Positions 1 to 64,000 of a stretch of 64,000 bases of DNA are shown in pieces. The translations under genes were made by a program, and so were the position numbers. Origin of the DNA: an uncultured Pelagibacteraceae bacterium. Its GTDB lineage: Bacteria > Pseudomonadota > Alphaproteobacteria > Pelagibacterales > Pelagibacteraceae. The notes below the pieces were generated by a model. That model made no database searches and was not told the origin of the DNA. It saw nothing but the letters and a program-made list of their open reading frames with translations. The stretch lies in NCBI GenBank assembly GCA_902560245.1, contig CACELK010000009.1:1-64000 (forward strand). The letters run 5' to 3'. The first letter of the stretch is position 1. Each line of letters begins with the position of its first letter.

Positions 1-1853
1 ACAAGATCTTTCTTGATATCAAATACATCTAAATTATTCTCTCCTTTATAATTTTCCCCAGCGTAATTTTCTTTTTTAATTCCACATACCACTGTAATCT
101 GATCTCCAGGTTTGCTGCCTATAAAAACAGGACCAATTTCAAATAAAGATTGGTGATCAAATCCTCTATTTAAATTCTTTTCCATATAATAAATTAGATT
201 TGGATACAGAGAGTTTCTTAATACTCCTAAATCTGAGCTAATAGGATTTATAATGCGAATAGTTTCAAGATTTTCTTTAAATTTGTCATTAATTTTCTCT
301 TCACAAAAAGACCATGTTATAGTTTCATAATATCCTTTAGATGCTACTGATCTTTGAGCTAGGTGAAAATTTTTTTGATAAAAATTTAAAGTTGGTTTTA
401 ATCTGACTTTTTCTGGCTCGATAGATTTAATATTTTCAAAACCTAAAATTCTTATTACTTCTTCAACTAAATCAATTTCACCAAATATATCTGGTCTCCA
501 TGATGGTATCTTAACTTCAATATATTTATTTTTCTTTTTTGAATCAAAACCTAATTTAGATAAAATTTTTATTATATGTTTTTCTTTAATTTCAATACCA
601 ATTATTCTTGATACTAATTTTGGATCAAAATTTATTTTTTTTTTTTTAAATTTTATTGTTTCCTGGATGTCAAAACCTGATATTTCACCACCACATATTT
701 CTGCAATTAAATTAACCGCCATTTCTAATCCCTCTTTAACTGATTGTGGGTCTATCCCCCTTTCAAATCTAAATTTAGCATCACTATTTATCTCTAATTG
801 TTTTGCTGTTTTTCTTGTAATACCGGGATCAAAATAAGCGGACTCAACTAATATATTTTTTGTATCTAATTCAGTGCCAGATCTGATCCCGCCGATTATA
901 CCTCCTAGGCCTAGAGCACCTTCATCATCTGCTATTACACACATATTTTCTTTTAAGATATAAGTTTTATTATCAAGTGCTTTAAGTTTTTCACCTTTTT
1001 TTGAATTCCTTACTGTAATCGAGTTTTTTATTTTATCTAAATCATAAGCATGAAGAGGTCTGTTTAAATCAAACATTACATAATTTGTAATGTCGACAAC
1101 TGCTGATATTGGTCTTAAACCTAATGCTAAAATTCTTTCCTTTAACCAAGTTGGACTTTCTTTATTTTTTATATTTTTGATTAAACAACTTCCAAAAATT
1201 GAGCATGCTTGATTTTTATATTTTTCTATTTTTACTTTTAAATGATGTTTTAAAGTTTTCTTAATTTTTGTTCTTTTTATATCTTTTAAATCTCCATAAC
1301 CACTTGCACATAAATCTCTCGCAATTCCTCTAACACCTAAACAATCTGGTCTATTTGGCGTAATAGATAGTTCTATTACATTGTTGCTATGTTTATTTTG
1401 AAAATATGGTTCTCCAATCTTGTGAGTATATTTCTTGCCTAATTCGATAATACCCCCTGACTCATTAGATAATTTTAACTCAGACTCTGAACAAAGCATT
1501 CCATATGAGGTCTCTCCCCTAATTTTTGACACTTCTAACTTCATTCCGTTTTTTGGGATTGTAGAACCTGGTGGTGCGTAGATTGTTAATAAACCATCAT
1601 GAGCGTTTGGAGCCCCACAAACAACCTTTATATTTTGTTTTCCTCCTATATCAACGTCGCACAACTTTAGTCTGTCGGCATTAGGATGCTTGTTTGATTT
1701 AACAATTTTTGCGACTATAAAATCACTGAATTCATTCTTTATTGGCTCAACCTTTTCAACCTCTAGGCCAATACTATTAAGTTTTTCGATAATTTGTTGC
1801 TCACTTTTTCTTGTTTTTAGGTGATCATTTAGCCATTCTTTTGTAAACTTCAT
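1..1853 (-). CDS. pheT: Phenylalanine--tRNA ligase beta subunit (3'-truncated by window edge)
   Basis: Beta chain of the (alpha-beta)2 enzyme that charges tRNA-Phe in the cytoplasm. About 617 codons are present; the C-terminus (probably 150-200 residues, including the anticodon-binding FDX-ACB domain) lies beyond base 1. The translation starts [13 protein letters not shown] and carries the N-terminal tRNA-binding-like domain with HPNADRLK, then the editing B3/B4 region ([19 protein letters not shown]) and the B5 region (RFERGIDP). The ATG at 1853 overlaps the pheS stop in an ATGA (1850-1853), so translation is probably coupled. Family assignment is certain; only the end is missing. Confidence 0.97.
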
Positions 1854-2917
1854 CTACTTAGTCCTCTATAATTAGTTGGAACGTCTAACGGATCAAAACC
1901 GTAATGATTTAACCATCTATAATCACATTCAAAAAAAGATCTCAAATCATTAATTCCATATTTTAACATGGCTAACCTGTCTATACCTATACCAAAAGCA
2001 AAACCTTGAAATTTTTTTGGATCAACTTTACAATTTTTTAAAACATTTGGGTGAACCATTCCACATCCTAATATTTCAAGCCATTTGTCTCCTTCTCCAA
2101 TTATAATTTTGTTATTTTCTAGTCTATAACCTATATCTACTTCTGCAGATGGCTCTGTAAATGGAAAATGGCTAGGACGAAATCTCATTTTAATTTTTTC
2201 TACCTCAAAGAATTCTTTAATAAAATAATTAAGGCAGCCCTTCAGGTGACCCATATTTATATTTTTATCAATATGAAGCCCTTCTAGTTGATGGAACATT
2301 GGAGTATGAGTTTGATCACTATCGCTCCTATATGTTCTTCCTGGGGCTATAATTTTAAATGGTGGTTTGCCTTTTAACATTGTTCTTACTTGAACTGGCG
2401 AAGTATGAGTTCGTAACAATGTTTTCATATCTTTATCTAGATAAAAAGTATCATGCATATCTTTCGCAGGATGATTTTCTGGGGTATTAAGTGCTGTAAA
2501 ATTATTATATTCATTTTCTACATCAGGTCCTTCTTCAACGGAAAATCCAATTTCTGAAAAAATACAAGAAATTTCGTCAATAACTTGTGAAACTGGATGA
2601 ACTTTGCCAATTATAAAATCTTTTTCTGGTAAAGTTATATCAATTTTCTCTTTTTCAACTTTTTCAATAATATCTTTGTTTAATATTTCATCAGATTTAA
2701 ATTTATAAATATTTAATAACTCTTGTTTTATTTTGTTTATATTTGCTGCGAAGGATTTTTTTTCTTCTGGAGATAATGCTCCAAGCTTTTTAAATTCTAA
2801 GTTTATTATACCATTTTTTCCAAATATGTCTGATCTCAATGAATCAATTTCCTCAATTTTAGTGGAGGATTTAATTTTACTTTTAAACTCAGTGATTTTT
2901 TTTTCAAAATCTGACAT
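1850..2917 (-). CDS. pheS: Phenylalanine--tRNA ligase alpha subunit
   Basis: Catalytic alpha chain of phenylalanyl-tRNA synthetase, a class II enzyme; 355 residues, a normal length for bacterial PheS. An N-terminal coiled-coil arm (about residues 1-90) precedes the catalytic core. Visible are the motif 2 region ([20 protein letters not shown]) and motif 3 ([18 protein letters not shown]). It follows rplT after 47 bp and overlaps pheT by four bases, completing the classic thrS-infC-rpmI-rplT-pheS-pheT order known from E. coli. I see no pheM-like leader peptide and no obvious terminator in the rplT-pheS gap, so readthrough from the ribosomal protein genes is likely. Confidence 0.98.
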
Positions 2918-2964
2918 TTTTACAGATTATTTCTTAAAACGAGAAAAACAATAGGGAAGATTAT

Positions 2965-3321
2965 TTAATTGAGCGCTGCTTGTGCTTTTTTTACGATAGT
3001 TTTAAATGCTTCAGGATTATCATATGCTATTTCAGCAAGAATTTTTCTATCCAACTTAATACCTGATTTGTTTAAGCCATTTATAAACTTAGAGTATGTT
3101 AGGCCTTCCTCTCTCACGCCAGCATTTATTCTTTGTATCCATAATGATTTAAAATCTCTTTTTTTATTTCTACGATCTCTATAAGCATACTGCATAGCTT
3201 TTTCCATTGCCTGTCTTGCAACTCTTATTGTATTTTTTCTTCTCCCCCATTGACCTTTAACTGCTTTTAAAACTTTTTTATGTTTTGCGTGACTTGTTAC
3301 GCCTCTTTTTACTCTTGCCAT
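2965..3321 (-). CDS. rplT: 50S ribosomal protein L20
   Basis: Large-subunit protein that binds 23S rRNA early in assembly; 118 residues, the usual length. The start [19 protein letters not shown] and the central [20 protein letters not shown] are hallmark L20 sequence. The start codon follows the rpmI stop with a single base between; its GAGG ribosome-binding site (3327-3330) lies inside the last codons of rpmI, so the two are translationally linked. In E. coli L20 represses this operon by binding the rpmI leader; whether it does so here cannot be read from the sequence. Confidence 0.98.
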
Positions 3322-3322
3322 T

Positions 3323-3529
3323 TTAACCTCTTAAACTATAGGGCATGTAAGACTTAACAATTCTCCCATCTTGTTTTGTTAATGAAGTTGTGCCCCTTTG
3401 CTTTCTTATTTGTGAATTTGATCTTTTAATCATGCCATGTCTTTTTCCAGCTTGAGCAGATATGACTTTACCTCTTGCTGAAATTTTAAATCTTTTTTTT
3501 GCTGAACTTTTGGTTTTTAACTTTGGCAT
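3323..3529 (-). CDS. rpmI: 50S ribosomal protein L35
   Basis: Small basic large-subunit protein, 68 residues. The start [20 protein letters not shown] and the [17 protein letters not shown] stretch identify L35. It lies 52 bp after infC, the longest gap inside this translation operon. That gap holds short inverted repeats (GCCTT-TAT-AAGGC near the infC stop and TTGTAA-N5-TTACAA) that could form a leader structure. No clear Shine-Dalgarno sequence precedes the ATG, which fits with regulated or leader-dependent initiation, though this is inference. Confidence 0.97.
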
Positions 3530-3581
3530 AATTTAGGGGGTTATACAAATATTGTAATAAATTTACAACTAATATTATGCC

Positions 3582-4127
3582 TTATAAAGGCTGAATAACC
3601 ATTATCATTTGTTTTCCATCAAACTTTGCATCTAACTCAACTTTGCCTATCTCCTTCATGTCCTCTTTTATTTTATTCATTAAGTCACTGCCTAAATGAG
3701 AGTGCTGCAATTCTCTACCTTTAAACCTAATTGTAAATTTTACTTTATCTCCTTTTAAAATAAATTTTTTTGCATTCTTAACCTTAAAACCATAATCATG
3801 TGCTCCAGTTACTGGTCTCAATTTTATTTCTTTCAAAGATACTATCTTTTGTTTTTTTTTAGCCTTGTTAGCTTTTTTTTGAGCATCATATTTAAACTTT
3901 CCCATGTCGATAATTTTACAAACAGGAGGATTTGCATTTGGAGCAATCTCAATTAAATCTAAACCTTCTTCCTTAGCCATTGATATTGCTTTATTAGTAC
4001 TCAAAATTCCAAGATTTTTTCCATCACTAGCAATAACCTGAACCTCTGGTGAATTTATTCTATTATTATACCTGGGGCCTCTGTCCCTTGTTCTTCTTTG
4101 AAAATAATTTTGCTTGAATTCTGCCAC
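3582..4127 (-). CDS. infC: Translation initiation factor IF-3 (GTG start)
   Basis: IF-3 binds the 30S subunit, prevents premature subunit joining and monitors start codon and initiator tRNA. The 181 residues match the family length, with the N-domain (RINSPEVQVIASDGKNLGIL), a Lys-rich linker (FKYDAQKKANKAKKKQK) and the C-domain (LRPVTGAHDYGFKVKNAKKF). The start codon is GTG at 4127-4125, directly after the thrS stop codon with no spacer. E. coli infC uses AUU and IF-3 represses its own start; here the rare-start control appears replaced by a GTG start coupled to thrS. There is no in-frame ATG nearby that would keep the N-domain. Confidence 0.97.
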   Translation of the reverse strand: MAEFKQNYFQRRTRDRGPRYNNRINSPEVQVIASDGKNLGILSTNKAISMAKEEGLDLIEIAPNANPPVCKIIDMGKFKYDAQKKANKAKKKQKIVSLKEIKLRPVTGAHDYGFKVKNAKKFILKGDKVKFTIRFKGRELQHSHLGSDLMNKIKEDMKEIGKVELDAKFDGKQMIMVIQPL

Positions 4128-6047
4128 TTAATTTTTTGAAGGACCTTTGTTTAATGCAGCAAAAGTTTTTAAAAACGTATTTAATTCCATAGTCTCTTGT
4201 TTTTTAGAATCCAATTTTCTAATAGTTACACTGTTGCTGTCAACTTCTTTTTTTCCACAAATAACTAAAAGTGGTATTTTTGATAGAGAATGCTCTCTTA
4301 TTTTGTAATTTAAATTATGGTTTTTTAAATCTATTTCACAATTTATTCCAGCATTCCTAATCTTTTTATGTATTTCTTTTACATAATCGTCAAACTCATC
4401 TGAAATAGGTATTATCATTACTTGAATAGGAGAAATCCAAAAAGGTAACTTTCCAGCATAATGTTCAATTAAAATTCCTATGAATCTTTCGAGTGAACCA
4501 AAAAGCGCTCTATGTAACATTACGGGAATTTTTTTACTACCATCCTTATCTACATATGATGCTCCCAATCTTTCAGGTAAATTTAAGTCAACCTGTAATG
4601 TTCCACATTGCCAATCTCTGCCAATAGCATCTCTTAATACAAATTCGATTTTAGGTCCATAGAATGCACCTTCTCCTTTATTTATTGTATAATTTAATTT
4701 TGAGGCAGTAACAGCTTCCAATAATGCTGCTTCAGCTTTATCCCATACCATATCATCTCCAACTCTTAAATCGGGTCTATCTGAGTATTTTAAAATGACA
4801 TTTTCAAAACCTAGATCTTTATAAATATTCAATATTAAATTTGTTACAGATAAACATTCTTGTGTAATTTGATCCTCTGTGCAAAATATATGAGCATCAT
4901 CTTGAGTAAAAGCTCTAACTCTCAATAAGCCATGTAGTGCCCCTGATGGTTCATATCTATGGACCTTCCCAAATTCAGACATTTTTAATGGTAAGTCTCT
5001 ATAACTTTTAAGCCCTTGATTAAAAACTTGAACACATCCAGGACAATTCATGGGTTTAATTGCAAAAATTTTTTCATCTGGAGTAGTTGACGTATACATA
5101 TTTGCCCCAAACTTTTCCCAATGTCCTGATTTTTCCCAAAGTGATCTATCCAAAATTTCAGGAGTATTAATTTCTTTATATCCTGCTTCTTCTTGCTTTG
5201 ATCTCATATAGTCAACCAATTTTTGAAAAAGCGCCCATCCTTTTTCATGCCAAAAAACTGAGCCCGGACTTTCTTCTCTAAAATGAAATAAGTTCATTTC
5301 TTTTCCAAGTTTTCTATGATCTCTTTTTTCAGCTTCTTCAATTCTATTTAAATAATCATCAAGCTCTTTTTGTGAAGTCCAAGAAGTTCCATAAATTCTT
5401 TGAAGCATCTCATTTTTTGAATCCCCTCTCCAATAAGCACCTGATACTTTCGTTAGTTTAAAATACTTTCCAATTTTTCCTGTAGAGCTTAAATGTGGTC
5501 CTCTACATAAATCATGCCACTTGCCATGAAAATATATAGAAACCTCTTCGCTTTTTGGAATATCATTAATTATTTCTGCTTTATAAGTCTCTCCAGCTTT
5601 TTTAAAATGTTCAATTGCTTTATCACGCTCCCATACTTCTTTATGTGTTGGTTCGTCTCTATCAATTATTTCTGTCATCTTTTTCTCTATTTTTCGAAGA
5701 TCTTCTTCTGTAAAAGGATCTTTTCGCGCAAAGTCATAATAAAACCCATTATCAATTACTGGTCCAATAGTTACTTGAGTTTTTGGGAAAAGTTCTTGAA
5801 CTGCCATAGCTAATACATGAGCTGTATCATGTCTTATTGTTTCTAGTCCTTCTTTATCTTTAGCTGTAAATATTTTTACTGAACAATCATGTTTTATTTC
5901 ATAACTTAGATCTTTTAAGTTACCATCAACGCTAATTAATAATGCTTGTTTTGAGAGAGTTTTGCTAATTTTTTCAGCTAATTGAAAACCTGTAACCTTT
6001 TTTTCAAAGCTTAAAGAATTTCCATCTGGTAATTTTATATTTGGCAT
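4128..6047 (-). CDS. thrS: Threonine--tRNA ligase
   Basis: Class II synthetase charging tRNA-Thr; 639 residues, close to E. coli ThrS. Domains in order are TGS (residues 1-60), the N2 editing domain with HDTAHVLAMA, the catalytic core with zinc-site MNCPGC and motif 2 around RYEPSGALHGLLRVRAFTQD, and the C-terminal anticodon-binding domain. Its ATG overlaps the stop codon of the upstream glycosyltransferase by one base (TAATG), so it may be read from a promoter ahead of 7201. It heads the infC-rpmI-rplT-pheST string. Confidence 0.98.
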   Translation of the reverse strand: MPNIKLPDGNSLSFEKKVTGFQLAEKISKTLSKQALLISVDGNLKDLSYEIKHDCSVKIFTAKDKEGLETIRHDTAHVLAMAVQELFPKTQVTIGPVIDNGFYYDFARKDPFTEEDLRKIEKKMTEIIDRDEPTHKEVWERDKAIEHFKKAGETYKAEIINDIPKSEEVSIYFHGKWHDLCRGPHLSSTGKIGKYFKLTKVSGAYWRGDSKNEMLQRIYGTSWTSQKELDDYLNRIEEAEKRDHRKLGKEMNLFHFREESPGSVFWHEKGWALFQKLVDYMRSKQEEAGYKEINTPEILDRSLWEKSGHWEKFGANMYTSTTPDEKIFAIKPMNCPGCVQVFNQGLKSYRDLPLKMSEFGKVHRYEPSGALHGLLRVRAFTQDDAHIFCTEDQITQECLSVTNLILNIYKDLGFENVILKYSDRPDLRVGDDMVWDKAEAALLEAVTASKLNYTINKGEGAFYGPKIEFVLRDAIGRDWQCGTLQVDLNLPERLGASYVDKDGSKKIPVMLHRALFGSLERFIGILIEHYAGKLPFWISPIQVMIIPISDEFDDYVKEIHKKIRNAGINCEIDLKNHNLNYKIREHSLSKIPLLVICGKKEVDSNSVTIRKLDSKKQETMELNTFLKTFAALNKGPSKN

Positions 6048-7201
6048 TAATTAACTAATTTTTTGTATTCTGAATATGTGGAAAAACACATTTTTTCAAT
6101 ATTAAATTTTTTTACCACATTTTTTCTTCCTTCAATACCCATAGATTTAATAGTTGCCTCGTCCAATTGCAAAACTTCAATTATTTTTTTACTTAATGCT
6201 TCTGCATTTCCACTTTCAAACAAAATTCCAGTTTTATTATCAATTATTGTTTCATTTGAGCCTCCAATATTACTTGCAATTATTGGTTTTTCCATTGATT
6301 GCGCTTCAACAGATATCCTGCCGAAAGCTTCAGGCTCAATAGATGCTGAAATAACTATATTTGAAATTTTGTAAGCCACAGGCATTTTTTTACATTCCTC
6401 TACAAATCTAATCTGATTATTTAATCTATACTGCTCTACAAGTCTCATAAGTTTTTTTTTATAAATTTTTCTCCCTTGATCGCTGCCTAATATTACTCCA
6501 TAAAAAGCTTCATGTCCTAATTCTCTATTGACAATATTGATTGCTTCAAGAAATAATTCCTGGCCTTTCCATTCAGTTAATCTGCCTGGCATTAATATTA
6601 TTTTTTTACCTCTTTTAATTTCCCATTTTTTTAATAGTTTATCCTCATCTGTATCAATTATAGTTGAACTATCAAAATAATCTGTATTAATTCCTCTAAA
6701 TATTACTAAAAATTTTTTATTAGGATTTAAATATTTTAAGTAATTCGAATTTATATGAGAAAAAATAAAATTCGACCCTGCAATTATCAAATCAGACTTT
6801 AACATAACTGAATTATAAAATTTTTTAACTGAACTGCTAAAATTATATGTTCCATGAAAGGTCGTGACAAATTTTCTTCGAGTTAATTTTGTTGCAAAAT
6901 AACAAGACCAGGCCGGAGCTCTGCTTCTAGCATGCACTATAGAAATATTAAAAAATAAAATTATTAAACTTAAAAAAAATGTATTTATAAGAATTAATAT
7001 TGGATTTTTGCTATGTACAGGTAATCTTATTACTTTTACTTTTTTCCTATTAACGTACTTGAGAAGTTCACCACCACTAGTTACTAAATATGACGAACAG
7101 TCTTGTTCATTTAAATAGTGCGCTAAATCAAAGCACCCAGTTTCAGCACCTCCGTATCCCAGGCTAGGGATTACCTGTAAAATTTTTAATTTTGAAGACA
7201 T
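6047..7201 (-). CDS. Glycosyltransferase family 4 (GT-B fold)
   Basis: Probable retaining glycosyltransferase of family GT4, 384 residues. The N-terminal domain begins with the acceptor-side glycine loop (PSLGYGGAETGCFDLAHYL). The C-terminal domain carries the GRLTEWKGQELFLEAI motif and the nucleotide-sugar EX7E-type region (EPEAFGRISVEAQSMEKP) followed by IASNIGGSNETI. Such enzymes build lipopolysaccharide, capsule or glycolipids at the cytoplasmic membrane; donor and acceptor cannot be told from sequence. It is transcribed just ahead of thrS with a one-base overlap, and its 41-bp upstream gap is a divergent promoter region shared with the hydrolase at 7243. Confidence 0.9.
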   Translation of the reverse strand: MSSKLKILQVIPSLGYGGAETGCFDLAHYLNEQDCSSYLVTSGGELLKYVNRKKVKVIRLPVHSKNPILILINTFFLSLIILFFNISIVHARSRAPAWSCYFATKLTRRKFVTTFHGTYNFSSSVKKFYNSVMLKSDLIIAGSNFIFSHINSNYLKYLNPNKKFLVIFRGINTDYFDSSTIIDTDEDKLLKKWEIKRGKKIILMPGRLTEWKGQELFLEAINIVNRELGHEAFYGVILGSDQGRKIYKKKLMRLVEQYRLNNQIRFVEECKKMPVAYKISNIVISASIEPEAFGRISVEAQSMEKPIIASNIGGSNETIIDNKTGILFESGNAEALSKKIIEVLQLDEATIKSMGIEGRKNVVKKFNIEKMCFSTYSEYKKLVN

Positions 7202-7242
7202 TATATGAATTATATATTAAGAAATTATTGTAATAAACGTTT

Positions 7243-7998
7243 ATGAGAAAATTTAAGTTCATAAAGCTAACAAAAAGTAAAAAGCTTAGATATTTAACCA
7301 ATTACTACAAAAAAAACCTTTATATAGTATTCCTTCATGGTTTCATGTCTGACATTGAGGGAGCAAAACCTTTGAATTTCCAAAATTTTTGCAAAAGAAA
7401 AAAATTAGGTTTTTTAGCAATTGAGTACTCTGGTCATGGAAAATCATCAGGAAAGTTTACCAAGGAGAATATCACTAGTTGGAGTAATGATGCAAAAATT
7501 GTGATTAAAAAAATTATAAAAAAAAACAATTTTATTTTAATTGGTTCAAGTATGGGTTCTTGGATATCTATTAAACAATTCAAATATTTTAAAAAACAAA
7601 TTAAAGGCTTTTTAGGCATTGGATCTGCACCTGAATTTTTAGAAAGGTTAATGTGGAAAAAATTCACGAAAAAAACGAAAAATGAGATTGTAAAAAATGG
7701 AATTTGCCATTTAAAGTATGGAGGTTATGAATATCCAATTTCTTATCAATTAATAAAAGATGGTAGAAAGAATAAGGTGCTAAATAAAACTATAACTTCA
7801 AAAATACCAGTAACAATGATACATGGAAGTAAAGACGAAGTAGTTCCAGTCAGTTACTCAAGAAAAGTTATTAGTTTATTTAGAAATGCAAAGAAAAGTG
7901 TAATTATAATAAATAAAGGTGATCACAGTTTGTCTAGTAAAAGAAACTTAAAAAAAATTAATTATGAATTAAATAAGATTATTTTGAATGTTATTTAA
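7243..7998 (+). CDS. Alpha/beta hydrolase, ABHD10-like esterase/thioesterase
   Basis: Serine hydrolase of 251 residues. The oxyanion loop IVFLHGFMSDIEG, the lid-side GHGKSSG, the nucleophile elbow GSSMGS (Ser is the central residue), the acid region MIHGSKDEVVPVSYS and the catalytic His in KGDHSLSS are all present in order. The overall pattern resembles the alphaproteobacterial relatives of mitochondrial ABHD10, which removes S-acyl groups in mammals; that similarity is recalled, not searched. The gene is divergent from the glycosyltransferase and its end overlaps the convergent gene at 7969 by 30 bp. Substrate unknown. Confidence 0.82.
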   Translation: MRKFKFIKLTKSKKLRYLTNYYKKNLYIVFLHGFMSDIEGAKPLNFQNFCKRKKLGFLAIEYSGHGKSSGKFTKENITSWSNDAKIVIKKIIKKNNFILIGSSMGSWISIKQFKYFKKQIKGFLGIGSAPEFLERLMWKKFTKKTKNEIVKNGICHLKYGGYEYPISYQLIKDGRKNKVLNKTITSKIPVTMIHGSKDEVVPVSYSRKVISLFRNAKKSVIIINKGDHSLSSKRNLKKINYELNKIILNVI

Positions 7999-8844
7999 AC
8001 CTTCAACATATGTCGGAAATTTTAGTTTATAATTAAAAAATTTCTTCATTTTTTTGTTATTAACCCTTTTTGAGTCTTTATAAAAATTTTTTAACATTTT
8101 ACTCTCTATTTGTTCCTCCCTAATAATTTTTGGTACTTTAAAATTTAAAATTTTGACTGCGTACATCATTACCTCTTCTGATGAAGCCGGCTTATCATCA
8201 GATATATTATAAATTTCATTTGATTTAAAAGTTGAAAGAGACCTTAACAAAATATTTGCGATATCTTCTAAATGAATCCTGGAAAAGTAATGATTATTTT
8301 TTTTGACTATATTAGCTGTTCCAGTCTTCAATCTTTGTATTACATTATATTTTTGAGAGTAAATTCCTGAAAGTCTGAATATCTGAAGTGGCAAATTATT
8401 TTTATTTGCTAAATTTAACCATTCGTGTTCAACTTTTAATCTATCAAGTCCATTTGGTGATGTAGGTTTAGTTTCACTCATCTCGTCAACCCAATCACCT
8501 TTGTGATCACCATAAACGCTAGTTGCAGATAAATATGTTATCCATTTAATTTTTGAATTTTTTATAATATCTGAAAAATTTTTAATAACTAAATCTTCAC
8601 CATTAATTGGAGGAATGGAAACTAAAATGTGATCAGATTTTTTTAACTTATCTAATATTATTGGATCAAAATTATTATCTTTAAATTTATAACTTTGAAA
8701 TTCTAGATTTTTACTCTTCTCGGTATGAGTTTTGGATGTATTTGTTGTTGATAAATGTATATTTATATTTGCTAAGGATAATTTATTCAAAAAACTTTTC
8801 GCTACTTGCCCAAATCCAAAACAAAAAATATTTATATTTTTCAC
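7969..8844 (-). CDS. NAD(P)-binding SDR/epimerase-like protein (YeeZ type)
   Basis: Extended short-chain dehydrogenase-like protein, 291 residues. The N-terminus has a Rossmann strand and glycine-rich turn (INIFCFGFGQVAKSF), followed by SATSVYGDHKGDWVDE, the Ser/Tyr region seen in YeeZ-like proteins. The typical YxxxK active-site lysine is not obvious, so catalytic activity is uncertain. The start is a GTG one base after the gltB stop, which puts the gene at the 3' end of the gltD-gltB operon. Its own 3' end overlaps the convergent hydrolase by 30 bp. Function in this setting is not known. Confidence 0.75.
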   Translation of the reverse strand: MKNINIFCFGFGQVAKSFLNKLSLANINIHLSTTNTSKTHTEKSKNLEFQSYKFKDNNFDPIILDKLKKSDHILVSIPPINGEDLVIKNFSDIIKNSKIKWITYLSATSVYGDHKGDWVDEMSETKPTSPNGLDRLKVEHEWLNLANKNNLPLQIFRLSGIYSQKYNVIQRLKTGTANIVKKNNHYFSRIHLEDIANILLRSLSTFKSNEIYNISDDKPASSEEVMMYAVKILNFKVPKIIREEQIESKMLKNFYKDSKRVNNKKMKKFFNYKLKFPTYVEGLNNIQNNLI

Positions 8845-8845
8845 T

Positions 8846-11800
8846 TTAAACTACTTTTTTAACTTTCATATTTAAACTGAGTGGATTTTCCAATTTTTCT
8901 ATCATTTCTTTTGGGCAAATTTGAATAAAATTTTCAATTTCATTTTTAAAGTTTTCTATAATTTTTTTTGAAATAATTGAGTTGGTTTCTTGATGATGAT
9001 CTTTTATAAGGCTTTCTAAATATTTTTTCCAATATTCTGTTTCAACTGATTGCCATATAACGGACTCTGGATTTACTCTCTTTTCAAATTCTTGGTCTTT
9101 ATCATAAACAAAGGCCATTCCACCAGTCATGCCTGCAGCAAAGTTATCTCCTACATGTCCTAAAATCACTACAGTCCCACCGGTCATATACTCACAGCCA
9201 TTTGAATCACATCCCTCAATAACTGCTGATGCTCCTGAGTTTCTTACAGCAAACCTTTCGCCTGCTTGTCCAGCGGCAAATAATTTTCCTGAAGTTGCTC
9301 CATATAAGACTGTATTGCCAATAATTGTATTTTCATTTGAAATTAAATTACTTTCAACTGGTAACTTTATTGAAATCGTTGCACCAGATAATCCTTTACC
9401 AACATAATCGTTTGCATCTCCCTCTACAACTAATTTTAATCCTTTAATGCCAAATGCCCCAAAAGATTGCCCTGCTGAACCTTTAAATTTTAATTTTATA
9501 AAATTATCTTCTAATTTGTTATTTCCATATTTTTTAAATAAATAATGAGAAATTCTCGTACCAACTGCTCTATGCGTATTTTTAATAAAAAATTCATTTT
9601 TACCTCTTATTTTCTTATCTAAAGATTCTTCTATCTTAGGCCAAATTTCTTGATCAAGTGTGTCTGGTACATTAGTTATTTCTTGCATTTCACAATATCT
9701 TTTATTTTCACCTGGATCAGCTTGAACGAAAAGTGGATTGAGGTCTAAATCGTCTAGATTCGGTGATGCTTTGCTTACTTGTCTCAATAAATCTGTTCTT
9801 CCAATTATTTCATTTAAAGATTTATAACCAATTGATGCTAAAATTTCTCTTACCTCCTGAGCTATAAATGTAAATAAATTTACGATTTTTTCTGGAGTCC
9901 CTGTAAATTTTTCTCTTAACTTTTCATCCTGAGTGCAAACTCCTACTGGACAAGTATTTGAATGACATTGCCTAACCATTATACATCCCATTGCTACCAA
10001 GGCAGTAGTTGCTACCCCGAATTCTTCAGCGCCCATCATTGCTGCAATAACTACATCTCTACCTGTCTTAATTCCACCATCTGTTCTTAAAGTAACCTTA
10101 TGTCTAAGATTATTTAAAGTTAAAACTTGGTTTGCCTCTGTTAATCCCATTTCCCAAGGAATGCCAACATATTTAACACTTGTTTGTGGAGTGGCGCCTG
10201 TTCCACCATTATGACCTGAAATTAAAATTATATCTGCTTTTGCTTTTGCAACTCCTGCTGCAATTGTTCCAATTCCTGATGAAGCTACTAATTTTACTCC
10301 AACCCTAGCTTTTGGATTAATTTGTTTTAAATCATAAATTAGCTGCGCTAAATCCTCTATTGAATAGATGTCGTGATGAGGTGGCGGAGATATTAATGTT
10401 ACTCCAGGTGTTGAGTGCCTTAATCTAGCAATTTCATCTGTAACTTTAAAACCAGGTAATTGTCCACCTTCACCTGGTTTAGCTCCTTGTGCAATTTTGA
10501 TTTCTATTTCATCACAATTATTTAAATAATTAATAGTTACTCCAAATCTTGCAGAAGCAATTTGTTTTACTCTTGAGTTTGCACTATCACCATTATTATA
10601 TTTTTGAAATCTTCGATCATCTTCTCCACCTTCTCCGCTGCAAGATGCTCCTTTAATTCTATTCATTCCAATTGCTAAAGTTTCATGGGCCTCTTTTGAT
10701 AAAGCACCATGAGACATACTTCCGCTTCCAAATCTTCTCAAAATTTTTTCAACTGGTTCTACCTCAGAAATATCTAATGGTTCGTTTAAATATCTTTTTC
10801 TAAAATCTATAAGATCTCTTAAATTAATAGGTGGTAAACTATAAATTCCAGTAGCATATTTTTTGTATGCATCATAGGAATTTGAGGATACAGCACTTTG
10901 TAGAAGATGTATTAACCGACCTTGATACTGATGCGTCTCTCCATTCTTTCTATATCTATAAATGCCACCAATGGGTAAAATCGTTTCATTACTATTAAAA
11001 GCATCTTTATGAATATCTCTAATTTTTTTTTCTATACCAAAAAGTCCAATCCCTGAAATTTTAGAAGTTACTCCTGGAAAATAGTCTGAAACTATTGTTC
11101 TACTTAATCCAACAGTTTCGAAATTACATCCACCTCTATAAGAGCTCAATACTGAAATTCCCATTTTTGACATTATTTTAAGCAAGCCTGCATTGACTGA
11201 TTTTATATATCTAACTACACATTCTTCATAACCAAATTGACCAAAAAGTTTTTTTTCAAATCTTTGGTATAAACTATCTAAAGCTAAATAAGGATTTATA
11301 GTTGTTGCTCCCACGCCTAGCAATGTTGCAAACGAATGAGTATCTAAAGCCTCGCCAGTTTGAACATGAATCGAAACGTATCCTCTTAATTTATTTTTAA
11401 TTAAATGTGTATTAATTGCTCCTACACATAAAAGCATAGGTATAGGGAGTTTTTTATCAGAAATATTTTTATCAGTTAATATTATCTGATTGGTACCTTG
11501 CCTAACAGCTATTTCAGATTCTTTTTGAAGATTTTTGATAGAACTTTCAATATTTTTCTCATTTGAGAATGTACAATCAATTTCTTTGGAGTCTTTGCCA
11601 AAAAAACTAGTTAATTTATTAAATTGAGAGTTAGATAAAATTGGACTATTTAAAACATAAATATTCTCTTTTGTAAGTTTGTCAAAGTCTAAAATATTAC
11701 CTAAATTTCCAAATCTAGTTTTTAAGCTCATTACCTTATTTTCTCTTAAAGAATCTATTGGAGGATTAGTAACTTGGCTGAAATTTTGTCTAAAGAAATG

Positions 11801-13354
11801 ATAAAGTGGTCTATACCGATCAGACAAAACTGCAAGCGGAGTATCATCTCCCATTGAACCAGTTGCTTCTTTTGCATCTTCTGCCATTGGATGCAAGATT
11901 AATTCTAAATCTTCAATACTTAATCCGAATGCATGCTGTCTCCTTTTAAGTTCTAAACCAGAGAAAATATTTTTTTCATTTGAAACTGAAATCTTCTTAT
12001 CCAAATCTATTATTTGTGAGTTAAAATGTTTATACTCTTTTGCTAGATAATTTTTTATTTCGCTGTTCTTATAAACTTTTCCTTTTTCTATCCTAACTCC
12101 GATTATCTCTCCAGGTCCAAGTCTACCTTTATGAGAAATCTGTTTTTCATTAAGCTCTATCATTCCTGTTTCTGATCCAGCAAATAAAAACTTATCTTTT
12201 GTGACTGTAAACCTCAAAGGTCTTAATCCATTTCTATCACTTGCAGCAATTACCCATTCATTATCTGTTGCAGCTATTGCAGCAGGCCCATCCCATGGCT
12301 CCATTGTGCTATTTAAAAAATTAAATAATTGCTGGTGATCTTTTGGAAGAACCTTGCTTTTTTTTGACCAAGCATCTGGAATAAGCATTAATTTTGCTAA
12401 TGGCGCGGGTTGTCCTGAAATATTTAATAATTCAAAAACATTATCTAAAGATGCCGAATCTGAATTTCCTGAAGGAATAACAGGTACAAGATTTTTCATA
12501 TTTTGAAATATTGGACTATACATTTCATGTTCATGTACCTTCATCCAATTGATATTGCCTCTTAAAGTATTTATCTCTCCGTTGTGTGCTATAGCTCTAA
12601 AAGGTTGAGCCAGGTCCCAACTTGGCGCAGTATTTGTTGAAAATCTTTGATGAAATATTGCATATCTCGAAATAAATCTTTCATCCTTAAGATCAGTATA
12701 AAATTCTGACAAGGATTCAGCCAGAAACATTCCCTTGTAGATGATAGATTTTGAGCTGAATGAACATATGTAGAAATCATTTAGATTTATATTGTTTGCC
12801 TCTTTCTCAATCTTCCTTCTGGACTCATACAACTTGACCTCCAAAACTTTGTTAGAAATTTTTTTATCATTATGCTTAAATAAAACTTGTGTAATCTCAG
12901 GTCTTGTTCTTTCAGCCTTTTCTCCTAAAACCTTGGGGTTAACTGGCACTTGTCTCCATCCATAAATACTAAAATTGCTTTTGGTAAGTTCTTTTTCTAC
13001 TAGAGTTCTGGAATTTTCTTGAGCTGAGTAATTATTTCTTGGTAAAAAAATCATGCCTATACAAATTTCAGAATTATCATAGTCATGGCCAGTAAGCTCA
13101 ATTTTTTCTACAAAAAATTCTTTAGGAATTTCTAGATGTATACCTGCGCCATCACCAGTTTTACCATCCGCATCTACAGCACCTCTATGCCAAACAGCTT
13201 TTAAGGCCTCAATACCATATTCAACTACTTTTCTAGATTTTTTTCCTTCTGTTGAAGCTACTAAGCCAACACCGCAAGCGTCATGTTCCATATCTTTAGA
13301 GTACACTTTTCCTTTTTTTAAGATCGAGAGATTTTTTTTATATCTTTTAATCAT
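8846..13354 (-). CDS. gltB: Glutamate synthase (NADPH), large subunit
   Basis: GltB converts glutamine plus 2-oxoglutarate to two glutamates, the GOGAT half of ammonium assimilation. 1502 residues. A class II amidotransferase domain starts at Cys27 (DACGVGL), so a propeptide of 26 residues is probably removed. The central and FMN synthase domains follow (HNGGTGATPQTS, GAEEFGVATTALVAMGC). The 3Fe-4S cysteines lie in QCHSNTCPVGVC, and the C-terminal Gly-rich GXGXG beta-helix is seen as GGTVVILGHVGDNFAAGMTG. It overlaps gltD by four bases (ATGA). All key elements are present, so it should be functional. Confidence 0.98.
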   Translation of the reverse strand: MIKRYKKNLSILKKGKVYSKDMEHDACGVGLVASTEGKKSRKVVEYGIEALKAVWHRGAVDADGKTGDGAGIHLEIPKEFFVEKIELTGHDYDNSEICIGMIFLPRNNYSAQENSRTLVEKELTKSNFSIYGWRQVPVNPKVLGEKAERTRPEITQVLFKHNDKKISNKVLEVKLYESRRKIEKEANNINLNDFYICSFSSKSIIYKGMFLAESLSEFYTDLKDERFISRYAIFHQRFSTNTAPSWDLAQPFRAIAHNGEINTLRGNINWMKVHEHEMYSPIFQNMKNLVPVIPSGNSDSASLDNVFELLNISGQPAPLAKLMLIPDAWSKKSKVLPKDHQQLFNFLNSTMEPWDGPAAIAATDNEWVIAASDRNGLRPLRFTVTKDKFLFAGSETGMIELNEKQISHKGRLGPGEIIGVRIEKGKVYKNSEIKNYLAKEYKHFNSQIIDLDKKISVSNEKNIFSGLELKRRQHAFGLSIEDLELILHPMAEDAKEATGSMGDDTPLAVLSDRYRPLYHFFRQNFSQVTNPPIDSLRENKVMSLKTRFGNLGNILDFDKLTKENIYVLNSPILSNSQFNKLTSFFGKDSKEIDCTFSNEKNIESSIKNLQKESEIAVRQGTNQIILTDKNISDKKLPIPMLLCVGAINTHLIKNKLRGYVSIHVQTGEALDTHSFATLLGVGATTINPYLALDSLYQRFEKKLFGQFGYEECVVRYIKSVNAGLLKIMSKMGISVLSSYRGGCNFETVGLSRTIVSDYFPGVTSKISGIGLFGIEKKIRDIHKDAFNSNETILPIGGIYRYRKNGETHQYQGRLIHLLQSAVSSNSYDAYKKYATGIYSLPPINLRDLIDFRKRYLNEPLDISEVEPVEKILRRFGSGSMSHGALSKEAHETLAIGMNRIKGASCSGEGGEDDRRFQKYNNGDSANSRVKQIASARFGVTINYLNNCDEIEIKIAQGAKPGEGGQLPGFKVTDEIARLRHSTPGVTLISPPPHHDIYSIEDLAQLIYDLKQINPKARVGVKLVASSGIGTIAAGVAKAKADIILISGHNGGTGATPQTSVKYVGIPWEMGLTEANQVLTLNNLRHKVTLRTDGGIKTGRDVVIAAMMGAEEFGVATTALVAMGCIMVRQCHSNTCPVGVCTQDEKLREKFTGTPEKIVNLFTFIAQEVREILASIGYKSLNEIIGRTDLLRQVSKASPNLDDLDLNPLFVQADPGENKRYCEMQEITNVPDTLDQEIWPKIEESLDKKIRGKNEFFIKNTHRAVGTRISHYLFKKYGNNKLEDNFIKLKFKGSAGQSFGAFGIKGLKLVVEGDANDYVGKGLSGATISIKLPVESNLISNENTIIGNTVLYGATSGKLFAAGQAGERFAVRNSGASAVIEGCDSNGCEYMTGGTVVILGHVGDNFAAGMTGGMAFVYDKDQEFEKRVNPESVIWQSVETEYWKKYLESLIKDHHQETNSIISKKIIENFKNEIENFIQICPKEMIEKLENPLSLNMKVKKVV

Positions 13355-14790
13355 GCAACCTTTTCTTCTTTAAATTCTTTTTTTTCTAAATATTTTTTTA
13401 TAGAGACTGCAGCGTCCCTGCCGTCTTTTATTGCCCATACTACTAATGAAGCACCTCTAATAATATCACCTGCCGCAAAAACACCTGAAAGATTAGTTTC
13501 CATTGTGTCAAAATCGGTTTTTAATGTACCCCATTTTGTAACTTTCAAATCTTTAGATCCAAATAAGTTTGGAAGATCCTCAGGATCAAAGCCTAATGCT
13601 TTTATTACCATATCAGCTTTAAGCTCAAACTGATTATTTTTTTGAACTTCTGGTTTTCTTCTACCAGTCTCATCAGGATCCCCTAACTTGATTTTATTTA
13701 CAATAAGTCCCTCGACTCTGTTTTTTCCTATAAATTCTTTTGGACTAGACAACCAAACAAACTCTACTCCTTCCTCTTCAGCATTTAAAACTTCTCTTGC
13801 TGAACCTGGCATATTTTCTCTATCTCTTCTGTATAGACACTTTACCGAATTGGCATTTTGTCTAATTGAAGTTCTTACACAATCCATAGCAGTATCCCCT
13901 CCGCCAATAACAATTATGTCCTTTCCCTCCGCATTTAACGTTCCGTTATCAAAAGATTCAACTTTATCCCCTAGTCCTTTTCTATTTGATGCAGTTAGAA
14001 ATTCCATTGCTGGAAATATATTATCTAAATCGTTACCTGGTAATTCTATTTCTCTCGCTTTATAAACACCTGTTGCAATCAAAATTGCATCATGTTTTTC
14101 TCTTAAATCTTCTAAAGAAGCGTCTTTTCCTACTTCAAAGTTATTTTTAAAGTCAATACCACTTTGTTTAAGTAACTCTACTCTTCTATTAACAACAAAT
14201 TTTTCTAATTTAAAATTTGGTATTCCATATATCAATAAGCCTCCAGATCTATCATATCTATCATATATTGTAATCTTGTATCCTAATTTTCGAAGTTGCT
14301 CAGCAGCCGATAAACCAGCTGGACCTGCTCCTATAATTCCAACGCTTAAATTTTTTTCATTAACAACTTTTATAGGCTTAACCCATCCATTTTCCCATGC
14401 ACTATCTGTAATATATTTTTCTACAGATCCAATTGTAACTGTACCATGCCCAGATTGTTCAATTACACAATTACCTTCACACAATCTATCCTGAGGGCAA
14501 ATTCTTCCACAAACTTCTGGCATGTTATTTGTGCTTTGAGATAGCTCGTAAGCATCTTTAAGTCTTCCCTCGGCAGTTAATTTTAACCAATCTGGAATAT
14601 TATTACTCAGAGGGCAGTGGATTTGACAGAAAGGTACTCCACATTGGGAGCATCTGCTTGATTGTTCCTTTGCTTTTTCGTTAATAAAATCTTTATAGAT
14701 TTCATTAAAGTCGTCTTTTCTTGAGTCAACGTTCCTTTTGGGTGGGTTTTGTTGACCTATTTTTATAAACTTAAGCATTTTATCTGACAT
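13351..14790 (-). CDS. gltD: Glutamate synthase, small subunit
   Basis: Beta subunit, 479 residues, which passes electrons from NADPH through FAD and 4Fe-4S clusters to GltB. The N-terminal cysteine motifs CSQCGVPFCQIHCP and CGRICPQDRLCEGNC hold the clusters. A FAD-binding GAGPAGLSAAEQL and the NADPH-binding GGGDTAMDCV follow, then a final FAD contact GVFAAGDI. It is first in the gltD-gltB operon, the reverse of the E. coli order. An AAGGG ribosome-binding site precedes the ATG, and a 21-bp dyad lies 57 bp upstream over a possible -35 element (see 14847). Confidence 0.98.
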   Translation of the reverse strand: MSDKMLKFIKIGQQNPPKRNVDSRKDDFNEIYKDFINEKAKEQSSRCSQCGVPFCQIHCPLSNNIPDWLKLTAEGRLKDAYELSQSTNNMPEVCGRICPQDRLCEGNCVIEQSGHGTVTIGSVEKYITDSAWENGWVKPIKVVNEKNLSVGIIGAGPAGLSAAEQLRKLGYKITIYDRYDRSGGLLIYGIPNFKLEKFVVNRRVELLKQSGIDFKNNFEVGKDASLEDLREKHDAILIATGVYKAREIELPGNDLDNIFPAMEFLTASNRKGLGDKVESFDNGTLNAEGKDIIVIGGGDTAMDCVRTSIRQNANSVKCLYRRDRENMPGSAREVLNAEEEGVEFVWLSSPKEFIGKNRVEGLIVNKIKLGDPDETGRRKPEVQKNNQFELKADMVIKALGFDPEDLPNLFGSKDLKVTKWGTLKTDFDTMETNLSGVFAAGDIIRGASLVVWAIKDGRDAAVSIKKYLEKKEFKEEKVA

Positions 14791-14846
14791 ATTTACCCTT
14801 TAAAAAAGTCACATATATCATTAATTTTTAAGTTTTAAAGCAAAAC

Positions 14847-14867
14847 AAGGTCAATATATATGACCTT
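14847..14867. promoter_or_regulatory. Candidate operator dyad upstream of gltD
   Basis: Perfect inverted repeat AAGGTCA-N7-TGACCTT with an ATATATA centre, in the 184-bp divergent gap between gltD (minus) and uppP (plus). On the minus strand TTGACC inside the right arm sits where a -35 hexamer could be, with TAAAAA 18 bp downstream. A bound regulator would therefore act directly on gltDB transcription. The regulator is unknown to me; the repeat does not look like an NtrC site and no sigma-54 -24/-12 element is visible. Confidence 0.55.
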
Positions 14868-14974
14868 TTATATAAAATTATTATTTATTAATAAGGTTTT
14901 TTCGATAACTGCATAGCTCATATTCCGCCATGGAATTGTTTAATTTAGGATATATAAGCATTAACAGGTGATTA

Positions 14975-15742
14975 ATGCTCTATAATCTTTTTGAAGTTTT
15001 TGTTTTATCGGTTGTTCAAGGAATATCTGAATTTTTACCTGTTAGTTCATCTGCACATTTATTTCTAATATCTGAGATTTATGAATTTAAGTCACAATCC
15101 TTATCTCTAGATGTCAGTTTGCATCTTGGTTCTTTATTGGCAATTAGTCTATATTTTAGAAAGGACTTACTTAATATTTTTAATGACAGAAAATTACTTT
15201 TACTTATTGTTTTTGGATCTTTGCCTTTGATAATTGTTGGTTTCATAGTTTTTAAAACTGGAGCTATAAGTGTTTTGAGAAATATCGAGATGATAGCTTG
15301 GGTATCATTAATTTTTGCTTTTATACTTTTTTTAGCGGATAAAATTAAAATTAAAAAAAAATTTGAAACAAATCTTGATATTAAAAATATTTTAATAATA
15401 GGTATATTTCAAATACTTGCTTTAATTCCAGGAGTAAGTAGATCTGGAATTGTAATCACTATTGGAAGATTTCTTAAGTTTAACAGAGTTGATTCTACAA
15501 AAATTTCATTTTATTTATCTATACCTGCAATTGCAGGTGCAAGTTTTTTAAGTTTAAATAACATAACTTCTCAAAAAATAGAATTAAATATCATGATTTT
15601 GTTTTCTATCATTTTTTCTTTTATATTTTCCTTTTTAACAATAAAATATTTTTTGATCTATGTTAAAAATTTTTCTTTAAATCTGTTTGTTATTTATAGA
15701 ATCTTACTGTCACTTCTTCTGTTCTATATTATTTATATTTAA
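14975..15742 (+). CDS. uppP: Undecaprenyl-diphosphatase
   Basis: Integral membrane phosphatase that recycles undecaprenyl pyrophosphate to the monophosphate carrier for peptidoglycan and surface polysaccharide synthesis. 255 residues with many hydrophobic segments. The two family active-site regions are present: EFLPVSSSAHLFLISE near the N-terminus and PGVSRSGIVITIGRF in the second half. An AGGTG ribosome-binding site lies just ahead of the ATG. The 3' end overlaps the convergent EamA gene by 14 bp. It is the only plus-strand gene between 8 and 22 kb. Confidence 0.96.
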   Translation: MLYNLFEVFVLSVVQGISEFLPVSSSAHLFLISEIYEFKSQSLSLDVSLHLGSLLAISLYFRKDLLNIFNDRKLLLLIVFGSLPLIIVGFIVFKTGAISVLRNIEMIAWVSLIFAFILFLADKIKIKKKFETNLDIKNILIIGIFQILALIPGVSRSGIVITIGRFLKFNRVDSTKISFYLSIPAIAGASFLSLNNITSQKIELNIMILFSIIFSFIFSFLTIKYFLIYVKNFSLNLFVIYRILLSLLLFYIIYI

Positions 15743-16625
15743 ATTTTTTAATTTCAGGTAAAAGCTGTGAAATAAGCACACCAATTAAAATAAAAATACA
15801 ACCTAACACATTATTCAAATCTAAGATTTGATTTAGAATTATCCAAGCAGCAGATGTTGCAAAAACTCCCTCAAGTGAAAAAATAATTGCTGATGGAGCA
15901 GGTTGAATATTTTTTTGAGCATAAATTTGTAGTACAAATGCAATTCCTCCAGATAATATTCCTGCATATAAAATTTGAATTTTATGACTGAGAATATCTG
16001 ACAAAACAAATTCTTCAAAAATCAAGCCTGGAACTAATGAACAAACTGAAACTATTAGTGTTTGTATAAGACCAATAAGAATAGGCGCATTGAACTCTTC
16101 GATTATTATTCCGATGAAAATAATATGTAGACTCCAAAATAAAGCACAAATTATGACCAATGTATCCCCAAGTCTTATTGTTGCGTTCTGAAAATTAGTT
16201 AAAAAATATCCACCAATGACACACAAAAGAACAGATGGCCAAACACTCCAATGAATTTTTTTTTTAAAAAGAAAGAATACTATAATTGGAACCATAGGAA
16301 CATAAAATATAGTGAAGAATGCTGCATTTGCTACATCTGTATAAACTAAAGCAACTTGTTGGAAGACAGATGCAAAAAATAAAAAAATTCCAATTAAAAA
16401 AGATAAAATAAAAAATTTTTTTTTATTTTTGGATATAATTTTTGTAGTATCTTTTTTTTCTAAAAAAAAATAAAAAGGTATTAACGCAATAAATCCTACA
16501 AAAAATCTGACAGAATTAAAAACGTAAGGTCCTATATTTTTCATTCCAGTTTCTTGAGCAATGAATGTTGTTCCCCAAATAAATGTACATAGTAAAGCAC
16601 TTATTATTGAGGATGTTTTCGACAT
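15729..16625 (-). CDS. EamA/DMT-family membrane transporter
   Basis: Drug/metabolite-superfamily permease of 298 residues with about ten hydrophobic segments arranged as two EamA repeats. Family marks are the N-terminal LLCTFIWGTTFIAQE and the second-repeat end around GGIAFVLQIYAQKN and FSLEGVFATSAAWIILNQ. Such proteins usually export amino acids or other metabolites. Its ATG overlaps the stop codon of the E2 gene by one base, so it is translated as the last gene of the PDH operon. That location hints at a link to pyruvate or acetyl-CoA metabolism, but the substrate cannot be inferred from sequence. Confidence 0.88.
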   Translation of the reverse strand: MSKTSSIISALLCTFIWGTTFIAQETGMKNIGPYVFNSVRFFVGFIALIPFYFFLEKKDTTKIISKNKKKFFILSFLIGIFLFFASVFQQVALVYTDVANAAFFTIFYVPMVPIIVFFLFKKKIHWSVWPSVLLCVIGGYFLTNFQNATIRLGDTLVIICALFWSLHIIFIGIIIEEFNAPILIGLIQTLIVSVCSLVPGLIFEEFVLSDILSHKIQILYAGILSGGIAFVLQIYAQKNIQPAPSAIIFSLEGVFATSAAWIILNQILDLNNVLGCIFILIGVLISQLLPEIKKFKYK

Positions 16626-17539
16626 TACAAGGCTAGCCTGTAGGCAAAGTTTTTTCCAAGATTTTCTTTAAGTTCATTATTAAATCTTGCAGCTTCGGCG
16701 CCATCTATAATTCTATGATCATATGATAAAGATAAAGGAAGTATTATTCTTGTTTCAAATTTTTCATCCACAAACATTTGTTTTTTAACTAACTTTCCGA
16801 TCCCTAATATTGCGACCTCGGGATAATTGATTATAGGTGTAAAAAATGAACCACCAATTCCTCCTAAGCTTGTGATGGTCATAGATCCCCCGAAAAATTC
16901 TTTTTTATCAATTTTAAGTTTTCTACATTCATCGCTGATAATCCTAAGCTCCTCACTTATTTCGTTTATATTTTTCTTGTCAACATTTCTTATTTTTGGA
17001 ACCATCAACCCATGTTCCGTGTCTACAGCGATTCCTATATGGAAATATTTCTTAACTGTCATCTTACCATTTTCAATTTCATCCAATGAAACGTTAAAAT
17101 TAGGAAATTTTTTCATTGTAGAGACTACAGCCTTTGTAATAAAAGCAAGAGGTGTAATTTTTTTTCTCTCTCCCGTATAAATATCTTTTAAAGAAAGTCT
17201 AAAACTTTCCATTTCTGTTACATCTGCCTCATCATGATTAGTTACATGGGGAATTGTTTGCCAAGAATTTTGTAGATGCTTTGCAGAGATTTTTTTGATC
17301 CTTGGTATGTCTTTAATTTCCACTTCACCAAATTCTGAATGCGGATATTCTAATTCTATTTTTTTTCTCTCATCTTTTTTTTTAGGTAGTTTCTTTTCCT
17401 TTATAAATTTTTTTATATCTTTCTCTATTACTCTGCCTAGTCTTTCAGTGCCTGAAACTAAATTTACATCTACTCCAAGTTCTCTTGCAAATTTTCTTAC
17501 TTTCGGACTTGCTGGTGTTCTTAATTTCTTTTCTGTCAT
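16625..17539 (-). CDS. aceF: Pyruvate dehydrogenase E2 lacking a lipoyl domain
   Basis: Dihydrolipoyl acyltransferase of 304 residues counted from the ATG at 17539. A peripheral-subunit (E3/E1) binding domain lies at about residues 7-42 (SPKVRKFARELGVD). A short linker leads to the catalytic acyltransferase domain, ending with the active-site HRIIDG (His275, Asp279). No lipoyl domain exists anywhere in the protein, whereas ordinary E2 chains start with one to three. The missing domain is found at the N-terminus of E1 immediately upstream. The ATG overlaps the E1 stop as TGATG; a TTG three bases earlier is an alternative start. Pairing with E1 makes the pyruvate complex the most likely assignment. 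Confidence 0.88.
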   Translation of the reverse strand: MTEKKLRTPASPKVRKFARELGVDVNLVSGTERLGRVIEKDIKKFIKEKKLPKKKDERKKIELEYPHSEFGEVEIKDIPRIKKISAKHLQNSWQTIPHVTNHDEADVTEMESFRLSLKDIYTGERKKITPLAFITKAVVSTMKKFPNFNVSLDEIENGKMTVKKYFHIGIAVDTEHGLMVPKIRNVDKKNINEISEELRIISDECRKLKIDKKEFFGGSMTITSLGGIGGSFFTPIINYPEVAILGIGKLVKKQMFVDEKFETRIILPLSLSYDHRIIDGAEAARFNNELKENLGKNFAYRLAL

Positions 17540-20500
17540 CAAAGTTTAGTTGGCATAGGTTTATCAGTATCAATATTATATTTTTTAATTGCATCTTTAG
17601 CATATTTTGAAGGTATCAATTGTTCATTTGATAAAATACTTAATGCATAGGTAACCAGGTGCTCTCTATCTACTTCAAAGAATTTTCTTAGATTTTTCCT
17701 TGTGTCACTTCTGCCAAAGCCATCAGTTCCTAATGAATAAAAACTATTTTTAACAAATGGTCTTATTTGATCTGAATGAGTTCTGATATAGTCTGATGCA
17801 GCTAAAATTGGACCTTCTTTTTTTCCTAAACATTTCTCAACATATGACAATTTTTTTGGCTTATCAGGGTTTAAAAGATTATATCTTTGTGTTTCAATTC
17901 CATCTCTACTCAATTCACTAAAACTAGTTACACTCCAGACCTCACTATCAATCTGATAGTGTTCTTGTAATATTTCAGCACATTTTATTACTTCTCTTAA
18001 AATTGTTCCTGATCCCATTAGTTGAATTTTTGTTTTATTATATTTGCTAAATTCTCTTATTTTATACATTCCTTTTAAGATTCCTTCTTCACAATTTTTG
18101 TCGTTTGGCATTGCAGGGTGAGTATAATTTTCATTCATTGTTGTTATATAGTAAAACACGTTCTCTTTTTTTTCATGCATTCTCTTTAGGCCATCTCTGA
18201 ATATTACAGCAAGCTCATATGCAAAGGTTGGGTCATAAGAAATGCAATTAGGTATTGTTGAAGCTAATAAGTGACTATGGCCATCTTGATGTTGTAAACC
18301 TTCGCCGGCTAATGTTGTTCTCCCAGCAGTTGCCCCAATCAAAAAACCTCTGGCTTGGCTATCTCCAGCTGCCCAATTTAAATCACCAGTTCTTTGAAAT
18401 CCAAACATCGAATAAAATAAGTATATAGGTATCATTTCAATGTCGTGGTTTGAATATGCGGTACCTGCCGCTATCCAAGAAGACATAGAACCAGCTTCAT
18501 TGATGCCCTCTTGTAATACTTGCCCTTTTTTATCTTCTCTATAAGAAAATAAATTTTCAGAGTCTTCAGGCTCATATTTCTGTCCCTCATGAGCGTAGAT
18601 GCCAATTTTTTTAAAGAAACCCTCCATCCCAAATGTTCTTGCCTCATCTGGAATTATTGGTACTAATCTTGGAGAAACATTCTTATCTCTTAATAAATTC
18701 GTTAACAGTCGAACTAAAGCCATTGTTGTAGACATTTGTTTTTTTCCTGTTGACTCTTTTAAAAAATCAAAAATATCCTTAGGTGGTGCTTTAATAGGTT
18801 TGGCATAAGTAGTTCTTTCAGGTATAAATCCTCCTAATTTTATTCTTCTCTCTTTAAGATATTTAATTTCCTCTGAATTTTCTTTTGGTCTAAAATATTG
18901 AATTTCTTCAACTTGTTTGTTGGTTAGAGGCACATCAAACCTATCTCTGTAATACATAAGATCTTCAATTCCCATCTTTTTTTGTTGATGAGTCGTATTT
19001 ACACTTTCTCCAGTTTTTCCCATACCATATCCTTTAATGGTCTTGGCTATAATTACTGTTGGACTTCCTTTGTTTTTAGAGGCTTCAGCATAAGCTGAAT
19101 AAACTTTATGCGGATCATGTCCGCCTCTGTTAAGTCTCCAAATATCTTTATCTGATAAATTTGATACAAGTTTTAGAGTTTCAGGGTATTTACCAAAAAA
19201 TTTTTCTCTCACGTATAGCCCATTTCTAGCTTTATAGGCCTGGTATTCTCCATCAACTGTTTCATTCATTATTTTTATTAAATGGCCTGTTTTGTCTTTT
19301 GTTAACAATGGATCCCAATAAGATCCCCATATTACTTTAATAACATTCCATCCAGCTCCTCTAAAAATTCCCTCCAGCTCTTGAATAATTTTACCATTCC
19401 CTCTAACTGGACCATCTAATCTTTGTAAATTACAATTTATAACAAAAATTAAGTTATCTAACTTTTCTCTTGCCGCTAAACCAATAGCTCCTAATGACTC
19501 TGGTTCATCCATTTCACCATCTCCCAAAAAAGCCCAGATTTTTCTGTTTTGGTCTTCAATTAGGTTACGATTAATTAAATATTTCATAAATCTAGCTTGA
19601 TATATTGCTAGCATTGGACCAAGACCCATAGAGACTGTTGGAAATTGCCAAAATTTCGGCATTAACCATGGATGTGGGTAAGACGAGAGACCATCAGCTT
19701 TTACCTCTTGACGAAAACTGTCTAGTTGTTTTTCATTTAATCTACCCTCTAAAAAAGCTCTAGCATACATACCTGGAGCACTATGACCTTGAAAATAAAT
19801 TAGATCACCGCCAAATTTATTGTTCTTAGCTCTCCAAAAATGATTCATTCCAACATCATAAAGTGTTGCTGCTGATGCGAATGTTCCAATATGCCCTCCA
19901 AGTTCTGGAAATTTTTTGTTTGCTCTTACCACCATTGCTGCAGCATTCCATCTAATTAAAGATCTGATTTTTCTTTCTAAGTTTTGATCCCCTGGAGACT
20001 TGAATTCTTTTTCAGGCGGTATTGTGTTGATGTATGGTGTATTTCTTGACAAAACAAGATCAGATCCTTGTCTATAAGAATGTTCAATAAGTTGTTTTAT
20101 TAAAAATTGAGCTCTATTGCTTCCGTCATTTTCTAAAACCGAAGAAAGAGAATCTATCCACTCTCTTGTCTCAATTGGATCAATATCAGAATTAATACTT
20201 GATAAATTCTTTTTTTCTTCTGCAATTTTTATTGGTTTATCTACTTTTTCTTTCTCTACTGATAAAGTTTTTTCTTGTACTTCTTTTTCTACTGATAATG
20301 TTTTTTCTGCTTCTTCAATAATATTTTCTGTATCTTTGGGTATTATGGCTTTCTTTTGAACTTCATTATTTTTATCTTCAGTGCTGATGGTTAAAACTAA
20401 ATCATCTTTTGAAACTTTATCTCCAATTTTAACATTTATTGTTTCAATTTTTCCTTCAAAAATTGAAGGGATTTCTACACTTGATTTATCACTTTCAATT

Positions 20501-20610
20501 GTAATAACCGGATCATTTAAAGAGATCTTGTCGCCTGATTTTACTAATATCTCAATTACTTCAACCTTTTCAAAATCTCCAATATCTGGAACTAACAATT
20601 TTTTAATCAT
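17539..20610 (-). CDS. aceE: Lipoyl domain-pyruvate dehydrogenase E1 fusion (homodimeric type)
   Basis: Thiamine-diphosphate E1 that decarboxylates pyruvate and acetylates a lipoyl group. 1023 residues against about 890 for E. coli AceE. Residues 1-78 form a lipoyl domain with the lipoylation site ESDKSSVE (Lys42). Residues about 79-145 are a charged, repetitive linker. From about 146 the AceE-type E1 begins (DPIETREWIDSL), with the ThDP motif GDGEMDEPES through NCNLQRLDG and the later GLQHQDGHSH. The following E2 gene lacks any lipoyl domain, so E1 seems to carry the complex's swinging arm. No E3 gene is in view. The fusion is continuous in one frame, with no sign of an assembly error. Confidence 0.93.
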   Translation of the reverse strand: MIKKLLVPDIGDFEKVEVIEILVKSGDKISLNDPVITIESDKSSVEIPSIFEGKIETINVKIGDKVSKDDLVLTISTEDKNNEVQKKAIIPKDTENIIEEAEKTLSVEKEVQEKTLSVEKEKVDKPIKIAEEKKNLSSINSDIDPIETREWIDSLSSVLENDGSNRAQFLIKQLIEHSYRQGSDLVLSRNTPYINTIPPEKEFKSPGDQNLERKIRSLIRWNAAAMVVRANKKFPELGGHIGTFASAATLYDVGMNHFWRAKNNKFGGDLIYFQGHSAPGMYARAFLEGRLNEKQLDSFRQEVKADGLSSYPHPWLMPKFWQFPTVSMGLGPMLAIYQARFMKYLINRNLIEDQNRKIWAFLGDGEMDEPESLGAIGLAAREKLDNLIFVINCNLQRLDGPVRGNGKIIQELEGIFRGAGWNVIKVIWGSYWDPLLTKDKTGHLIKIMNETVDGEYQAYKARNGLYVREKFFGKYPETLKLVSNLSDKDIWRLNRGGHDPHKVYSAYAEASKNKGSPTVIIAKTIKGYGMGKTGESVNTTHQQKKMGIEDLMYYRDRFDVPLTNKQVEEIQYFRPKENSEEIKYLKERRIKLGGFIPERTTYAKPIKAPPKDIFDFLKESTGKKQMSTTMALVRLLTNLLRDKNVSPRLVPIIPDEARTFGMEGFFKKIGIYAHEGQKYEPEDSENLFSYREDKKGQVLQEGINEAGSMSSWIAAGTAYSNHDIEMIPIYLFYSMFGFQRTGDLNWAAGDSQARGFLIGATAGRTTLAGEGLQHQDGHSHLLASTIPNCISYDPTFAYELAVIFRDGLKRMHEKKENVFYYITTMNENYTHPAMPNDKNCEEGILKGMYKIREFSKYNKTKIQLMGSGTILREVIKCAEILQEHYQIDSEVWSVTSFSELSRDGIETQRYNLLNPDKPKKLSYVEKCLGKKEGPILAASDYIRTHSDQIRPFVKNSFYSLGTDGFGRSDTRKNLRKFFEVDREHLVTYALSILSNEQLIPSKYAKDAIKKYNIDTDKPMPTKL

Positions 20611-20650
20611 TTTTTAAGTTATATTTTTAACACAATTGAAGCCTTTTTTG

Positions 20651-20666
20651 GACATGCTTTAATGTC
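20651..20666. promoter_or_regulatory. Dyad GACAT-N6-ATGTC upstream of aceE
   Basis: Five-base inverted repeat 41 bp upstream of the aceE start, in the 180-bp gap between aceE and the thiolase gene. It could be an operator for the PDH operon or a weak hairpin in its leader. It does not match the E. coli PdhR box as I know it. The remainder of this gap is AT-rich and I see no gene or strong terminator in it. Confidence 0.3.
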
Positions 20667-20790
20667 ATTTTTCCAGAATGTTAATAAGTTTATTCAGAAA
20701 AATTATAAAAGATGAATACAACCAGGATTTAGATGCTAAATTTTGGATACAAAAAATCTTATTAAAAAAAAATTTGAACTCTTTAAAATA

Positions 20791-21903
20791 TTAGTCTCTT
20801 TCGATACAAACTGAGATTCCCATTCCGCCACCTATACACAAGGTTGCCAATCCTTTTTTTAAATCTCTTTTAATCATTTCATGAGTTAAAGTTACTAATA
20901 TTCTACTACCTGAGGCTCCAATAGGATGGCCTAATGCGATCGCTCCACCATTTACATTAACTTTTTCAATTGGAATTTTAAGCTCTTTAATAACTGCAAT
21001 ACTTTGGGCTGCAAATGCTTCGTTTGATTCTATTAAATCTAAATCTTTAATTGACCATCCAATTTTTTTTAAAGCTTTATTTGTTGATGGTATAGGTCCA
21101 GTTCCCATTAAAGCAGGTTCAACACCACTAGTAGCCCAGGAGACAATTTTGGCCAAGGGTTTTAAATTATAACTTTCTGCTTTTTTTCTGTTCATTAAAA
21201 GAAATGCTGCTGCACCATCATTTACACCAGAGGAATTACCAGCTGTAACTGTTCCATTTTCCTTAAAGGCAGCTTTTAGTTTTGAAAGACCTTCCTCTGT
21301 AACGTTTGATCTTGGGTGCTCGTCTAATAATTTATCTCCATTAATCATTTCCTCTTTGAACTTATTATTTTTTATTGCCTCTTGAGCTTTTAGTTGAGAT
21401 GAAACAGCAAATTTATCCTGATCTTTTCTTGAAATTTGAAATTTTTCAGCAACATTCTCAGCTGTGATGCCCATATGATATTTTTTATATGCATCAATTA
21501 AACCATCTTTAAGCATTAATTCTTCTTTTGAATTTGTCATGCTTTCTTGTCCACCTGCAATAACTGCTTCACAGTCACCAGATAAAATTGATTGGTAGCC
21601 AGCAACAACAGCTCTTAAGCCTGAACCACAAACCTGATTAATAATATAGGCAGTTTTTTCTATTGGTATACCAGCCATCATCGCAGCTTGTCTTGCAGGA
21701 TTTTGACCTGTGTTTCCCGTTAAAACTTGACCCATTATAATCTCATCGATATCTGATGAAGGAACTTTTGATTGTTTTAATACTTCTAATATTACTTTTG
21801 CTCCTAACTCTGGAGCTCCATGCTTAGACCATATTCCCTTAAGTTTTCCAATTGGAGTTCTAAGAGCAGATACAATTACTATATCTTTTAAATTTTTCGC
21901 CAT
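20791..21903 (-). CDS. Acetyl-CoA C-acetyltransferase (thiolase)
   Basis: Biosynthetic/degradative thiolase interconverting two acetyl-CoA and acetoacetyl-CoA. Catalytic Cys92 lies in NQVCGSGLRAVV, the NEAFAAQ motif and the His of GGAIALGHPIGASG follow, and the second Cys is in LCIGGGMGISV. At 370 residues it is about 20 shorter than typical enzymes. The shortfall lies mostly after GGQESMTN, where the usual 15-20 residue loop is reduced to SKEELML. It could act with the acetoacetyl-CoA synthetase at 27282. It is separated from the divergent tRNA-Arg by 69 bp. Confidence 0.93.
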   Translation of the reverse strand: MAKNLKDIVIVSALRTPIGKLKGIWSKHGAPELGAKVILEVLKQSKVPSSDIDEIIMGQVLTGNTGQNPARQAAMMAGIPIEKTAYIINQVCGSGLRAVVAGYQSILSGDCEAVIAGGQESMTNSKEELMLKDGLIDAYKKYHMGITAENVAEKFQISRKDQDKFAVSSQLKAQEAIKNNKFKEEMINGDKLLDEHPRSNVTEEGLSKLKAAFKENGTVTAGNSSGVNDGAAAFLLMNRKKAESYNLKPLAKIVSWATSGVEPALMGTGPIPSTNKALKKIGWSIKDLDLIESNEAFAAQSIAVIKELKIPIEKVNVNGGAIALGHPIGASGSRILVTLTHEMIKRDLKKGLATLCIGGGMGISVCIERD

Positions 21904-21972
21904 ATAAATACATTAAATCTTAAATAGTAAAATTTCATTAAAAATTATATATATAAATAAAAATTAAAAATT

Positions 21973-22049
21973 GCGCCTGTAGCTCAATTGGATAGAGCGC
22001 TTGGCTACGGACCAGGAGGTTCTGGGTTCGACTCCTAGCAGGCGCACCA
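21973..22049 (+). tRNA. tRNA-Arg (anticodon ACG)
   Basis: A full cloverleaf can be folded: acceptor GCGCCTG with CAGGCGC, D stem GCTC/GAGC, anticodon stem CTTGG/CCAGG with loop CTACGGA, and T stem CTGGG/CCTAG with loop TTCGACT. The 3' CCA is encoded. Anticodon ACG (probably inosine-modified) reads CGU, CGC and CGA. A small membrane ORF and a thioesterase gene follow within 120 bp and may be co-transcribed. Confidence 0.97.
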
Positions 22050-22062
22050 AAGAGGTGATAAA

Positions 22063-22161
22063 ATGTTAAATTCGATCTTTAAAATTTCACTACAAAAATC
22101 AGTAATATACTTTTTTGTTATAGTTTTAATAATTTTGTTAATCTTAACTTTCATATTATAA
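22063..22161 (+). CDS. Small single-span membrane protein (32 aa), hypothetical
   Basis: An ORF of 32 codons starts 13 bases after the tRNA CCA end, with a strong Shine-Dalgarno AGAGGTG six bases ahead of its ATG. The first 13 residues are polar and basic (MLNSIFKISLQKS). The rest is one continuous hydrophobic stretch (VIYFFVIVLIILLILTFIL), i.e. a membrane anchor with N-in topology by the positive-inside rule. It ends six bases before the thioesterase ATG, so it is probably the first cistron of that unit. I do not recognise a family; a non-coding leader is the alternative. Confidence 0.5.
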   Translation: MLNSIFKISLQKSVIYFFVIVLIILLILTFIL

Positions 22162-22167
22162 AAATTT

Positions 22168-22593
22168 ATGTCAAAAGAATTTGAACAAATAAGCTTAAAG
22201 CCTGGCTTTATGAAACATAATGGTGGGCTTTTATTTAGGGAGATTTCTGAATCTGAATATGAATTTAAGTGTTTAATTTCAAATAATCATCTTAATGCTG
22301 CAGGGATAACTCATGGCGGATTTATTTCTGCCCTAATAGATGCTGGCTCGGGTACAGCAGCACATAGAGCGGCGGGTAATTCACCGTGTGTAACAATATC
22401 TCTTGATTTAAAATTTATTGGAGCAACAAAAGCTGGCGATGAGATTATTGGCTTCACTAAAATCCAAAAAAAAACAAAATCATTGGTTTTTTTAATTTGC
22501 CACTTAAAATGTAAAGAAAAAATTATCGCCTCTGCCTCTGGAGTTTGGAAAATATTAAATATTAAACCATCTAATTTAGGTCCTGGTGGTTAG
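22168..22593 (+). CDS. PaaI-family hotdog thioesterase
   Basis: Acyl-CoA thioesterase-like protein, 141 residues. The hotdog-fold signature HLNAAGITHGGFISALIDAG carries the Asn and His-Gly-Gly elements of the PaaI/YbgC-like active site, with the acidic residue on the long helix (Asp in LIDAG). Likely role is hydrolysis of dead-end acyl- or aryl-CoA esters; the substrate is not defined. The last 18 bp overlap the end of the convergent TRAP permease gene. Confidence 0.88.
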   Translation: MSKEFEQISLKPGFMKHNGGLLFREISESEYEFKCLISNNHLNAAGITHGGFISALIDAGSGTAAHRAAGNSPCVTISLDLKFIGATKAGDEIIGFTKIQKKTKSLVFLICHLKCKEKIIASASGVWKILNIKPSNLGPGG

Positions 22594-24912
22594 TTGATCC
22601 TTTCTTCTATAATTTAAATATCCAAAGATAAATAAAAATAAAATAGAAACTGGATATACAAAAAATTTACTCGGTCTTTCTAAGTTTTCAATTTTAAATT
22701 CTGTTACATAATCCCCAGTTTCAAAACCTGCTTTCTTCGCTTTTCCATTCCATTTTAATGTATCTACGATTATTTTATCATTTTCTTTAATCAAATTTAC
22801 TCCATATTCCTCGAGATCGAAATCATTCTTAAAACTATTTCTTTTTACTACAAATAGTTTATACCTTTCTCCATACTCACTTAGTCTAGTAATCTTTATA
22901 TGAATTTCTTTATTTGGCTCGAATTTTAAATTATGCACAACATTTAAATCTTTATAATTAAATTTTGGATAAAATTTATTCAAAATAAACTCGGGTGATA
23001 AAAGAGATATAGAAATTATTAAAAATATTAATATTTCATGCCATTTTAATCTACTAAACATCCATGCTTGAGTGGCAGAAGTAAAAACTAAAATTCCAAT
23101 TAAAGAGGTTGAGATTACTAATAATGCGTGCCAAATATTTTCAATTCCAATTAATAATAGTTCGTGATTAAATAAGAAAACTATAGGTAAAACTCCTGTT
23201 CTCAAACTATACCAAAATGCTTGAACACCTGTTTTAAGAGGATCTCCCCCAGATATTCCTGCCGCTGCATATGATGCCAAACCAACAGGGGGCGTAACAT
23301 CTGCCATTAAACCAAAATAAAAAACAAAAAGATGAACGGCTATTAAAGGAAATATAAATCCAGATGCATTTCCAACATCTACTAAAACCATAGACATTAA
23401 TGATGCAACCACTACATAATTTGCTGTTGTTGGAAGTCCCATTCCAAGCAACAAACATAAAATAATAGTTAAAATTATTAAAATTATAACATTATCTTTT
23501 GCAACCGACTCTATTACGATTATTAAATTTGTACTTAATCCTGTAGAACCAACAGCTCCTACAATAATACCTGCTGTTGCAATTGCTATTCCAACTGCAA
23601 CCATATTTATTGCTCCTTTTTGAAAACCGACTATTGTTTGGTTGAACCAAAGTTTCAAAGCATCTTTAAAATTTGAATTTTTAACAAATAAATTAAATAA
23701 ATTTACTATGATTAACGAAATTGTTGCATAAAAGATCGAGTATGCGGCTGTAAATCTTAGATAAACTAACAAATAAATTAAAATAAAAATTGGAATTAAA
23801 AAATGTAAGCCTGATAAAAATGTTTTTTTTAAACTTGGTACATCTTTTTCATCCATTCCTTTTAAATTTAATTTTAGTGCTTCTAAATGAGATATGTAAA
23901 ATAAAGCAATGTAGGATATTATAGCTGGTAAGAAAGCGTGCTTTACAACTTCAAAATAAGTAACCCCAATAAAACTTGCCATAACAAATGCTGCAGCACC
24001 CATAACTGGAGGCATTATTTGACCATTTACAGACGAGGATACCTCTATCGCTCCAGCTTTCTCTTTTGAAAAACCAGTTTTTTTCATTATTGGGATTGTA
24101 AAAGTTCCAGTAGTAACTGTGTTAGCAACCGAAGATCCAGATATCATCCCTGTCATTCCAGATCCTAAAATTGCTGCTTTAGCTGGACCTCCTCTCATCT
24201 TTCCAACCATCGCGAAAGCTAAATTTAAAAAATATTGACCTCCACCAGCGGTTTCTAAGAGAGCACCAAATAAAACAAATAAAAATATAAAATCAACTGA
24301 AACACCGATTGGAATTCCAAATATTGCCTCCTGATCAAACCATTGAAAACCAACTAGTCTTTTTAATGAAAGCCCACCATGAGAAATTATTTCGGGAGCA
24401 TATTTACCAAAATATGAAAATAATAAAAAACATATTGCGATTATAACTAATGGTATACCAATTACTCTTCGTGTTGCTTCAAGTAAAATCAAAATTCCTA
24501 AGGTTCCAATTATCAATTCAATCGGAATATTATAATTACCTAAAGAAATTTTTAAAAGAATACCACCTCTATCTACTAGCTGGTCATAAAAAAAATAAAT
24601 ATAAAGGCAACAAAAAGTTCCGATAATACTTATTAAAATATCTATAATTGATATATTTTTTGATCTAGAAAAAGGGAATATTAAAAAAGCTAAGAGTAAA
24701 GCAAAACCTAAATGAATTGCTCTTGCTGGTAAACCTTTAAACATTCCAACATTAAACCAAAATGGAAAAGGAGAGGCATACCAAAGCTGGAATAAAGACC
24801 AAATAATAGCTATCGCTGCAACAATTTTTAAATGTACTCCTGATAGATTTCTTGTAGGAGACAAATCTTCATGAATTTTACTTTGAACTGATATTTCCAG
24901 TTTTTGATTCAT
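22576..24912 (-). CDS. TRAP transporter permease, fused DctQ-DctM, TAXI type
   Basis: Membrane component of a tripartite ATP-independent periplasmic transporter, driven by an ion gradient. 778 residues with many hydrophobic segments. The N-terminal third matches the small (Q) subunit and the middle the large (M) subunit, with Gly-rich SGSGMTGMISGSSVANTV-like and MGLPTTANYVVVASL motifs typical of DctM. A soluble C-terminal tail of about 90 residues (contains AGFETGDYVTEF), common in TAXI fusions, precedes a last membrane segment. The receptor gene lies upstream, separated by a strong terminator hairpin, so permease transcription probably depends on partial readthrough. Confidence 0.94.
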   Translation of the reverse strand: MNQKLEISVQSKIHEDLSPTRNLSGVHLKIVAAIAIIWSLFQLWYASPFPFWFNVGMFKGLPARAIHLGFALLLAFLIFPFSRSKNISIIDILISIIGTFCCLYIYFFYDQLVDRGGILLKISLGNYNIPIELIIGTLGILILLEATRRVIGIPLVIIAICFLLFSYFGKYAPEIISHGGLSLKRLVGFQWFDQEAIFGIPIGVSVDFIFLFVLFGALLETAGGGQYFLNLAFAMVGKMRGGPAKAAILGSGMTGMISGSSVANTVTTGTFTIPIMKKTGFSKEKAGAIEVSSSVNGQIMPPVMGAAAFVMASFIGVTYFEVVKHAFLPAIISYIALFYISHLEALKLNLKGMDEKDVPSLKKTFLSGLHFLIPIFILIYLLVYLRFTAAYSIFYATISLIIVNLFNLFVKNSNFKDALKLWFNQTIVGFQKGAINMVAVGIAIATAGIIVGAVGSTGLSTNLIIVIESVAKDNVIILIILTIILCLLLGMGLPTTANYVVVASLMSMVLVDVGNASGFIFPLIAVHLFVFYFGLMADVTPPVGLASYAAAGISGGDPLKTGVQAFWYSLRTGVLPIVFLFNHELLLIGIENIWHALLVISTSLIGILVFTSATQAWMFSRLKWHEILIFLIISISLLSPEFILNKFYPKFNYKDLNVVHNLKFEPNKEIHIKITRLSEYGERYKLFVVKRNSFKNDFDLEEYGVNLIKENDKIIVDTLKWNGKAKKAGFETGDYVTEFKIENLERPSKFFVYPVSILFLFIFGYLNYRRKDQLTTRT

Positions 24913-24932
24913 TTATGAAACATATATTACTA

Positions 24933-24966
24933 TAAAAAAAAGGCCCAATAAATATATTGGGCCTTT
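24933..24966 (-). terminator. Intra-operon terminator/attenuator between receptor and permease
   Basis: Perfect 12-bp stem (24939-24950 with 24955-24966), four-base loop, GC-rich GGCCC core, followed on the minus strand by an uninterrupted T tract. It lies in the 78-bp gap after the TAXI receptor and before the permease. This is a textbook intrinsic terminator and would give far more receptor than permease mRNA, a ratio well known for binding-protein-dependent transporters. Confidence 0.88.
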
Positions 24967-24990
24967 TATGTTAAATTCAATGTAGTTTGA

Positions 24991-25995
24991 TTACATTAAA
25001 CCAACTTCTTTATAATATCTCTTTGCACCTTCATGCAAGGGAGCTGATAAACCATCAGCTATCATATCTTCCTTTTTCAATGGCGCGAAAGCGGGATGTT
25101 GTTTTTTGAAATCATCAAAATTTTCAAAAACAGCTTTTACTACTTGATAAACTAGGTCGGCCTCAACAGCATTACTAGTTACAACAGTAGCTTTAACTCC
25201 AAAAGTTGTTACATCCTTCTTTTGTCCAGTATAAGTACCTGCAGGTATAGTAGCCGCAGCATAATAATCTGCTCCATCAATTAAACCTTGTACTGGTCCA
25301 CCTACTAAGTTAATTGGTAAAGCTTTTGCTCCGCAAGTAGCTGCTTGTTCCATAGCACCGTTTGGAAATCCAACTGAATAACCAAATGCATCTATTTTAC
25401 CATCACAAAGTGCTTTTACTTGCTCTGAAGAAGTTAGTTCAGTAGTAGATTTAAAATAACTATTGTCGACTCCCATTGCTTTCATAAGTTCTTCCATAGT
25501 TCCTCTTTGTCCAGAACCAGGATTACCTATGTTTACAACTTTGCCTTTAAGTCCTTTAAAATCCTTAACTCTTGCCTTTTTTCTTGCCCAAATTTGGAAA
25601 GGTTCATTATGAACAGAAAAAACTGCTCTCAATCCTTTAAATTGTTTTCCTTCCCATTTACTTGAGCCATTTACTGCATGATATTGCCAGTCAGACTGAG
25701 CAACGCCAAATTGAAACTCACCTTCTTTAATTTGACCGATATTGTAGTTAGATCCACCTGTAGATGGAGCAGTACATCTATATGCTTTTGCTGTACCTTT
25801 TTTTCTACCATGCTCAGCACTAATAGCAGATTTATGTAACATTTTACAAATTGCGTTTCCAGTTTGGAAATAAACACCTGTCGGTCCACCCGTTCCTATC
25901 GTAAAAAACTCTGCAGATTTTGAAACTGTCGTAAATGACAATGATGCTACAAAAATCAAAAGAGCACTAGATAAGAATGTAAGTATTTTTCTCAT
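24991..25995 (-). CDS. TAXI-family TRAP solute-binding protein
   Basis: Periplasmic receptor feeding the fused permease downstream, 334 residues from the ATG at 25995. That ATG is chosen because GGAGG (26001-26005) stands in Shine-Dalgarno position; a GTG twelve bases upstream extends the frame but would swallow this site. A Sec signal peptide (basic MRKILTF, hydrophobic core, cleavage near SKSA-EF) is followed by the TAXI hallmark FFTIGTGGPTGVYFQTGNAI. Substrate unknown; described TAXI systems import organic acids or amino acids. A dyad resembling the Irr element lies 20 bp upstream. Confidence 0.94.
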   Translation of the reverse strand: MRKILTFLSSALLIFVASLSFTTVSKSAEFFTIGTGGPTGVYFQTGNAICKMLHKSAISAEHGRKKGTAKAYRCTAPSTGGSNYNIGQIKEGEFQFGVAQSDWQYHAVNGSSKWEGKQFKGLRAVFSVHNEPFQIWARKKARVKDFKGLKGKVVNIGNPGSGQRGTMEELMKAMGVDNSYFKSTTELTSSEQVKALCDGKIDAFGYSVGFPNGAMEQAATCGAKALPINLVGGPVQGLIDGADYYAAATIPAGTYTGQKKDVTTFGVKATVVTSNAVEADLVYQVVKAVFENFDDFKKQHPAFAPLKKEDMIADGLSAPLHEGAKRYYKEVGLM

Positions 25996-26015
25996 ATTCC
26001 CCTCCACTTTATTAT

Positions 26016-26032
26016 TTTAGAATTATTCTAAT
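26016..26032. promoter_or_regulatory. Irr/ICE-like dyad upstream of the TAXI receptor
   Basis: TTTAGAA-TTA-TTCTAAT: a perfect 6+3+6 inverted repeat (TTAGAA/TTCTAA) matching 13 of 14 fixed positions of the rhizobial Irr iron-control element TTTAGAA-N3-TTCTAAA as I remember it. It lies 20 bp upstream of the receptor ATG, between a possible -35 (TTGATT) and -10 (AATAAA) on the minus strand, a natural repressor position. An irr gene is present in this window at 53817. Confidence 0.5.
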
Positions 26033-26062
26033 CAAAACTTAGTGGATGAGTCTATAAAAAAA

Positions 26063-27289
26063 TTAAGTTGATTCAACCCAGCCTTTAAGCCTTTTTGTAC
26101 CTTCAACAATTTTTGGCGCAAATTTTCGTAATAAATTCTCGTCAACTTTTGCGTTATTTTTTAAATTTTGCATAAATTTTTTTCCATCAAAATCTGTGAA
26201 ACTTAATCTAGCGATCATTTTTTCTGGCGGTAGTCCAAAATCTGTTCCGGGTAATAAAGCAACTCCAGTTTTAACTAAAATATCGTTACACATTTTGCAA
26301 GAATTTGAAAAATTTTTATTTACAAACTCTGGCATAATATAAAAACCCCCATCTGGTTTATTAACTATTGTATTATTTGATTTTAAAATCTCGTATATAT
26401 AATTTCCTACTCCTTTGAGAATTGTTCTGGCTTTTTTTAAATATTCACTTTGATCAGAATTATATGCTGTTATAGCGGCATATTGAATTGGAGCACTTAC
26501 AGATGAAAAGGTTTCACTTGCAAGAACTTTAATTTTTTCCATTAACAAATTTAAGTTTTTTGGTATTACAAAATACCCTAGTCTCCATCCACCAGCTGCA
26601 CACCATTTGCTTAAGCCATCGCTTATGATAGTTTTTTCAGGACAAAAATTTGAAATTGATTTGAAGCTACTTTCAAAAGTTAATTCTGAATAAATTTCAT
26701 CAGATAAAACTAAAATATTATATTTTTTAACGATTGAGCTTATTTCTTCTAAATTATTACAAATTAAGCCCGATGGGTTATTTGGTGAATTTAAAAATAA
26801 AAGATAATTTTTTTCTTTGTTTTTTGATACTATCTCCTCAATATCTCTTGCTGCTGGAAACCAATTATTCTCTCTTTTAGTTTGTATCCAATGAACCTTA
26901 TTTCTGCCTAAAGTCGCTTGAGGATAATAAGATACCCAACTTGGAGCTGGCAATAATATTTCTCCATCAAAAAGAATTTGTAATAAAAACATTAATTCTT
27001 TTGTACCAGGACCAATAATTATATTTCCACTTGTATATTCATATTTTTTTTTCTTGGAAATATATTTTGCAATAGTTTCTCTGAGTTTTTTCATTCCTTG
27101 CATTGGTAAATAAATATTATGATTTGCGTTATCTTTAAGTGCAGAAACTATATTAGTTGGAATTTCAAAGGGAGATTGACCAAAACCAAATTTAAAAATT
27201 TCTTTTCCACTATCCTCTAATTCCTTTGAGATTTCATTTATTTTCAAAGTGGATGATGGCTCTAAGTTTTTTACTATTTTTTTAAACAT
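26063..27289 (-). CDS. Class I/II PLP-dependent aminotransferase
   Basis: Fold-type I aminotransferase, 408 residues, of the aspartate-aminotransferase superfamily. Visible are the PLP-ring Asp region NILVLSDEIYSELTF, the Schiff-base lysine in SDGLSKWCAAGGWRLGYF, and the substrate-carboxylate Arg in ARLSFTDFDG near the C-terminus. The amino donor and acceptor cannot be fixed from sequence. Its ATG lies inside the end of the acetoacetyl-CoA synthetase gene (8-bp overlap), so the two form an operon, and the TAXI receptor follows after 67 bp. Confidence 0.88.
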   Translation of the reverse strand: MFKKIVKNLEPSSTLKINEISKELEDSGKEIFKFGFGQSPFEIPTNIVSALKDNANHNIYLPMQGMKKLRETIAKYISKKKKYEYTSGNIIIGPGTKELMFLLQILFDGEILLPAPSWVSYYPQATLGRNKVHWIQTKRENNWFPAARDIEEIVSKNKEKNYLLFLNSPNNPSGLICNNLEEISSIVKKYNILVLSDEIYSELTFESSFKSISNFCPEKTIISDGLSKWCAAGGWRLGYFVIPKNLNLLMEKIKVLASETFSSVSAPIQYAAITAYNSDQSEYLKKARTILKGVGNYIYEILKSNNTIVNKPDGGFYIMPEFVNKNFSNSCKMCNDILVKTGVALLPGTDFGLPPEKMIARLSFTDFDGKKFMQNLKNNAKVDENLLRKFAPKIVEGTKRLKGWVEST

Positions 27290-29237
27290 TTAATTCTCTA
27301 ATGTTTTTATATTCTTCTAAAATATCAGGATTTGCTAGTGCTTCTTTATTTTTAATTTCATTGCCCTCTATTAAATTTTTAACTGCTAATTCAACTATTT
27401 TACCATTTTTTGTTCTAGGTATATCATTCACCTTTATAATCTTGCTTGGTACATGTCGTGGAGAAGCCTCAAATCTAATTTTTGTTTTTAATTTTTTTTT
27501 AAACTCATCATTCAAATCAAATTTTTTATCTAGGACCACGAATAACACAATTCTGATGTCATTATCCCATTTTTGTCCAACAACTATGGACTCCTTTATT
27601 TCTTTAAATTTTTCTATAACAGAATAAATCTCTGATGTTCCTAATCTTACCCCTCCCGGATTTAGGGTTGCATCAGATCTTCCGTAAATTACAAAGCCTC
27701 CGCTGTTCTTAACTTCTGCATAGTCTCCATGATGCCAAATATTTTTGTATTTATTAAAATAAGCTTTTTTAAATTTTTCATCTTTTTTATCATTCCAAAA
27801 TTTTAAAGGCATGGAAGGAAATGGATTGATACAAACCAATTCTCCTTTTTTATTTTTTAAAACTTTTCCATTTTCATCAAAAATTTTTACATTCATTCCA
27901 AGACCCTTATTTTGAATTTCTCCAGATATTACTGGTTCGTATAAATTTCCTAATACAAAACACGAAACGATGTCAGTTCCTCCAGATATAGATGACAAAT
28001 GAACATTTTTTTTAAGATTTTTGTAAATATATTCAAAACCCTCTTTTGATAATGGGGAGCCAGTCGAACAAATAGTTCTTAATTTTTTTAATTTATATTT
28101 ATTTTTAATTTTTAATTTATTTAACGAGTCTATATATTTAGCACTTACGCCCATTAATGTAATTTTTTCTTTATCAGCAATTTTTAAAAGTAAATCATTT
28201 TTTTTGAACATTGGAAATCCGTCAAATAAAACTATGGATGCTTTTGATGCTAGGCAACTTACAAGCCAATTCCACATCATCCATCCCGAAGTTGTAAAAT
28301 AAAAAATATTATCTCCTTCTTTAATATCACAATGCAATTGATGTTCTTTAAGATGTTGCAATAAAACTCCACCATTTTTGTGACAAATACATTTTGGTTT
28401 ACCTGTTGTACCACTTGAGTATAAGATTGCTAATTCGTGTTCAAAATCAAATTTTTTAAAATATATTTTTTTAGATTCAAATTCTTTTAAATCATTCCAA
28501 AAAAATACTTTTAATCTTTTAAATTTAATATTTTTTTTTAAAAGATTTTTACCAGGATAATTAATTATTATTAAATATTTTATGGATTTAATTTTTTTTA
28601 AAATTTCTGGAACTCTTTCTAAAATATTAATTTCTTTTCCATTATAATAATATCTATCTGTAACAAATAAAACTTTTGGTTTTATCTGAGCGAAACGCTC
28701 TATAACACCTTTAACTCCAAAATCTGGAGAACAGGAGGACCAAACTGCGCCAATTGAGGTTGTGGCTAAGAAAGCCTCGACAGTTTCTATAGAATTAATT
28801 GTATAAGCTGCAACTCTATTTCCGTTTAATAGTTTAATTTTATTAAAAAAAACTTGTAGTTTACTCATATTGTTATGTAAATCTTTCCATGATCTTTCTT
28901 CTCTAAAACCATTCTCGCTTAAAAAAGTTATAGCTTTAGATGGTGTTTTTTTTGAAAGTAAATTTTGTGCAAAATTAAGGGAAGAGTTTGGTAAGAAAAT
29001 ATTTTTGTAGAATATTTTAGATTTTTTTATTTTATTATTACTCTTTATACCTTTCACTTTACAGAAATCCCAAACGCTTGACCAAAAATCATCCGATTTT
29101 TTAATGCTCCAATTTAAAATTTTTTCATATTTTTTATTAAATTTTTTATTAAATTTTTTTGATATAAATTTCTCGAATCTATAAAGATTTGAATTTAATT
29201 TAGTTTCTGAATTTGCCTTCCAAAGTATTTTTGGCAT
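27282..29237 (-). CDS. aacS: Acetoacetyl-CoA synthetase
   Basis: AMP-forming ligase activating acetoacetate to acetoacetyl-CoA, 651 residues. The phosphate loop LYSSGTTGKPKCICH, the acetoacetate-type continuation HQLHCDIKEGDNIFYFTTSG, and the C-terminal YGRSDATLNPGGVRLG with the acylation lysine region PRTKNGKIVELAVK mark this subfamily. The N-terminal WSSVWDFCKVKGI is also typical. With the thiolase at 20791 it would feed ketone-body carbon into acetyl-CoA. It is first in a minus-strand unit with the aminotransferase. Confidence 0.93.
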   Translation of the reverse strand: MPKILWKANSETKLNSNLYRFEKFISKKFNKKFNKKYEKILNWSIKKSDDFWSSVWDFCKVKGIKSNNKIKKSKIFYKNIFLPNSSLNFAQNLLSKKTPSKAITFLSENGFREERSWKDLHNNMSKLQVFFNKIKLLNGNRVAAYTINSIETVEAFLATTSIGAVWSSCSPDFGVKGVIERFAQIKPKVLFVTDRYYYNGKEINILERVPEILKKIKSIKYLIIINYPGKNLLKKNIKFKRLKVFFWNDLKEFESKKIYFKKFDFEHELAILYSSGTTGKPKCICHKNGGVLLQHLKEHQLHCDIKEGDNIFYFTTSGWMMWNWLVSCLASKASIVLFDGFPMFKKNDLLLKIADKEKITLMGVSAKYIDSLNKLKIKNKYKLKKLRTICSTGSPLSKEGFEYIYKNLKKNVHLSSISGGTDIVSCFVLGNLYEPVISGEIQNKGLGMNVKIFDENGKVLKNKKGELVCINPFPSMPLKFWNDKKDEKFKKAYFNKYKNIWHHGDYAEVKNSGGFVIYGRSDATLNPGGVRLGTSEIYSVIEKFKEIKESIVVGQKWDNDIRIVLFVVLDKKFDLNDEFKKKLKTKIRFEASPRHVPSKIIKVNDIPRTKNGKIVELAVKNLIEGNEIKNKEALANPDILEEYKNIRELNV

Positions 29238-29410
29238 ATCTAATAAATAACTCTTGTAGTATTAATTTCATTTGTGCTACTGTTACATCTAAATAAAAAC
29301 TTTAAAATGAGAACTTTTCCCTTTTCGATTCGGTCATGTTTTAGACTATTTTTGTTCCTTAGGACTAACTATATATAGTAGGTAAATAATAAAACATACA
29401 AAACATAGAA

Positions 29411-31903
29411 ATGTCAAAAAATAAAATCACAGCTGTTCTTGGTCCAACCAATACAGGAAAAACTTTTTTAGCCATTGAGACTATGCTTTCTTTCGACTCT
29501 GGCATGATTGGTTTTCCTCTAAGGTTACTCGCGAGAGAGGTTTATGATAAAATACTAAAAAAAACAAATCCAAATAAAGTTGCTTTAATTACTGGTGAAG
29601 AAAAAATAATCCCTTTAGGTGCTAAATATTATTTATGTACTGTAGAATCTATGCCAATAGATAAAAAATTAGATTTTGTTGGTGTTGATGAAATTCAAAT
29701 GTGTTCTGACCAAGAAAGAGGACATATATTTACAGATAGACTTTTAAATTTACGTGGAGAAAAGTTAACAATGCTAATGGGTTCTAACTCTATGAAAAAT
29801 ATTATTTTAAAATTAAATGAAGATACAGAGTTTATAAATAAGGAAAGATTTTCTAAACTTTCATATATTGGACATAAAAAAATTTCAAGAATTGAAAGAA
29901 AGTCAGCAATAATAGCTTTTTCTGCAGAAGAAGTGTATGCAATTGCTGAACTTGTGCGAAGACAAAAAGGAGGAGCTGCAATTGTAATGGGCTCATTGAG
30001 TCCGAAAACAAGAAATGCTCAAGTTAGTTTGTACCAATCAGGTGATGTAGATTTTTTAGTCGCAACAGATGCAATAGGAATGGGTATAAATATGGACTTA
30101 GATAATGTTTACTTCTCAAATCTTAAGAAATTTGATGGAAAAAAACTTAGAAGACTAAATTTATCAGAGATTGGACAAATTGCTGGAAGGGCAGGCAGAT
30201 ATTTAAATGATGGTTTTTTTGGTGTAACGGGAGAATGTGATCAAATAAGTAGCGAATATGTTGAGCTTTTGGAAAAGCATAAATTTGACGAAATACACAC
30301 TGTATTTTGGAGAAACTCAAATATAAATTTTAAAAGTGGTAATGCACTTTTAAAATCATTAGATGAAAGACCAAATAAGTCCTGGTTAAAAAGAATATAT
30401 GAGTGTGAAGATGAAAAAGTCTTAAAACATATTTTAAGAGGAATGGAAAATTTAGAAATTTTTAATAATGAGAAAGAATTAAAATTATTATGGGAGTGTT
30501 GTCAAATACCTGATTTTGTAAAAAAAACTTATGGTAATCATTTAGAAGTTGTAACAAAAGTCTTTAATTTTTTAAAAGAAAAGCCTGGAAAAATATCAAA
30601 CAGCTATATGAAACAACAATTATCAAATCTAGATAAGCTTGATGGAAATGTTGACTCTATTTCAAATAGAATTGCAAATGTAAGAACTTGGTCTTATGTA
30701 TCTAACAAAATTAATTGGGTTGAAAATCAAGATTTTTGGATAGAGAGAACAAAGTCACTAGAAGATAAATTATCAGATAAATTACATGAGGAATTAACAA
30801 AAAGTTTTATTGATAAAAGAGCAAGCATTTTAGCTAGAGGTTTGAAGCAGGATATAACATTTAAAACAGAAATAGTTAAAAATGAAGAAGTAATGATTGA
30901 TAATCAATTCATTGGAAGATTAAAAGGTTTAAAATTGGAGCTTGATTTAAAGATTGGAACTCTTGATACTGACATTAAATCCTTAAAAAAAGCTGCAAGG
31001 CAAAGTATAGGACCAGAATTTAAAAAAAGAATTGAACAAATAATAAACAGCGGACTTTTGGAACTAAAAAATGATTTCAGAATTTTTTGGGACGGTTTTC
31101 CGATTGCAAAACTTATTCCTGGAAAAGATTACTTAGATCCTGATATATCTCTGTTAATAGACGATATTATAGAACATGATCAGCAAAAAAAGTTAAAATT
31201 TTTTTTAGAAAAATGGATAAAAGAAAAAATTAGTTCTTCTCTTAAAAGTTTAATACAGTTAAAGACTATCAAAGAAAAAAATTCCTCGATTAGAGCTTTA
31301 GCATACCAATTATATGAGAATAATGGTGTTGTTAAAAGAAAAAACGTTTTAGACTTTATAAAAAACTTAGGACAAGATGAAAGAAAAATTCTACGAAATT
31401 TAGGTGTAAAATTTGGTCGCTATCATATATTTCTCTATAAGTTGTTAAAACCTGAGGCGGTTTTGATTAGAACTCTTTTGTGGAAAAATTACCACCAAAA
31501 ATATTTTGACCTGACTCCTCCTAAATTTGGCCTAAATTTTATAGAAAATGATAAATACAAAAATAAAAATTTTATGCTTTTATGTGGATTTGAAAAATTT
31601 GATAACTATTTTGTTAGGATTGATATTTTAGAAAGATTGTTTATAAAAATAATTAGTATAAACAAAGATAACAACGATATAAAAAAAGAGATAAAACTTG
31701 TTCCAGACATGCTTAATTTACTTGGATGTAAAAAAGAAAGCTTTATAAAACTTATACAAAATATGGATTATAAAACTATTGAAAAAGATAAAGAGATATT
31801 TTTTAAATACAATCCAAATAAAACTAAGCCAAAAAAATTTAAAAAAGATAGTCAAGTATTAGATAATCCTTTTAATATTTTGAAAAATATTAATTTTAGA
31901 TAA
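29411..31903 (+). CDS. Suv3-like RNA/DNA helicase
   Basis: Superfamily 2 helicase resembling mitochondrial Suv3, 830 residues. Walker A is GPTNTGKT (residues about 11-18), the Walker B variant VDEIQM replaces DEAD/DExH, and motif VI is GQIAGRAGRY. A long C-terminal helical region follows. In mitochondria Suv3 unwinds RNA for the degradosome; the alphaproteobacterial homologue's partner is not established here. It begins a plus-strand operon with TerB-like, ferredoxin and CarD genes, joined by TAATG and ATGA overlaps. The 173-bp gap upstream holds a palindrome ACTATATATAGT that could overlap a -10 element. Confidence 0.92.
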   Translation: MSKNKITAVLGPTNTGKTFLAIETMLSFDSGMIGFPLRLLAREVYDKILKKTNPNKVALITGEEKIIPLGAKYYLCTVESMPIDKKLDFVGVDEIQMCSDQERGHIFTDRLLNLRGEKLTMLMGSNSMKNIILKLNEDTEFINKERFSKLSYIGHKKISRIERKSAIIAFSAEEVYAIAELVRRQKGGAAIVMGSLSPKTRNAQVSLYQSGDVDFLVATDAIGMGINMDLDNVYFSNLKKFDGKKLRRLNLSEIGQIAGRAGRYLNDGFFGVTGECDQISSEYVELLEKHKFDEIHTVFWRNSNINFKSGNALLKSLDERPNKSWLKRIYECEDEKVLKHILRGMENLEIFNNEKELKLLWECCQIPDFVKKTYGNHLEVVTKVFNFLKEKPGKISNSYMKQQLSNLDKLDGNVDSISNRIANVRTWSYVSNKINWVENQDFWIERTKSLEDKLSDKLHEELTKSFIDKRASILARGLKQDITFKTEIVKNEEVMIDNQFIGRLKGLKLELDLKIGTLDTDIKSLKKAARQSIGPEFKKRIEQIINSGLLELKNDFRIFWDGFPIAKLIPGKDYLDPDISLLIDDIIEHDQQKKLKFFLEKWIKEKISSSLKSLIQLKTIKEKNSSIRALAYQLYENNGVVKRKNVLDFIKNLGQDERKILRNLGVKFGRYHIFLYKLLKPEAVLIRTLLWKNYHQKYFDLTPPKFGLNFIENDKYKNKNFMLLCGFEKFDNYFVRIDILERLFIKIISINKDNNDIKKEIKLVPDMLNLLGCKKESFIKLIQNMDYKTIEKDKEIFFKYNPNKTKPKKFKKDSQVLDNPFNILKNINFR

Positions 31904-32331
31904 TGTTAAATTTTTTTAAAAAAAAGTTAGATAAAAAAAACGAAAATAATAATTTAATGTTAAAAACAGCTTCGCTTTTAATACATGCAGCAAAAATTGA
32001 TGAAAATTACACAGATATTGAAAAAAAAATTATAAAAGAAACTATTTTAAATTTAAATCCAAAAATAAATAATATTGACAAGCTTATTATTGATGCAGAA
32101 ATAGAAGAAAAAAAATCAAATCAAATTCTTGATTTTACAAAGGAAATAAAAAATGCAAATGAATCTTTTAAAGTAAAGGTTATTGAAATTTTATGGACAA
32201 TTATTTACTCAAACAAAGAAGTCGATATGTATGAGTCAAATCTTATGACACGATTATCTGGACTATTGTACATAGATAGTAAAACAAATGGAGAGATAAA
32301 GAATAAGATAAGAGAAAAATACTTAAAATGA
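31903..32331 (+). CDS. TerB-like domain protein
   Basis: All-helical protein of 142 residues. The pattern [20 protein letters not shown] and the later [21 protein letters not shown] match the two acidic metal-site helices of the TerB/DjlA-like domain. No signal peptide. Function of such lone TerB proteins is unknown. It starts inside the helicase stop (TAATG) and overlaps the ferredoxin start by four bases, so all three are tightly coupled. Confidence 0.75.
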
Positions 32332-32654
32332 CATATGTTGTAAATGACAAGTGTATAAAGTGTAAATTGACAGATTGTGTAGAAGTTTGTCCGGTTGACT
32401 GTTTCTACGAAGGAAAAAATATGCTTGTAATTAAACCTGATGAGTGTATAGATTGTGGCGTTTGTGAACCTGAGTGTCCAGTTGATGCTATAGTTCCAGA
32501 TACAGAAACTAATATTGATAAATGGTTAGAAGTAAACAAAAAATATTCAGAAATCTGGCCGAACATAAGTGCCAAAAAAGATCCACCTGAAGATTACGAG
32601 AAATATAAAGATGAAAAAGATAAATTTGAAAAATATTTTAAAGAAAACCTTTAA
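32328..32654 (+). CDS. fdxA: 7Fe ferredoxin (FdxA type)
   Basis: Electron carrier of 108 residues binding one 3Fe-4S and one 4Fe-4S cluster. The cysteines occur as [18 protein letters not shown] and [15 protein letters not shown], the arrangement of Azotobacter-type FdI. Its partner is unknown; in many alphaproteobacteria fdxA sits between a helicase gene and carD, as here. Its last 44 bases overlap the probable carD start in another frame. Confidence 0.95.
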
Positions 32655-33435
32655 AAAAACCAAAATAAAAAAACAAGTTAAAAAAGTTAAAATTATTAAA
32701 AAAGTTAAAGCTAAAGTAAAAATTAGTAAATTAAAAAATAAAAAAGTAATTAAATCTAAAATTATAGTACCTAAAAAGAATCTAAAAAGTTCACCAAAAA
32801 ACGATAATCTCAGAATCCAAAAAAATAATGAATTAAAACCTGAAATTAAAAAAATCAAAAAACAAGAAACTGAAAAAAAACTATATAAGCCAAAGGACTA
32901 TGTTGTTTACCCTAAGCACGGCGTTGGACAAATAATTTCTATAAGTTCAAAAACTATAGGAGGAATAGAAGTTCAGTGTTATGATATAAAATTTGAAAAA
33001 GATAAAGCAATTGGTTTGCTACCTATTAATAAACAAAATAATTTAAGACCTCTATCTACAATCAATCAAGTTAATAAATCAATTTCGATTTTGAAAAGTA
33101 AACCTAAAATAAAAAGATCAATGTGGAGCAGGAGAGCTCAGGAATATGAGCAAAAAATTACATCTGGAAAAGTTTATGATCTTGCAGAGGTAGTTAGAGA
33201 CCTAAATAAGGGAGATGATCTAATGGTTGATCAGTCTTACAGTGAAAGACAACTATTTGAGAAAGCTTACGAGAGAATATTAGCTGAGTTTCAGATTGTA
33301 TTAGGTACATCTATGGAAGAAACTCAAAAGAAATTGGATAAAGCTCTAAAGAGAAATTTGGCATCACAACAAACGCCACAAGTACAGGCACAACCACAAA
33401 CTCGACCCGAAGAAACATCTGAAATAGTTGAATAA
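32611..33435 (+). CDS. carD: CarD-family transcription regulator with Lys-rich N-terminal tail
   Basis: CarD proteins bind RNA polymerase beta and stabilise open promoter complexes. 274 residues from the ATG at 32611, against about 165-175 usually. The conserved part starts near residue 93 ([19 protein letters not shown]) and continues through [14 protein letters not shown] and the helical DNA-binding region. The first 90 residues are extremely rich in lysine and read like a histone-H1-type disordered tail. The C-terminal 20 residues are Gln/Pro-rich. An upstream ATG at 32569 is in frame but overlaps fdxA more deeply. No ATG lies between the tail and the core, so the tail is probably translated. 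Confidence 0.9.
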
Positions 33436-33436
33436 A

Positions 33437-33475
33437 AAAAAACGCTTCCCAAAATTTTTTGAGAAGCGTTTTTTA
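33437..33475. terminator. Bidirectional terminator between carD and the small basic gene
   Basis: AACGCTTC pairs with GAAGCGTT across an A/T-rich loop (33441-33470), flanked by A tracts on the left and T tracts on the right. It can therefore end transcription of carD on the plus strand and of the 23-codon gene on the minus strand. Confidence 0.88.
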
Positions 33476-33488
33476 AAAAAGAAATTTA

Positions 33489-33560
33489 TTATCTTCTTCT
33501 TCTTCTTTTTTTAGCTTTCTTTTTAGCTTTCTTTTTAGCTTTTTTTCTTCTTTTAGCCAT
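33489..33560 (-). CDS. 23-residue Lys/Arg/Ala peptide, histone-tail-like
   Basis: ORF of 23 codons plus TAA TAA. It starts MAKRRKKAKKKAKKK and ends in five arginines; every residue after Met is Lys, Arg or Ala. Coding DNA contains a 12-bp unit (AAA AAG AAA GCT) repeated about three times. Support for a real gene is strong for its size: GGGAG ribosome-binding site seven bases ahead of ATG, a -35 TTGACA and plausible -10 upstream, a 5' hairpin, and the terminator at 33437. Expected role is nucleic-acid binding or charge neutralisation, but no function is known to me. It is convergent with carD, whose product also has a Lys-rich tail. Confidence 0.7.
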   Translation of the reverse strand: MAKRRKKAKKKAKKKAKKRRRRR

Positions 33561-33583
33561 CTTTAGCTCCCTTTTTTAGTTTT

Positions 33584-33640
33584 GCGAATCAAAATGATTC
33601 GCTATTTCTTATTTTTAATTTTTTTAATAACTTATGTCAA
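33584..33640 (-). promoter_or_regulatory. Promoter and 5' hairpin of the 23-codon gene
   Basis: On the minus strand TTGACA (33640-33635) is followed after 17 bp by TAAAAA (33617-33612), a plausible sigma-70 promoter. Transcription would start near 33605, so the perfect hairpin GCGAATCA-N3-TGATTCGC (33602-33584) would sit at the very 5' end of the mRNA, ahead of the ribosome-binding site. It may stabilise the message or serve as an operator. The rest of the gap to 33749 is A/T tracts in which I see no gene. Confidence 0.55.
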
Positions 33641-33749
33641 TTCTTTAATTATTAACAAAATTTCTAAAAAAAAAATTTTTATTTTTTTTTTAAAATACTT
33701 CAAAAAGTAAGATAAATAGCGACTTATAACTATTTTTAATTAAATTATT

Positions 33750-35468
33750 TTAATAAAGGTTTTCAAAAGAATTTTTATACTTTTGTATAATTTTAAATCT
33801 TTTTAACTTTAATGTTGGCGTTAACATTCCATTTTCAATTGAAAATTTTTCATTAATTGAAAAATATTTTTTAATATTTTCAATTTTAGATAATTTACTA
33901 TTTATTTTTTCAATTTCATATTTGATTTCTTCATCTGTTGTAGATTTTTTTTCATCATTAAGAACTAATAATGCAACAAGATATGGTTTGTTATCTCCAT
34001 AAACTATTGCTTGATCAATTAATTCAGAATTAACTAGTTCATTTTCAATTTTTAATGGTGAAATATTATCTCCTCCTGGTGTTATTAAAATATCTTTTTT
34101 CCTATCAGTAATTTTTAAATAATTATTTTCAAAAACCCCTATATCACCTGTATGAAGCCAACCATCTTTAAGAACTTTGTCTGTTTCCTCTTTGTTGTTC
34201 CAATACCCAAGCATAACATTTTCTCCCTTTACAAGTATTTCTCCATCTTGAGCAATTTTTACCTCATTTCCTTTAAATGGAGGACCGACAGTATCTACTC
34301 TAATATCATTAATAGGATTACAACTGACTACTGGTGATGTTTCAGTTAAACCATAGCCTTGTAGAGTAGGCAAACCTATAGCATTTAGAAAAAAACCTAC
34401 TTCCTTATCAAGAGCTCCTCCTCCAGAAACAAATGTTTTTAAAGACCCTCCAAATTGAGCCTTAATTTTTTTTCTTACAATTTTATCCAAAATTCTATCA
34501 TGAAATTTCTCAATAAAATTAAGTGGAATTTTTTTTATTTTTTTAAGTCCAAGTTTCAGCATATTTTGAACCAGTATTTTTTTAATTCCTGATGCCTTGT
34601 TAAAGCTTGAATTAATTTTTTGATAAAGATTTTGATAAAACCTCGGAACAGCTGTCATAATTTCTGGACTACAATCGTTCATATTTTTTATTAATTTTTC
34701 AATACCCTCTGCATAAAATATTCTCGCGGAAACAGTAACTTGAACAAATTGTACCGTATGCTCATATGAATGAGATAATGGTAACCAGGTTAAAAATCTC
34801 GTTTGATCCTTTTTTATTAGTGGTTTTAAAATTTCAATTGCGCCTTCACAGTTATTTAAAATTCCACCATGGCTTAAAATAACTCCTTTTGGATTACCTT
34901 GAGTTCCAGAAGTATAAATAATACAAGCTGGATCTTTTCTATCTATATCAATTTTGATAAATTCATTTTTATTTTTCAAATCATTAAAGAAATTATTTAT
35001 ATTTTGATATTCGTTTTCTCTTACATTTTCCAAGTTATCAAAAGAAAATATTTTTTTAATGTAATCTTTATTTTTTATTATATTTTTTACTTTGTTAAAT
35101 TGTTCTGAGTTTGAAACAAAAATTACTGATGGCTTGCAATCATTTATAATATATTCGTAATCCCTTTCAGCATAGGTTGTGTATGCTGGAACAGTTATTG
35201 CCCCAGATAGCATAATAGACAAATCAGAAATAAACCACTCAGGCCTATTTTCTGAAATTAATAGGCACCTATCCCCTTTATTTACAGACTTTTTTAATTC
35301 TTCAGATAATTTAATAATTGAACTAAATGTATCTTGCCAACTGAAATTTTTTCTTGGCTCTTTCAGGGAAGATAGTAATAATTTTTTCTTATCTAGTTGA
35401 TTTTCATATTGATTGAAAAATAATTCAACTAAACTATTAATTTTATAAATCTCTAAAATTTTTTTCAT
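33750..35468 (-). CDS. Long-chain acyl-CoA synthetase (AMP-forming)
   Basis: ANL-superfamily ligase of 572 residues that activates fatty acids. The phosphate loop IIYTSGTQGNPKGVILSHGG, the VSGGGALDKEVG segment, LQGYGLTETSPVVSCN, and the hinge region GWLHTGDIGVFENNYLKITDRKKDI are all in order. The pattern fits the FadD15/long-chain subgroup. The C-terminal acylation lysine is likely within TPTLKLKRFKI. It lies 14 bases after tRNA-Leu on the same strand and may share its transcript. Chain-length preference is not readable. Confidence 0.9.
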   Translation of the reverse strand: MKKILEIYKINSLVELFFNQYENQLDKKKLLLSSLKEPRKNFSWQDTFSSIIKLSEELKKSVNKGDRCLLISENRPEWFISDLSIMLSGAITVPAYTTYAERDYEYIINDCKPSVIFVSNSEQFNKVKNIIKNKDYIKKIFSFDNLENVRENEYQNINNFFNDLKNKNEFIKIDIDRKDPACIIYTSGTQGNPKGVILSHGGILNNCEGAIEILKPLIKKDQTRFLTWLPLSHSYEHTVQFVQVTVSARIFYAEGIEKLIKNMNDCSPEIMTAVPRFYQNLYQKINSSFNKASGIKKILVQNMLKLGLKKIKKIPLNFIEKFHDRILDKIVRKKIKAQFGGSLKTFVSGGGALDKEVGFFLNAIGLPTLQGYGLTETSPVVSCNPINDIRVDTVGPPFKGNEVKIAQDGEILVKGENVMLGYWNNKEETDKVLKDGWLHTGDIGVFENNYLKITDRKKDILITPGGDNISPLKIENELVNSELIDQAIVYGDNKPYLVALLVLNDEKKSTTDEEIKYEIEKINSKLSKIENIKKYFSINEKFSIENGMLTPTLKLKRFKIIQKYKNSFENLY

Positions 35469-35482
35469 TTAAACCCATAGTT

Positions 35483-35567
35483 TGGTGGGCGAAGAGAGAA
35501 TCGAACTCTCACTTCTTACGAAACACGATTTTGAGTCGTGCGCGTCTACCAGTTCCGCCATTCGCCC
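35483..35567 (-). tRNA. tRNA-Leu (anticodon CAA)
   Basis: Class II tRNA of 85 nt on the minus strand. Acceptor GGGCGAA pairs with TTCGCCC, followed by A and an encoded CCA. Anticodon stem CACGA/TCGTG encloses loop CTCAAAA giving CAA, which reads UUG. A long variable arm (around TTTCGTAAGAAGT) separates it from the T arm GAGAG-TTCGATT-CTCTC, as expected for leucine. Confidence 0.97.
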
Positions 35568-35634
35568 CTATTTACATAAATAATTAGCATAAATTTAAAT
35601 AGTATAAGAACTCAAATTGTATTAAAACCAAAAA

Positions 35635-36243
35635 ATGTTTAAAGAATTGTACTATAAATCTTTGAAATTGGCCGGCCATAAAAGTTCTAAGTTTTTTTTA
35701 GGTTTTATCTCATTTATAGAGAGTTTTATTTTTCCAATTCCACCAGATGTTTTAATAATTCCGATGACAATAGCGAAACGTAAGGAATGGTTTAAAATTG
35801 CTATGATTGCAACCATATTTTCAGTAATAGGTGCGTGCTTGGGCTATTTTATAGGTTATATTTTTTTTAGCGAAATAGGCATAAAAATTTTTGAACTCTA
35901 TGGAGTTGATAATGTATCTTTTCTAAAAGATAAAGTTTCATCTGAGGGTGGGATAATTGCTTGGATGACACTATTAGCAATTGCTGGTTTCACTCCTGTA
36001 CCTTTTAAGCTATTGACAATAACAAGCGGTTTTGTTCACTTTAACCTAGTATATTTTATTATAATTTCATTTTTAACTAGAGGGTCTAGATTTTTTATTA
36101 TTGCCTTTTTAATTAGTAATTTTGGACCTACAATGAAAAAAATTATTGAAAAAAAACTATTAAGAGTATCGATTATTGTTGGTTTAATTTTAGTAATATT
36201 TGCTTTTTTTGTATATAATTTTCTATCTAAGTTTATCGGTTAA
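35635..36243 (+). CDS. YqaA-family (DedA/SNARE-associated) membrane protein
   Basis: Inner-membrane protein of 202 residues with four to five hydrophobic segments. SFIFPIPPDVLIIPM near the N-terminus and the GFTPVPFKLLTITSG stretch are characteristic of the YqaA branch of the DedA superfamily. DedA proteins are linked to lipid-carrier or phospholipid flipping; YqaA itself is poorly studied. It is followed by dsbB after two bases and then coq7, an order that recurs in alphaproteobacteria. Confidence 0.88.
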   Translation: MFKELYYKSLKLAGHKSSKFFLGFISFIESFIFPIPPDVLIIPMTIAKRKEWFKIAMIATIFSVIGACLGYFIGYIFFSEIGIKIFELYGVDNVSFLKDKVSSEGGIIAWMTLLAIAGFTPVPFKLLTITSGFVHFNLVYFIIISFLTRGSRFFIIAFLISNFGPTMKKIIEKKLLRVSIIVGLILVIFAFFVYNFLSKFIG

Positions 36244-36245
36244 AA

Positions 36246-36731
36246 ATGTTTAAAATTTTAAATGTCAAAAAGTATTTTTTGTTAATTTTTTTTATAAGTA
36301 TTTTTTCACTTATTTATGCGATTTATGTCGAATTTATTCTGAGCCACAAACCTTGTAAGCTTTGTATTTATCAAAGAATTCCATATGTAATTGCAATTTT
36401 TATTTGTTTTTTTGGTTTGGCTTTAAAAAATAAACTTTTTTGGTTATCTTTTTTAACCCTAACTTTTGCTTTTAGTGCTTTAATATCAGGATACCATGTA
36501 GGTATTGAAAATAGTATTTTTATGGAATTTTCTGGATGTAGTAATACTAATACCGGTCTGATTAATAAAAAAGATATACTTGAATCTTTAAAAAATATTA
36601 TTCCAAGTTGTAAAGAAGTTAATTTTAAAATCTTAGGTTTATCACTTGCGACTATAAATTTGTTAATGTCTATTGTTATAACTTTTATTACTGCTAGATT
36701 ATATTTATATGAAAAAAACAGATCCAATTAA
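36246..36731 (+). CDS. dsbB: DsbB-like disulfide bond formation protein
   Basis: Membrane thiol oxidase of 161 residues with four hydrophobic segments; it re-oxidises periplasmic DsbA and passes electrons to quinone. The first periplasmic loop has CKLC (in HKPCKLCIYQRIPY) and the second has the cysteine pair of FSGCSNTN and IPSCKE, as needed for DsbB chemistry. It overlaps coq7 by 23 bp, an attractive pairing with ubiquinone synthesis. No dsbA is in this window. Confidence 0.86.
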   Translation: MFKILNVKKYFLLIFFISIFSLIYAIYVEFILSHKPCKLCIYQRIPYVIAIFICFFGLALKNKLFWLSFLTLTFAFSALISGYHVGIENSIFMEFSGCSNTNTGLINKKDILESLKNIIPSCKEVNFKILGLSLATINLLMSIVITFITARLYLYEKNRSN

Positions 36732-37242
36732 AGTTGAAGAATTTATCAGGGTAGATCACGCCGGAGAGCGAGGTGCGATAAAAATATATGAAGGTCAATT
36801 ATTGGCGTTGAATACACTTAAAAAAGATGAAAGTTTAAAAAAAACTATTGAAGAAATGAAAGTGCACGAAAAAGAACATAGTGATTACTTTGAGAATGAA
36901 ATAAAAAAAAGAAATATTAAACCGACTAAATTTTTGCCACTTTGGGATCTTTTAGGAGTTGGACTTGGCTTTGGATCTACGATTCTTGGAAAGAAAGCAG
37001 CAATGCTATGTACTGCTTCAGTAGAGGAGGTGATTGATGAACATTATAAAGACCAAATAAATCAACTAGGATCTGATGAAAACGATTTAAAGGAAAAAAT
37101 AAAAAAATTTAGACAAGATGAAATTCATCATAAAGATATAGCTTATGAAGAAGGTGCAACAAAAAAAGGGATTTATTCTGTTTTAGATAAAGTAATTAAA
37201 ACTGGATCTAAAATAGCAATAAAAATATCAGAAAAAATATAA
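36709..37242 (+). CDS. coq7: Demethoxyubiquinone hydroxylase (COQ7)
   Basis: Di-iron hydroxylase of 177 residues for a late ring-hydroxylation step of ubiquinone synthesis. The start RVDHAGERGAIKIYEGQ and the ligand motifs EMKVHEKEH, EEVIDEHY and DEIHHKDIAYEEGA supply the Glu/His di-iron set (two ExxH motifs). At 177 residues it is a single-repeat bacterial form of normal size. It ends one base from the stop codon of the convergent HNH gene. Confidence 0.95.
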   Translation: MKKTDPIKVEEFIRVDHAGERGAIKIYEGQLLALNTLKKDESLKKTIEEMKVHEKEHSDYFENEIKKRNIKPTKFLPLWDLLGVGLGFGSTILGKKAAMLCTASVEEVIDEHYKDQINQLGSDENDLKEKIKKFRQDEIHHKDIAYEEGATKKGIYSVLDKVIKTGSKIAIKISEKI

Positions 37243-37809
37243 CTAAGGTTCTAATTCAACATCCCAATACAAATAGTCCATCCAACTTTCATGAAGAAAA
37301 TTTGGAGGAAAATTTCTACCGTTTTTATGTAAATCTTCAGTCGTTGGTTGGAAAGGTTTGTTATTGAGTTTCATGCCTGAACGCGACAGTAAACGTCCTC
37401 CTTTTTTAACATTGCAACTTGAACAAGCTGTCACAACATTATCCCAATTTGTTTTACCTCCTTTTGATCTTGGAAGTAAGTGGTCAAATGTCAGTTCATG
37501 TTTGCTTCCACAATATTGACATGAAAATTTATCTCTCAAAAAAACATTGAACCGTGTAAAATTTGGGTTTGATTGTGGTTTTATATAATTTTTTAATGCA
37601 ATAACACTTGGAAGCTTCATATAGAAAGATGGACTTCTGATAACACGGTCATAATTACTAACTATAGTAACTCTGTCTAAAAAAACAGATTTTATAGAAT
37701 CTTGCCAACTCCACAAGGACAGTGGATAGTAACTTAATGGTCTATAGTCAGCATTTAGTACCAACGCTGGACACTTTTCTAAAGAGGTGTTGTTATCATT
37801 TAAAATCAT
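37243..37809 (-). CDS. HNH endonuclease-domain protein
   Basis: Protein of 188 residues with a complete HNH core: CQYCGSKHELTFDHLLPRSKGG and NWDNVVTACSSCNVKKG supply the zinc CxxC pairs, the DH pair and the Asn. The N-terminus (CPALVLNADYRPLSYYPLSLW) is typical of a widely conserved bacterial HNH family of housekeeping type, not a homing enzyme. The biological target is unknown. It is convergent with coq7 with no spacer. Confidence 0.88.
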   Translation of the reverse strand: MILNDNNTSLEKCPALVLNADYRPLSYYPLSLWSWQDSIKSVFLDRVTIVSNYDRVIRSPSFYMKLPSVIALKNYIKPQSNPNFTRFNVFLRDKFSCQYCGSKHELTFDHLLPRSKGGKTNWDNVVTACSSCNVKKGGRLLSRSGMKLNNKPFQPTTEDLHKNGRNFPPNFLHESWMDYLYWDVELEP

Positions 37810-37873
37810 AACTTAGACTAACTTAATTTATTTTATTTTTCAATAGGACTAAATATTAATTAAATTTTTATCT

Positions 37874-38527
37874 CTATAACATATTTTTTTTAATAAAAGT
37901 TAAAGCTAAACTTGAAGCCTCGACAGAAATATGGTGACCACATCCTTTTATCATATTAGTTTCTACATAAATATTATTTCTTACCAAAAAATCTTTAGCT
38001 TCTAATAGGCTAGTTGGTGAAACTACTTCGTCAGCATCACCATGAACAAGAAGAAATTTAGTATTAGATTTTTTTCTTTTTTGTAAATCTTCTTTATCAA
38101 TTATTTTTCCTGAAAAACCAACAATGCAGGCATAATTTTCATCGCTTGTTAAGCCTAAATTAATTGACATCATGCAGCCTTGACTAAATCCTACTAGACA
38201 AATTTTTGATGCATCTAAATTAAAATTATTTTTTACCTCATCAATAAATTTAAGTATTTTCTTCTCCCCCTTTAAAGCCTCATCAATTATAAAGGAGGGA
38301 TCATTATTCATTAAATCAAACCATTGAAAACCAATTGGGTTTATTGCACATCTTTCATGAGCATCTGGACATAAAAAAAGTGTATTTGGTAAAAATCTTC
38401 TCCAATTTAGTGTCAAAGTACTTATATCTTTACCATCACCTCCATAACCATGAAGTAAAATTATGGCATTTTTAATTGTATAGTTTTTTCCTGGTTTTAT
38501 TTCTTCAGTATTTAGAGAAAATTCCAT
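37874..38527 (-). CDS. Carboxylesterase/phospholipase-like alpha/beta hydrolase
   Basis: Serine esterase of 217 residues. LLHGYGGDGKDIS forms the oxyanion loop, VGFSQGCMMSIN the nucleophile elbow (Ser of GFSQG), LVHGDADEVV the catalytic Asp region, and GCGHHIS the His. This matches the YpfH/phospholipase-carboxylesterase family. No signal peptide, so it acts in the cytoplasm. It is divergent from argH across 70 bp. Substrate not predictable. Confidence 0.88.
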   Translation of the reverse strand: MEFSLNTEEIKPGKNYTIKNAIILLHGYGGDGKDISTLTLNWRRFLPNTLFLCPDAHERCAINPIGFQWFDLMNNDPSFIIDEALKGEKKILKFIDEVKNNFNLDASKICLVGFSQGCMMSINLGLTSDENYACIVGFSGKIIDKEDLQKRKKSNTKFLLVHGDADEVVSPTSLLEAKDFLVRNNIYVETNMIKGCGHHISVEASSLALTFIKKNML

Positions 38528-38597
38528 AAGTATATTTGTTTACATTCAAAAATTTTAATATTAAAAAATTCATACGAAACGAGTATATTTAAATATC

Positions 38598-39989
38598 ATG
38601 GTAAAAAATAAAAACAACCAAACAGTATGGAAAACAAGAATTAATAAAGAGAGCTCTGCTTTGTTTCAAAGGGTTGGAAGCTCTTTAGAAATTGACAAAA
38701 ATCTTTATAAACAAGACATTCAAGGATCTATAGCGCATGTTGAAATGCTTTTTAGACAAAAAATAATATCATTTAAAGTAAAAAATAAAATAATTTATGG
38801 ATTAAATAAAATTGAAAATGAGATCAAAAAAAAGAAATTTATTTTTGATAAAAAGTACGAGGATATTCATATGAATATAGAAAAAAGATTATTCGAAATT
38901 ATTGGTGATGATGCAGGCTATATACATATAGCAAGATCTAGAAATGATCAAGTTATTACAGATTTTAAACTTTGGATAATATCTGCAAATAAAGAGATAG
39001 ATAAAAAATTAGATAATCTCATTGAAACAATTCTTAAAATTGCACAAAAAAATATAAAAACAATTATGCCAGGATTTACTCATTTAAAAAACGCTCAACC
39101 AGTTTCTTTTGCTCACTATATGCTAGCTTATGTTGAGATGTTTATTAGAGATAAGTCAAGATTTAGAGATAATCTAAAAAATTTATATGAGAATCCTTTA
39201 GGTGTAGCAGCGCTTGTGGGTACATCTTTTAATATTGATAGAAATTTTACTACCAAAAAATTGGGATTTAAAAAACCAACAAATAATTCAATTGATACTG
39301 TTTCGGATAGAGATTTCGTTCTTGATTTTTTATTTAGTACCTCAGTTTGTTCTTTGCATATTTCTAGAATAGCAGAAGAACTAATAATATGGAATTCTGA
39401 TGGTTTTGGGCTAATTAATCTTTCAGATAGGGTTGTGACTGGATCATCTATAATGCCTCAAAAAAAAAATCCAGATTTACTTGAATACCTAAGAGGCAAA
39501 TCTGGAAATTCTTTTGGAAACTTGTTTTCGATGCTCACAATTTTGAAGGGATTACCACTTTCTTATTTTAAAGATCTTCAAGATGATAAGGAAATTGTTT
39601 TAAAAAGTAATTATAACCTGAATAATTGTATTTCTATTTTAAATGAAGTTTTAAATAATTTTAGTCCAAATAAAAAAAAAATGCTAGCACTTGCACAAGA
39701 AGGTTATACAACTGCAACTGATTTAGCTGATTATCTTGTTCGAAATCATGGTATGTCTTTTAGAACATCGTATAAAATTACAGCTTCAATCGTAAATTTA
39801 GCAGAAAAAAAAAGAAAAAAACTTCATCAATTAGATTTAGCAGATATTAAAAAGATGGTACCTATGGTAACATCAGACGTTTTAAAAGTTTTTGACCTAA
39901 ATTATTCAATAAATTCAAAAAAATCATTTGGTGGAACTTCTTTTGTAAATATAAAAAAAATGATAACTAAATATAAAAAAATTAAATGA
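38598..39989 (+). CDS. argH: Argininosuccinate lyase
   Basis: Last step of arginine synthesis, splitting argininosuccinate to arginine and fumarate. 463 residues, normal length. The family signature GSSIMPQKKNPD with the catalytic Ser loop, ARSRNDQVITDFKLW and the TAHYMLAY-equivalent THLKNAQPVSFAHYM are present. It overlaps the small lipoprotein gene by four bases (ATGA) and begins the argH-lptM-lysA-plsC string. Confidence 0.97.
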   Translation: MVKNKNNQTVWKTRINKESSALFQRVGSSLEIDKNLYKQDIQGSIAHVEMLFRQKIISFKVKNKIIYGLNKIENEIKKKKFIFDKKYEDIHMNIEKRLFEIIGDDAGYIHIARSRNDQVITDFKLWIISANKEIDKKLDNLIETILKIAQKNIKTIMPGFTHLKNAQPVSFAHYMLAYVEMFIRDKSRFRDNLKNLYENPLGVAALVGTSFNIDRNFTTKKLGFKKPTNNSIDTVSDRDFVLDFLFSTSVCSLHISRIAEELIIWNSDGFGLINLSDRVVTGSSIMPQKKNPDLLEYLRGKSGNSFGNLFSMLTILKGLPLSYFKDLQDDKEIVLKSNYNLNNCISILNEVLNNFSPNKKKMLALAQEGYTTATDLADYLVRNHGMSFRTSYKITASIVNLAEKKRKKLHQLDLADIKKMVPMVTSDVLKVFDLNYSINSKKSFGGTSFVNIKKMITKYKKIK

Positions 39990-40102
39990 TAAAAAAATTA
40001 ACTTTAATCCTATTCTGTATTTTGCTTTTGTGTTCTTGTGGTAAAAAAGGAGACCCTGAATATAAAGCAAAAATAAACAAATCTATTACTGCAAATATAT
40101 AA
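39986..40102 (+). CDS. lptM: LptM/YifL-like small lipoprotein
   Basis: A 38-codon ORF lying exactly between argH and lysA with overlaps at both ends (ATGA and TAATG). It encodes a basic N-terminus (MIKKLT), a hydrophobic core, and a lipobox ending at Cys18 (LCSC), followed by GKKGDPEY. The CG-x-KG-[DP] start after the lipidated Cys and the argH-lysA location are typical of the YifL/LptM family. In E. coli this lipoprotein assists maturation of the LptD lipopolysaccharide translocon. Export to the outer membrane is inferred from the lack of Asp at position +2. Confidence 0.85.
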   Translation: MIKKLTLILFCILLLCSCGKKGDPEYKAKINKSITANI

Positions 40103-41316
40103 TGAAATATATTGGTAAAAATTTTTCTATTGAAAATATAAAAGTTATAAATTTAGCAAAAAAATATAAAACTCCCTTATATTGCTATTCATATAAAAAG
40201 TTGAGAGAAAATATTATTAATTTTAAAAAAAACTTCAAAAATCTAAATCCAATTATTTGCTTTGCTGTAAAGGCAAATACAAATTTAAAATTATTAAAAG
40301 AAATAAATAAACTGAACCTTGGTGCAGATGTAGTTTCAGTAGGTGAGTTAATAAAAGCCTTAAAAGCTGGAATAAAACCTAAAAAAATTGTTTTTTCAGG
40401 CGTTGGAAAAACATCGGAAGAACTGAGTTTTGCAATAGATAAAAAAATATTATTAATAAATACAGAATCAAAAAGTGAAATATTAGAAATAGAAAAAATA
40501 GCAAAATTAAAAAAAAAAACTGTCGATATTGGAATAAGACTTAATCCAAATACTGATGCAAAGACACTGAGTCAAATTTCTACAGGAAAAAAACAAGATA
40601 AGTTTGGAGTACCAGAAAAACATTTCATTGAACTGTTAAAATATTTAAAAAATTCCAAATATTTAAAAGTAAAATGCTTAAGTGTCCACATTGGTAGTCA
40701 AATCTTAGACAATCAACCTTATGAAAAAATGTTGAATGTTGTAGATAGAATTATAAAAAAAACAAAATATAAATTTCAGTTTATTGATTTAGGTGGTGGT
40801 ATGGGAATCGCTTATGGAAATGAAAAAAAACAATTGAATTATAAAAAATATGCTTTTGCTATAAAGAAAATTATAAAAAAACATGATGCAAAAATTATAT
40901 TTGAACCAGGAAGATCAATTATCGGTAATACGGGTGTGCTTATTTCAAAAATTATTTATATTAAGAAAACATCAAGTAAAAATTTTTTAATTTTAGATGC
41001 AGCAATGAATGATTTAATGAGACCAGCTTTATATGGAGCTAAGCATAGAATTATACCAGAAAGAAAAAGTAATAAATTTGTTAATAAAATTTGTGAATTT
41101 GTAGGACCAGTTTGCGAAAGTACGGATAAATTTCTTACAATGAAAAAATTTCAGAAAGTTAATGAAAAAGATCTAGTTATAATTTCTGATGTTGGGGCCT
41201 ATGGCATGTCGTTAAGCTCTAATTATAACGAAAGATTAAAACCTATGGAAATTTTAATTAAAAGATCAAAAATAAATATAATTAGAAAAAGACAAAAGCA
41301 TAGTGATTTAATTTAG
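40102..41316 (+). CDS. lysA: Diaminopimelate decarboxylase
   Basis: PLP enzyme of fold type III that makes lysine from meso-diaminopimelate, 404 residues. The PLP lysine is in ICFAVKANTNLKLL, and SVHIGSQILD, IDLGGGMGIAYG, FEPGRSIIGNTGVL, VGPVCESTDKF and DVGAYGMSLSSNYN form the rest of the active site, including the cross-dimer Cys-Glu-Ser. It starts within the lptM stop codon. All catalytic residues are intact. Confidence 0.97.
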   Translation: MKYIGKNFSIENIKVINLAKKYKTPLYCYSYKKLRENIINFKKNFKNLNPIICFAVKANTNLKLLKEINKLNLGADVVSVGELIKALKAGIKPKKIVFSGVGKTSEELSFAIDKKILLINTESKSEILEIEKIAKLKKKTVDIGIRLNPNTDAKTLSQISTGKKQDKFGVPEKHFIELLKYLKNSKYLKVKCLSVHIGSQILDNQPYEKMLNVVDRIIKKTKYKFQFIDLGGGMGIAYGNEKKQLNYKKYAFAIKKIIKKHDAKIIFEPGRSIIGNTGVLISKIIYIKKTSSKNFLILDAAMNDLMRPALYGAKHRIIPERKSNKFVNKICEFVGPVCESTDKFLTMKKFQKVNEKDLVIISDVGAYGMSLSSNYNERLKPMEILIKRSKINIIRKRQKHSDLI

Positions 41317-41329
41317 CTTTTTGACTTAA

Positions 41330-42031
41330 ATGATAAAGAATTTTTTATTTTTAATTTTTTTTTATACAGGAATTATTTTAATTTCTATTATTTTCTTACC
41401 CTCTTTCTTTTTACCACAAAAAGTAGTTTTGCTTGGTGGAAAATTAATGGGTTACTGGGTAAGTTTTTGTTTAAAAATTTTTTTATCAACAAAAATCGTT
41501 ATTAAAGGTCATGAAAATTTAATATCTAATGAAAAGTTTTTTATTGCATCTTCTCATCAATCAATTTTCGAAACCTTTTTCTTGCAAACTATTTTTAATT
41601 CACCAATTTTTATTTTAAAAAAAGAATTGTTAAAGATTCCAGTGTTTGGTTGGTATTTGATAAAGATTGGTTCAATTTCCATAGATAGAGGCAAAACGAC
41701 TAAAGAAAATTTAAATTTTTTTGAAAAAATCTCAAATTCAATCAAAAAATCAGATAGACCTTTGATAATTTTTCCTCAAGGTACCAGGCTACTTCCAAAT
41801 GAAAGATCTGCATTTAAAAAAGGCGCAAGTAGAATTTATGATGAGTTAAATATAAAATGTCAGCCAGTGGCAATTAACTCTGGAAATGTGTGGCCTAAAA
41901 AAGGTATGTTAAAAAAAAACCTTTCAATAACAATATCAATTTTAAAACCAATTAACCCTGGAAAGAATAAAGAAGTTTTTTTAGAAGAACTACAAAATGA
42001 AATCTACAAAGAATTAGATTTGTTAAATTAG
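41330..42031 (+). CDS. plsC: 1-acyl-sn-glycerol-3-phosphate acyltransferase
   Basis: Membrane-bound enzyme forming phosphatidic acid, 233 residues. An N-terminal hydrophobic segment precedes the catalytic HX4(D/E) box, here SSHQSIFET with Glu as in many alphaproteobacterial PlsC. Substrate-binding motifs follow as IDRGKTT and FPQGTRLLP (Gln replaces the usual Glu of EGTR). The stop codon overlaps that of the convergent dnaN. Confidence 0.9.
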   Translation: MIKNFLFLIFFYTGIILISIIFLPSFFLPQKVVLLGGKLMGYWVSFCLKIFLSTKIVIKGHENLISNEKFFIASSHQSIFETFFLQTIFNSPIFILKKELLKIPVFGWYLIKIGSISIDRGKTTKENLNFFEKISNSIKKSDRPLIIFPQGTRLLPNERSAFKKGASRIYDELNIKCQPVAINSGNVWPKKGMLKKNLSITISILKPINPGKNKEVFLEELQNEIYKELDLLN

Positions 42032-43140
42032 CCCTTCATTGGCATAATAACATAAATACTATCAAAGTCAGAAGGATCTTTAATTAAAGCAGGCGATCCA
42101 GAGTCATTAAAAAATATTTCAATTCTGTTCCCGTCTAATTGAGAAGCTACATCAATTAAATATTTAGAATTAAAACTTATATCTAAATCATGATCAAATT
42201 TAACACTTAAACTTTCCTTGCCATCTCCACTATTAGTATTGTTAACAGATAAATTCAAAACATCTTTATTTAAGTTAAATTTAACTCCATCTTTTTTATC
42301 TAAAGAAACAGATGCAACCCTATCAACAGAATCTAAAAATAATTTTAAATCAACATCTAATTTCTTTTGGTTATTTTTTGGAATTACCTGTACATAATTA
42401 GGAAATTTACCATCAATTAATTTTGATATTAATATACTATTATTTAGTTGAAATTTTATTTTTGATTTAATATTAGAAATTTTTACTTCTCCATCATAGT
42501 CTTCTAGCAAGGAGCATAACTGAAAGATAGTTTTTTTAGGTAAAATAATAGGATCAAAATCGACCTTTTCTAGCAATCTGAGTTTTGATATAGACATTCT
42601 GTGACTATCAGTTGCAGCAGCAGTTAAAAAAACTTTATCTTCTAACTGCGTTTGGTGCAAAAAAATACCACTTAAATAATGTCTAGTTTCATCATTTGAA
42701 ATTGAAAATTTACATTTATTTAACAATTTTAATAACTGTTTTGATTTAACTATAAATTCATTTTGATTGAAGTTCTCATCAGTTACTGGAAATTCTGACG
42801 AATTTATACAATTTAGATTAAAAATAGATTTTTCGGATTCTACATGTAATCTATTTTCACTGCTTAAAGATAAATTAATTTTTTTTCCACTAGAAAACTT
42901 TCTGACAATATCATACATTATTGATGAGGTTGTTGTAGTTTTGCCTTCTTCTAGAATTTCAACATTTTCTATTTGGTGAATAAATATTAGATCTAAATCG
43001 GTAGCAGTTATAGTCAGTTTTGAGTTACCAGTTTCTAAAAGAATATTTGATAAAATTGGCAAGGTGCTTCTTTTTTCAATAACACCTTGGCAATAATTTA
43101 ATGATTTTTGCAAGTCTTGCTGGTTTACATTAAATTTCAT
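42028..43140 (-). CDS. dnaN: DNA polymerase III beta subunit (sliding clamp)
   Basis: Ring-shaped processivity factor of 370 residues, the usual length. The start MKFNVNQQDLQKSLNYCQG and the C-terminal KDPSDFDSIYVIMPMKG are clear beta-clamp sequence. It lies downstream of dnaA and its ATG is inside the dnaA reading frame (11-bp overlap), which suggests coupled translation of initiator and clamp. No recF follows; the next gene is convergent. Confidence 0.97.
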   Translation of the reverse strand: MKFNVNQQDLQKSLNYCQGVIEKRSTLPILSNILLETGNSKLTITATDLDLIFIHQIENVEILEEGKTTTTSSIMYDIVRKFSSGKKINLSLSSENRLHVESEKSIFNLNCINSSEFPVTDENFNQNEFIVKSKQLLKLLNKCKFSISNDETRHYLSGIFLHQTQLEDKVFLTAAATDSHRMSISKLRLLEKVDFDPIILPKKTIFQLCSLLEDYDGEVKISNIKSKIKFQLNNSILISKLIDGKFPNYVQVIPKNNQKKLDVDLKLFLDSVDRVASVSLDKKDGVKFNLNKDVLNLSVNNTNSGDGKESLSVKFDHDLDISFNSKYLIDVASQLDGNRIEIFFNDSGSPALIKDPSDFDSIYVIMPMKG

Positions 43141-44539
43141 TATTTTTATTGTACAAAATTTTATTTTTTAGAGTATCTATGCTTGAACTTAGCTCTAAGT
43201 CATTTTTTTTTAATTTTTCAATAGTTTTTACAGAATGAATAATTGTTGTATGGTCTCTGTTTGAAAACTCTCTTCCTATTTCTGGCAATGATTTAGAAGT
43301 TAAAATTTTTGTTAAATAGATTGCTGTTTGTCTTGGTCTTACAAGATATCTTGATCTTCTTGAAGATAACATCTCATTTTTGCTTATTTTGAAATGTTTA
43401 CACACAAGTGACTGTATTTGATCTATAGTCACATTATTTTCTGAAACATTTAGTAAATCTTTTAAGATAACTTTTACCTCTGACAAACTTGGCTCTTTGT
43501 TATAAATTCTTGAAAATGATAGAATTCTATTAATTGCACCAACAATTTCTCTAATGCTAGTTTTTATCTCAGTGCTTATAAGTTGTTTAGTTTCTTGAGA
43601 TATCTTTATTTGATTTGAGTTTAAAATGCTCAATTGATCAATTTTTGTCTCTACTATTTTATATCTTAGTTCAAAATCTGGTTTTTGAATATCAACAACC
43701 AGCCCCCCTGAAAACCTGGATTTTATTCTTTCTTGAATTCTTGATAGTTTATTTGGTGACCTGTCGGCTGAAATTATTACTTGAGACCCCTTTTCCATAA
43801 GAATGTTAAAAGTATGAAAAAATTCCTCCTGCATTGCCTCTTTCCCATTCATGAATTGAATATCATCAACAATCAAAACATCAGTATTTCTAAAATGGTC
43901 TTTAAATTTTACCATATCGTTTGATTTTATTGATTTTACAAATTGGTACATAAATCTTTCCGCTGAAATAAACATTATTTTTTTAGTATTTCTTAACTCA
44001 AGACCTATTGCATTTAACAAATGAGTTTTACCCATCCCAACCCCGCCATAAATGTATAGAGGATTATAATTGGAAAAATTTTTGGATACTTTTTTTGAAG
44101 CTTCAAAAGCTAGTTTATTACTTTCACCAATAATGAAATTATCAAAATTTTTATTTTGATCTATTCTATTATATTGTAAAAAACTATCATTTATAAAGGA
44201 AACATTTTCTTTTGAATTTTTAAAGTTATTTTTATTTTCCTGTTCCTGGTCTGATCTTTCTTCAACCTTTAATTCAATTCTTAAAATATTACTGTTATAT
44301 TCCTTAATTATTTTAAGAATTTCATCTATATACCTTGAGGTAATCCAATCTCTTATGAATCTTGTTGGAACTGATAACAAAATATAATTTTTTAGCTCTT
44401 CTACAAAAATTATTTTTCTTAACCAGCTTTCAAAAATATCTTTACCAAAATTATCTTTCATTTTAAGCTGAATTTCTTTCCAATCAATTTTATTTTGAGA
44501 AATGTCAGAGGTGTTTTTTGATAAATTATTTTTGTTCAT
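43130..44539 (-). CDS. dnaA: Chromosomal replication initiator DnaA
   Basis: AAA+ initiator, 469 residues from the ATG at 44539. The frame stays open upstream to a TTG at 44578, but the added residues lack family likeness. Domain I is around WKEIQLKMKDNFGKD, domain III has Walker A GGVGMGKTHLLNAIG and Walker B VLIVDDIQFM, and domain IV has SRYLVRPRQTAIYLTK and the DnaA-box-reading GREFSNRDHTTIIHSV. A DnaA-box-like pair lies about 200 bp upstream. dnaA-dnaN are preceded on the same strand by rpsT and mutM. Confidence 0.96.
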   Translation of the reverse strand: MNKNNLSKNTSDISQNKIDWKEIQLKMKDNFGKDIFESWLRKIIFVEELKNYILLSVPTRFIRDWITSRYIDEILKIIKEYNSNILRIELKVEERSDQEQENKNNFKNSKENVSFINDSFLQYNRIDQNKNFDNFIIGESNKLAFEASKKVSKNFSNYNPLYIYGGVGMGKTHLLNAIGLELRNTKKIMFISAERFMYQFVKSIKSNDMVKFKDHFRNTDVLIVDDIQFMNGKEAMQEEFFHTFNILMEKGSQVIISADRSPNKLSRIQERIKSRFSGGLVVDIQKPDFELRYKIVETKIDQLSILNSNQIKISQETKQLISTEIKTSIREIVGAINRILSFSRIYNKEPSLSEVKVILKDLLNVSENNVTIDQIQSLVCKHFKISKNEMLSSRRSRYLVRPRQTAIYLTKILTSKSLPEIGREFSNRDHTTIIHSVKTIEKLKKNDLELSSSIDTLKNKILYNKNNEI

Positions 44540-44833
44540 TGAATTTTTTGAATGAAACTCACTTAAAACCAAAATCAAAATTATGCAATAAAATATTTTT
44601 AAAATATAAAATAAAATAAAATCTGTAAGTGCATTTAATCGAGTCTCAACTCTACGATGTAAGTTTTATTTTTTAAAATAAAATCAGAAGTGGAAAAAAA
44701 AATTTATTTAAAAAATTAAAAAAACTTGACATCTATATGTGGTAAATTTTTACACAATTAAATTTATATTTAGTATAAATACTTTAAGTTGCGTAATTTA
44801 ACCTAAATAATATCAACTTGAAGTAGTTAGATT
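44540..44833. promoter_or_regulatory. dnaA upstream region with DnaA-box-like pair
   Basis: The 294 bp between rpsT and dnaA form the longest non-coding stretch in the window. At 44738-44756 TGTGGTAAA and TTTTACACA face each other. TTTTACACA fits the relaxed DnaA box TTWTNCACA, and the reverse complement of the first differs at one position. An AT inverted repeat TTTTATTTT/AAAATAAAA and a GANTC site (GAGTC at 44641) lie closer to dnaA. This suggests autoregulation of dnaA; there are too few boxes to call it an origin. Confidence 0.4.
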
Positions 44834-45094
44834 TTAAAGAGAAGAAATTTTTTTTGCTAATCTAGACATATTTCTAGATGCTTTTTGTTTTTTTATAATT
44901 CCTGTTTTGGCAACTTTCATTAGCTCTGAATTCAACTTAGGTAAGAACTTTAAAGCTTCCTTTTTCTTTTTCGATTCAATTAAAAAGTTCATTTTCTTAA
45001 TTGCATTTCTATATTTACCTTTTCTGGCTTTGTTTACTTCAGTTTGACGTGCAATTCTTCTAATTGTTTTAATAGCTGATTTAGTGTTTGCCAT
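44834..45094 (-). CDS. rpsT: 30S ribosomal protein S20
   Basis: Small-subunit protein of 86 residues binding the 16S rRNA 5' domain. MANTKSAIKTIRRIARQTEVN and the alternating Lys/Arg helices ending KASRNMSRLAKKISSL are typical S20. It lies 50 bp after mutM on the same strand and ahead of dnaA, the arrangement often found in alphaproteobacteria. Confidence 0.97.
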   Translation of the reverse strand: MANTKSAIKTIRRIARQTEVNKARKGKYRNAIKKMNFLIESKKKKEALKFLPKLNSELMKVAKTGIIKKQKASRNMSRLAKKISSL

Positions 45095-45144
45095 AAGCGC
45101 TGTGGTATATCCTGAGAATTAAATATGGTCAATAAAATAATTTC

Positions 45145-46008
45145 TTATTTTTGACATTGATTACAAAAAAAAGTTGACCTGTTATTTAGAAATATTTTTT
45201 TAATTAATCCTTTACATTGTTTTCTATAACATTTTAAATTTTCTCTATTATAAACTCTAAATTCGTTTTGGAATTCTCCTTTAATACCTAATGTATTTTT
45301 AAAATCTCTTATACTAGATCCACCTTTTTTAATTGAGTCTTGAAGAACATATCTGGAAGAATATATTAATTTTTTACATTTCTCTTTTGATAAATTTTTT
45401 CCTTTTTGAGACGGGGATATCCGAGAAAGATATAATATTTCACTTGCATAAATATTACCTATTCCAGATACAAACTTTTGATCAAGTAAAAAATTTTTAA
45501 TATTTTTATTTTTGCCCTTTAAGTAATTTTTAATATACTTAAAATTAAATTTTTCACTAAAGGGCTCTGGTCCTAAATCTTTGAAAAATTCATACAGCCT
45601 CTTTTTTCCAATAATAATTTTAAAAAAACCAAAACGTCTCGGGTCATTATAAACCATTCTAAGTTTGTTAAAATGAATTTCAATATGATTATGTTTTTTT
45701 GGAAAAGTTTGCAAACTATAAAAACTTGTATTTGTATTTAAATTTTTTTTTCCTTTTTCTATTAAATGAATAGTTCCCGACATCCCTAAATGTATAATGC
45801 AATATAAATTTTTATCAAAATCAATAATTATATATTTGGATAATCTTGATATTTTTTTTATTTTTTTTCTAATTAAAAATTTTTCAAAATTTTGACCTAT
45901 TCTTATCCTTAAATTTCTATTTCTTATTATTATTTTCTGAATTTTTTTGAATTTAATCTTTTTATTCAGCGACTGTTTAACTATTTCTACTTCTGGTAAT
46001 TCTGGCAT
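45145..46008 (-). CDS. mutM: Formamidopyrimidine-DNA glycosylase
   Basis: Base-excision repair glycosylase/AP lyase for 8-oxoguanine, 287 residues. The N-terminal MPELPEVE supplies the catalytic Pro and Glu, HLGMSG and YNDPRRFGFF follow, DQKFVSGIGNIYASEIL is the H2TH region, and a C-terminal zinc finger (CYRKQCK ... CNQC) closes it. Its start codon is divergent from ubiE with only 37 bp between, so their promoters must overlap. Confidence 0.97.
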   Translation of the reverse strand: MPELPEVEIVKQSLNKKIKFKKIQKIIIRNRNLRIRIGQNFEKFLIRKKIKKISRLSKYIIIDFDKNLYCIIHLGMSGTIHLIEKGKKNLNTNTSFYSLQTFPKKHNHIEIHFNKLRMVYNDPRRFGFFKIIIGKKRLYEFFKDLGPEPFSEKFNFKYIKNYLKGKNKNIKNFLLDQKFVSGIGNIYASEILYLSRISPSQKGKNLSKEKCKKLIYSSRYVLQDSIKKGGSSIRDFKNTLGIKGEFQNEFRVYNRENLKCYRKQCKGLIKKIFLNNRSTFFCNQCQK

Positions 46009-46045
46009 TTCACATTATATTAATATTCATAAAAAATTAATTAAT

Positions 46046-46753
46046 ATGCAACAATATCTTCAAAACAAAAAAGGACTAGTTGAAAAGGTCTTCAATAAAG
46101 TATTTGATAAATACGATTTAATGAATGATTTTATGTCGCTAGGAGCTCATAGAGCTTGGAAAAAAGATTTAATTTTGTCGATGAACCCCTCAAAAGGAAA
46201 AAGAATTATTGACGTAGCTTGTGGAACAGGGGACATTGGAAAACTTTATATTAAAGCCACAGGCAGGGATGAAGAAATTTTTTGTGTAGATCCAAATTCA
46301 GGAATGATCAAAAATGGTAAAAAAAAATTGAAAAATTTCAAAAAAATAAAATGGGTTTTAGCTTCTGCAGAAAATTTACCAGTAAAAGATAATTTTTTTG
46401 ATTATTATACCATTAGCTTTGGTCTAAGAAATACTAAGAATTTAAATAAAGCACTTTCGGAAGCGTATCGAGTTTTAAAGCCTGGAGGGCGTTTTTTATG
46501 TTTAGAATTTGCAAAAGTACAAAATCAAAAATTAAGTTTTTTTTACGAAAAATATACAAAAATAATTCCAAAAATTGGAAAAATAATCGTAGGAGATGAA
46601 AAACCTTACGAGTATCTTATTGAAAGTATTCAGGAATTTTTAAACCAAGATCAATTAATTGATCTTATGAAAAAAAACAACTTTGAAAAATGTAGTTATA
46701 GAAATTTATCAGGTGGAATAGTTGCTATACATTCTGGATGGAAAATAAAATGA
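46046..46753 (+). CDS. ubiE: Ubiquinone/menaquinone C-methyltransferase
   Basis: SAM-dependent methyltransferase, 235 residues from the ATG at 46046 (MQQYLQNKKGLVEKVFNKVF). The frame is open further upstream, but that extension would run into mutM and lacks family likeness. Family motifs are YDLMNDFMSLGAHRAWKK, the SAM loop IIDVACGTGDIG and the ISFGLRN region. It performs the C-methylation of the benzoquinol ring. The stop overlaps the likely ubiB start (ATGA). Confidence 0.95.
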   Translation: MQQYLQNKKGLVEKVFNKVFDKYDLMNDFMSLGAHRAWKKDLILSMNPSKGKRIIDVACGTGDIGKLYIKATGRDEEIFCVDPNSGMIKNGKKKLKNFKKIKWVLASAENLPVKDNFFDYYTISFGLRNTKNLNKALSEAYRVLKPGGRFLCLEFAKVQNQKLSFFYEKYTKIIPKIGKIIVGDEKPYEYLIESIQEFLNQDQLIDLMKKNNFEKCSYRNLSGGIVAIHSGWKIK

Positions 46754-48318
46754 TAAGAAGATTATTGATATTGTTTAAGATAGGTAGAAAATTAGCTCAA
46801 TCTGAAATAGTTGAAATTTTTGAAAAATTTCATGAAGTTCCAAAATTAATCAAAATTTTGTTTTATTTTCTATCTTTTTCTTTAAAAAAAAAAAACGAAA
46901 TTAATTTTAATGTCGAGGAAAAAGAAAGGCTTTCTAATTCATTGCAATCAATGGGAACTACTTTTATTAAGTTAGGTCAATTTTTAGCAACTCGTCCTGA
47001 TATAATTGGTGAAGATTTGTCAAAACAACTTGAAACTCTACAAGATAAACTGCCTCCTTTTTCTTTATCTGAAGCAAAAAATATTATTAAAAAAGACTTA
47101 GGTGAAATGATGTTTAATTCAATACTAAACATAAGTGAACCTGTAGCAGCTGCATCTATAGCACAAGTCCATAAAGCGCAAATAAATGATAATGGTGTTA
47201 TTAAAGATGTAGCAATAAAGATTTTAAGACCAGAGATCAAAAAAATTTTTAATGAAGAAATAGATGCTCTAATGTTTTTTGCTTTTTTAATAGAAACTTT
47301 TGTTAAAAAAACAAAAAGACTTAAATTAATTGAGGTTACATTTCTTTTAAAAGAAATTACTAATCATGAAATGGATTTGAGGTTCGAAGCAGCGGCTGCA
47401 AATGAATATGCTGAAAATACCAAAAATGACGTGGGTTTCAAAGTTCCAAATATATATTGGAATTTTACAAGCGAAAATGTAATGACTTTAGACTGGGTAG
47501 AAGGAAATTCAATTCGTGAAACAGAAATCCTACAAAAACATAATATTGATACAACTCAAATTGCGACAGATATAATACAACATTTTTTAAGACATGCAGT
47601 TAGAGATGGTTTCTTTCATGCGGATATGCATCAAGGAAATATTTTTATAGATAAAAGTGGTAGAATTGTACCGATTGATTTTGGTATTATGGGAAGATTA
47701 GATAAATTAAATAAAAGATTTTTAGCTGAAATTTTATATGGCTTTGTTCAAAGAGATTATAAAAAAGTTGCAGAGGTACATCTTCTTGCTGGACTGGTTC
47801 CAAAAAACGTGCCAGCAGACGAACTGGCACAAGCCTTAAGATCTATAGGTGAACCAATTTTTGGACAGACGGTCAAGGATATTTCTGGGGGTAAATTATT
47901 AAAGCAACTTTTTGATGTGACTGAAAAATTTAATATGCAAACTCAACCCCAACTATTGTTGCTTCAGAAAACAATGGTTGTAGTCGAAGGAGTTGCAAGA
48001 AAACTTAATCCAAATACAAACATTTGGGAAACATCAAAGCCAGTCCTAGAAAATTGGCTTAAAGAAACAAAAGATCCTATGAATACTATTAACGACACCT
48101 TAAAAAATACTTCAGAAGTTTTAAAAAGACTTCCTGAGTTTCCACAAATTATGGACAAAGCAAATCAAGCTTTAAGTTTTTTAGCAAGTGGACAAATACC
48201 TCAAAATTCTAATTCATATAATGCTTTAAATGAAGCAAAATCAGAAATGATTGCTTTTAGAAATCAGACAGCTATTGGTTTATTATTACTTGTAATTTTA
48301 GGTCTATTAGTATTTTAA
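46750..48318 (+). CDS. ubiB: UbiB, atypical ABC1/ADCK kinase for ubiquinone synthesis
   Basis: Kinase-like ATPase needed for ubiquinone production, 522 residues from the ATG that overlaps the ubiE stop. An ATG four codons earlier is possible. The family marks are all there: KLGQFLATRPD (KxGQ motif), the Ala-rich loop VAAASIAQVH, HADMHQGNIFI and the metal-binding DFGIMG. Two hydrophobic segments at the C-terminus (ending LLLLVILGLLVF) anchor it to the membrane. It is the second gene of the ubiE-ubiB-coaBC-dut string. Confidence 0.96.
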   Translation: MIRRLLILFKIGRKLAQSEIVEIFEKFHEVPKLIKILFYFLSFSLKKKNEINFNVEEKERLSNSLQSMGTTFIKLGQFLATRPDIIGEDLSKQLETLQDKLPPFSLSEAKNIIKKDLGEMMFNSILNISEPVAAASIAQVHKAQINDNGVIKDVAIKILRPEIKKIFNEEIDALMFFAFLIETFVKKTKRLKLIEVTFLLKEITNHEMDLRFEAAAANEYAENTKNDVGFKVPNIYWNFTSENVMTLDWVEGNSIRETEILQKHNIDTTQIATDIIQHFLRHAVRDGFFHADMHQGNIFIDKSGRIVPIDFGIMGRLDKLNKRFLAEILYGFVQRDYKKVAEVHLLAGLVPKNVPADELAQALRSIGEPIFGQTVKDISGGKLLKQLFDVTEKFNMQTQPQLLLLQKTMVVVEGVARKLNPNTNIWETSKPVLENWLKETKDPMNTINDTLKNTSEVLKRLPEFPQIMDKANQALSFLASGQIPQNSNSYNALNEAKSEMIAFRNQTAIGLLLLVILGLLVF

Positions 48319-48326
48319 TTTGACTG

Positions 48327-49526
48327 ATGAACAGTTTTTTAAATAAAAAAATACTTTTGATAATTTGCGGTGGTATTTCTGCTTACAAAAGTTTGGAATT
48401 AATAAGGTCTCTCAAAAAGAAAGGAGCACTGATAAAAACTATCTTAACTAAAAGTGCAAAAGAATTTGTAACCCCGTTATCGATAAGCTCTCTGTCACAA
48501 GAAAAAGTATATGATGACCTATTTAGCTTGGAAAATGAAACTGAAATGGATCATATATCTTTATCTAGATGGTCCGATGTTATACTTGTGGCTCCAATAA
48601 CTGCTAATACGATTGCAAAATTAAGTTCAGGTTCCTCAGATGATTTAGCATCTACTGTTATACTTGCCTCTAACAAAGATATATTTTTAGTTCCAGCAAT
48701 GAATGTAAGAATGTGGGAACATCCATCAACTAAGGAGAATGTGATTAAATTGAAAAAATATGGCTTCAATTTTATTGGTCCTGAGATCGGAGATATGGCA
48801 TGTGGAGAATTTGGAGAAGGTAAAATGTCCGAACCAAAAAAAATTGAGGAAAAAATTGAAATATATTTCAAAAACTTTTCGAAAAATAAGAAATTTAAAG
48901 CTCTTGTTACTGCGGGTCCCACACATGAATATATAGATCCGGTAAGATTTATTTCAAATAAATCAAGTGGAAAACAAGGATATGCATTAGCAAAGTCGTT
49001 ATCAAAAAAAGGTTTTGAAACTACTTTAATTTCTGGACCAACCAGCTTAAAAGTAGAAAAAGATATAAATTTAATCAGAGTTGAAACTGCTGAAGAGATG
49101 TTTCATGCAACGCAAAATAGCTTACCTGCCGATGTTGCTATATTTTCAGCTGCAGTAGGTGATTACAAGGTAAGAGAAATTTCTAAAGAGAAAATAAAGA
49201 AAGAAAGCAAATTTAACCTAGAACTAGAAAAAAATGTAGATATCCTCAACTATATTTCTAATCATAATTCTTTAAGACCAAAGCTTGTTATTGGTTTTGC
49301 TGCAGAAACAAATAATTTAGAAAACTATTCAAATAAAAAGCTTAGTGAAAAAAATTGCGATTGGATAATTGCAAATGATGTATCTAAAAAAAAAATTGGC
49401 TTTAATTCAGATTTTAACGAAGTTTCGATTTTTTATAAAAACCATAAAAACGAAAAAATTTCATTTAAATCGAAATCTGAAATATCAGATGAAATAGTAG
49501 AAAAAATTATTAATCATTTAAACTAA
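48327..49526 (+). CDS. coaBC: Phosphopantothenoylcysteine synthetase/decarboxylase
   Basis: Bifunctional coenzyme A enzyme of 399 residues. The N-terminal flavin decarboxylase half has ICGGISAYKSLELIR, LVAPITANTIAKLSSG and PAMNVRMWEHP. The C-terminal ligase half starts at LVTAGPTHEYIDPVRFISN and continues with FSAAVGDYKV and IGFAAETNNL. It lies eight bases after ubiB and shares TAATG with dut. Confidence 0.97.
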   Translation: MNSFLNKKILLIICGGISAYKSLELIRSLKKKGALIKTILTKSAKEFVTPLSISSLSQEKVYDDLFSLENETEMDHISLSRWSDVILVAPITANTIAKLSSGSSDDLASTVILASNKDIFLVPAMNVRMWEHPSTKENVIKLKKYGFNFIGPEIGDMACGEFGEGKMSEPKKIEEKIEIYFKNFSKNKKFKALVTAGPTHEYIDPVRFISNKSSGKQGYALAKSLSKKGFETTLISGPTSLKVEKDINLIRVETAEEMFHATQNSLPADVAIFSAAVGDYKVREISKEKIKKESKFNLELEKNVDILNYISNHNSLRPKLVIGFAAETNNLENYSNKKLSEKNCDWIIANDVSKKKIGFNSDFNEVSIFYKNHKNEKISFKSKSEISDEIVEKIINHLN

Positions 49527-49963
49527 TGGTTAAAATTTTTATTAAAAAGTTAAAACCTTCGGTTCAGTTGCCTTCTTATAAAACAAATGGTGCATCTGGT
49601 ATGGATTTAATGGCATTTATAGATAAACCGATTGAACTAAAACCAGGTAAATCATGCCTTGTACCAACTGGATTATCTGTGGCTTTTTCGATGGAATATG
49701 AAATTCAAATTAGACCAAGATCAGGACTTGCCGCAAAAAATAATATTACTGTTCTTAATACACCAGGAACAATTGATAGTGATTATAGAGGAGAATTAAA
49801 AATCATTTTATTTAACCATGGAAATGAAAATTTTATTATTAATAATAATGATAGGATAGCTCAAATGGTTTTAACACCAATTAATAAAATGGAACTAGAA
49901 GAAACAAATGAGCTTCCAGAAACAATTAGAGGTGAGGGAGGTTTTGGTTCAACTGGTAAATGA
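49526..49963 (+). CDS. dut: dUTP diphosphatase
   Basis: Trimeric dUTPase of 145 residues; it makes dUMP and keeps uracil out of DNA. Motifs in order: GASGMDLMAFID, RPRSGLAAKNNI, GTIDSDYRGELKIILFN, and the C-terminal P-loop-like RGEGGFGSTGK. It overlaps the following MoeB-like gene by four bases. The coaBC-dut pairing is common in bacteria. Confidence 0.97.
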   Translation: MVKIFIKKLKPSVQLPSYKTNGASGMDLMAFIDKPIELKPGKSCLVPTGLSVAFSMEYEIQIRPRSGLAAKNNITVLNTPGTIDSDYRGELKIILFNHGNENFIINNNDRIAQMVLTPINKMELEETNELPETIRGEGGFGSTGK

Positions 49964-50697
49964 GCAATGTATTAGGTAAGTCACAAATTGAAAGATTTTC
50001 AAGACAACTAGTCCTGAAAAATATAGGAGCTATAGGACAGAAGAAAATTTTATCCGCCAAAATTTTGATTGTTGGCGTGGGTGGCTTGGGATGTCCTGCT
50101 GCAGAAAATTTAACAAGAGCTGGTATTGGATCGATAGGTCTCGTAGATAATGATATTGTCAATATTTCAAATATTCATAGACAGAGTTTATTTAGTTCTA
50201 AAGATATAAAAAAAACAAAAGTAAACGTAGCCGCTAAGAAACTTAAAGATATTAATCCTGATACAAAAATCAAAATATATAATACAAGATTAAATGAAAA
50301 AAATATAAAGAACATAATTAAAAATTATGATCTCATTATTGATGGATCTGATAATTTTAAAACTAAATTCCTCATTAACGATTATTGCTTAAAGTTTAAA
50401 AAAAAACTAGTTACTGGTGCAATAAGTAAATTTGATGGACATGTTTTTACATTTGATTTCAAAGATAAAAAAACTGCATCTTTAAAAAATTTTTATCAGG
50501 AAGATGACATTTCAGACGATATTTTAAATTGTGAATTTGAAGGTGTTCTTGGAACAACTGCATCCGTTGTAGGCGCTACTCAAGCAAATGAGGCTTTAAA
50601 AATGATAATAGAAATTGGTCAAAACCTAAAAAATCAATTATTAATAATTGACTTGTTAAATCTAAACTTTAGAAAAGTTAAGTTTAAAAAAAAATAA
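49960..50697 (+). CDS. MoeB/ThiF/HesA-family adenylyltransferase without zinc cysteines
   Basis: E1-like enzyme that adenylates the C-terminus of a ubiquitin-like sulfur carrier (MoaD or ThiS class), 245 residues. The nucleotide loop GVGGLGCPAAENLTRAGIG, the Arg region DIVNISNIHRQSLFS and IDGSDNFKTKFLINDYC are intact. The first CxxC of the zinc site is absent (the segment reads TASLKNFYQE) and the protein ends NLNFRKVKFKKK, without the second CxxC. One Cys in DILNCEFEGVLG may be the conserved active-site residue. It may therefore be a structurally divergent member; the carrier protein is not in view. Confidence 0.86.
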   Translation: MSNVLGKSQIERFSRQLVLKNIGAIGQKKILSAKILIVGVGGLGCPAAENLTRAGIGSIGLVDNDIVNISNIHRQSLFSSKDIKKTKVNVAAKKLKDINPDTKIKIYNTRLNEKNIKNIIKNYDLIIDGSDNFKTKFLINDYCLKFKKKLVTGAISKFDGHVFTFDFKDKKTASLKNFYQEDDISDDILNCEFEGVLGTTASVVGATQANEALKMIIEIGQNLKNQLLIIDLLNLNFRKVKFKKK

Positions 50698-50714
50698 AGA
50701 TCAAACTAGAATTA

Positions 50715-51158
50715 ATGAAAAAAACTTTAATTTTATTTTTTATATTAACTATTTTTCCTTCTTTATCCATTTCAGATGATTATTTTCTTTCATTAAAAAA
50801 AAATAAAGTTAACGTAAGGTATGGTCCTGGTTTTGACTATGAGGTAAAATATATTTATAGAAAAGTTAACTTGCCTGTAAAAGTAATTGATAAAAAAGAA
50901 AATTTTAGAAAAATTATTGACTTAAAAAAGAATAGCGGCTGGATACATATTTCTCAATTAAAAAAATCTAAATCCTTCATAGTCACTAGAAATAAAATAC
51001 TTTTCAGAAAACCAACGATTTTTTCAAAACCAATTGCTAGAATTAAAAAGGGCAGGTTGCTTCAATATAAAGATTGCAAAAAAAATTGGTGTAATGTTAA
51101 AACAGCAGGTTATAATGGCTGGGTTAAAACAGACAGTTTGTGGGGTAAAACCCAATAA
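50715..51158 (+). CDS. Secreted bacterial SH3-domain protein
   Basis: Protein of 147 residues with a signal peptide (MKKTLILFFILTIFPSLS). Two SH3b-like repeats follow: VNVRYGPGFDYEVKYIY ... GWIHISQL and ILFRKPTIFSKPIARIKKG ... GWVKTDSLWG. Such periplasmic SH3 proteins usually bind cell-wall or protein ligands; the role is unknown. It lies 17 bases after the MoeB-like gene and ends close to the convergent zinc-ribbon gene. Confidence 0.85.
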   Translation: MKKTLILFFILTIFPSLSISDDYFLSLKKNKVNVRYGPGFDYEVKYIYRKVNLPVKVIDKKENFRKIIDLKKNSGWIHISQLKKSKSFIVTRNKILFRKPTIFSKPIARIKKGRLLQYKDCKKNWCNVKTAGYNGWVKTDSLWGKTQ

Positions 51159-51186
51159 AGCGTTTTACAAATTAATTTTAATAAGT

Positions 51187-51363
51187 TTATCTTGTAGCAC
51201 AAATATCCTTGATAACTGGTACATTTGCACAATCAGAGCATTTTGTAGTCTGAACAATACAACCATCATCAAGAACTTTAACATCAACTACTCTATCGCA
51301 CTTTGAACAAGTAGATGAAATAGATAAACCACATTTTTTACAATTATAAGTTTCTGTTTTCAT
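51187..51363 (-). CDS. Small Cys-rich zinc-ribbon protein (58 aa), hypothetical
   Basis: ORF of 58 codons encoding MKTETYNCKKCGLSISSTC and onward. Eight cysteines fall as CxxC (8/11), CxxC (19/22), Cys35, CxxC (42/45) and Cys55, enough for one zinc ribbon and probably a second metal site, or a rubredoxin-like iron centre. No signal peptide. It sits downstream of katG on the same strand, with two Fur-like sequences in the 128 bp before it, so iron or oxidative-stress control is plausible. Third-position codon use looks like the neighbours. I do not recognise a named family. Confidence 0.72.
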   Translation of the reverse strand: MKTETYNCKKCGLSISSTCSKCDRVVDVKVLDDGCIVQTTKCSDCANVPVIKDICATR

Positions 51364-51408
51364 AAAAGTAAAATAAGAATTGTTTTTATTTTTTCAATTA
51401 AATTCAGT

Positions 51409-51478
51409 GTTAATGATAATCGTTTGCAAAAAATTTTAAAAATTTATGAGAAATTTCTTTTAATGATAACTATTCTCA
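51409..51478. promoter_or_regulatory. Two Fur-box-like sequences upstream of the zinc-ribbon gene
   Basis: TTAATGATAA occurs twice, exactly 50 bp apart (51410 and 51460). The first copy extends to match 15 of 19 positions of the classic Fur box GATAATGATAATCATTATC (51409-51427). The second contains TGATAAC-T-ATTCTCA (51464-51478), 12 of 14 fixed positions of the 7-1-7 Fur consensus. AT-richness raises the chance rate, but the helically phased repeat is notable. Confidence 0.42.
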
Positions 51479-51491
51479 GTAATTAACTTTT

Positions 51492-53717
<2,226 letters not shown>

Positions 53718-53725
53718 TTAGATAC

Positions 53726-53752
53726 TTTATAATGATTCTAAAGTAGTGTCAA
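53726..53752 (-). promoter_or_regulatory. katG core promoter with Irr/PerR-like dyad
   Basis: On the minus strand TTGACA (53752-53747) and TATAAA (53731-53726) form -35 and -10 with a 15-bp spacer. The plus-strand sequence TTTATAA-TGA-TTCTAAA (53726-53742) fills spacer and -10. It matches 13 of 14 positions of the Irr element TTTAGAA-N3-TTCTAAA and 13 of 14 fixed positions of the PerR box TTATAAT-N-ATTATAA. Binding there would block polymerase. Expected transcription start is near 53720, two or three bases before the ATG. Confidence 0.6.
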
Positions 53753-53816
53753 CGATGCAAAAATGTCTCAAAAAATTTAATTATTTATAATATTTTTATA
53801 ACTTTATTTTCCGATT

Positions 53817-54227
53817 TTAGTCGCTTATTCTTACTAAAATTTCAATAGATTTTATTTTCTTTCCAGGAATTTTTCTCTTTATTTTAACTTTTCCAACATC
53901 ACTATTTTTTAAATCTATGAGACGATTTGAGTTCTCATCCAAAAAATGATGATGATTCGAGACGTTTGTATCAAAATAAGTCTTGTTTGTATTTAAAGAG
54001 ATCTCTTTTAAATAATTTTTATTTTTGAACGCATAAACAGTGTTATAAATAGTTGCTAATGAAATCTTCTCTTTTGATTTTTTTCTTAGAATTTTGTTTA
54101 GGTCGTCTATTGTGAAATGAAAAGTTTTTTTTCGATCATATAGAGCTTTGCAAATTTCAATTCTCTGTCTAGTCGGTCTTAATCCTGAGGATCTTAATTT
54201 TTTAATAAAATTCTCTTTATTATTCAT
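53817..54227 (-). CDS. irr: Fur-family iron response regulator Irr
   Basis: Fur-superfamily DNA-binding protein, 136 residues. The winged helix starts at LRSSGLRPTRQRIEICKAL and its recognition helix is around ISLATIYNTVYAF. The dimerisation half holds TYFDTNVSNHHHFLDE; the HHH triplet after YFDTN is the haem-responsive hallmark of alphaproteobacterial Irr, and PerR or Zur would carry CxxC zinc sites that are absent here. Position next to fabA-fabB-fabI is the classic irr location. Irr normally represses iron- and haem-use genes when iron is low. Confidence 0.9.
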   Translation of the reverse strand: MNNKENFIKKLRSSGLRPTRQRIEICKALYDRKKTFHFTIDDLNKILRKKSKEKISLATIYNTVYAFKNKNYLKEISLNTNKTYFDTNVSNHHHFLDENSNRLIDLKNSDVGKVKIKRKIPGKKIKSIEILVRISD

Positions 54228-54302
54228 TTTTTACTTAATTTGTATAATTATAAGGAATTTATATATTATAATTATCACAAATAAAGTATTAAGGTTAAAA
54301 CT

Positions 54303-54806
54303 ATGGAGAAAAAAAAATCATACAGTTACGACGACCTAATTAGTTGTGGAAATGGTGAACTTTTCGGTCCTGGAAACGCTAAATTGCCCTTACCACCAAT
54401 GCTTATGTTTGACAGAATAACAGAAATTAAAGATAATGATGGAGCTTTTAAAAAGGGTTTAATTAAAGCAGAACTAGATATCAAAGATGATCTTTGGTTT
54501 TTTAATTGCCACTTTAAAGAGGATCCAGTAATGCCAGGGTGCTTAGGGTTAGATGCAATGTGGCAGTTAGTTGGATTTTATCTTGGTTGGCTTGGCAACC
54601 CAGGAAAGGGAAGAGCTTTGGGTGTTGGTACGGTGAAGTTCACAGGTGAAGTTTTAAAAAATGTCAAAATTGCTGAGTATATAATTGATATGAAAAGAAT
54701 TTTAATTAAAGAAGGGACTACGGTTGGGTTAGCTAACGGAGTTTTATTAGCAGATGGTAAAAAAATTTATTCTACAGAAAACTTAAAAGTTGGATTATTT
54801 AAATAA
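54303..54806 (+). CDS. fabA: 3-hydroxydecanoyl-ACP dehydratase/isomerase
   Basis: Introduces the cis double bond of the anaerobic unsaturated fatty acid route, 167 residues. [24 protein letters not shown] supplies the catalytic His and, on the following helix, the Asp. It is the first gene of fabA-fabB-fabI, divergent from irr across 75 bp. A sequence TTATAATTATCACAA (54266-54280) in that gap resembles a PerR/Irr-type site, but the gap is almost entirely A/T. Confidence 0.97.
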
Positions 54807-56018
54807 ATGAAAAGGGTAGTGATCACAGGAATTGGAGTGGTGTCTTGCTTAGGGAATAACCAGCAAGAAGTTTGTGAGTCATTAATTAATTCAAAATCTG
54901 GAATTACATTTAGTGAGGAATACAAAGAATATAATTTAAAAAGCCATGTTCATGGCAAACCGAATATAAAACTTGAAGACCATGTTGATAGAAAGTTTAT
55001 AAGATTCATGGGGCCAGGTTCAGCTTATAATTATATCTCAATGGCTGAAGCGGTTAAAGACTCTGGATTAGAGGAAAAAGATGTAAGTAATATTTCTACA
55101 GGTATGATTATGGGATCAGGTGGTCCTTCAATTGAAAATGTGATATTAGCTGCAGATAAAACTAGGGAAAAAAGTCCAAAAAGAATGGGCCCATTTGTTG
55201 TTCCACGAACAATGTCTAGTACAGCTTCAGCAACACTCGCAGTTCCATTTAAAATTAAAGGTGTAAATTATACTATCAGTTCAGCTTGTGCTACTAGTGG
55301 GCATTGTATTGGAAATGCAATGGAATTAATTCAATTAGGAAAACAAAAAATAATATTTGCTGGTGGTAGCGACGAAGTTCATTTTGCAATGACAGCTATG
55401 TTTGATGCTATGACTGCACTTTCATCAAAATATAATGATACTCCAGAAAAAGCTTCGCGACCATATGACAGAACAAGAGATGGGTTTGTAATATCAGGTG
55501 GTGGTGGTGTTTTGGTCTTAGAGGAATATGAACATGCAAAATCTAGAGGAGCAAAAATTTATGCAGAAATTACAGGATATGGAGCAACTTCTGATGGATA
55601 TGATATGGTTGCACCGTCTGGCGAGGGTGCAGTTAGATGCATGAAAATGGCCTTGAGCACAAGTAAAAATAAAATTGATTATATAAATACACACGGAACA
55701 TCTACTCCTGTTGGAGATATAACTGAACTTAAAGCAGTAGGTGAAGTGTTTAAAGATAATGTTCCAAAAATCAGTTCAACTAAATCATTATCTGGACACT
55801 CTTTAGGAGCAACCTCTGTTCATGAAGCAGTTTATAGTTTAATTATGATGAAAAATAATTTTATATCAGCTTCAATAAATATTAATGACATGGATGATGA
55901 AGCTAAAAAATTTCCTATTATTACTAAAGTAGAAAAAAATGTTAATTTAAATTCTATTATGTCTAATAGTTTTGGATTTGGTGGAACAAATGCAACACTG
56001 GTATTTGAGAAAGTTTAA
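54807..56018 (+). CDS. fabB: Beta-ketoacyl-ACP synthase I
   Basis: Condensing enzyme that elongates the unsaturated intermediate made by FabA, 403 residues. The Cys-His-His triad is in [25 protein letters not shown] and [16 protein letters not shown], and the C-terminal [17 protein letters not shown] is canonical. Its ATG follows the fabA stop with no spacer. Confidence 0.96.
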
Positions 56019-56021
56019 TCA

Positions 56022-56807
56022 ATGAGTTTAATGAAGGGAAAAAAAGGCTTAATCATGGGCGTTGCAAATGAGAGATCTATAGCGTGGGGTATTTCTCAAA
56101 AATTAGCTGAGGCAGGCGCAGAATTAGCGTTCACATATTTAGGAGATGCGCTTAAAAAAAGGGTTATTCCTTTAGCAGAAAAATTAAACTCAAATATAAC
56201 ATTTAGTTGTGATGTTGAAAAAAAAGATGAAGTTTTAAAGCTTTTTGAGGATATCAACAAAAAGTGGGGAAAAATTGATTTTGTGGTTCATGCAGTAGCC
56301 TTTTCAGATAAATCAGAATTATCTGGAGAATACTTAAATACTTCAAGAGAAAACTTTTTAAGGAGCATGCTAATTTCATGCTTTTCATTTACTGAGATTG
56401 CAAAAGAGGCTTCAAAAATAATGGATAAGGGTGGTAGTATGCTTACTTTAACTTACGAGTCTAATAAAGCCATTCCAAACTATAATGTAATGGGAGTTTG
56501 CAAATCTGCCCTTGAAGCAAGTGTTAAATACCTAGCGAGGGATCTGGGGACTAAGGGAATTAGAGTGAACGCAATAAGCGCAGGACCTATTAAAACTTTA
56601 GCTGCTTCTGCAATTGGTGATGCAAAATTTTTGTATAAATGGAATGAAGATCATTCTTTTTTGAAAAGAAATGTAGATATACACGATGTTGGAAATTCTG
56701 CTCTATACTTATTAAGTGATCTTTCTGCTGGTGTCACTGGAGAAATTCATTATGTAGATGCTGGTTACAACAAAGTTGGTATGCCTAATCCTAAAAATAT
56801 AACTTAA
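56022..56807 (+). CDS. fabI: Enoyl-ACP reductase (NADH)
   Basis: Final reductive step of fatty acid elongation, 261 residues. The NADH-binding start GLIMGVANERSIAWGIS and the catalytic YNVMGVCKSALEASVKYLARDLG (Tyr-x6-Lys) are typical FabI rather than FabL or FabV. It lies three bases after fabB. An in-frame ATG nine bases downstream is a possible alternative start. Confidence 0.96.
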   Translation: MSLMKGKKGLIMGVANERSIAWGISQKLAEAGAELAFTYLGDALKKRVIPLAEKLNSNITFSCDVEKKDEVLKLFEDINKKWGKIDFVVHAVAFSDKSELSGEYLNTSRENFLRSMLISCFSFTEIAKEASKIMDKGGSMLTLTYESNKAIPNYNVMGVCKSALEASVKYLARDLGTKGIRVNAISAGPIKTLAASAIGDAKFLYKWNEDHSFLKRNVDIHDVGNSALYLLSDLSAGVTGEIHYVDAGYNKVGMPNPKNIT

Positions 56808-56811
56808 TTTT

Positions 56812-56925
56812 ATGTCTAAAAGATATTCTGGTAAATCTTTCAAAGATTCAAGCGTAATGAAAAAAGCTAAATTTTCTCTTAAAGAAAAGAGAAAAATTAA
56901 AAAAGAGAAAAAAAAAAATAAATAA
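56812..56925 (+). CDS. Small Lys-rich protein (37 aa), hypothetical
   Basis: ORF of 37 codons four bases after the fabI stop and sharing TAATG with the next ORF. The first half (MSKRYSGKSFKDSSVMKKAK) is mixed polar. The second half is almost wholly Lys/Arg/Glu and should be a charged helix. Tight packing between fabI and a membrane ORF supports translation. I recognise no family; nucleic-acid or membrane-surface binding is only a guess. Confidence 0.5.
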   Translation: MSKRYSGKSFKDSSVMKKAKFSLKEKRKIKKEKKKNK

Positions 56926-57074
56926 TGTTAATATTAGTTTGGTTTGTAGTTTGTATTATATTTTATTTTGTACAATTGCTTCTTGGAAATTCAGGTCACG
57001 CACTAGAGGTATTTGCTGTTTTAAGTGCAGTTGCCATTTTTCTAATAAGTAAAATTAAATACAAAATCAAGTAA
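56925..57074 (+). CDS. Small two-span membrane protein (49 aa), hypothetical
   Basis: ORF of 49 codons starting in the stop of the preceding small ORF (TAATG). It has two hydrophobic segments (MLILVWFVVCIIFYFVQLLL and EVFAVLSAVAIFLIS) joined by a short GNSGHAL turn, with a basic end KIKYKIK. Positive-inside logic puts the C-terminus in the cytoplasm. It ends exactly where the convergent gene's stop codon begins. Family unknown; membership in the fab operon may point to a membrane-lipid role. Confidence 0.52.
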   Translation: MLILVWFVVCIIFYFVQLLLGNSGHALEVFAVLSAVAIFLISKIKYKIK

Positions 57075-57299
57075 TTAACAACAACCGCAACTTTTCTTTT
57101 GTTTGCTTTTTATATTATTTTCGATTTTTGTTTCCTCTAATTCTTTTTTAATATCTTCCTCAGCTTTTTTCTTTTTTAAGATTTTATCCTCAAAGTATGC
57201 GTACAGCGAAGTAAAGCCTAATTTTGAGGCTTTTTTTTCTTCATAAGTTCTCCGGCCTTTAAGGTTTTTAATTATTTGAATTATTTCTTGATTTTCCAT
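57075..57299 (-). CDS. Small charged protein with C-terminal CGCC, hypothetical
   Basis: Protein of 74 residues nine bases downstream of pnp on the same strand. It opens MENQEIIQIIKNLKGRRTYEEKK, continues with KLGFTSLYAYFEDKIL, and then a Lys/Glu helix (about residues 40-65). It ends KQKKSCGCC with three cysteines at the very C-terminus, which could bind a metal or form a redox pair. I do not recognise the family. Placement after pnp suggests co-expression with RNA-turnover genes. Confidence 0.68.
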   Translation of the reverse strand: MENQEIIQIIKNLKGRRTYEEKKASKLGFTSLYAYFEDKILKKKKAEEDIKKELEETKIENNIKSKQKKSCGCC

Positions 57300-57308
57300 A
57301 GTCTTAAA

Positions 57309-59381
57309 TCAGACCGCAGCTTGCTTAATTGATAATTTAACTTTACCCCTGTCAAATCCAATAACTTTCACCTTAACTGCATCGCCTTCCTTTACGACAT
57401 CTGTTACTTTTGCAACTCTTTTATTTGCAAGTTCTGAAATATGTACAAGTCCATCTTGTTTTCCTAAAAAATTAACGAAAGCCCCAAATTCCATTATTTT
57501 TATAACTTTGCCATTATAAATCTTATTCATTTCAGCTTTAGCAGTAAGATCCTTAATGAACTGCATTGCTTTATTTCTAGACTCATCGTCTGGTGCTGCA
57601 ACTGTAACAACTCCTTCGTCATTTACATCAACTTTAGCACCTGATTTTTCAACTATCTCTCTGATGGTTGCTCCACCTTTTCCTATAACAGTAGCAATAT
57701 CTTTTTTATCTACAGTAATTTTTTCCATTTTTGGAGTATGTTTTCCAACCTCATCTCTCGACTTACCTAATGCCTTATTCATTTCACCTAATATATGAAC
57801 TCTGCCATCTTTGGCTTGTTTCAATGCCTGTTCCATAATTTCGAAAGTAATGCCAGTAATTTTTATATCCATTTGAAGAGATGTAATTCCATTTTTAGTT
57901 CCAGCAACTTTAAAATCCATGTCACCAAGATGATCTTCATCTCCAAGAATATCTGATAATACACTAAACTCATCACCTTCCTTAATTAAACCCATGGCAA
58001 TACCTGCTACTGGTTCTTTAATTGGAACTCCTGCATCCATCAACGCCAAAGATGTTCCGCAAACTGTCGCCATTGAGGATGATCCATTAGATTCTGTAAT
58101 TTCTGAAACTATTCTAAAAGTATAGGGAAAACTTTCTTTTGAAGGTAATGAAGAGTTAATTGCTCTCCATGCGAGTTTACCGTGGCCAATTTCTCTTCTT
58201 CCTGTGCCTATTCTACCAGTCTCTCCTACAGAAAATGGCGGAAAATTATAATGAAGCATAAATCTTTCTCTTTGAAGACCTTCTAGACTCTCAATTCTTT
58301 GCTCGTCATCTGATGTTCCTAGGGTAGTTGTAACAATCGCTTGTGTTTCTCCTCTTGTGAATAATGCAGAACCATGTGCTCTTGGTAAAATTCCAACCTC
58401 GCAAATTATAGGCCTTACATCTGATAGTCCTCTTCCATCAATTCGATTTTTATTTTTCAAGATATCTGTTCTTACTATGCTCTTTTCTAAATTTTTAAGC
58501 TCAGAATTTACATCTAAATCTGTATAATTTTCATTTTCCTCATAAAGTTTTTTTGCTTTATCTGTAATTTCGGAGATCATATTTGATCTTTCTTGTTTGT
58601 CTCTTGTGGAAAACGCTTTCTTTAAACTTTCAGTGAATTCATCTTTTAATTTTTTCTTAACCTCTGAAAGATCTTTTTTTTCAATAATCCAGTCAGGTTT
58701 TTTACATTCCTTTGCTAGATCTTCGATCATTTCAATTATAGGTATAAAATTTTCATGACCAAACTTGACTGCATTAAGCATTTCTTCCTCTGTTAAACCT
58801 TTAGCTTCAGATTCAACCATTAAAACTGCATCTTTTGTTCCAGCAACTACAAGATCTAATTTTGAATTATCCAAGTCTTTTTTAGATGGATTTAAAACAT
58901 ATTTTCCATCAATAAATCCAACCCTTGACGCACCAACAGGGCCCAGAAAAGGCATTCCTGATATTGCCAAAGCTGCTGAAGAGGCAATAATTGATAATAT
59001 ATCTGCTTCATTTTCCTTATCATAGGAAATTACAGTTGGGAGTAATTGTACTTCGTTTTTAAATTCATCTGGAAAAAGTGGTCTTATTGGTCTGTCAATT
59101 AATCTTGATATCAAGGTTTCGCTTTCAGTTGGCCTTGCTTCTCTTTTGAAATAACCACCTGGAATTTTACCTGCAGCATAATATTTTTCTTGGTAATTAA
59201 CAGAAAGTGGAAAGTAATCTACTTCTGGATTAACTTTTTTAGCACCTACAACAGTTGCCATTACTACTGTTTCACCACATGAAGCAATTATTGCGCCATC
59301 TGCTTGTCTTGCTATTTTTCCAGTCTCAAGAATAATTTTTTTTCCAGCGATTTCTATTTCTTTTTTAAATATTTTAAACAT
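57309..59381 (-). CDS. pnp: Polyribonucleotide nucleotidyltransferase (PNPase)
   Basis: 3'-5' phosphorolytic exoribonuclease, 690 residues. Two RNase PH domains (first with [20 protein letters not shown], second with [13 protein letters not shown] and [16 protein letters not shown]) flank a helical region. A KH domain ([17 protein letters not shown]) and an S1 domain ([20 protein letters not shown]) follow. Its ATG starts directly after the rpsO stop codon. With a Suv3-like helicase elsewhere in the window, a mitochondrial-type degradosome pairing is conceivable. Confidence 0.98.
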
Positions 59382-59630
59382 TTATTTCCTTATATTTAGT
59401 TTTGTTAATACGTTTTTATATGAATCAAATTTATATTTTTTTAAATAATCTAATAACTTTTTTCTTCTATTCACTGCTTTAAGTAAACCAACTGAAGAAT
59501 GTTTATCTTTTTTAAATTGTTTTACATGCTTTGAGAGGTTTTCGATTTTTTCAGTTAGTAAAGCAATTTGTACCTCAGAAGAACCTGTGTCCTTATCGTG
59601 AACTGCTAAATCGTTTATTTTTTTTACCAT
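59382..59630 (-). CDS. rpsO: 30S ribosomal protein S15
   Basis: Primary 16S rRNA-binding protein, 82 residues against 89 in E. coli; the shortfall is at the N-terminus, part of the first helix. HDKDTGSSEVQIALLTEKI and the end of the core, AVNRRKKLLDYLKKYK, are conserved. It sits between rbfA and pnp with eight and zero bases of spacing. Confidence 0.96.
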   Translation of the reverse strand: MVKKINDLAVHDKDTGSSEVQIALLTEKIENLSKHVKQFKKDKHSSVGLLKAVNRRKKLLDYLKKYKFDSYKNVLTKLNIRK

Positions 59631-59638
59631 ATTTTTTC

Positions 59639-60007
59639 CTATTTAGTTGTTTGTTTTATTAAATTTTCAATTTTTTCTGCGTAATCAAAAGACTCATCCT
59701 TTTCAAAAAGAATCTTCGGCAGAAATTTCACAAAAACTTTTTTAGATAAAGCTTTTCTAATCAAAAAAGAATATTTTTTTAATTTTAGTACAGTTTCTTC
59801 TGCATTTTTTCCACCTAAAGGTAAAACATATGCCTTTGCAATTTTCAAGTCTTGACTCATTTTAACTTCTGTCACGGTAATATTGTTAGTCTCTAACTCA
59901 GGTACTTTTGCCTCATTTCTTACAAATATCATACCTAAAGACTGCTTAATCATTTCCCCAACTCTTAACTGTCTTTGAGTTACTGGTTTTCCATATTTAT
60001 TAGTCAT
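59639..60007 (-). CDS. rbfA: Ribosome-binding factor A
   Basis: 30S maturation factor with a KH-like fold, 122 residues. RQLRVGEMIKQSLGMIF, ITVTEVKMSQDLKIAKAYVLPLG and the C-terminal LPKILFEKDESFDYAEKIENLI match the family. It starts two bases after infB ends. The pseudouridine synthase gene truB, usually between rbfA and rpsO, is absent. Confidence 0.94.
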   Translation of the reverse strand: MTNKYGKPVTQRQLRVGEMIKQSLGMIFVRNEAKVPELETNNITVTEVKMSQDLKIAKAYVLPLGGKNAEETVLKLKKYSFLIRKALSKKVFVKFLPKILFEKDESFDYAEKIENLIKQTTK

Positions 60008-60008
60008 T

Positions 60009-62195
60009 TTATATCATTCTTTCTGTAGAAGTGGAATTAAAGACCTCAATTATATCTTTTTTTTGATAATCATTAAAATCTTTTAAAGTTATACCACACT
60101 CTTGACCTGTGCTAACTTGCTTTGCTTGATTTTTTTCTCTAAAAATTGAGTTTATTCTACCAGTGTAAACTATAGCTCCATCCCTAATTAATCTTGCGCT
60201 TGAAGAACTTAAAATTTCTCCTTCAACTACTTTAGATCCTGCTACTTTTCCAACGCTGGATACTTTAAAAATTTCAAGAACTTCTGCTGATCCAATAACT
60301 TCCTCTCTTATATCTGGAGCCAACAAACCTGACATTTTATTCTTAATATAATCTAAAACCTCATAAATTATATTAAATGAGGAAATTTTAATTTTTTCTT
60401 GTTCTGCTAATTTTTTAGCCTCCTTGCTTGGTTTCACATTAAATGCAATAAGCACAGCCTTTGAAGCTTTTGCAAGAGTAACATCGGTCTCAGTAACCAT
60501 TCCAATGTCGGATAAAATAATTTTTGGTTTTACTTCCTCGTGTATTATCTGGTTAATAGCACCTTTTATTGCTTCTGCTGATCCATGAACATCAGATTTA
60601 ATTATAATATTTAATTCTTCAGAAGTTTTGTCTTTAAATGCAGAGTCTTGCGTTGCAAAGGTTAAAGGGTTTTTTGTTGCTTTTGACTCATCAATTCTAG
60701 TTTCCCATAACGTCTTAGCCTCCTTTTCATTGTTTAAAACTATAAAATCATCACCTGATTTAGCAGCTCCGTTAATTCCTAAAATTTCAATTGGAGTTGA
60801 TGGAAAAACATTTTCTAAATTTTTACCTTTGTCATCAATTAAAGCTCTTGCCTTTCCCCATTTTAGTCCGCTAACAAAATAATCACCTTTCTTTAAAGTT
60901 CCAGAAGTTACTATAACTGTAGCAACTGGTCCTCTACCAATATCAATTTTTGACTCTAAAACAACACCGCCAGCTTTTGATTCATAATTAGTTTTTAAAT
61001 CTAAAATTTCTGCTTGTAAAATTATTGCCTCAATTAATTTGTCCAAATTTTTTTTAGTTTTGGTTGAAACCTCGATCATTAAAGTATCTCCCGAGAGCTC
61101 TTCTGCAATTAGTTCATATTCTAATAATTGATTTTTTATTTTTTGTGGGTCAGCTTCAGGTAAGTCACATTTATTAATAGCTACAACAATTGGAACTTTT
61201 GCAGCTTTAGCATGTTTGATTGACTCTATTGTTTGAGGCTTTACACCATCGTCTGCTGCAACAACCAATACAACTATATCGGTTAGTTTAGATCCTCTAG
61301 CTCTCATTTCTGTAAAAGCAGCATGACCTGGAGTGTCAATAAAAGTAAGTTTATTATTTTCGTTTTCAATTTGATAAGCGCCTATATGTTGAGTGATTCC
61401 ACCATATTCTCCTGAAACAACATTTGTACTTCTAAAAGAGTCTAATAAAGACGTTTTTCCATGATCTACGTGTCCCATTACAGTTATAATTGGTGGTCTG
61501 TTTTTTAAATTTTCTGATCTTGTTTCTTTAATTTTTTTAATTATTTCGTCAGCTTTTGTCTCACGAATTGGATTATGTCCGAATTCTTTTACCAAGTATT
61601 CCGCTGTGTCTGCTGCTAAGGTTTGATTGATTGTTACAGTTACTCCCATACTCATTAAGTGTTTAATTACACTGCTTGACTGTTCAGCCATTCTATTCGA
61701 TAATTCCCTAACTGTTATAGCCTCTGGTATATTTATATCTCTTTTAATTGGTTTATAACTCTCATCGTCAAGATTTTTTTTGTTATCTCGATTCTCCTTC
61801 TGCTTTGCTCTTTTTAATGAAGCAAGACTTCTTGCTCTTGTTTCAAGCTTATCACTCAACGCTTGTGATACTGTAAGTTTTTGCTCCCTTTTTTTAGAAA
61901 CATTTTTGACTTTTATATCCTTAAAATTGTTTTCACCTTTTATTCTTCTTGTTGCTCTTTGTTCTGCAAGTTTACGTCTTTCAAAATCATTAGATATTTG
62001 AGGAGTTTTTTTAATTGGATATGAGCTTTTTGGTCTATTTGGATTAAAATTTCTATTAAATGAATTTTTGTTTTGAGTATTTTTAGTTTTTTTGGGTATT
62101 AAAACTGAATTTTTATTATAATTATTGGTAAACCCAATATTTTTTATTGTTTTTTTGGCATTACCAGAGATTGTTAGTTTTGTTTTTTTTTCCAT
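60009..62195 (-). CDS. infB: Translation initiation factor IF-2
   Basis: GTPase bringing initiator tRNA to the ribosome, 728 residues. A basic, low-complexity N-terminal region (about 1-160) leads to the IF2N-like segment (ITVRELSNRMAEQSSSVIKHL). The G domain has GHVDHGKTSLLDSF, DTPGHAAF and NKCDLPEA, then domains II-IV, ending with SGQECGITLKDFNDYQ-like sequence. The N-terminus is shorter than in E. coli. It follows nusA after ten bases with no ylxR between. Confidence 0.98.
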   Translation of the reverse strand: MEKKTKLTISGNAKKTIKNIGFTNNYNKNSVLIPKKTKNTQNKNSFNRNFNPNRPKSSYPIKKTPQISNDFERRKLAEQRATRRIKGENNFKDIKVKNVSKKREQKLTVSQALSDKLETRARSLASLKRAKQKENRDNKKNLDDESYKPIKRDINIPEAITVRELSNRMAEQSSSVIKHLMSMGVTVTINQTLAADTAEYLVKEFGHNPIRETKADEIIKKIKETRSENLKNRPPIITVMGHVDHGKTSLLDSFRSTNVVSGEYGGITQHIGAYQIENENNKLTFIDTPGHAAFTEMRARGSKLTDIVVLVVAADDGVKPQTIESIKHAKAAKVPIVVAINKCDLPEADPQKIKNQLLEYELIAEELSGDTLMIEVSTKTKKNLDKLIEAIILQAEILDLKTNYESKAGGVVLESKIDIGRGPVATVIVTSGTLKKGDYFVSGLKWGKARALIDDKGKNLENVFPSTPIEILGINGAAKSGDDFIVLNNEKEAKTLWETRIDESKATKNPLTFATQDSAFKDKTSEELNIIIKSDVHGSAEAIKGAINQIIHEEVKPKIILSDIGMVTETDVTLAKASKAVLIAFNVKPSKEAKKLAEQEKIKISSFNIIYEVLDYIKNKMSGLLAPDIREEVIGSAEVLEIFKVSSVGKVAGSKVVEGEILSSSSARLIRDGAIVYTGRINSIFREKNQAKQVSTGQECGITLKDFNDYQKKDIIEVFNSTSTERMI

Positions 62196-62205
62196 TTTTC
62201 ATTAC

Positions 62206-63759
62206 TCAATCTGTATAAATTTTGTTTCTAGCAGACATAATAAGATCGTCAGCTTCATTTTTAGACAAAGCAAATTCTTCCAAATATCCTTTTATTCTTA
62301 CTCTTTCACCTTTTATTATATCATAACCTCCTGTTAATTCATCTGAGGCTAAGTCAGCAAAATCTGATAATTTTAAAATTTTTTGTTCACCTAAAGTAAC
62401 TAGCATTCCAGGTGTCAACCCTTTGTGATTAATGAGTTCGTTATCTAATCCCAAGTCTTTAATTTTGTTTGAAATTTCCTCTAAATCTTTTTGATGGAAA
62501 TCTTTAGCTCTTTCTATTAAAGCTTTGGCGGTATCCTCTTCAATACCTTCAATTTTTATCAAAGCATCAACGGAACTATCTTTTATATCATCAATGCTTG
62601 AAAAACCTTCTGCTACAAGTAATTGTCCTAACGTTTCATCTAATTCTAAATTTTTAACAAAATTTTCCGTTTTTTCTTTAAATTCAAGTTGTCTTCTTTC
62701 TGAATCTTCTTGATCTGTCATTATATTAATTTCATAATTAAGTAATTTGGTAGCAAGTCTAACATTTTGCCCGCGTCTGCCTATTGCTTTACTTAAATTT
62801 TCTTCTGTTAAAATTACATCTAGTTTTTTTTGGTCATTATCAACATTTACTCTTTGAACATCAGCAGGAGATAATGCATTTGATACAACTATTGCCGGGT
62901 CCTCTGACCAATTAACTATATCAATTTTCTCTCCTTGTAATTCATTTACCACTGCTTGAACTCTCGAGCCTCTCATGCCCACGCATGCACCTACTGGATC
63001 TAGAGATGTATCAATTGCTCTAACACATATTTTTGCTCTACTCCCTGGGTCTCTTGCTGATGATTTTATTTCTATTAACCCATCATAAATTTCTGGAACT
63101 TCTTGAATAAATAATTTTTCCATAAATTTTGGATGAGCTCTTGATAAAAAAATTTGTTGTCCTCTTGTCTCTCGTCTGACATCATAACAATATGCTTTTA
63201 CCCGATCACCAGCTTTAATATTTTCTCTCGGTATCATCTCATTTTTTTGGATTAATCCTTCAGCTCTCCCCAAATCTACAATAACATTTCCAAATTCTAA
63301 TCTTTTTACTATTCCACTTAGTATTGTATCTTTTTTATCAATAAAGTCGTTGAATTGTCTTTGTCTCTCTGCCTCTCTTACATTAAAGCTAATTACTTGC
63401 TTAGCAGTTTGTGCAGCTATTCTTCCAAAGTCGAAGGAAGGTAAAGATTGAAGAACTTCTTCCCCAATTTTTTTATCTTTATTTTCCTCATTTAGATTAA
63501 TTGCGTCCTTAAGTGTTATTTCAATATTTGTATTTTCCGGTTTTTCAACTATTACCAATTTTCGATAAATTCCTATGTCACCACTATCTCTATCTATTAA
63601 AACTTTAATTTCATTATCTTGACCAAATTTGGACTTAGCAGCTTTTGCTATTCCATTTTCCATAGACGCAATTATAAGTTCTTTATCAATTGACTTTTCT
63701 AAAGCAACTGCTTCTGCAATTCTTAATAATTCAAGTTTATCTGCTCTTTTATTTAACAT
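62206..63759 (-). CDS. nusA: Transcription elongation/termination factor NusA
   Basis: RNA-polymerase-binding factor, 517 residues. The N-terminal domain opens LELLRIAEAVALEKSIDKE, then S1 (ILSGIVKRLEFGNVIVDLG), KH1/KH2 (GACVGMRGSRVQAVVNEL and AIGRRGQNVRLATKLL), and two C-terminal acidic helix-hairpin repeats (EGFSSIDDIKDSSVDALIKIEGI). The usual upstream neighbour rimP is missing; a terminator and metK lie upstream instead. Confidence 0.97.
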   Translation of the reverse strand: MLNKRADKLELLRIAEAVALEKSIDKELIIASMENGIAKAAKSKFGQDNEIKVLIDRDSGDIGIYRKLVIVEKPENTNIEITLKDAINLNEENKDKKIGEEVLQSLPSFDFGRIAAQTAKQVISFNVREAERQRQFNDFIDKKDTILSGIVKRLEFGNVIVDLGRAEGLIQKNEMIPRENIKAGDRVKAYCYDVRRETRGQQIFLSRAHPKFMEKLFIQEVPEIYDGLIEIKSSARDPGSRAKICVRAIDTSLDPVGACVGMRGSRVQAVVNELQGEKIDIVNWSEDPAIVVSNALSPADVQRVNVDNDQKKLDVILTEENLSKAIGRRGQNVRLATKLLNYEINIMTDQEDSERRQLEFKEKTENFVKNLELDETLGQLLVAEGFSSIDDIKDSSVDALIKIEGIEEDTAKALIERAKDFHQKDLEEISNKIKDLGLDNELINHKGLTPGMLVTLGEQKILKLSDFADLASDELTGGYDIIKGERVRIKGYLEEFALSKNEADDLIMSARNKIYTD

Positions 63760-63776
63760 AGCTTTTTATCATGTCC

Positions 63777-63804
63777 AAAAAAAAATGGGCCTAAGCCCAT
63801 TTTT
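63777..63804 (-). terminator. Intrinsic terminator after metK
   Basis: Perfect stem AAAAATGGGC/GCCCATTTTT with loop CTAA (63781-63804), followed on the minus strand by a run of nine T. It separates metK from nusA, so nusA must have its own promoter in the short space just ahead of 63759 or receive readthrough. The sequence from 63805 to 63860 is AT-rich with no gene. Confidence 0.87.
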
Positions 63805-63860
63805 GAAATTTCAACAATGTGAAATTAATATATTTATTTTTTATAAATTTTCAACTCTAA

Positions 63861-64000
63861 TTACTTGCTAAAAATATTTGCTTTATCTGTTTTTTCCCAT
63901 GAAAAGGCGCCATTAGACTCTGGGTCTCTTCCAAAGTGGCCATATGCGGCTGTTTTTTCATATATAGCTTTATTTAACCCTAACATTTCTCTAATTCCTC
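63861..64000 (-). CDS. metK: S-adenosylmethionine synthetase (C-terminal fragment in window)
   Basis: The last 46 codons of an ORF running off the right edge. They end with [22 protein letters not shown] and [20 protein letters not shown] (given here as two pieces), the standard C-terminus of MetK. The enzyme makes SAM from methionine and ATP. The stop TAA is at 63861-63863 and the terminator lies 57 bases downstream. Confidence 0.93.

Follow-up and report, generated by a model that had tools for sequence, protein, structure and literature searches.

A conserved gene for a short polycation beside carD in Pelagibacteraceae, with a translation start region complementary to the loop of RF01814

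The stretch of SAR11 (Pelagibacteraceae) DNA analyzed here, 64,000 nucleotides long and referred to below as the window, carries on its minus strand (33560-33489) a short polycation ORF, MAKRRKKAKKKAKKKAKKRRRRR, convergent with carD. The SD and start region of this ORF, GGGAGCUAAAGAUGGCUA, proved to be exactly antisense to the loop of RF01814 ("rhtB sRNA"), a Pelagibacter RNA encoded elsewhere in the genome. Sequence comparison confirmed the locus as a monocistronic gene for a Lys/Arg/Ala polycation of Pelagibacteraceae, and RF01814 probably pairs with, and regulates, the peptide mRNA in the genus. In the mechanism that we propose, the trans-encoded RF01814 of Pelagibacter, of about 55 nt, would expose the antisense of the peptide SD and start codon in its hairpin loop; pairing of the loop with the leader would block ribosome binding and repress translation of a peptide that would itself bind and condense DNA and/or RNA, and that RF01814 would thereby restrain.

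The peptide consists of 23 amino acids (23 codons plus stop, 33489-33560, minus strand), contains solely Lys, Arg and Ala after Met, and has Lys or Arg at 18 of its 23 positions; a 12-bp coding repeat, pointed out in the preliminary description, was visible in the ORF. The other parts that this description had named, with no strand given, were likewise all present, on the minus strand: the TTGACA element (33635-33640), the perfect 8-bp leader hairpin GCGAATCA-TTT-TGATTCGC (33584-33602), the SD GGGAG upstream of the ORF (33571-33567), the stops and a terminator-like stem (33437-33474). The SD together with the start region, GGGAGCTAAAGATGGCTA, occupies 33554-33571 and is conserved across genus g1. 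The double stop (TAATAA) held for the window, but its second codon was not kept in the orthologs. The stem read as an intrinsic terminator (33474-33437) was bidirectional, also occurred in orthologs, and is not the peptide gene's own, being shared with the convergent carD. The latter, the syntenic neighbour, is a carD-like transcription factor gene on the plus strand (32569-33435; Pfam CarD_C and CarD_TRCF_RID). Its frame included at 32569-32880 a long Lys-rich N-terminal extension overlapping, in another frame, the 3' end of a ferredoxin gene, and the true start codon of carD is uncertain.

Conservation of the gene was surveyed at 80 loci obtained by a carD search. The syntenic gap in relatives, chosen beforehand as the place to refute the gene, contained an intact ortholog in the same orientation in 79 of the 80 loci, which strongly supported the self-contained polycation gene proposed earlier; the sole carD locus lacking one (L005) lies on a contig that stops about 113 bp past the carD match. 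Altogether, 167 loci with an intact frame yielded 91 distinct coding sequences. These encoded 50 different peptides, 20-35 aa long and composed of 55% Lys, 22% Arg and 19% Ala, with no acidic residues. Pairwise comparison of the 91 coding sequences gave a pS of 0.162, a pN of 0.020 and a pN/pS of 0.12 (the pairs are phylogenetically non-independent, the direction being clear), and the ratio of nonsynonymous to synonymous changes was 0.54 as against 3.5 expected under random mutation. The locus is thus almost certainly a genuine translated gene for a short polycation, as judged by comparative evidence. That the ORF is a product of chance in AT-rich DNA, or that the locus is a structured element without coding function, might be imagined because A-runs favour Lys codons and the leader is structured, but this is already contradicted by the low pN/pS and by the frame kept intact in 167 loci, and its probability is close to nil; moreover, the 64-kb window holds no second ATG ORF of 20-60 aa in which Lys plus Arg make up 60% or more, and none appeared in 20 Markov-1 simulations of it.

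Relatives of the peptide adjoined carD in genera g2 to g7 as well; with the window's own genus g1, each of the seven genera sampled from the family has the gene. None were found at six carD loci from a second family of the order, and three class-level pattern matches in Alphaproteobacteria encoded unrelated ORFs. Searches of Pfam at E up to 10 and of NCBIfam gave no match to this conserved peptide family. A phage origin or phage-borne decoys were rejected: no phage record was matched, and in the IMG/VR pattern matches both the peptide and the RF01814 loop were missing. SAR11 papers dealing with nucleoids, start sites or sulfur limitation contained nothing on the peptide gene.

The -10-like element of the window is weak (AAAAAT, 33611-33616, minus strand, within a conserved A-rich block) and a promoter scan of the window, with 14 found and 13.1 expected, was not significant alone, but TTGACAT was present in 156 of 158 orthologous leaders, 38-42 nt upstream of the hairpin arm. 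The SD was conserved as well. The leader folded with a z of -3.4 relative to its shuffles. The hairpin core CGAATC/GATTCG was near-invariant, the gap between the arms varied from 3 to 6 nt, and the outer pair was A-T in 43 cases, G-T in 23, G-C in 10, A-A in three and A-C in none; in other genera the leader hairpins often had different arms. The variable spacing and the occurrence of wobble pairs, with A-C absent, fit a hairpin formed in the RNA close to the 5' end of the transcript better than an operator bound by a protein. We place the 5' end of the peptide mRNA at or near the hairpin, the structure being backed by comparison and the end predicted from the promoter. The palindrome as a DNA operator of a regulon was rejected also because it is unique in its own genome, and the leader as a riboswitch because Rfam searches of the peptide gene yielded nothing above chance. 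The palindrome (33584-33602) holds two GANTC sites (GAATC/GATTC); GANTC is the CcrM methylation motif of Alphaproteobacteria.

The RF01814 loop UUAGCCAUCUUUAGCUCCC and the sequence GGGAGCUAAAGAUGGCUAA at the peptide start were exact reverse complements, an uninterrupted match of 18 nt. When the SD/start-region pattern was searched in 297 Pelagibacterales genomes, 198 of them counted as g1, it was confined to g1, and many genomes contained two sites. The second site of L084, which was examined directly, corresponded to RF01814 (82.1 bits, the Rfam gathering cut-off being 55), and the coordinates of pattern sites and of RF01814 overlapped in other genomes too, for instance G003, G013 and G026. 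RF01814 was detected in 172 of the 297 genomes, all of genus g1 (Pelagibacter), and was unlinked to the peptide gene, as in G013 (C1:160079 and C1:1317571). Genera without RF01814 retained the peptide, mostly with a different spacer behind the SD, for example GGGAGAAAAG or GGGAGGAACGGAG, and genus g7 displayed an intermediate spacer, GGGAGCTGACA. The motif goes back to Meyer et al. (2009; PMC2704228), in whose account about half of the examples were followed by a U-tract and no target was given; the literature examined here named none either, and the link between RF01814 and the peptide is new as far as this literature shows. An orphan RNA described in 2009 now has one precise predicted target, which makes its role directly testable.

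The main variable base of the complementary core was the G or A directly 5' of the AUG. A leader A went with a loop U in 9 genomes and a leader G with a loop C in 43, with no discordant case. On the carD tree three changes were needed, each of them matched, and the coevolution carries modest statistical weight because only one independent contrast fell on strongly supported branches. Predicted duplexes between g1 leaders and loops ranged from -25 to -36 kcal/mol, and those for the window leader and for the matched A-U pair reached -31 to -36 kcal/mol. MPK-type peptides presented one internal mismatch to the RF01814 loop. The start region itself (33555-33568) could form a weak hairpin, AGCU with GGCU around the AUG, which is broken in MPK-type orthologs, and part of the conservation of the target site may be due to this hairpin.

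RF01814 was not matched in the window's own assembly (G000, 84% complete), nor in its near relatives G232 and G248 (87%). In these three assemblies, which the carD tree places within the window's clade or close to it, the target site was intact. Their joint lack of RF01814 by chance would have a probability of about 0.3% if assembly gaps are independent, and for this reason the RNA has probably been lost, or has diverged beyond recognition, in the window's clade. Regulation by RF01814 is accordingly a genus-level finding and may not operate in the window's own cell. A two-mismatch site at G000:C1:28265, in the genome that was searched by pattern for further sRNA targets, was rejected, since it appears to belong to a hisA-like coding sequence and was taken as chance.

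Strand and flanks of RF01814 were surveyed in 55 loci. A stem variant, GAUAGUCC/GGGCUAUC, occurred in seven of them; it would pair U with G as a wobble on the Rfam strand but leave a C-A mismatch on the opposite one, and the reverse was never observed. An extended -10 (TGnTA...) ended 6-8 nt 5' of the stem in 54 loci, and AATGCA was found about 35-38 nt 5' of the stem in 52. The direction of the wobble, the extended -10, AATGCA and the T-runs downstream indicated an RF01814 RNA running antisense to the peptide gene, with its start expected at the stem. Downstream, a rhtB-like start codon followed within 40 nt of the stem in 40 of the 55 loci and a T-run of at least five in only 21. Both figures would fit RF01814 being mainly the 5' leader of rhtB, in which case the peptide mRNA would act on this leader, or one factor would bind both sites, instead of RF01814 repressing the peptide. 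We consider this arrangement unlikely: the gene downstream varies whereas the promoter side is conserved, and the loop spans exactly the peptide SD and AUG. In L098, L101, L112 and L115, a T-run came after RF01814 and the next gene was proC-like, not rhtB; the RNA is therefore not tied to rhtB. RF01814 appears to end at the stem in some species and may be read through into rhtB in others.

With regard to function, the peptide should bind nucleic acids because it has 18 positive residues in a 23-mer and no hydrophobic core. From its composition, we would give even chances to the condensation of nucleic acids suggested earlier, and the peptide is a candidate for packing or quieting the genome or the RNA of the streamlined SAR11 cells. 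The main rival on function is a small basic protein associated with the ribosome or with RNA, rather than with the nucleoid. Small ribosomal proteins such as bL37 and bTHX have similar size and charge, and the near-universal occurrence of the peptide in the family would suit such a role. On the other hand, the number of repeats varied freely among orthologs and no solved chain was matched at E up to 10, a search with little power for a low-complexity query; we regard a ribosomal or RNA-associated role as a minority possibility, of roughly one part in four.

Among known systems, the proposed pairing most resembles that of Chlamydia, where the loop of the sRNA IhtA covers the start codon of hctA, and HctA, a histone-like protein, compacts DNA and is lethal for E. 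coli (PMC4355289, PMC3469542). Both cases involve a trans-encoded sRNA with a loop over the start codon of the mRNA for a very basic protein, the complement being exact over 18 nt in the SAR11 case. They differ in that IhtA has three stem-loops, pairs over 6-7 nt and avoids the SD, whereas RF01814 has one hairpin loop and would pair over 18-19 nt with the SD included; besides, the sequences are unrelated and not homologous, the SAR11 peptide has only 23 aa, and repression is here a prediction. The peptide also recalls the histone H1-like Hc1 and Hc2 in its Lys/Ala-rich repeats and extreme positive charge, but it is far shorter, has no globular part and matches no Pfam family up to an E of 10. 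A short peptide with a small RNA antisense to its translation start is likewise reminiscent of type I toxin-antitoxin systems; in contrast with these, the peptide and RF01814 loci are unlinked and near-universal in the genus. The type I class typically involves a hydrophobic peptide, as opposed to the polycation of SAR11. Taken as a whole, a model in which RF01814 acts as a translational repressor of a polycation that binds nucleic acids, in the manner of IhtA and HctA, is the one we lean towards; the conservation and the complementarity were observed, and the repression and condensation are predicted. Its broadest form is put forward tentatively, as somewhat doubtful: that some of the most abundant ocean bacteria possess a dedicated switch, by which an orphan RNA of about 55 nt would silence a "micro-histone" of 20-30 residues through its ribosome-binding site, as an independent and minimal counterpart of IhtA-HctA in a free-living streamlined cell.

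The synthetic antimicrobial peptide MR-22, an amidated antibiotic lead that machine learning had drawn from UniProt (PMC10847306), was letter-identical to the ortholog MAKRRKKAKKKAKKAKKRRRRR of L023 and L039. The claim that gene callers would miss such a gene was consequently right in that annotation has largely overlooked it, and too absolute in that at least this one ortholog was annotated. MR-22 inhibits E. coli at 4-32 ug/mL (PMC10847306), which might suggest that the SAR11 peptide is a secreted antimicrobial. This is very improbable, as NaCl largely abolishes the activity (MIC 256 ug/mL; PMC10847306), so that killing of the MR-22 type should fail in seawater, and the peptide has neither a signal peptide nor an adjacent export or immunity gene within the window. 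The main text of the MR-22 paper names no source organism and does not mention Pelagibacter (PMC10847306); the identity with L023 and L039 traces the origin of this peptide to SAR11 orthologs.
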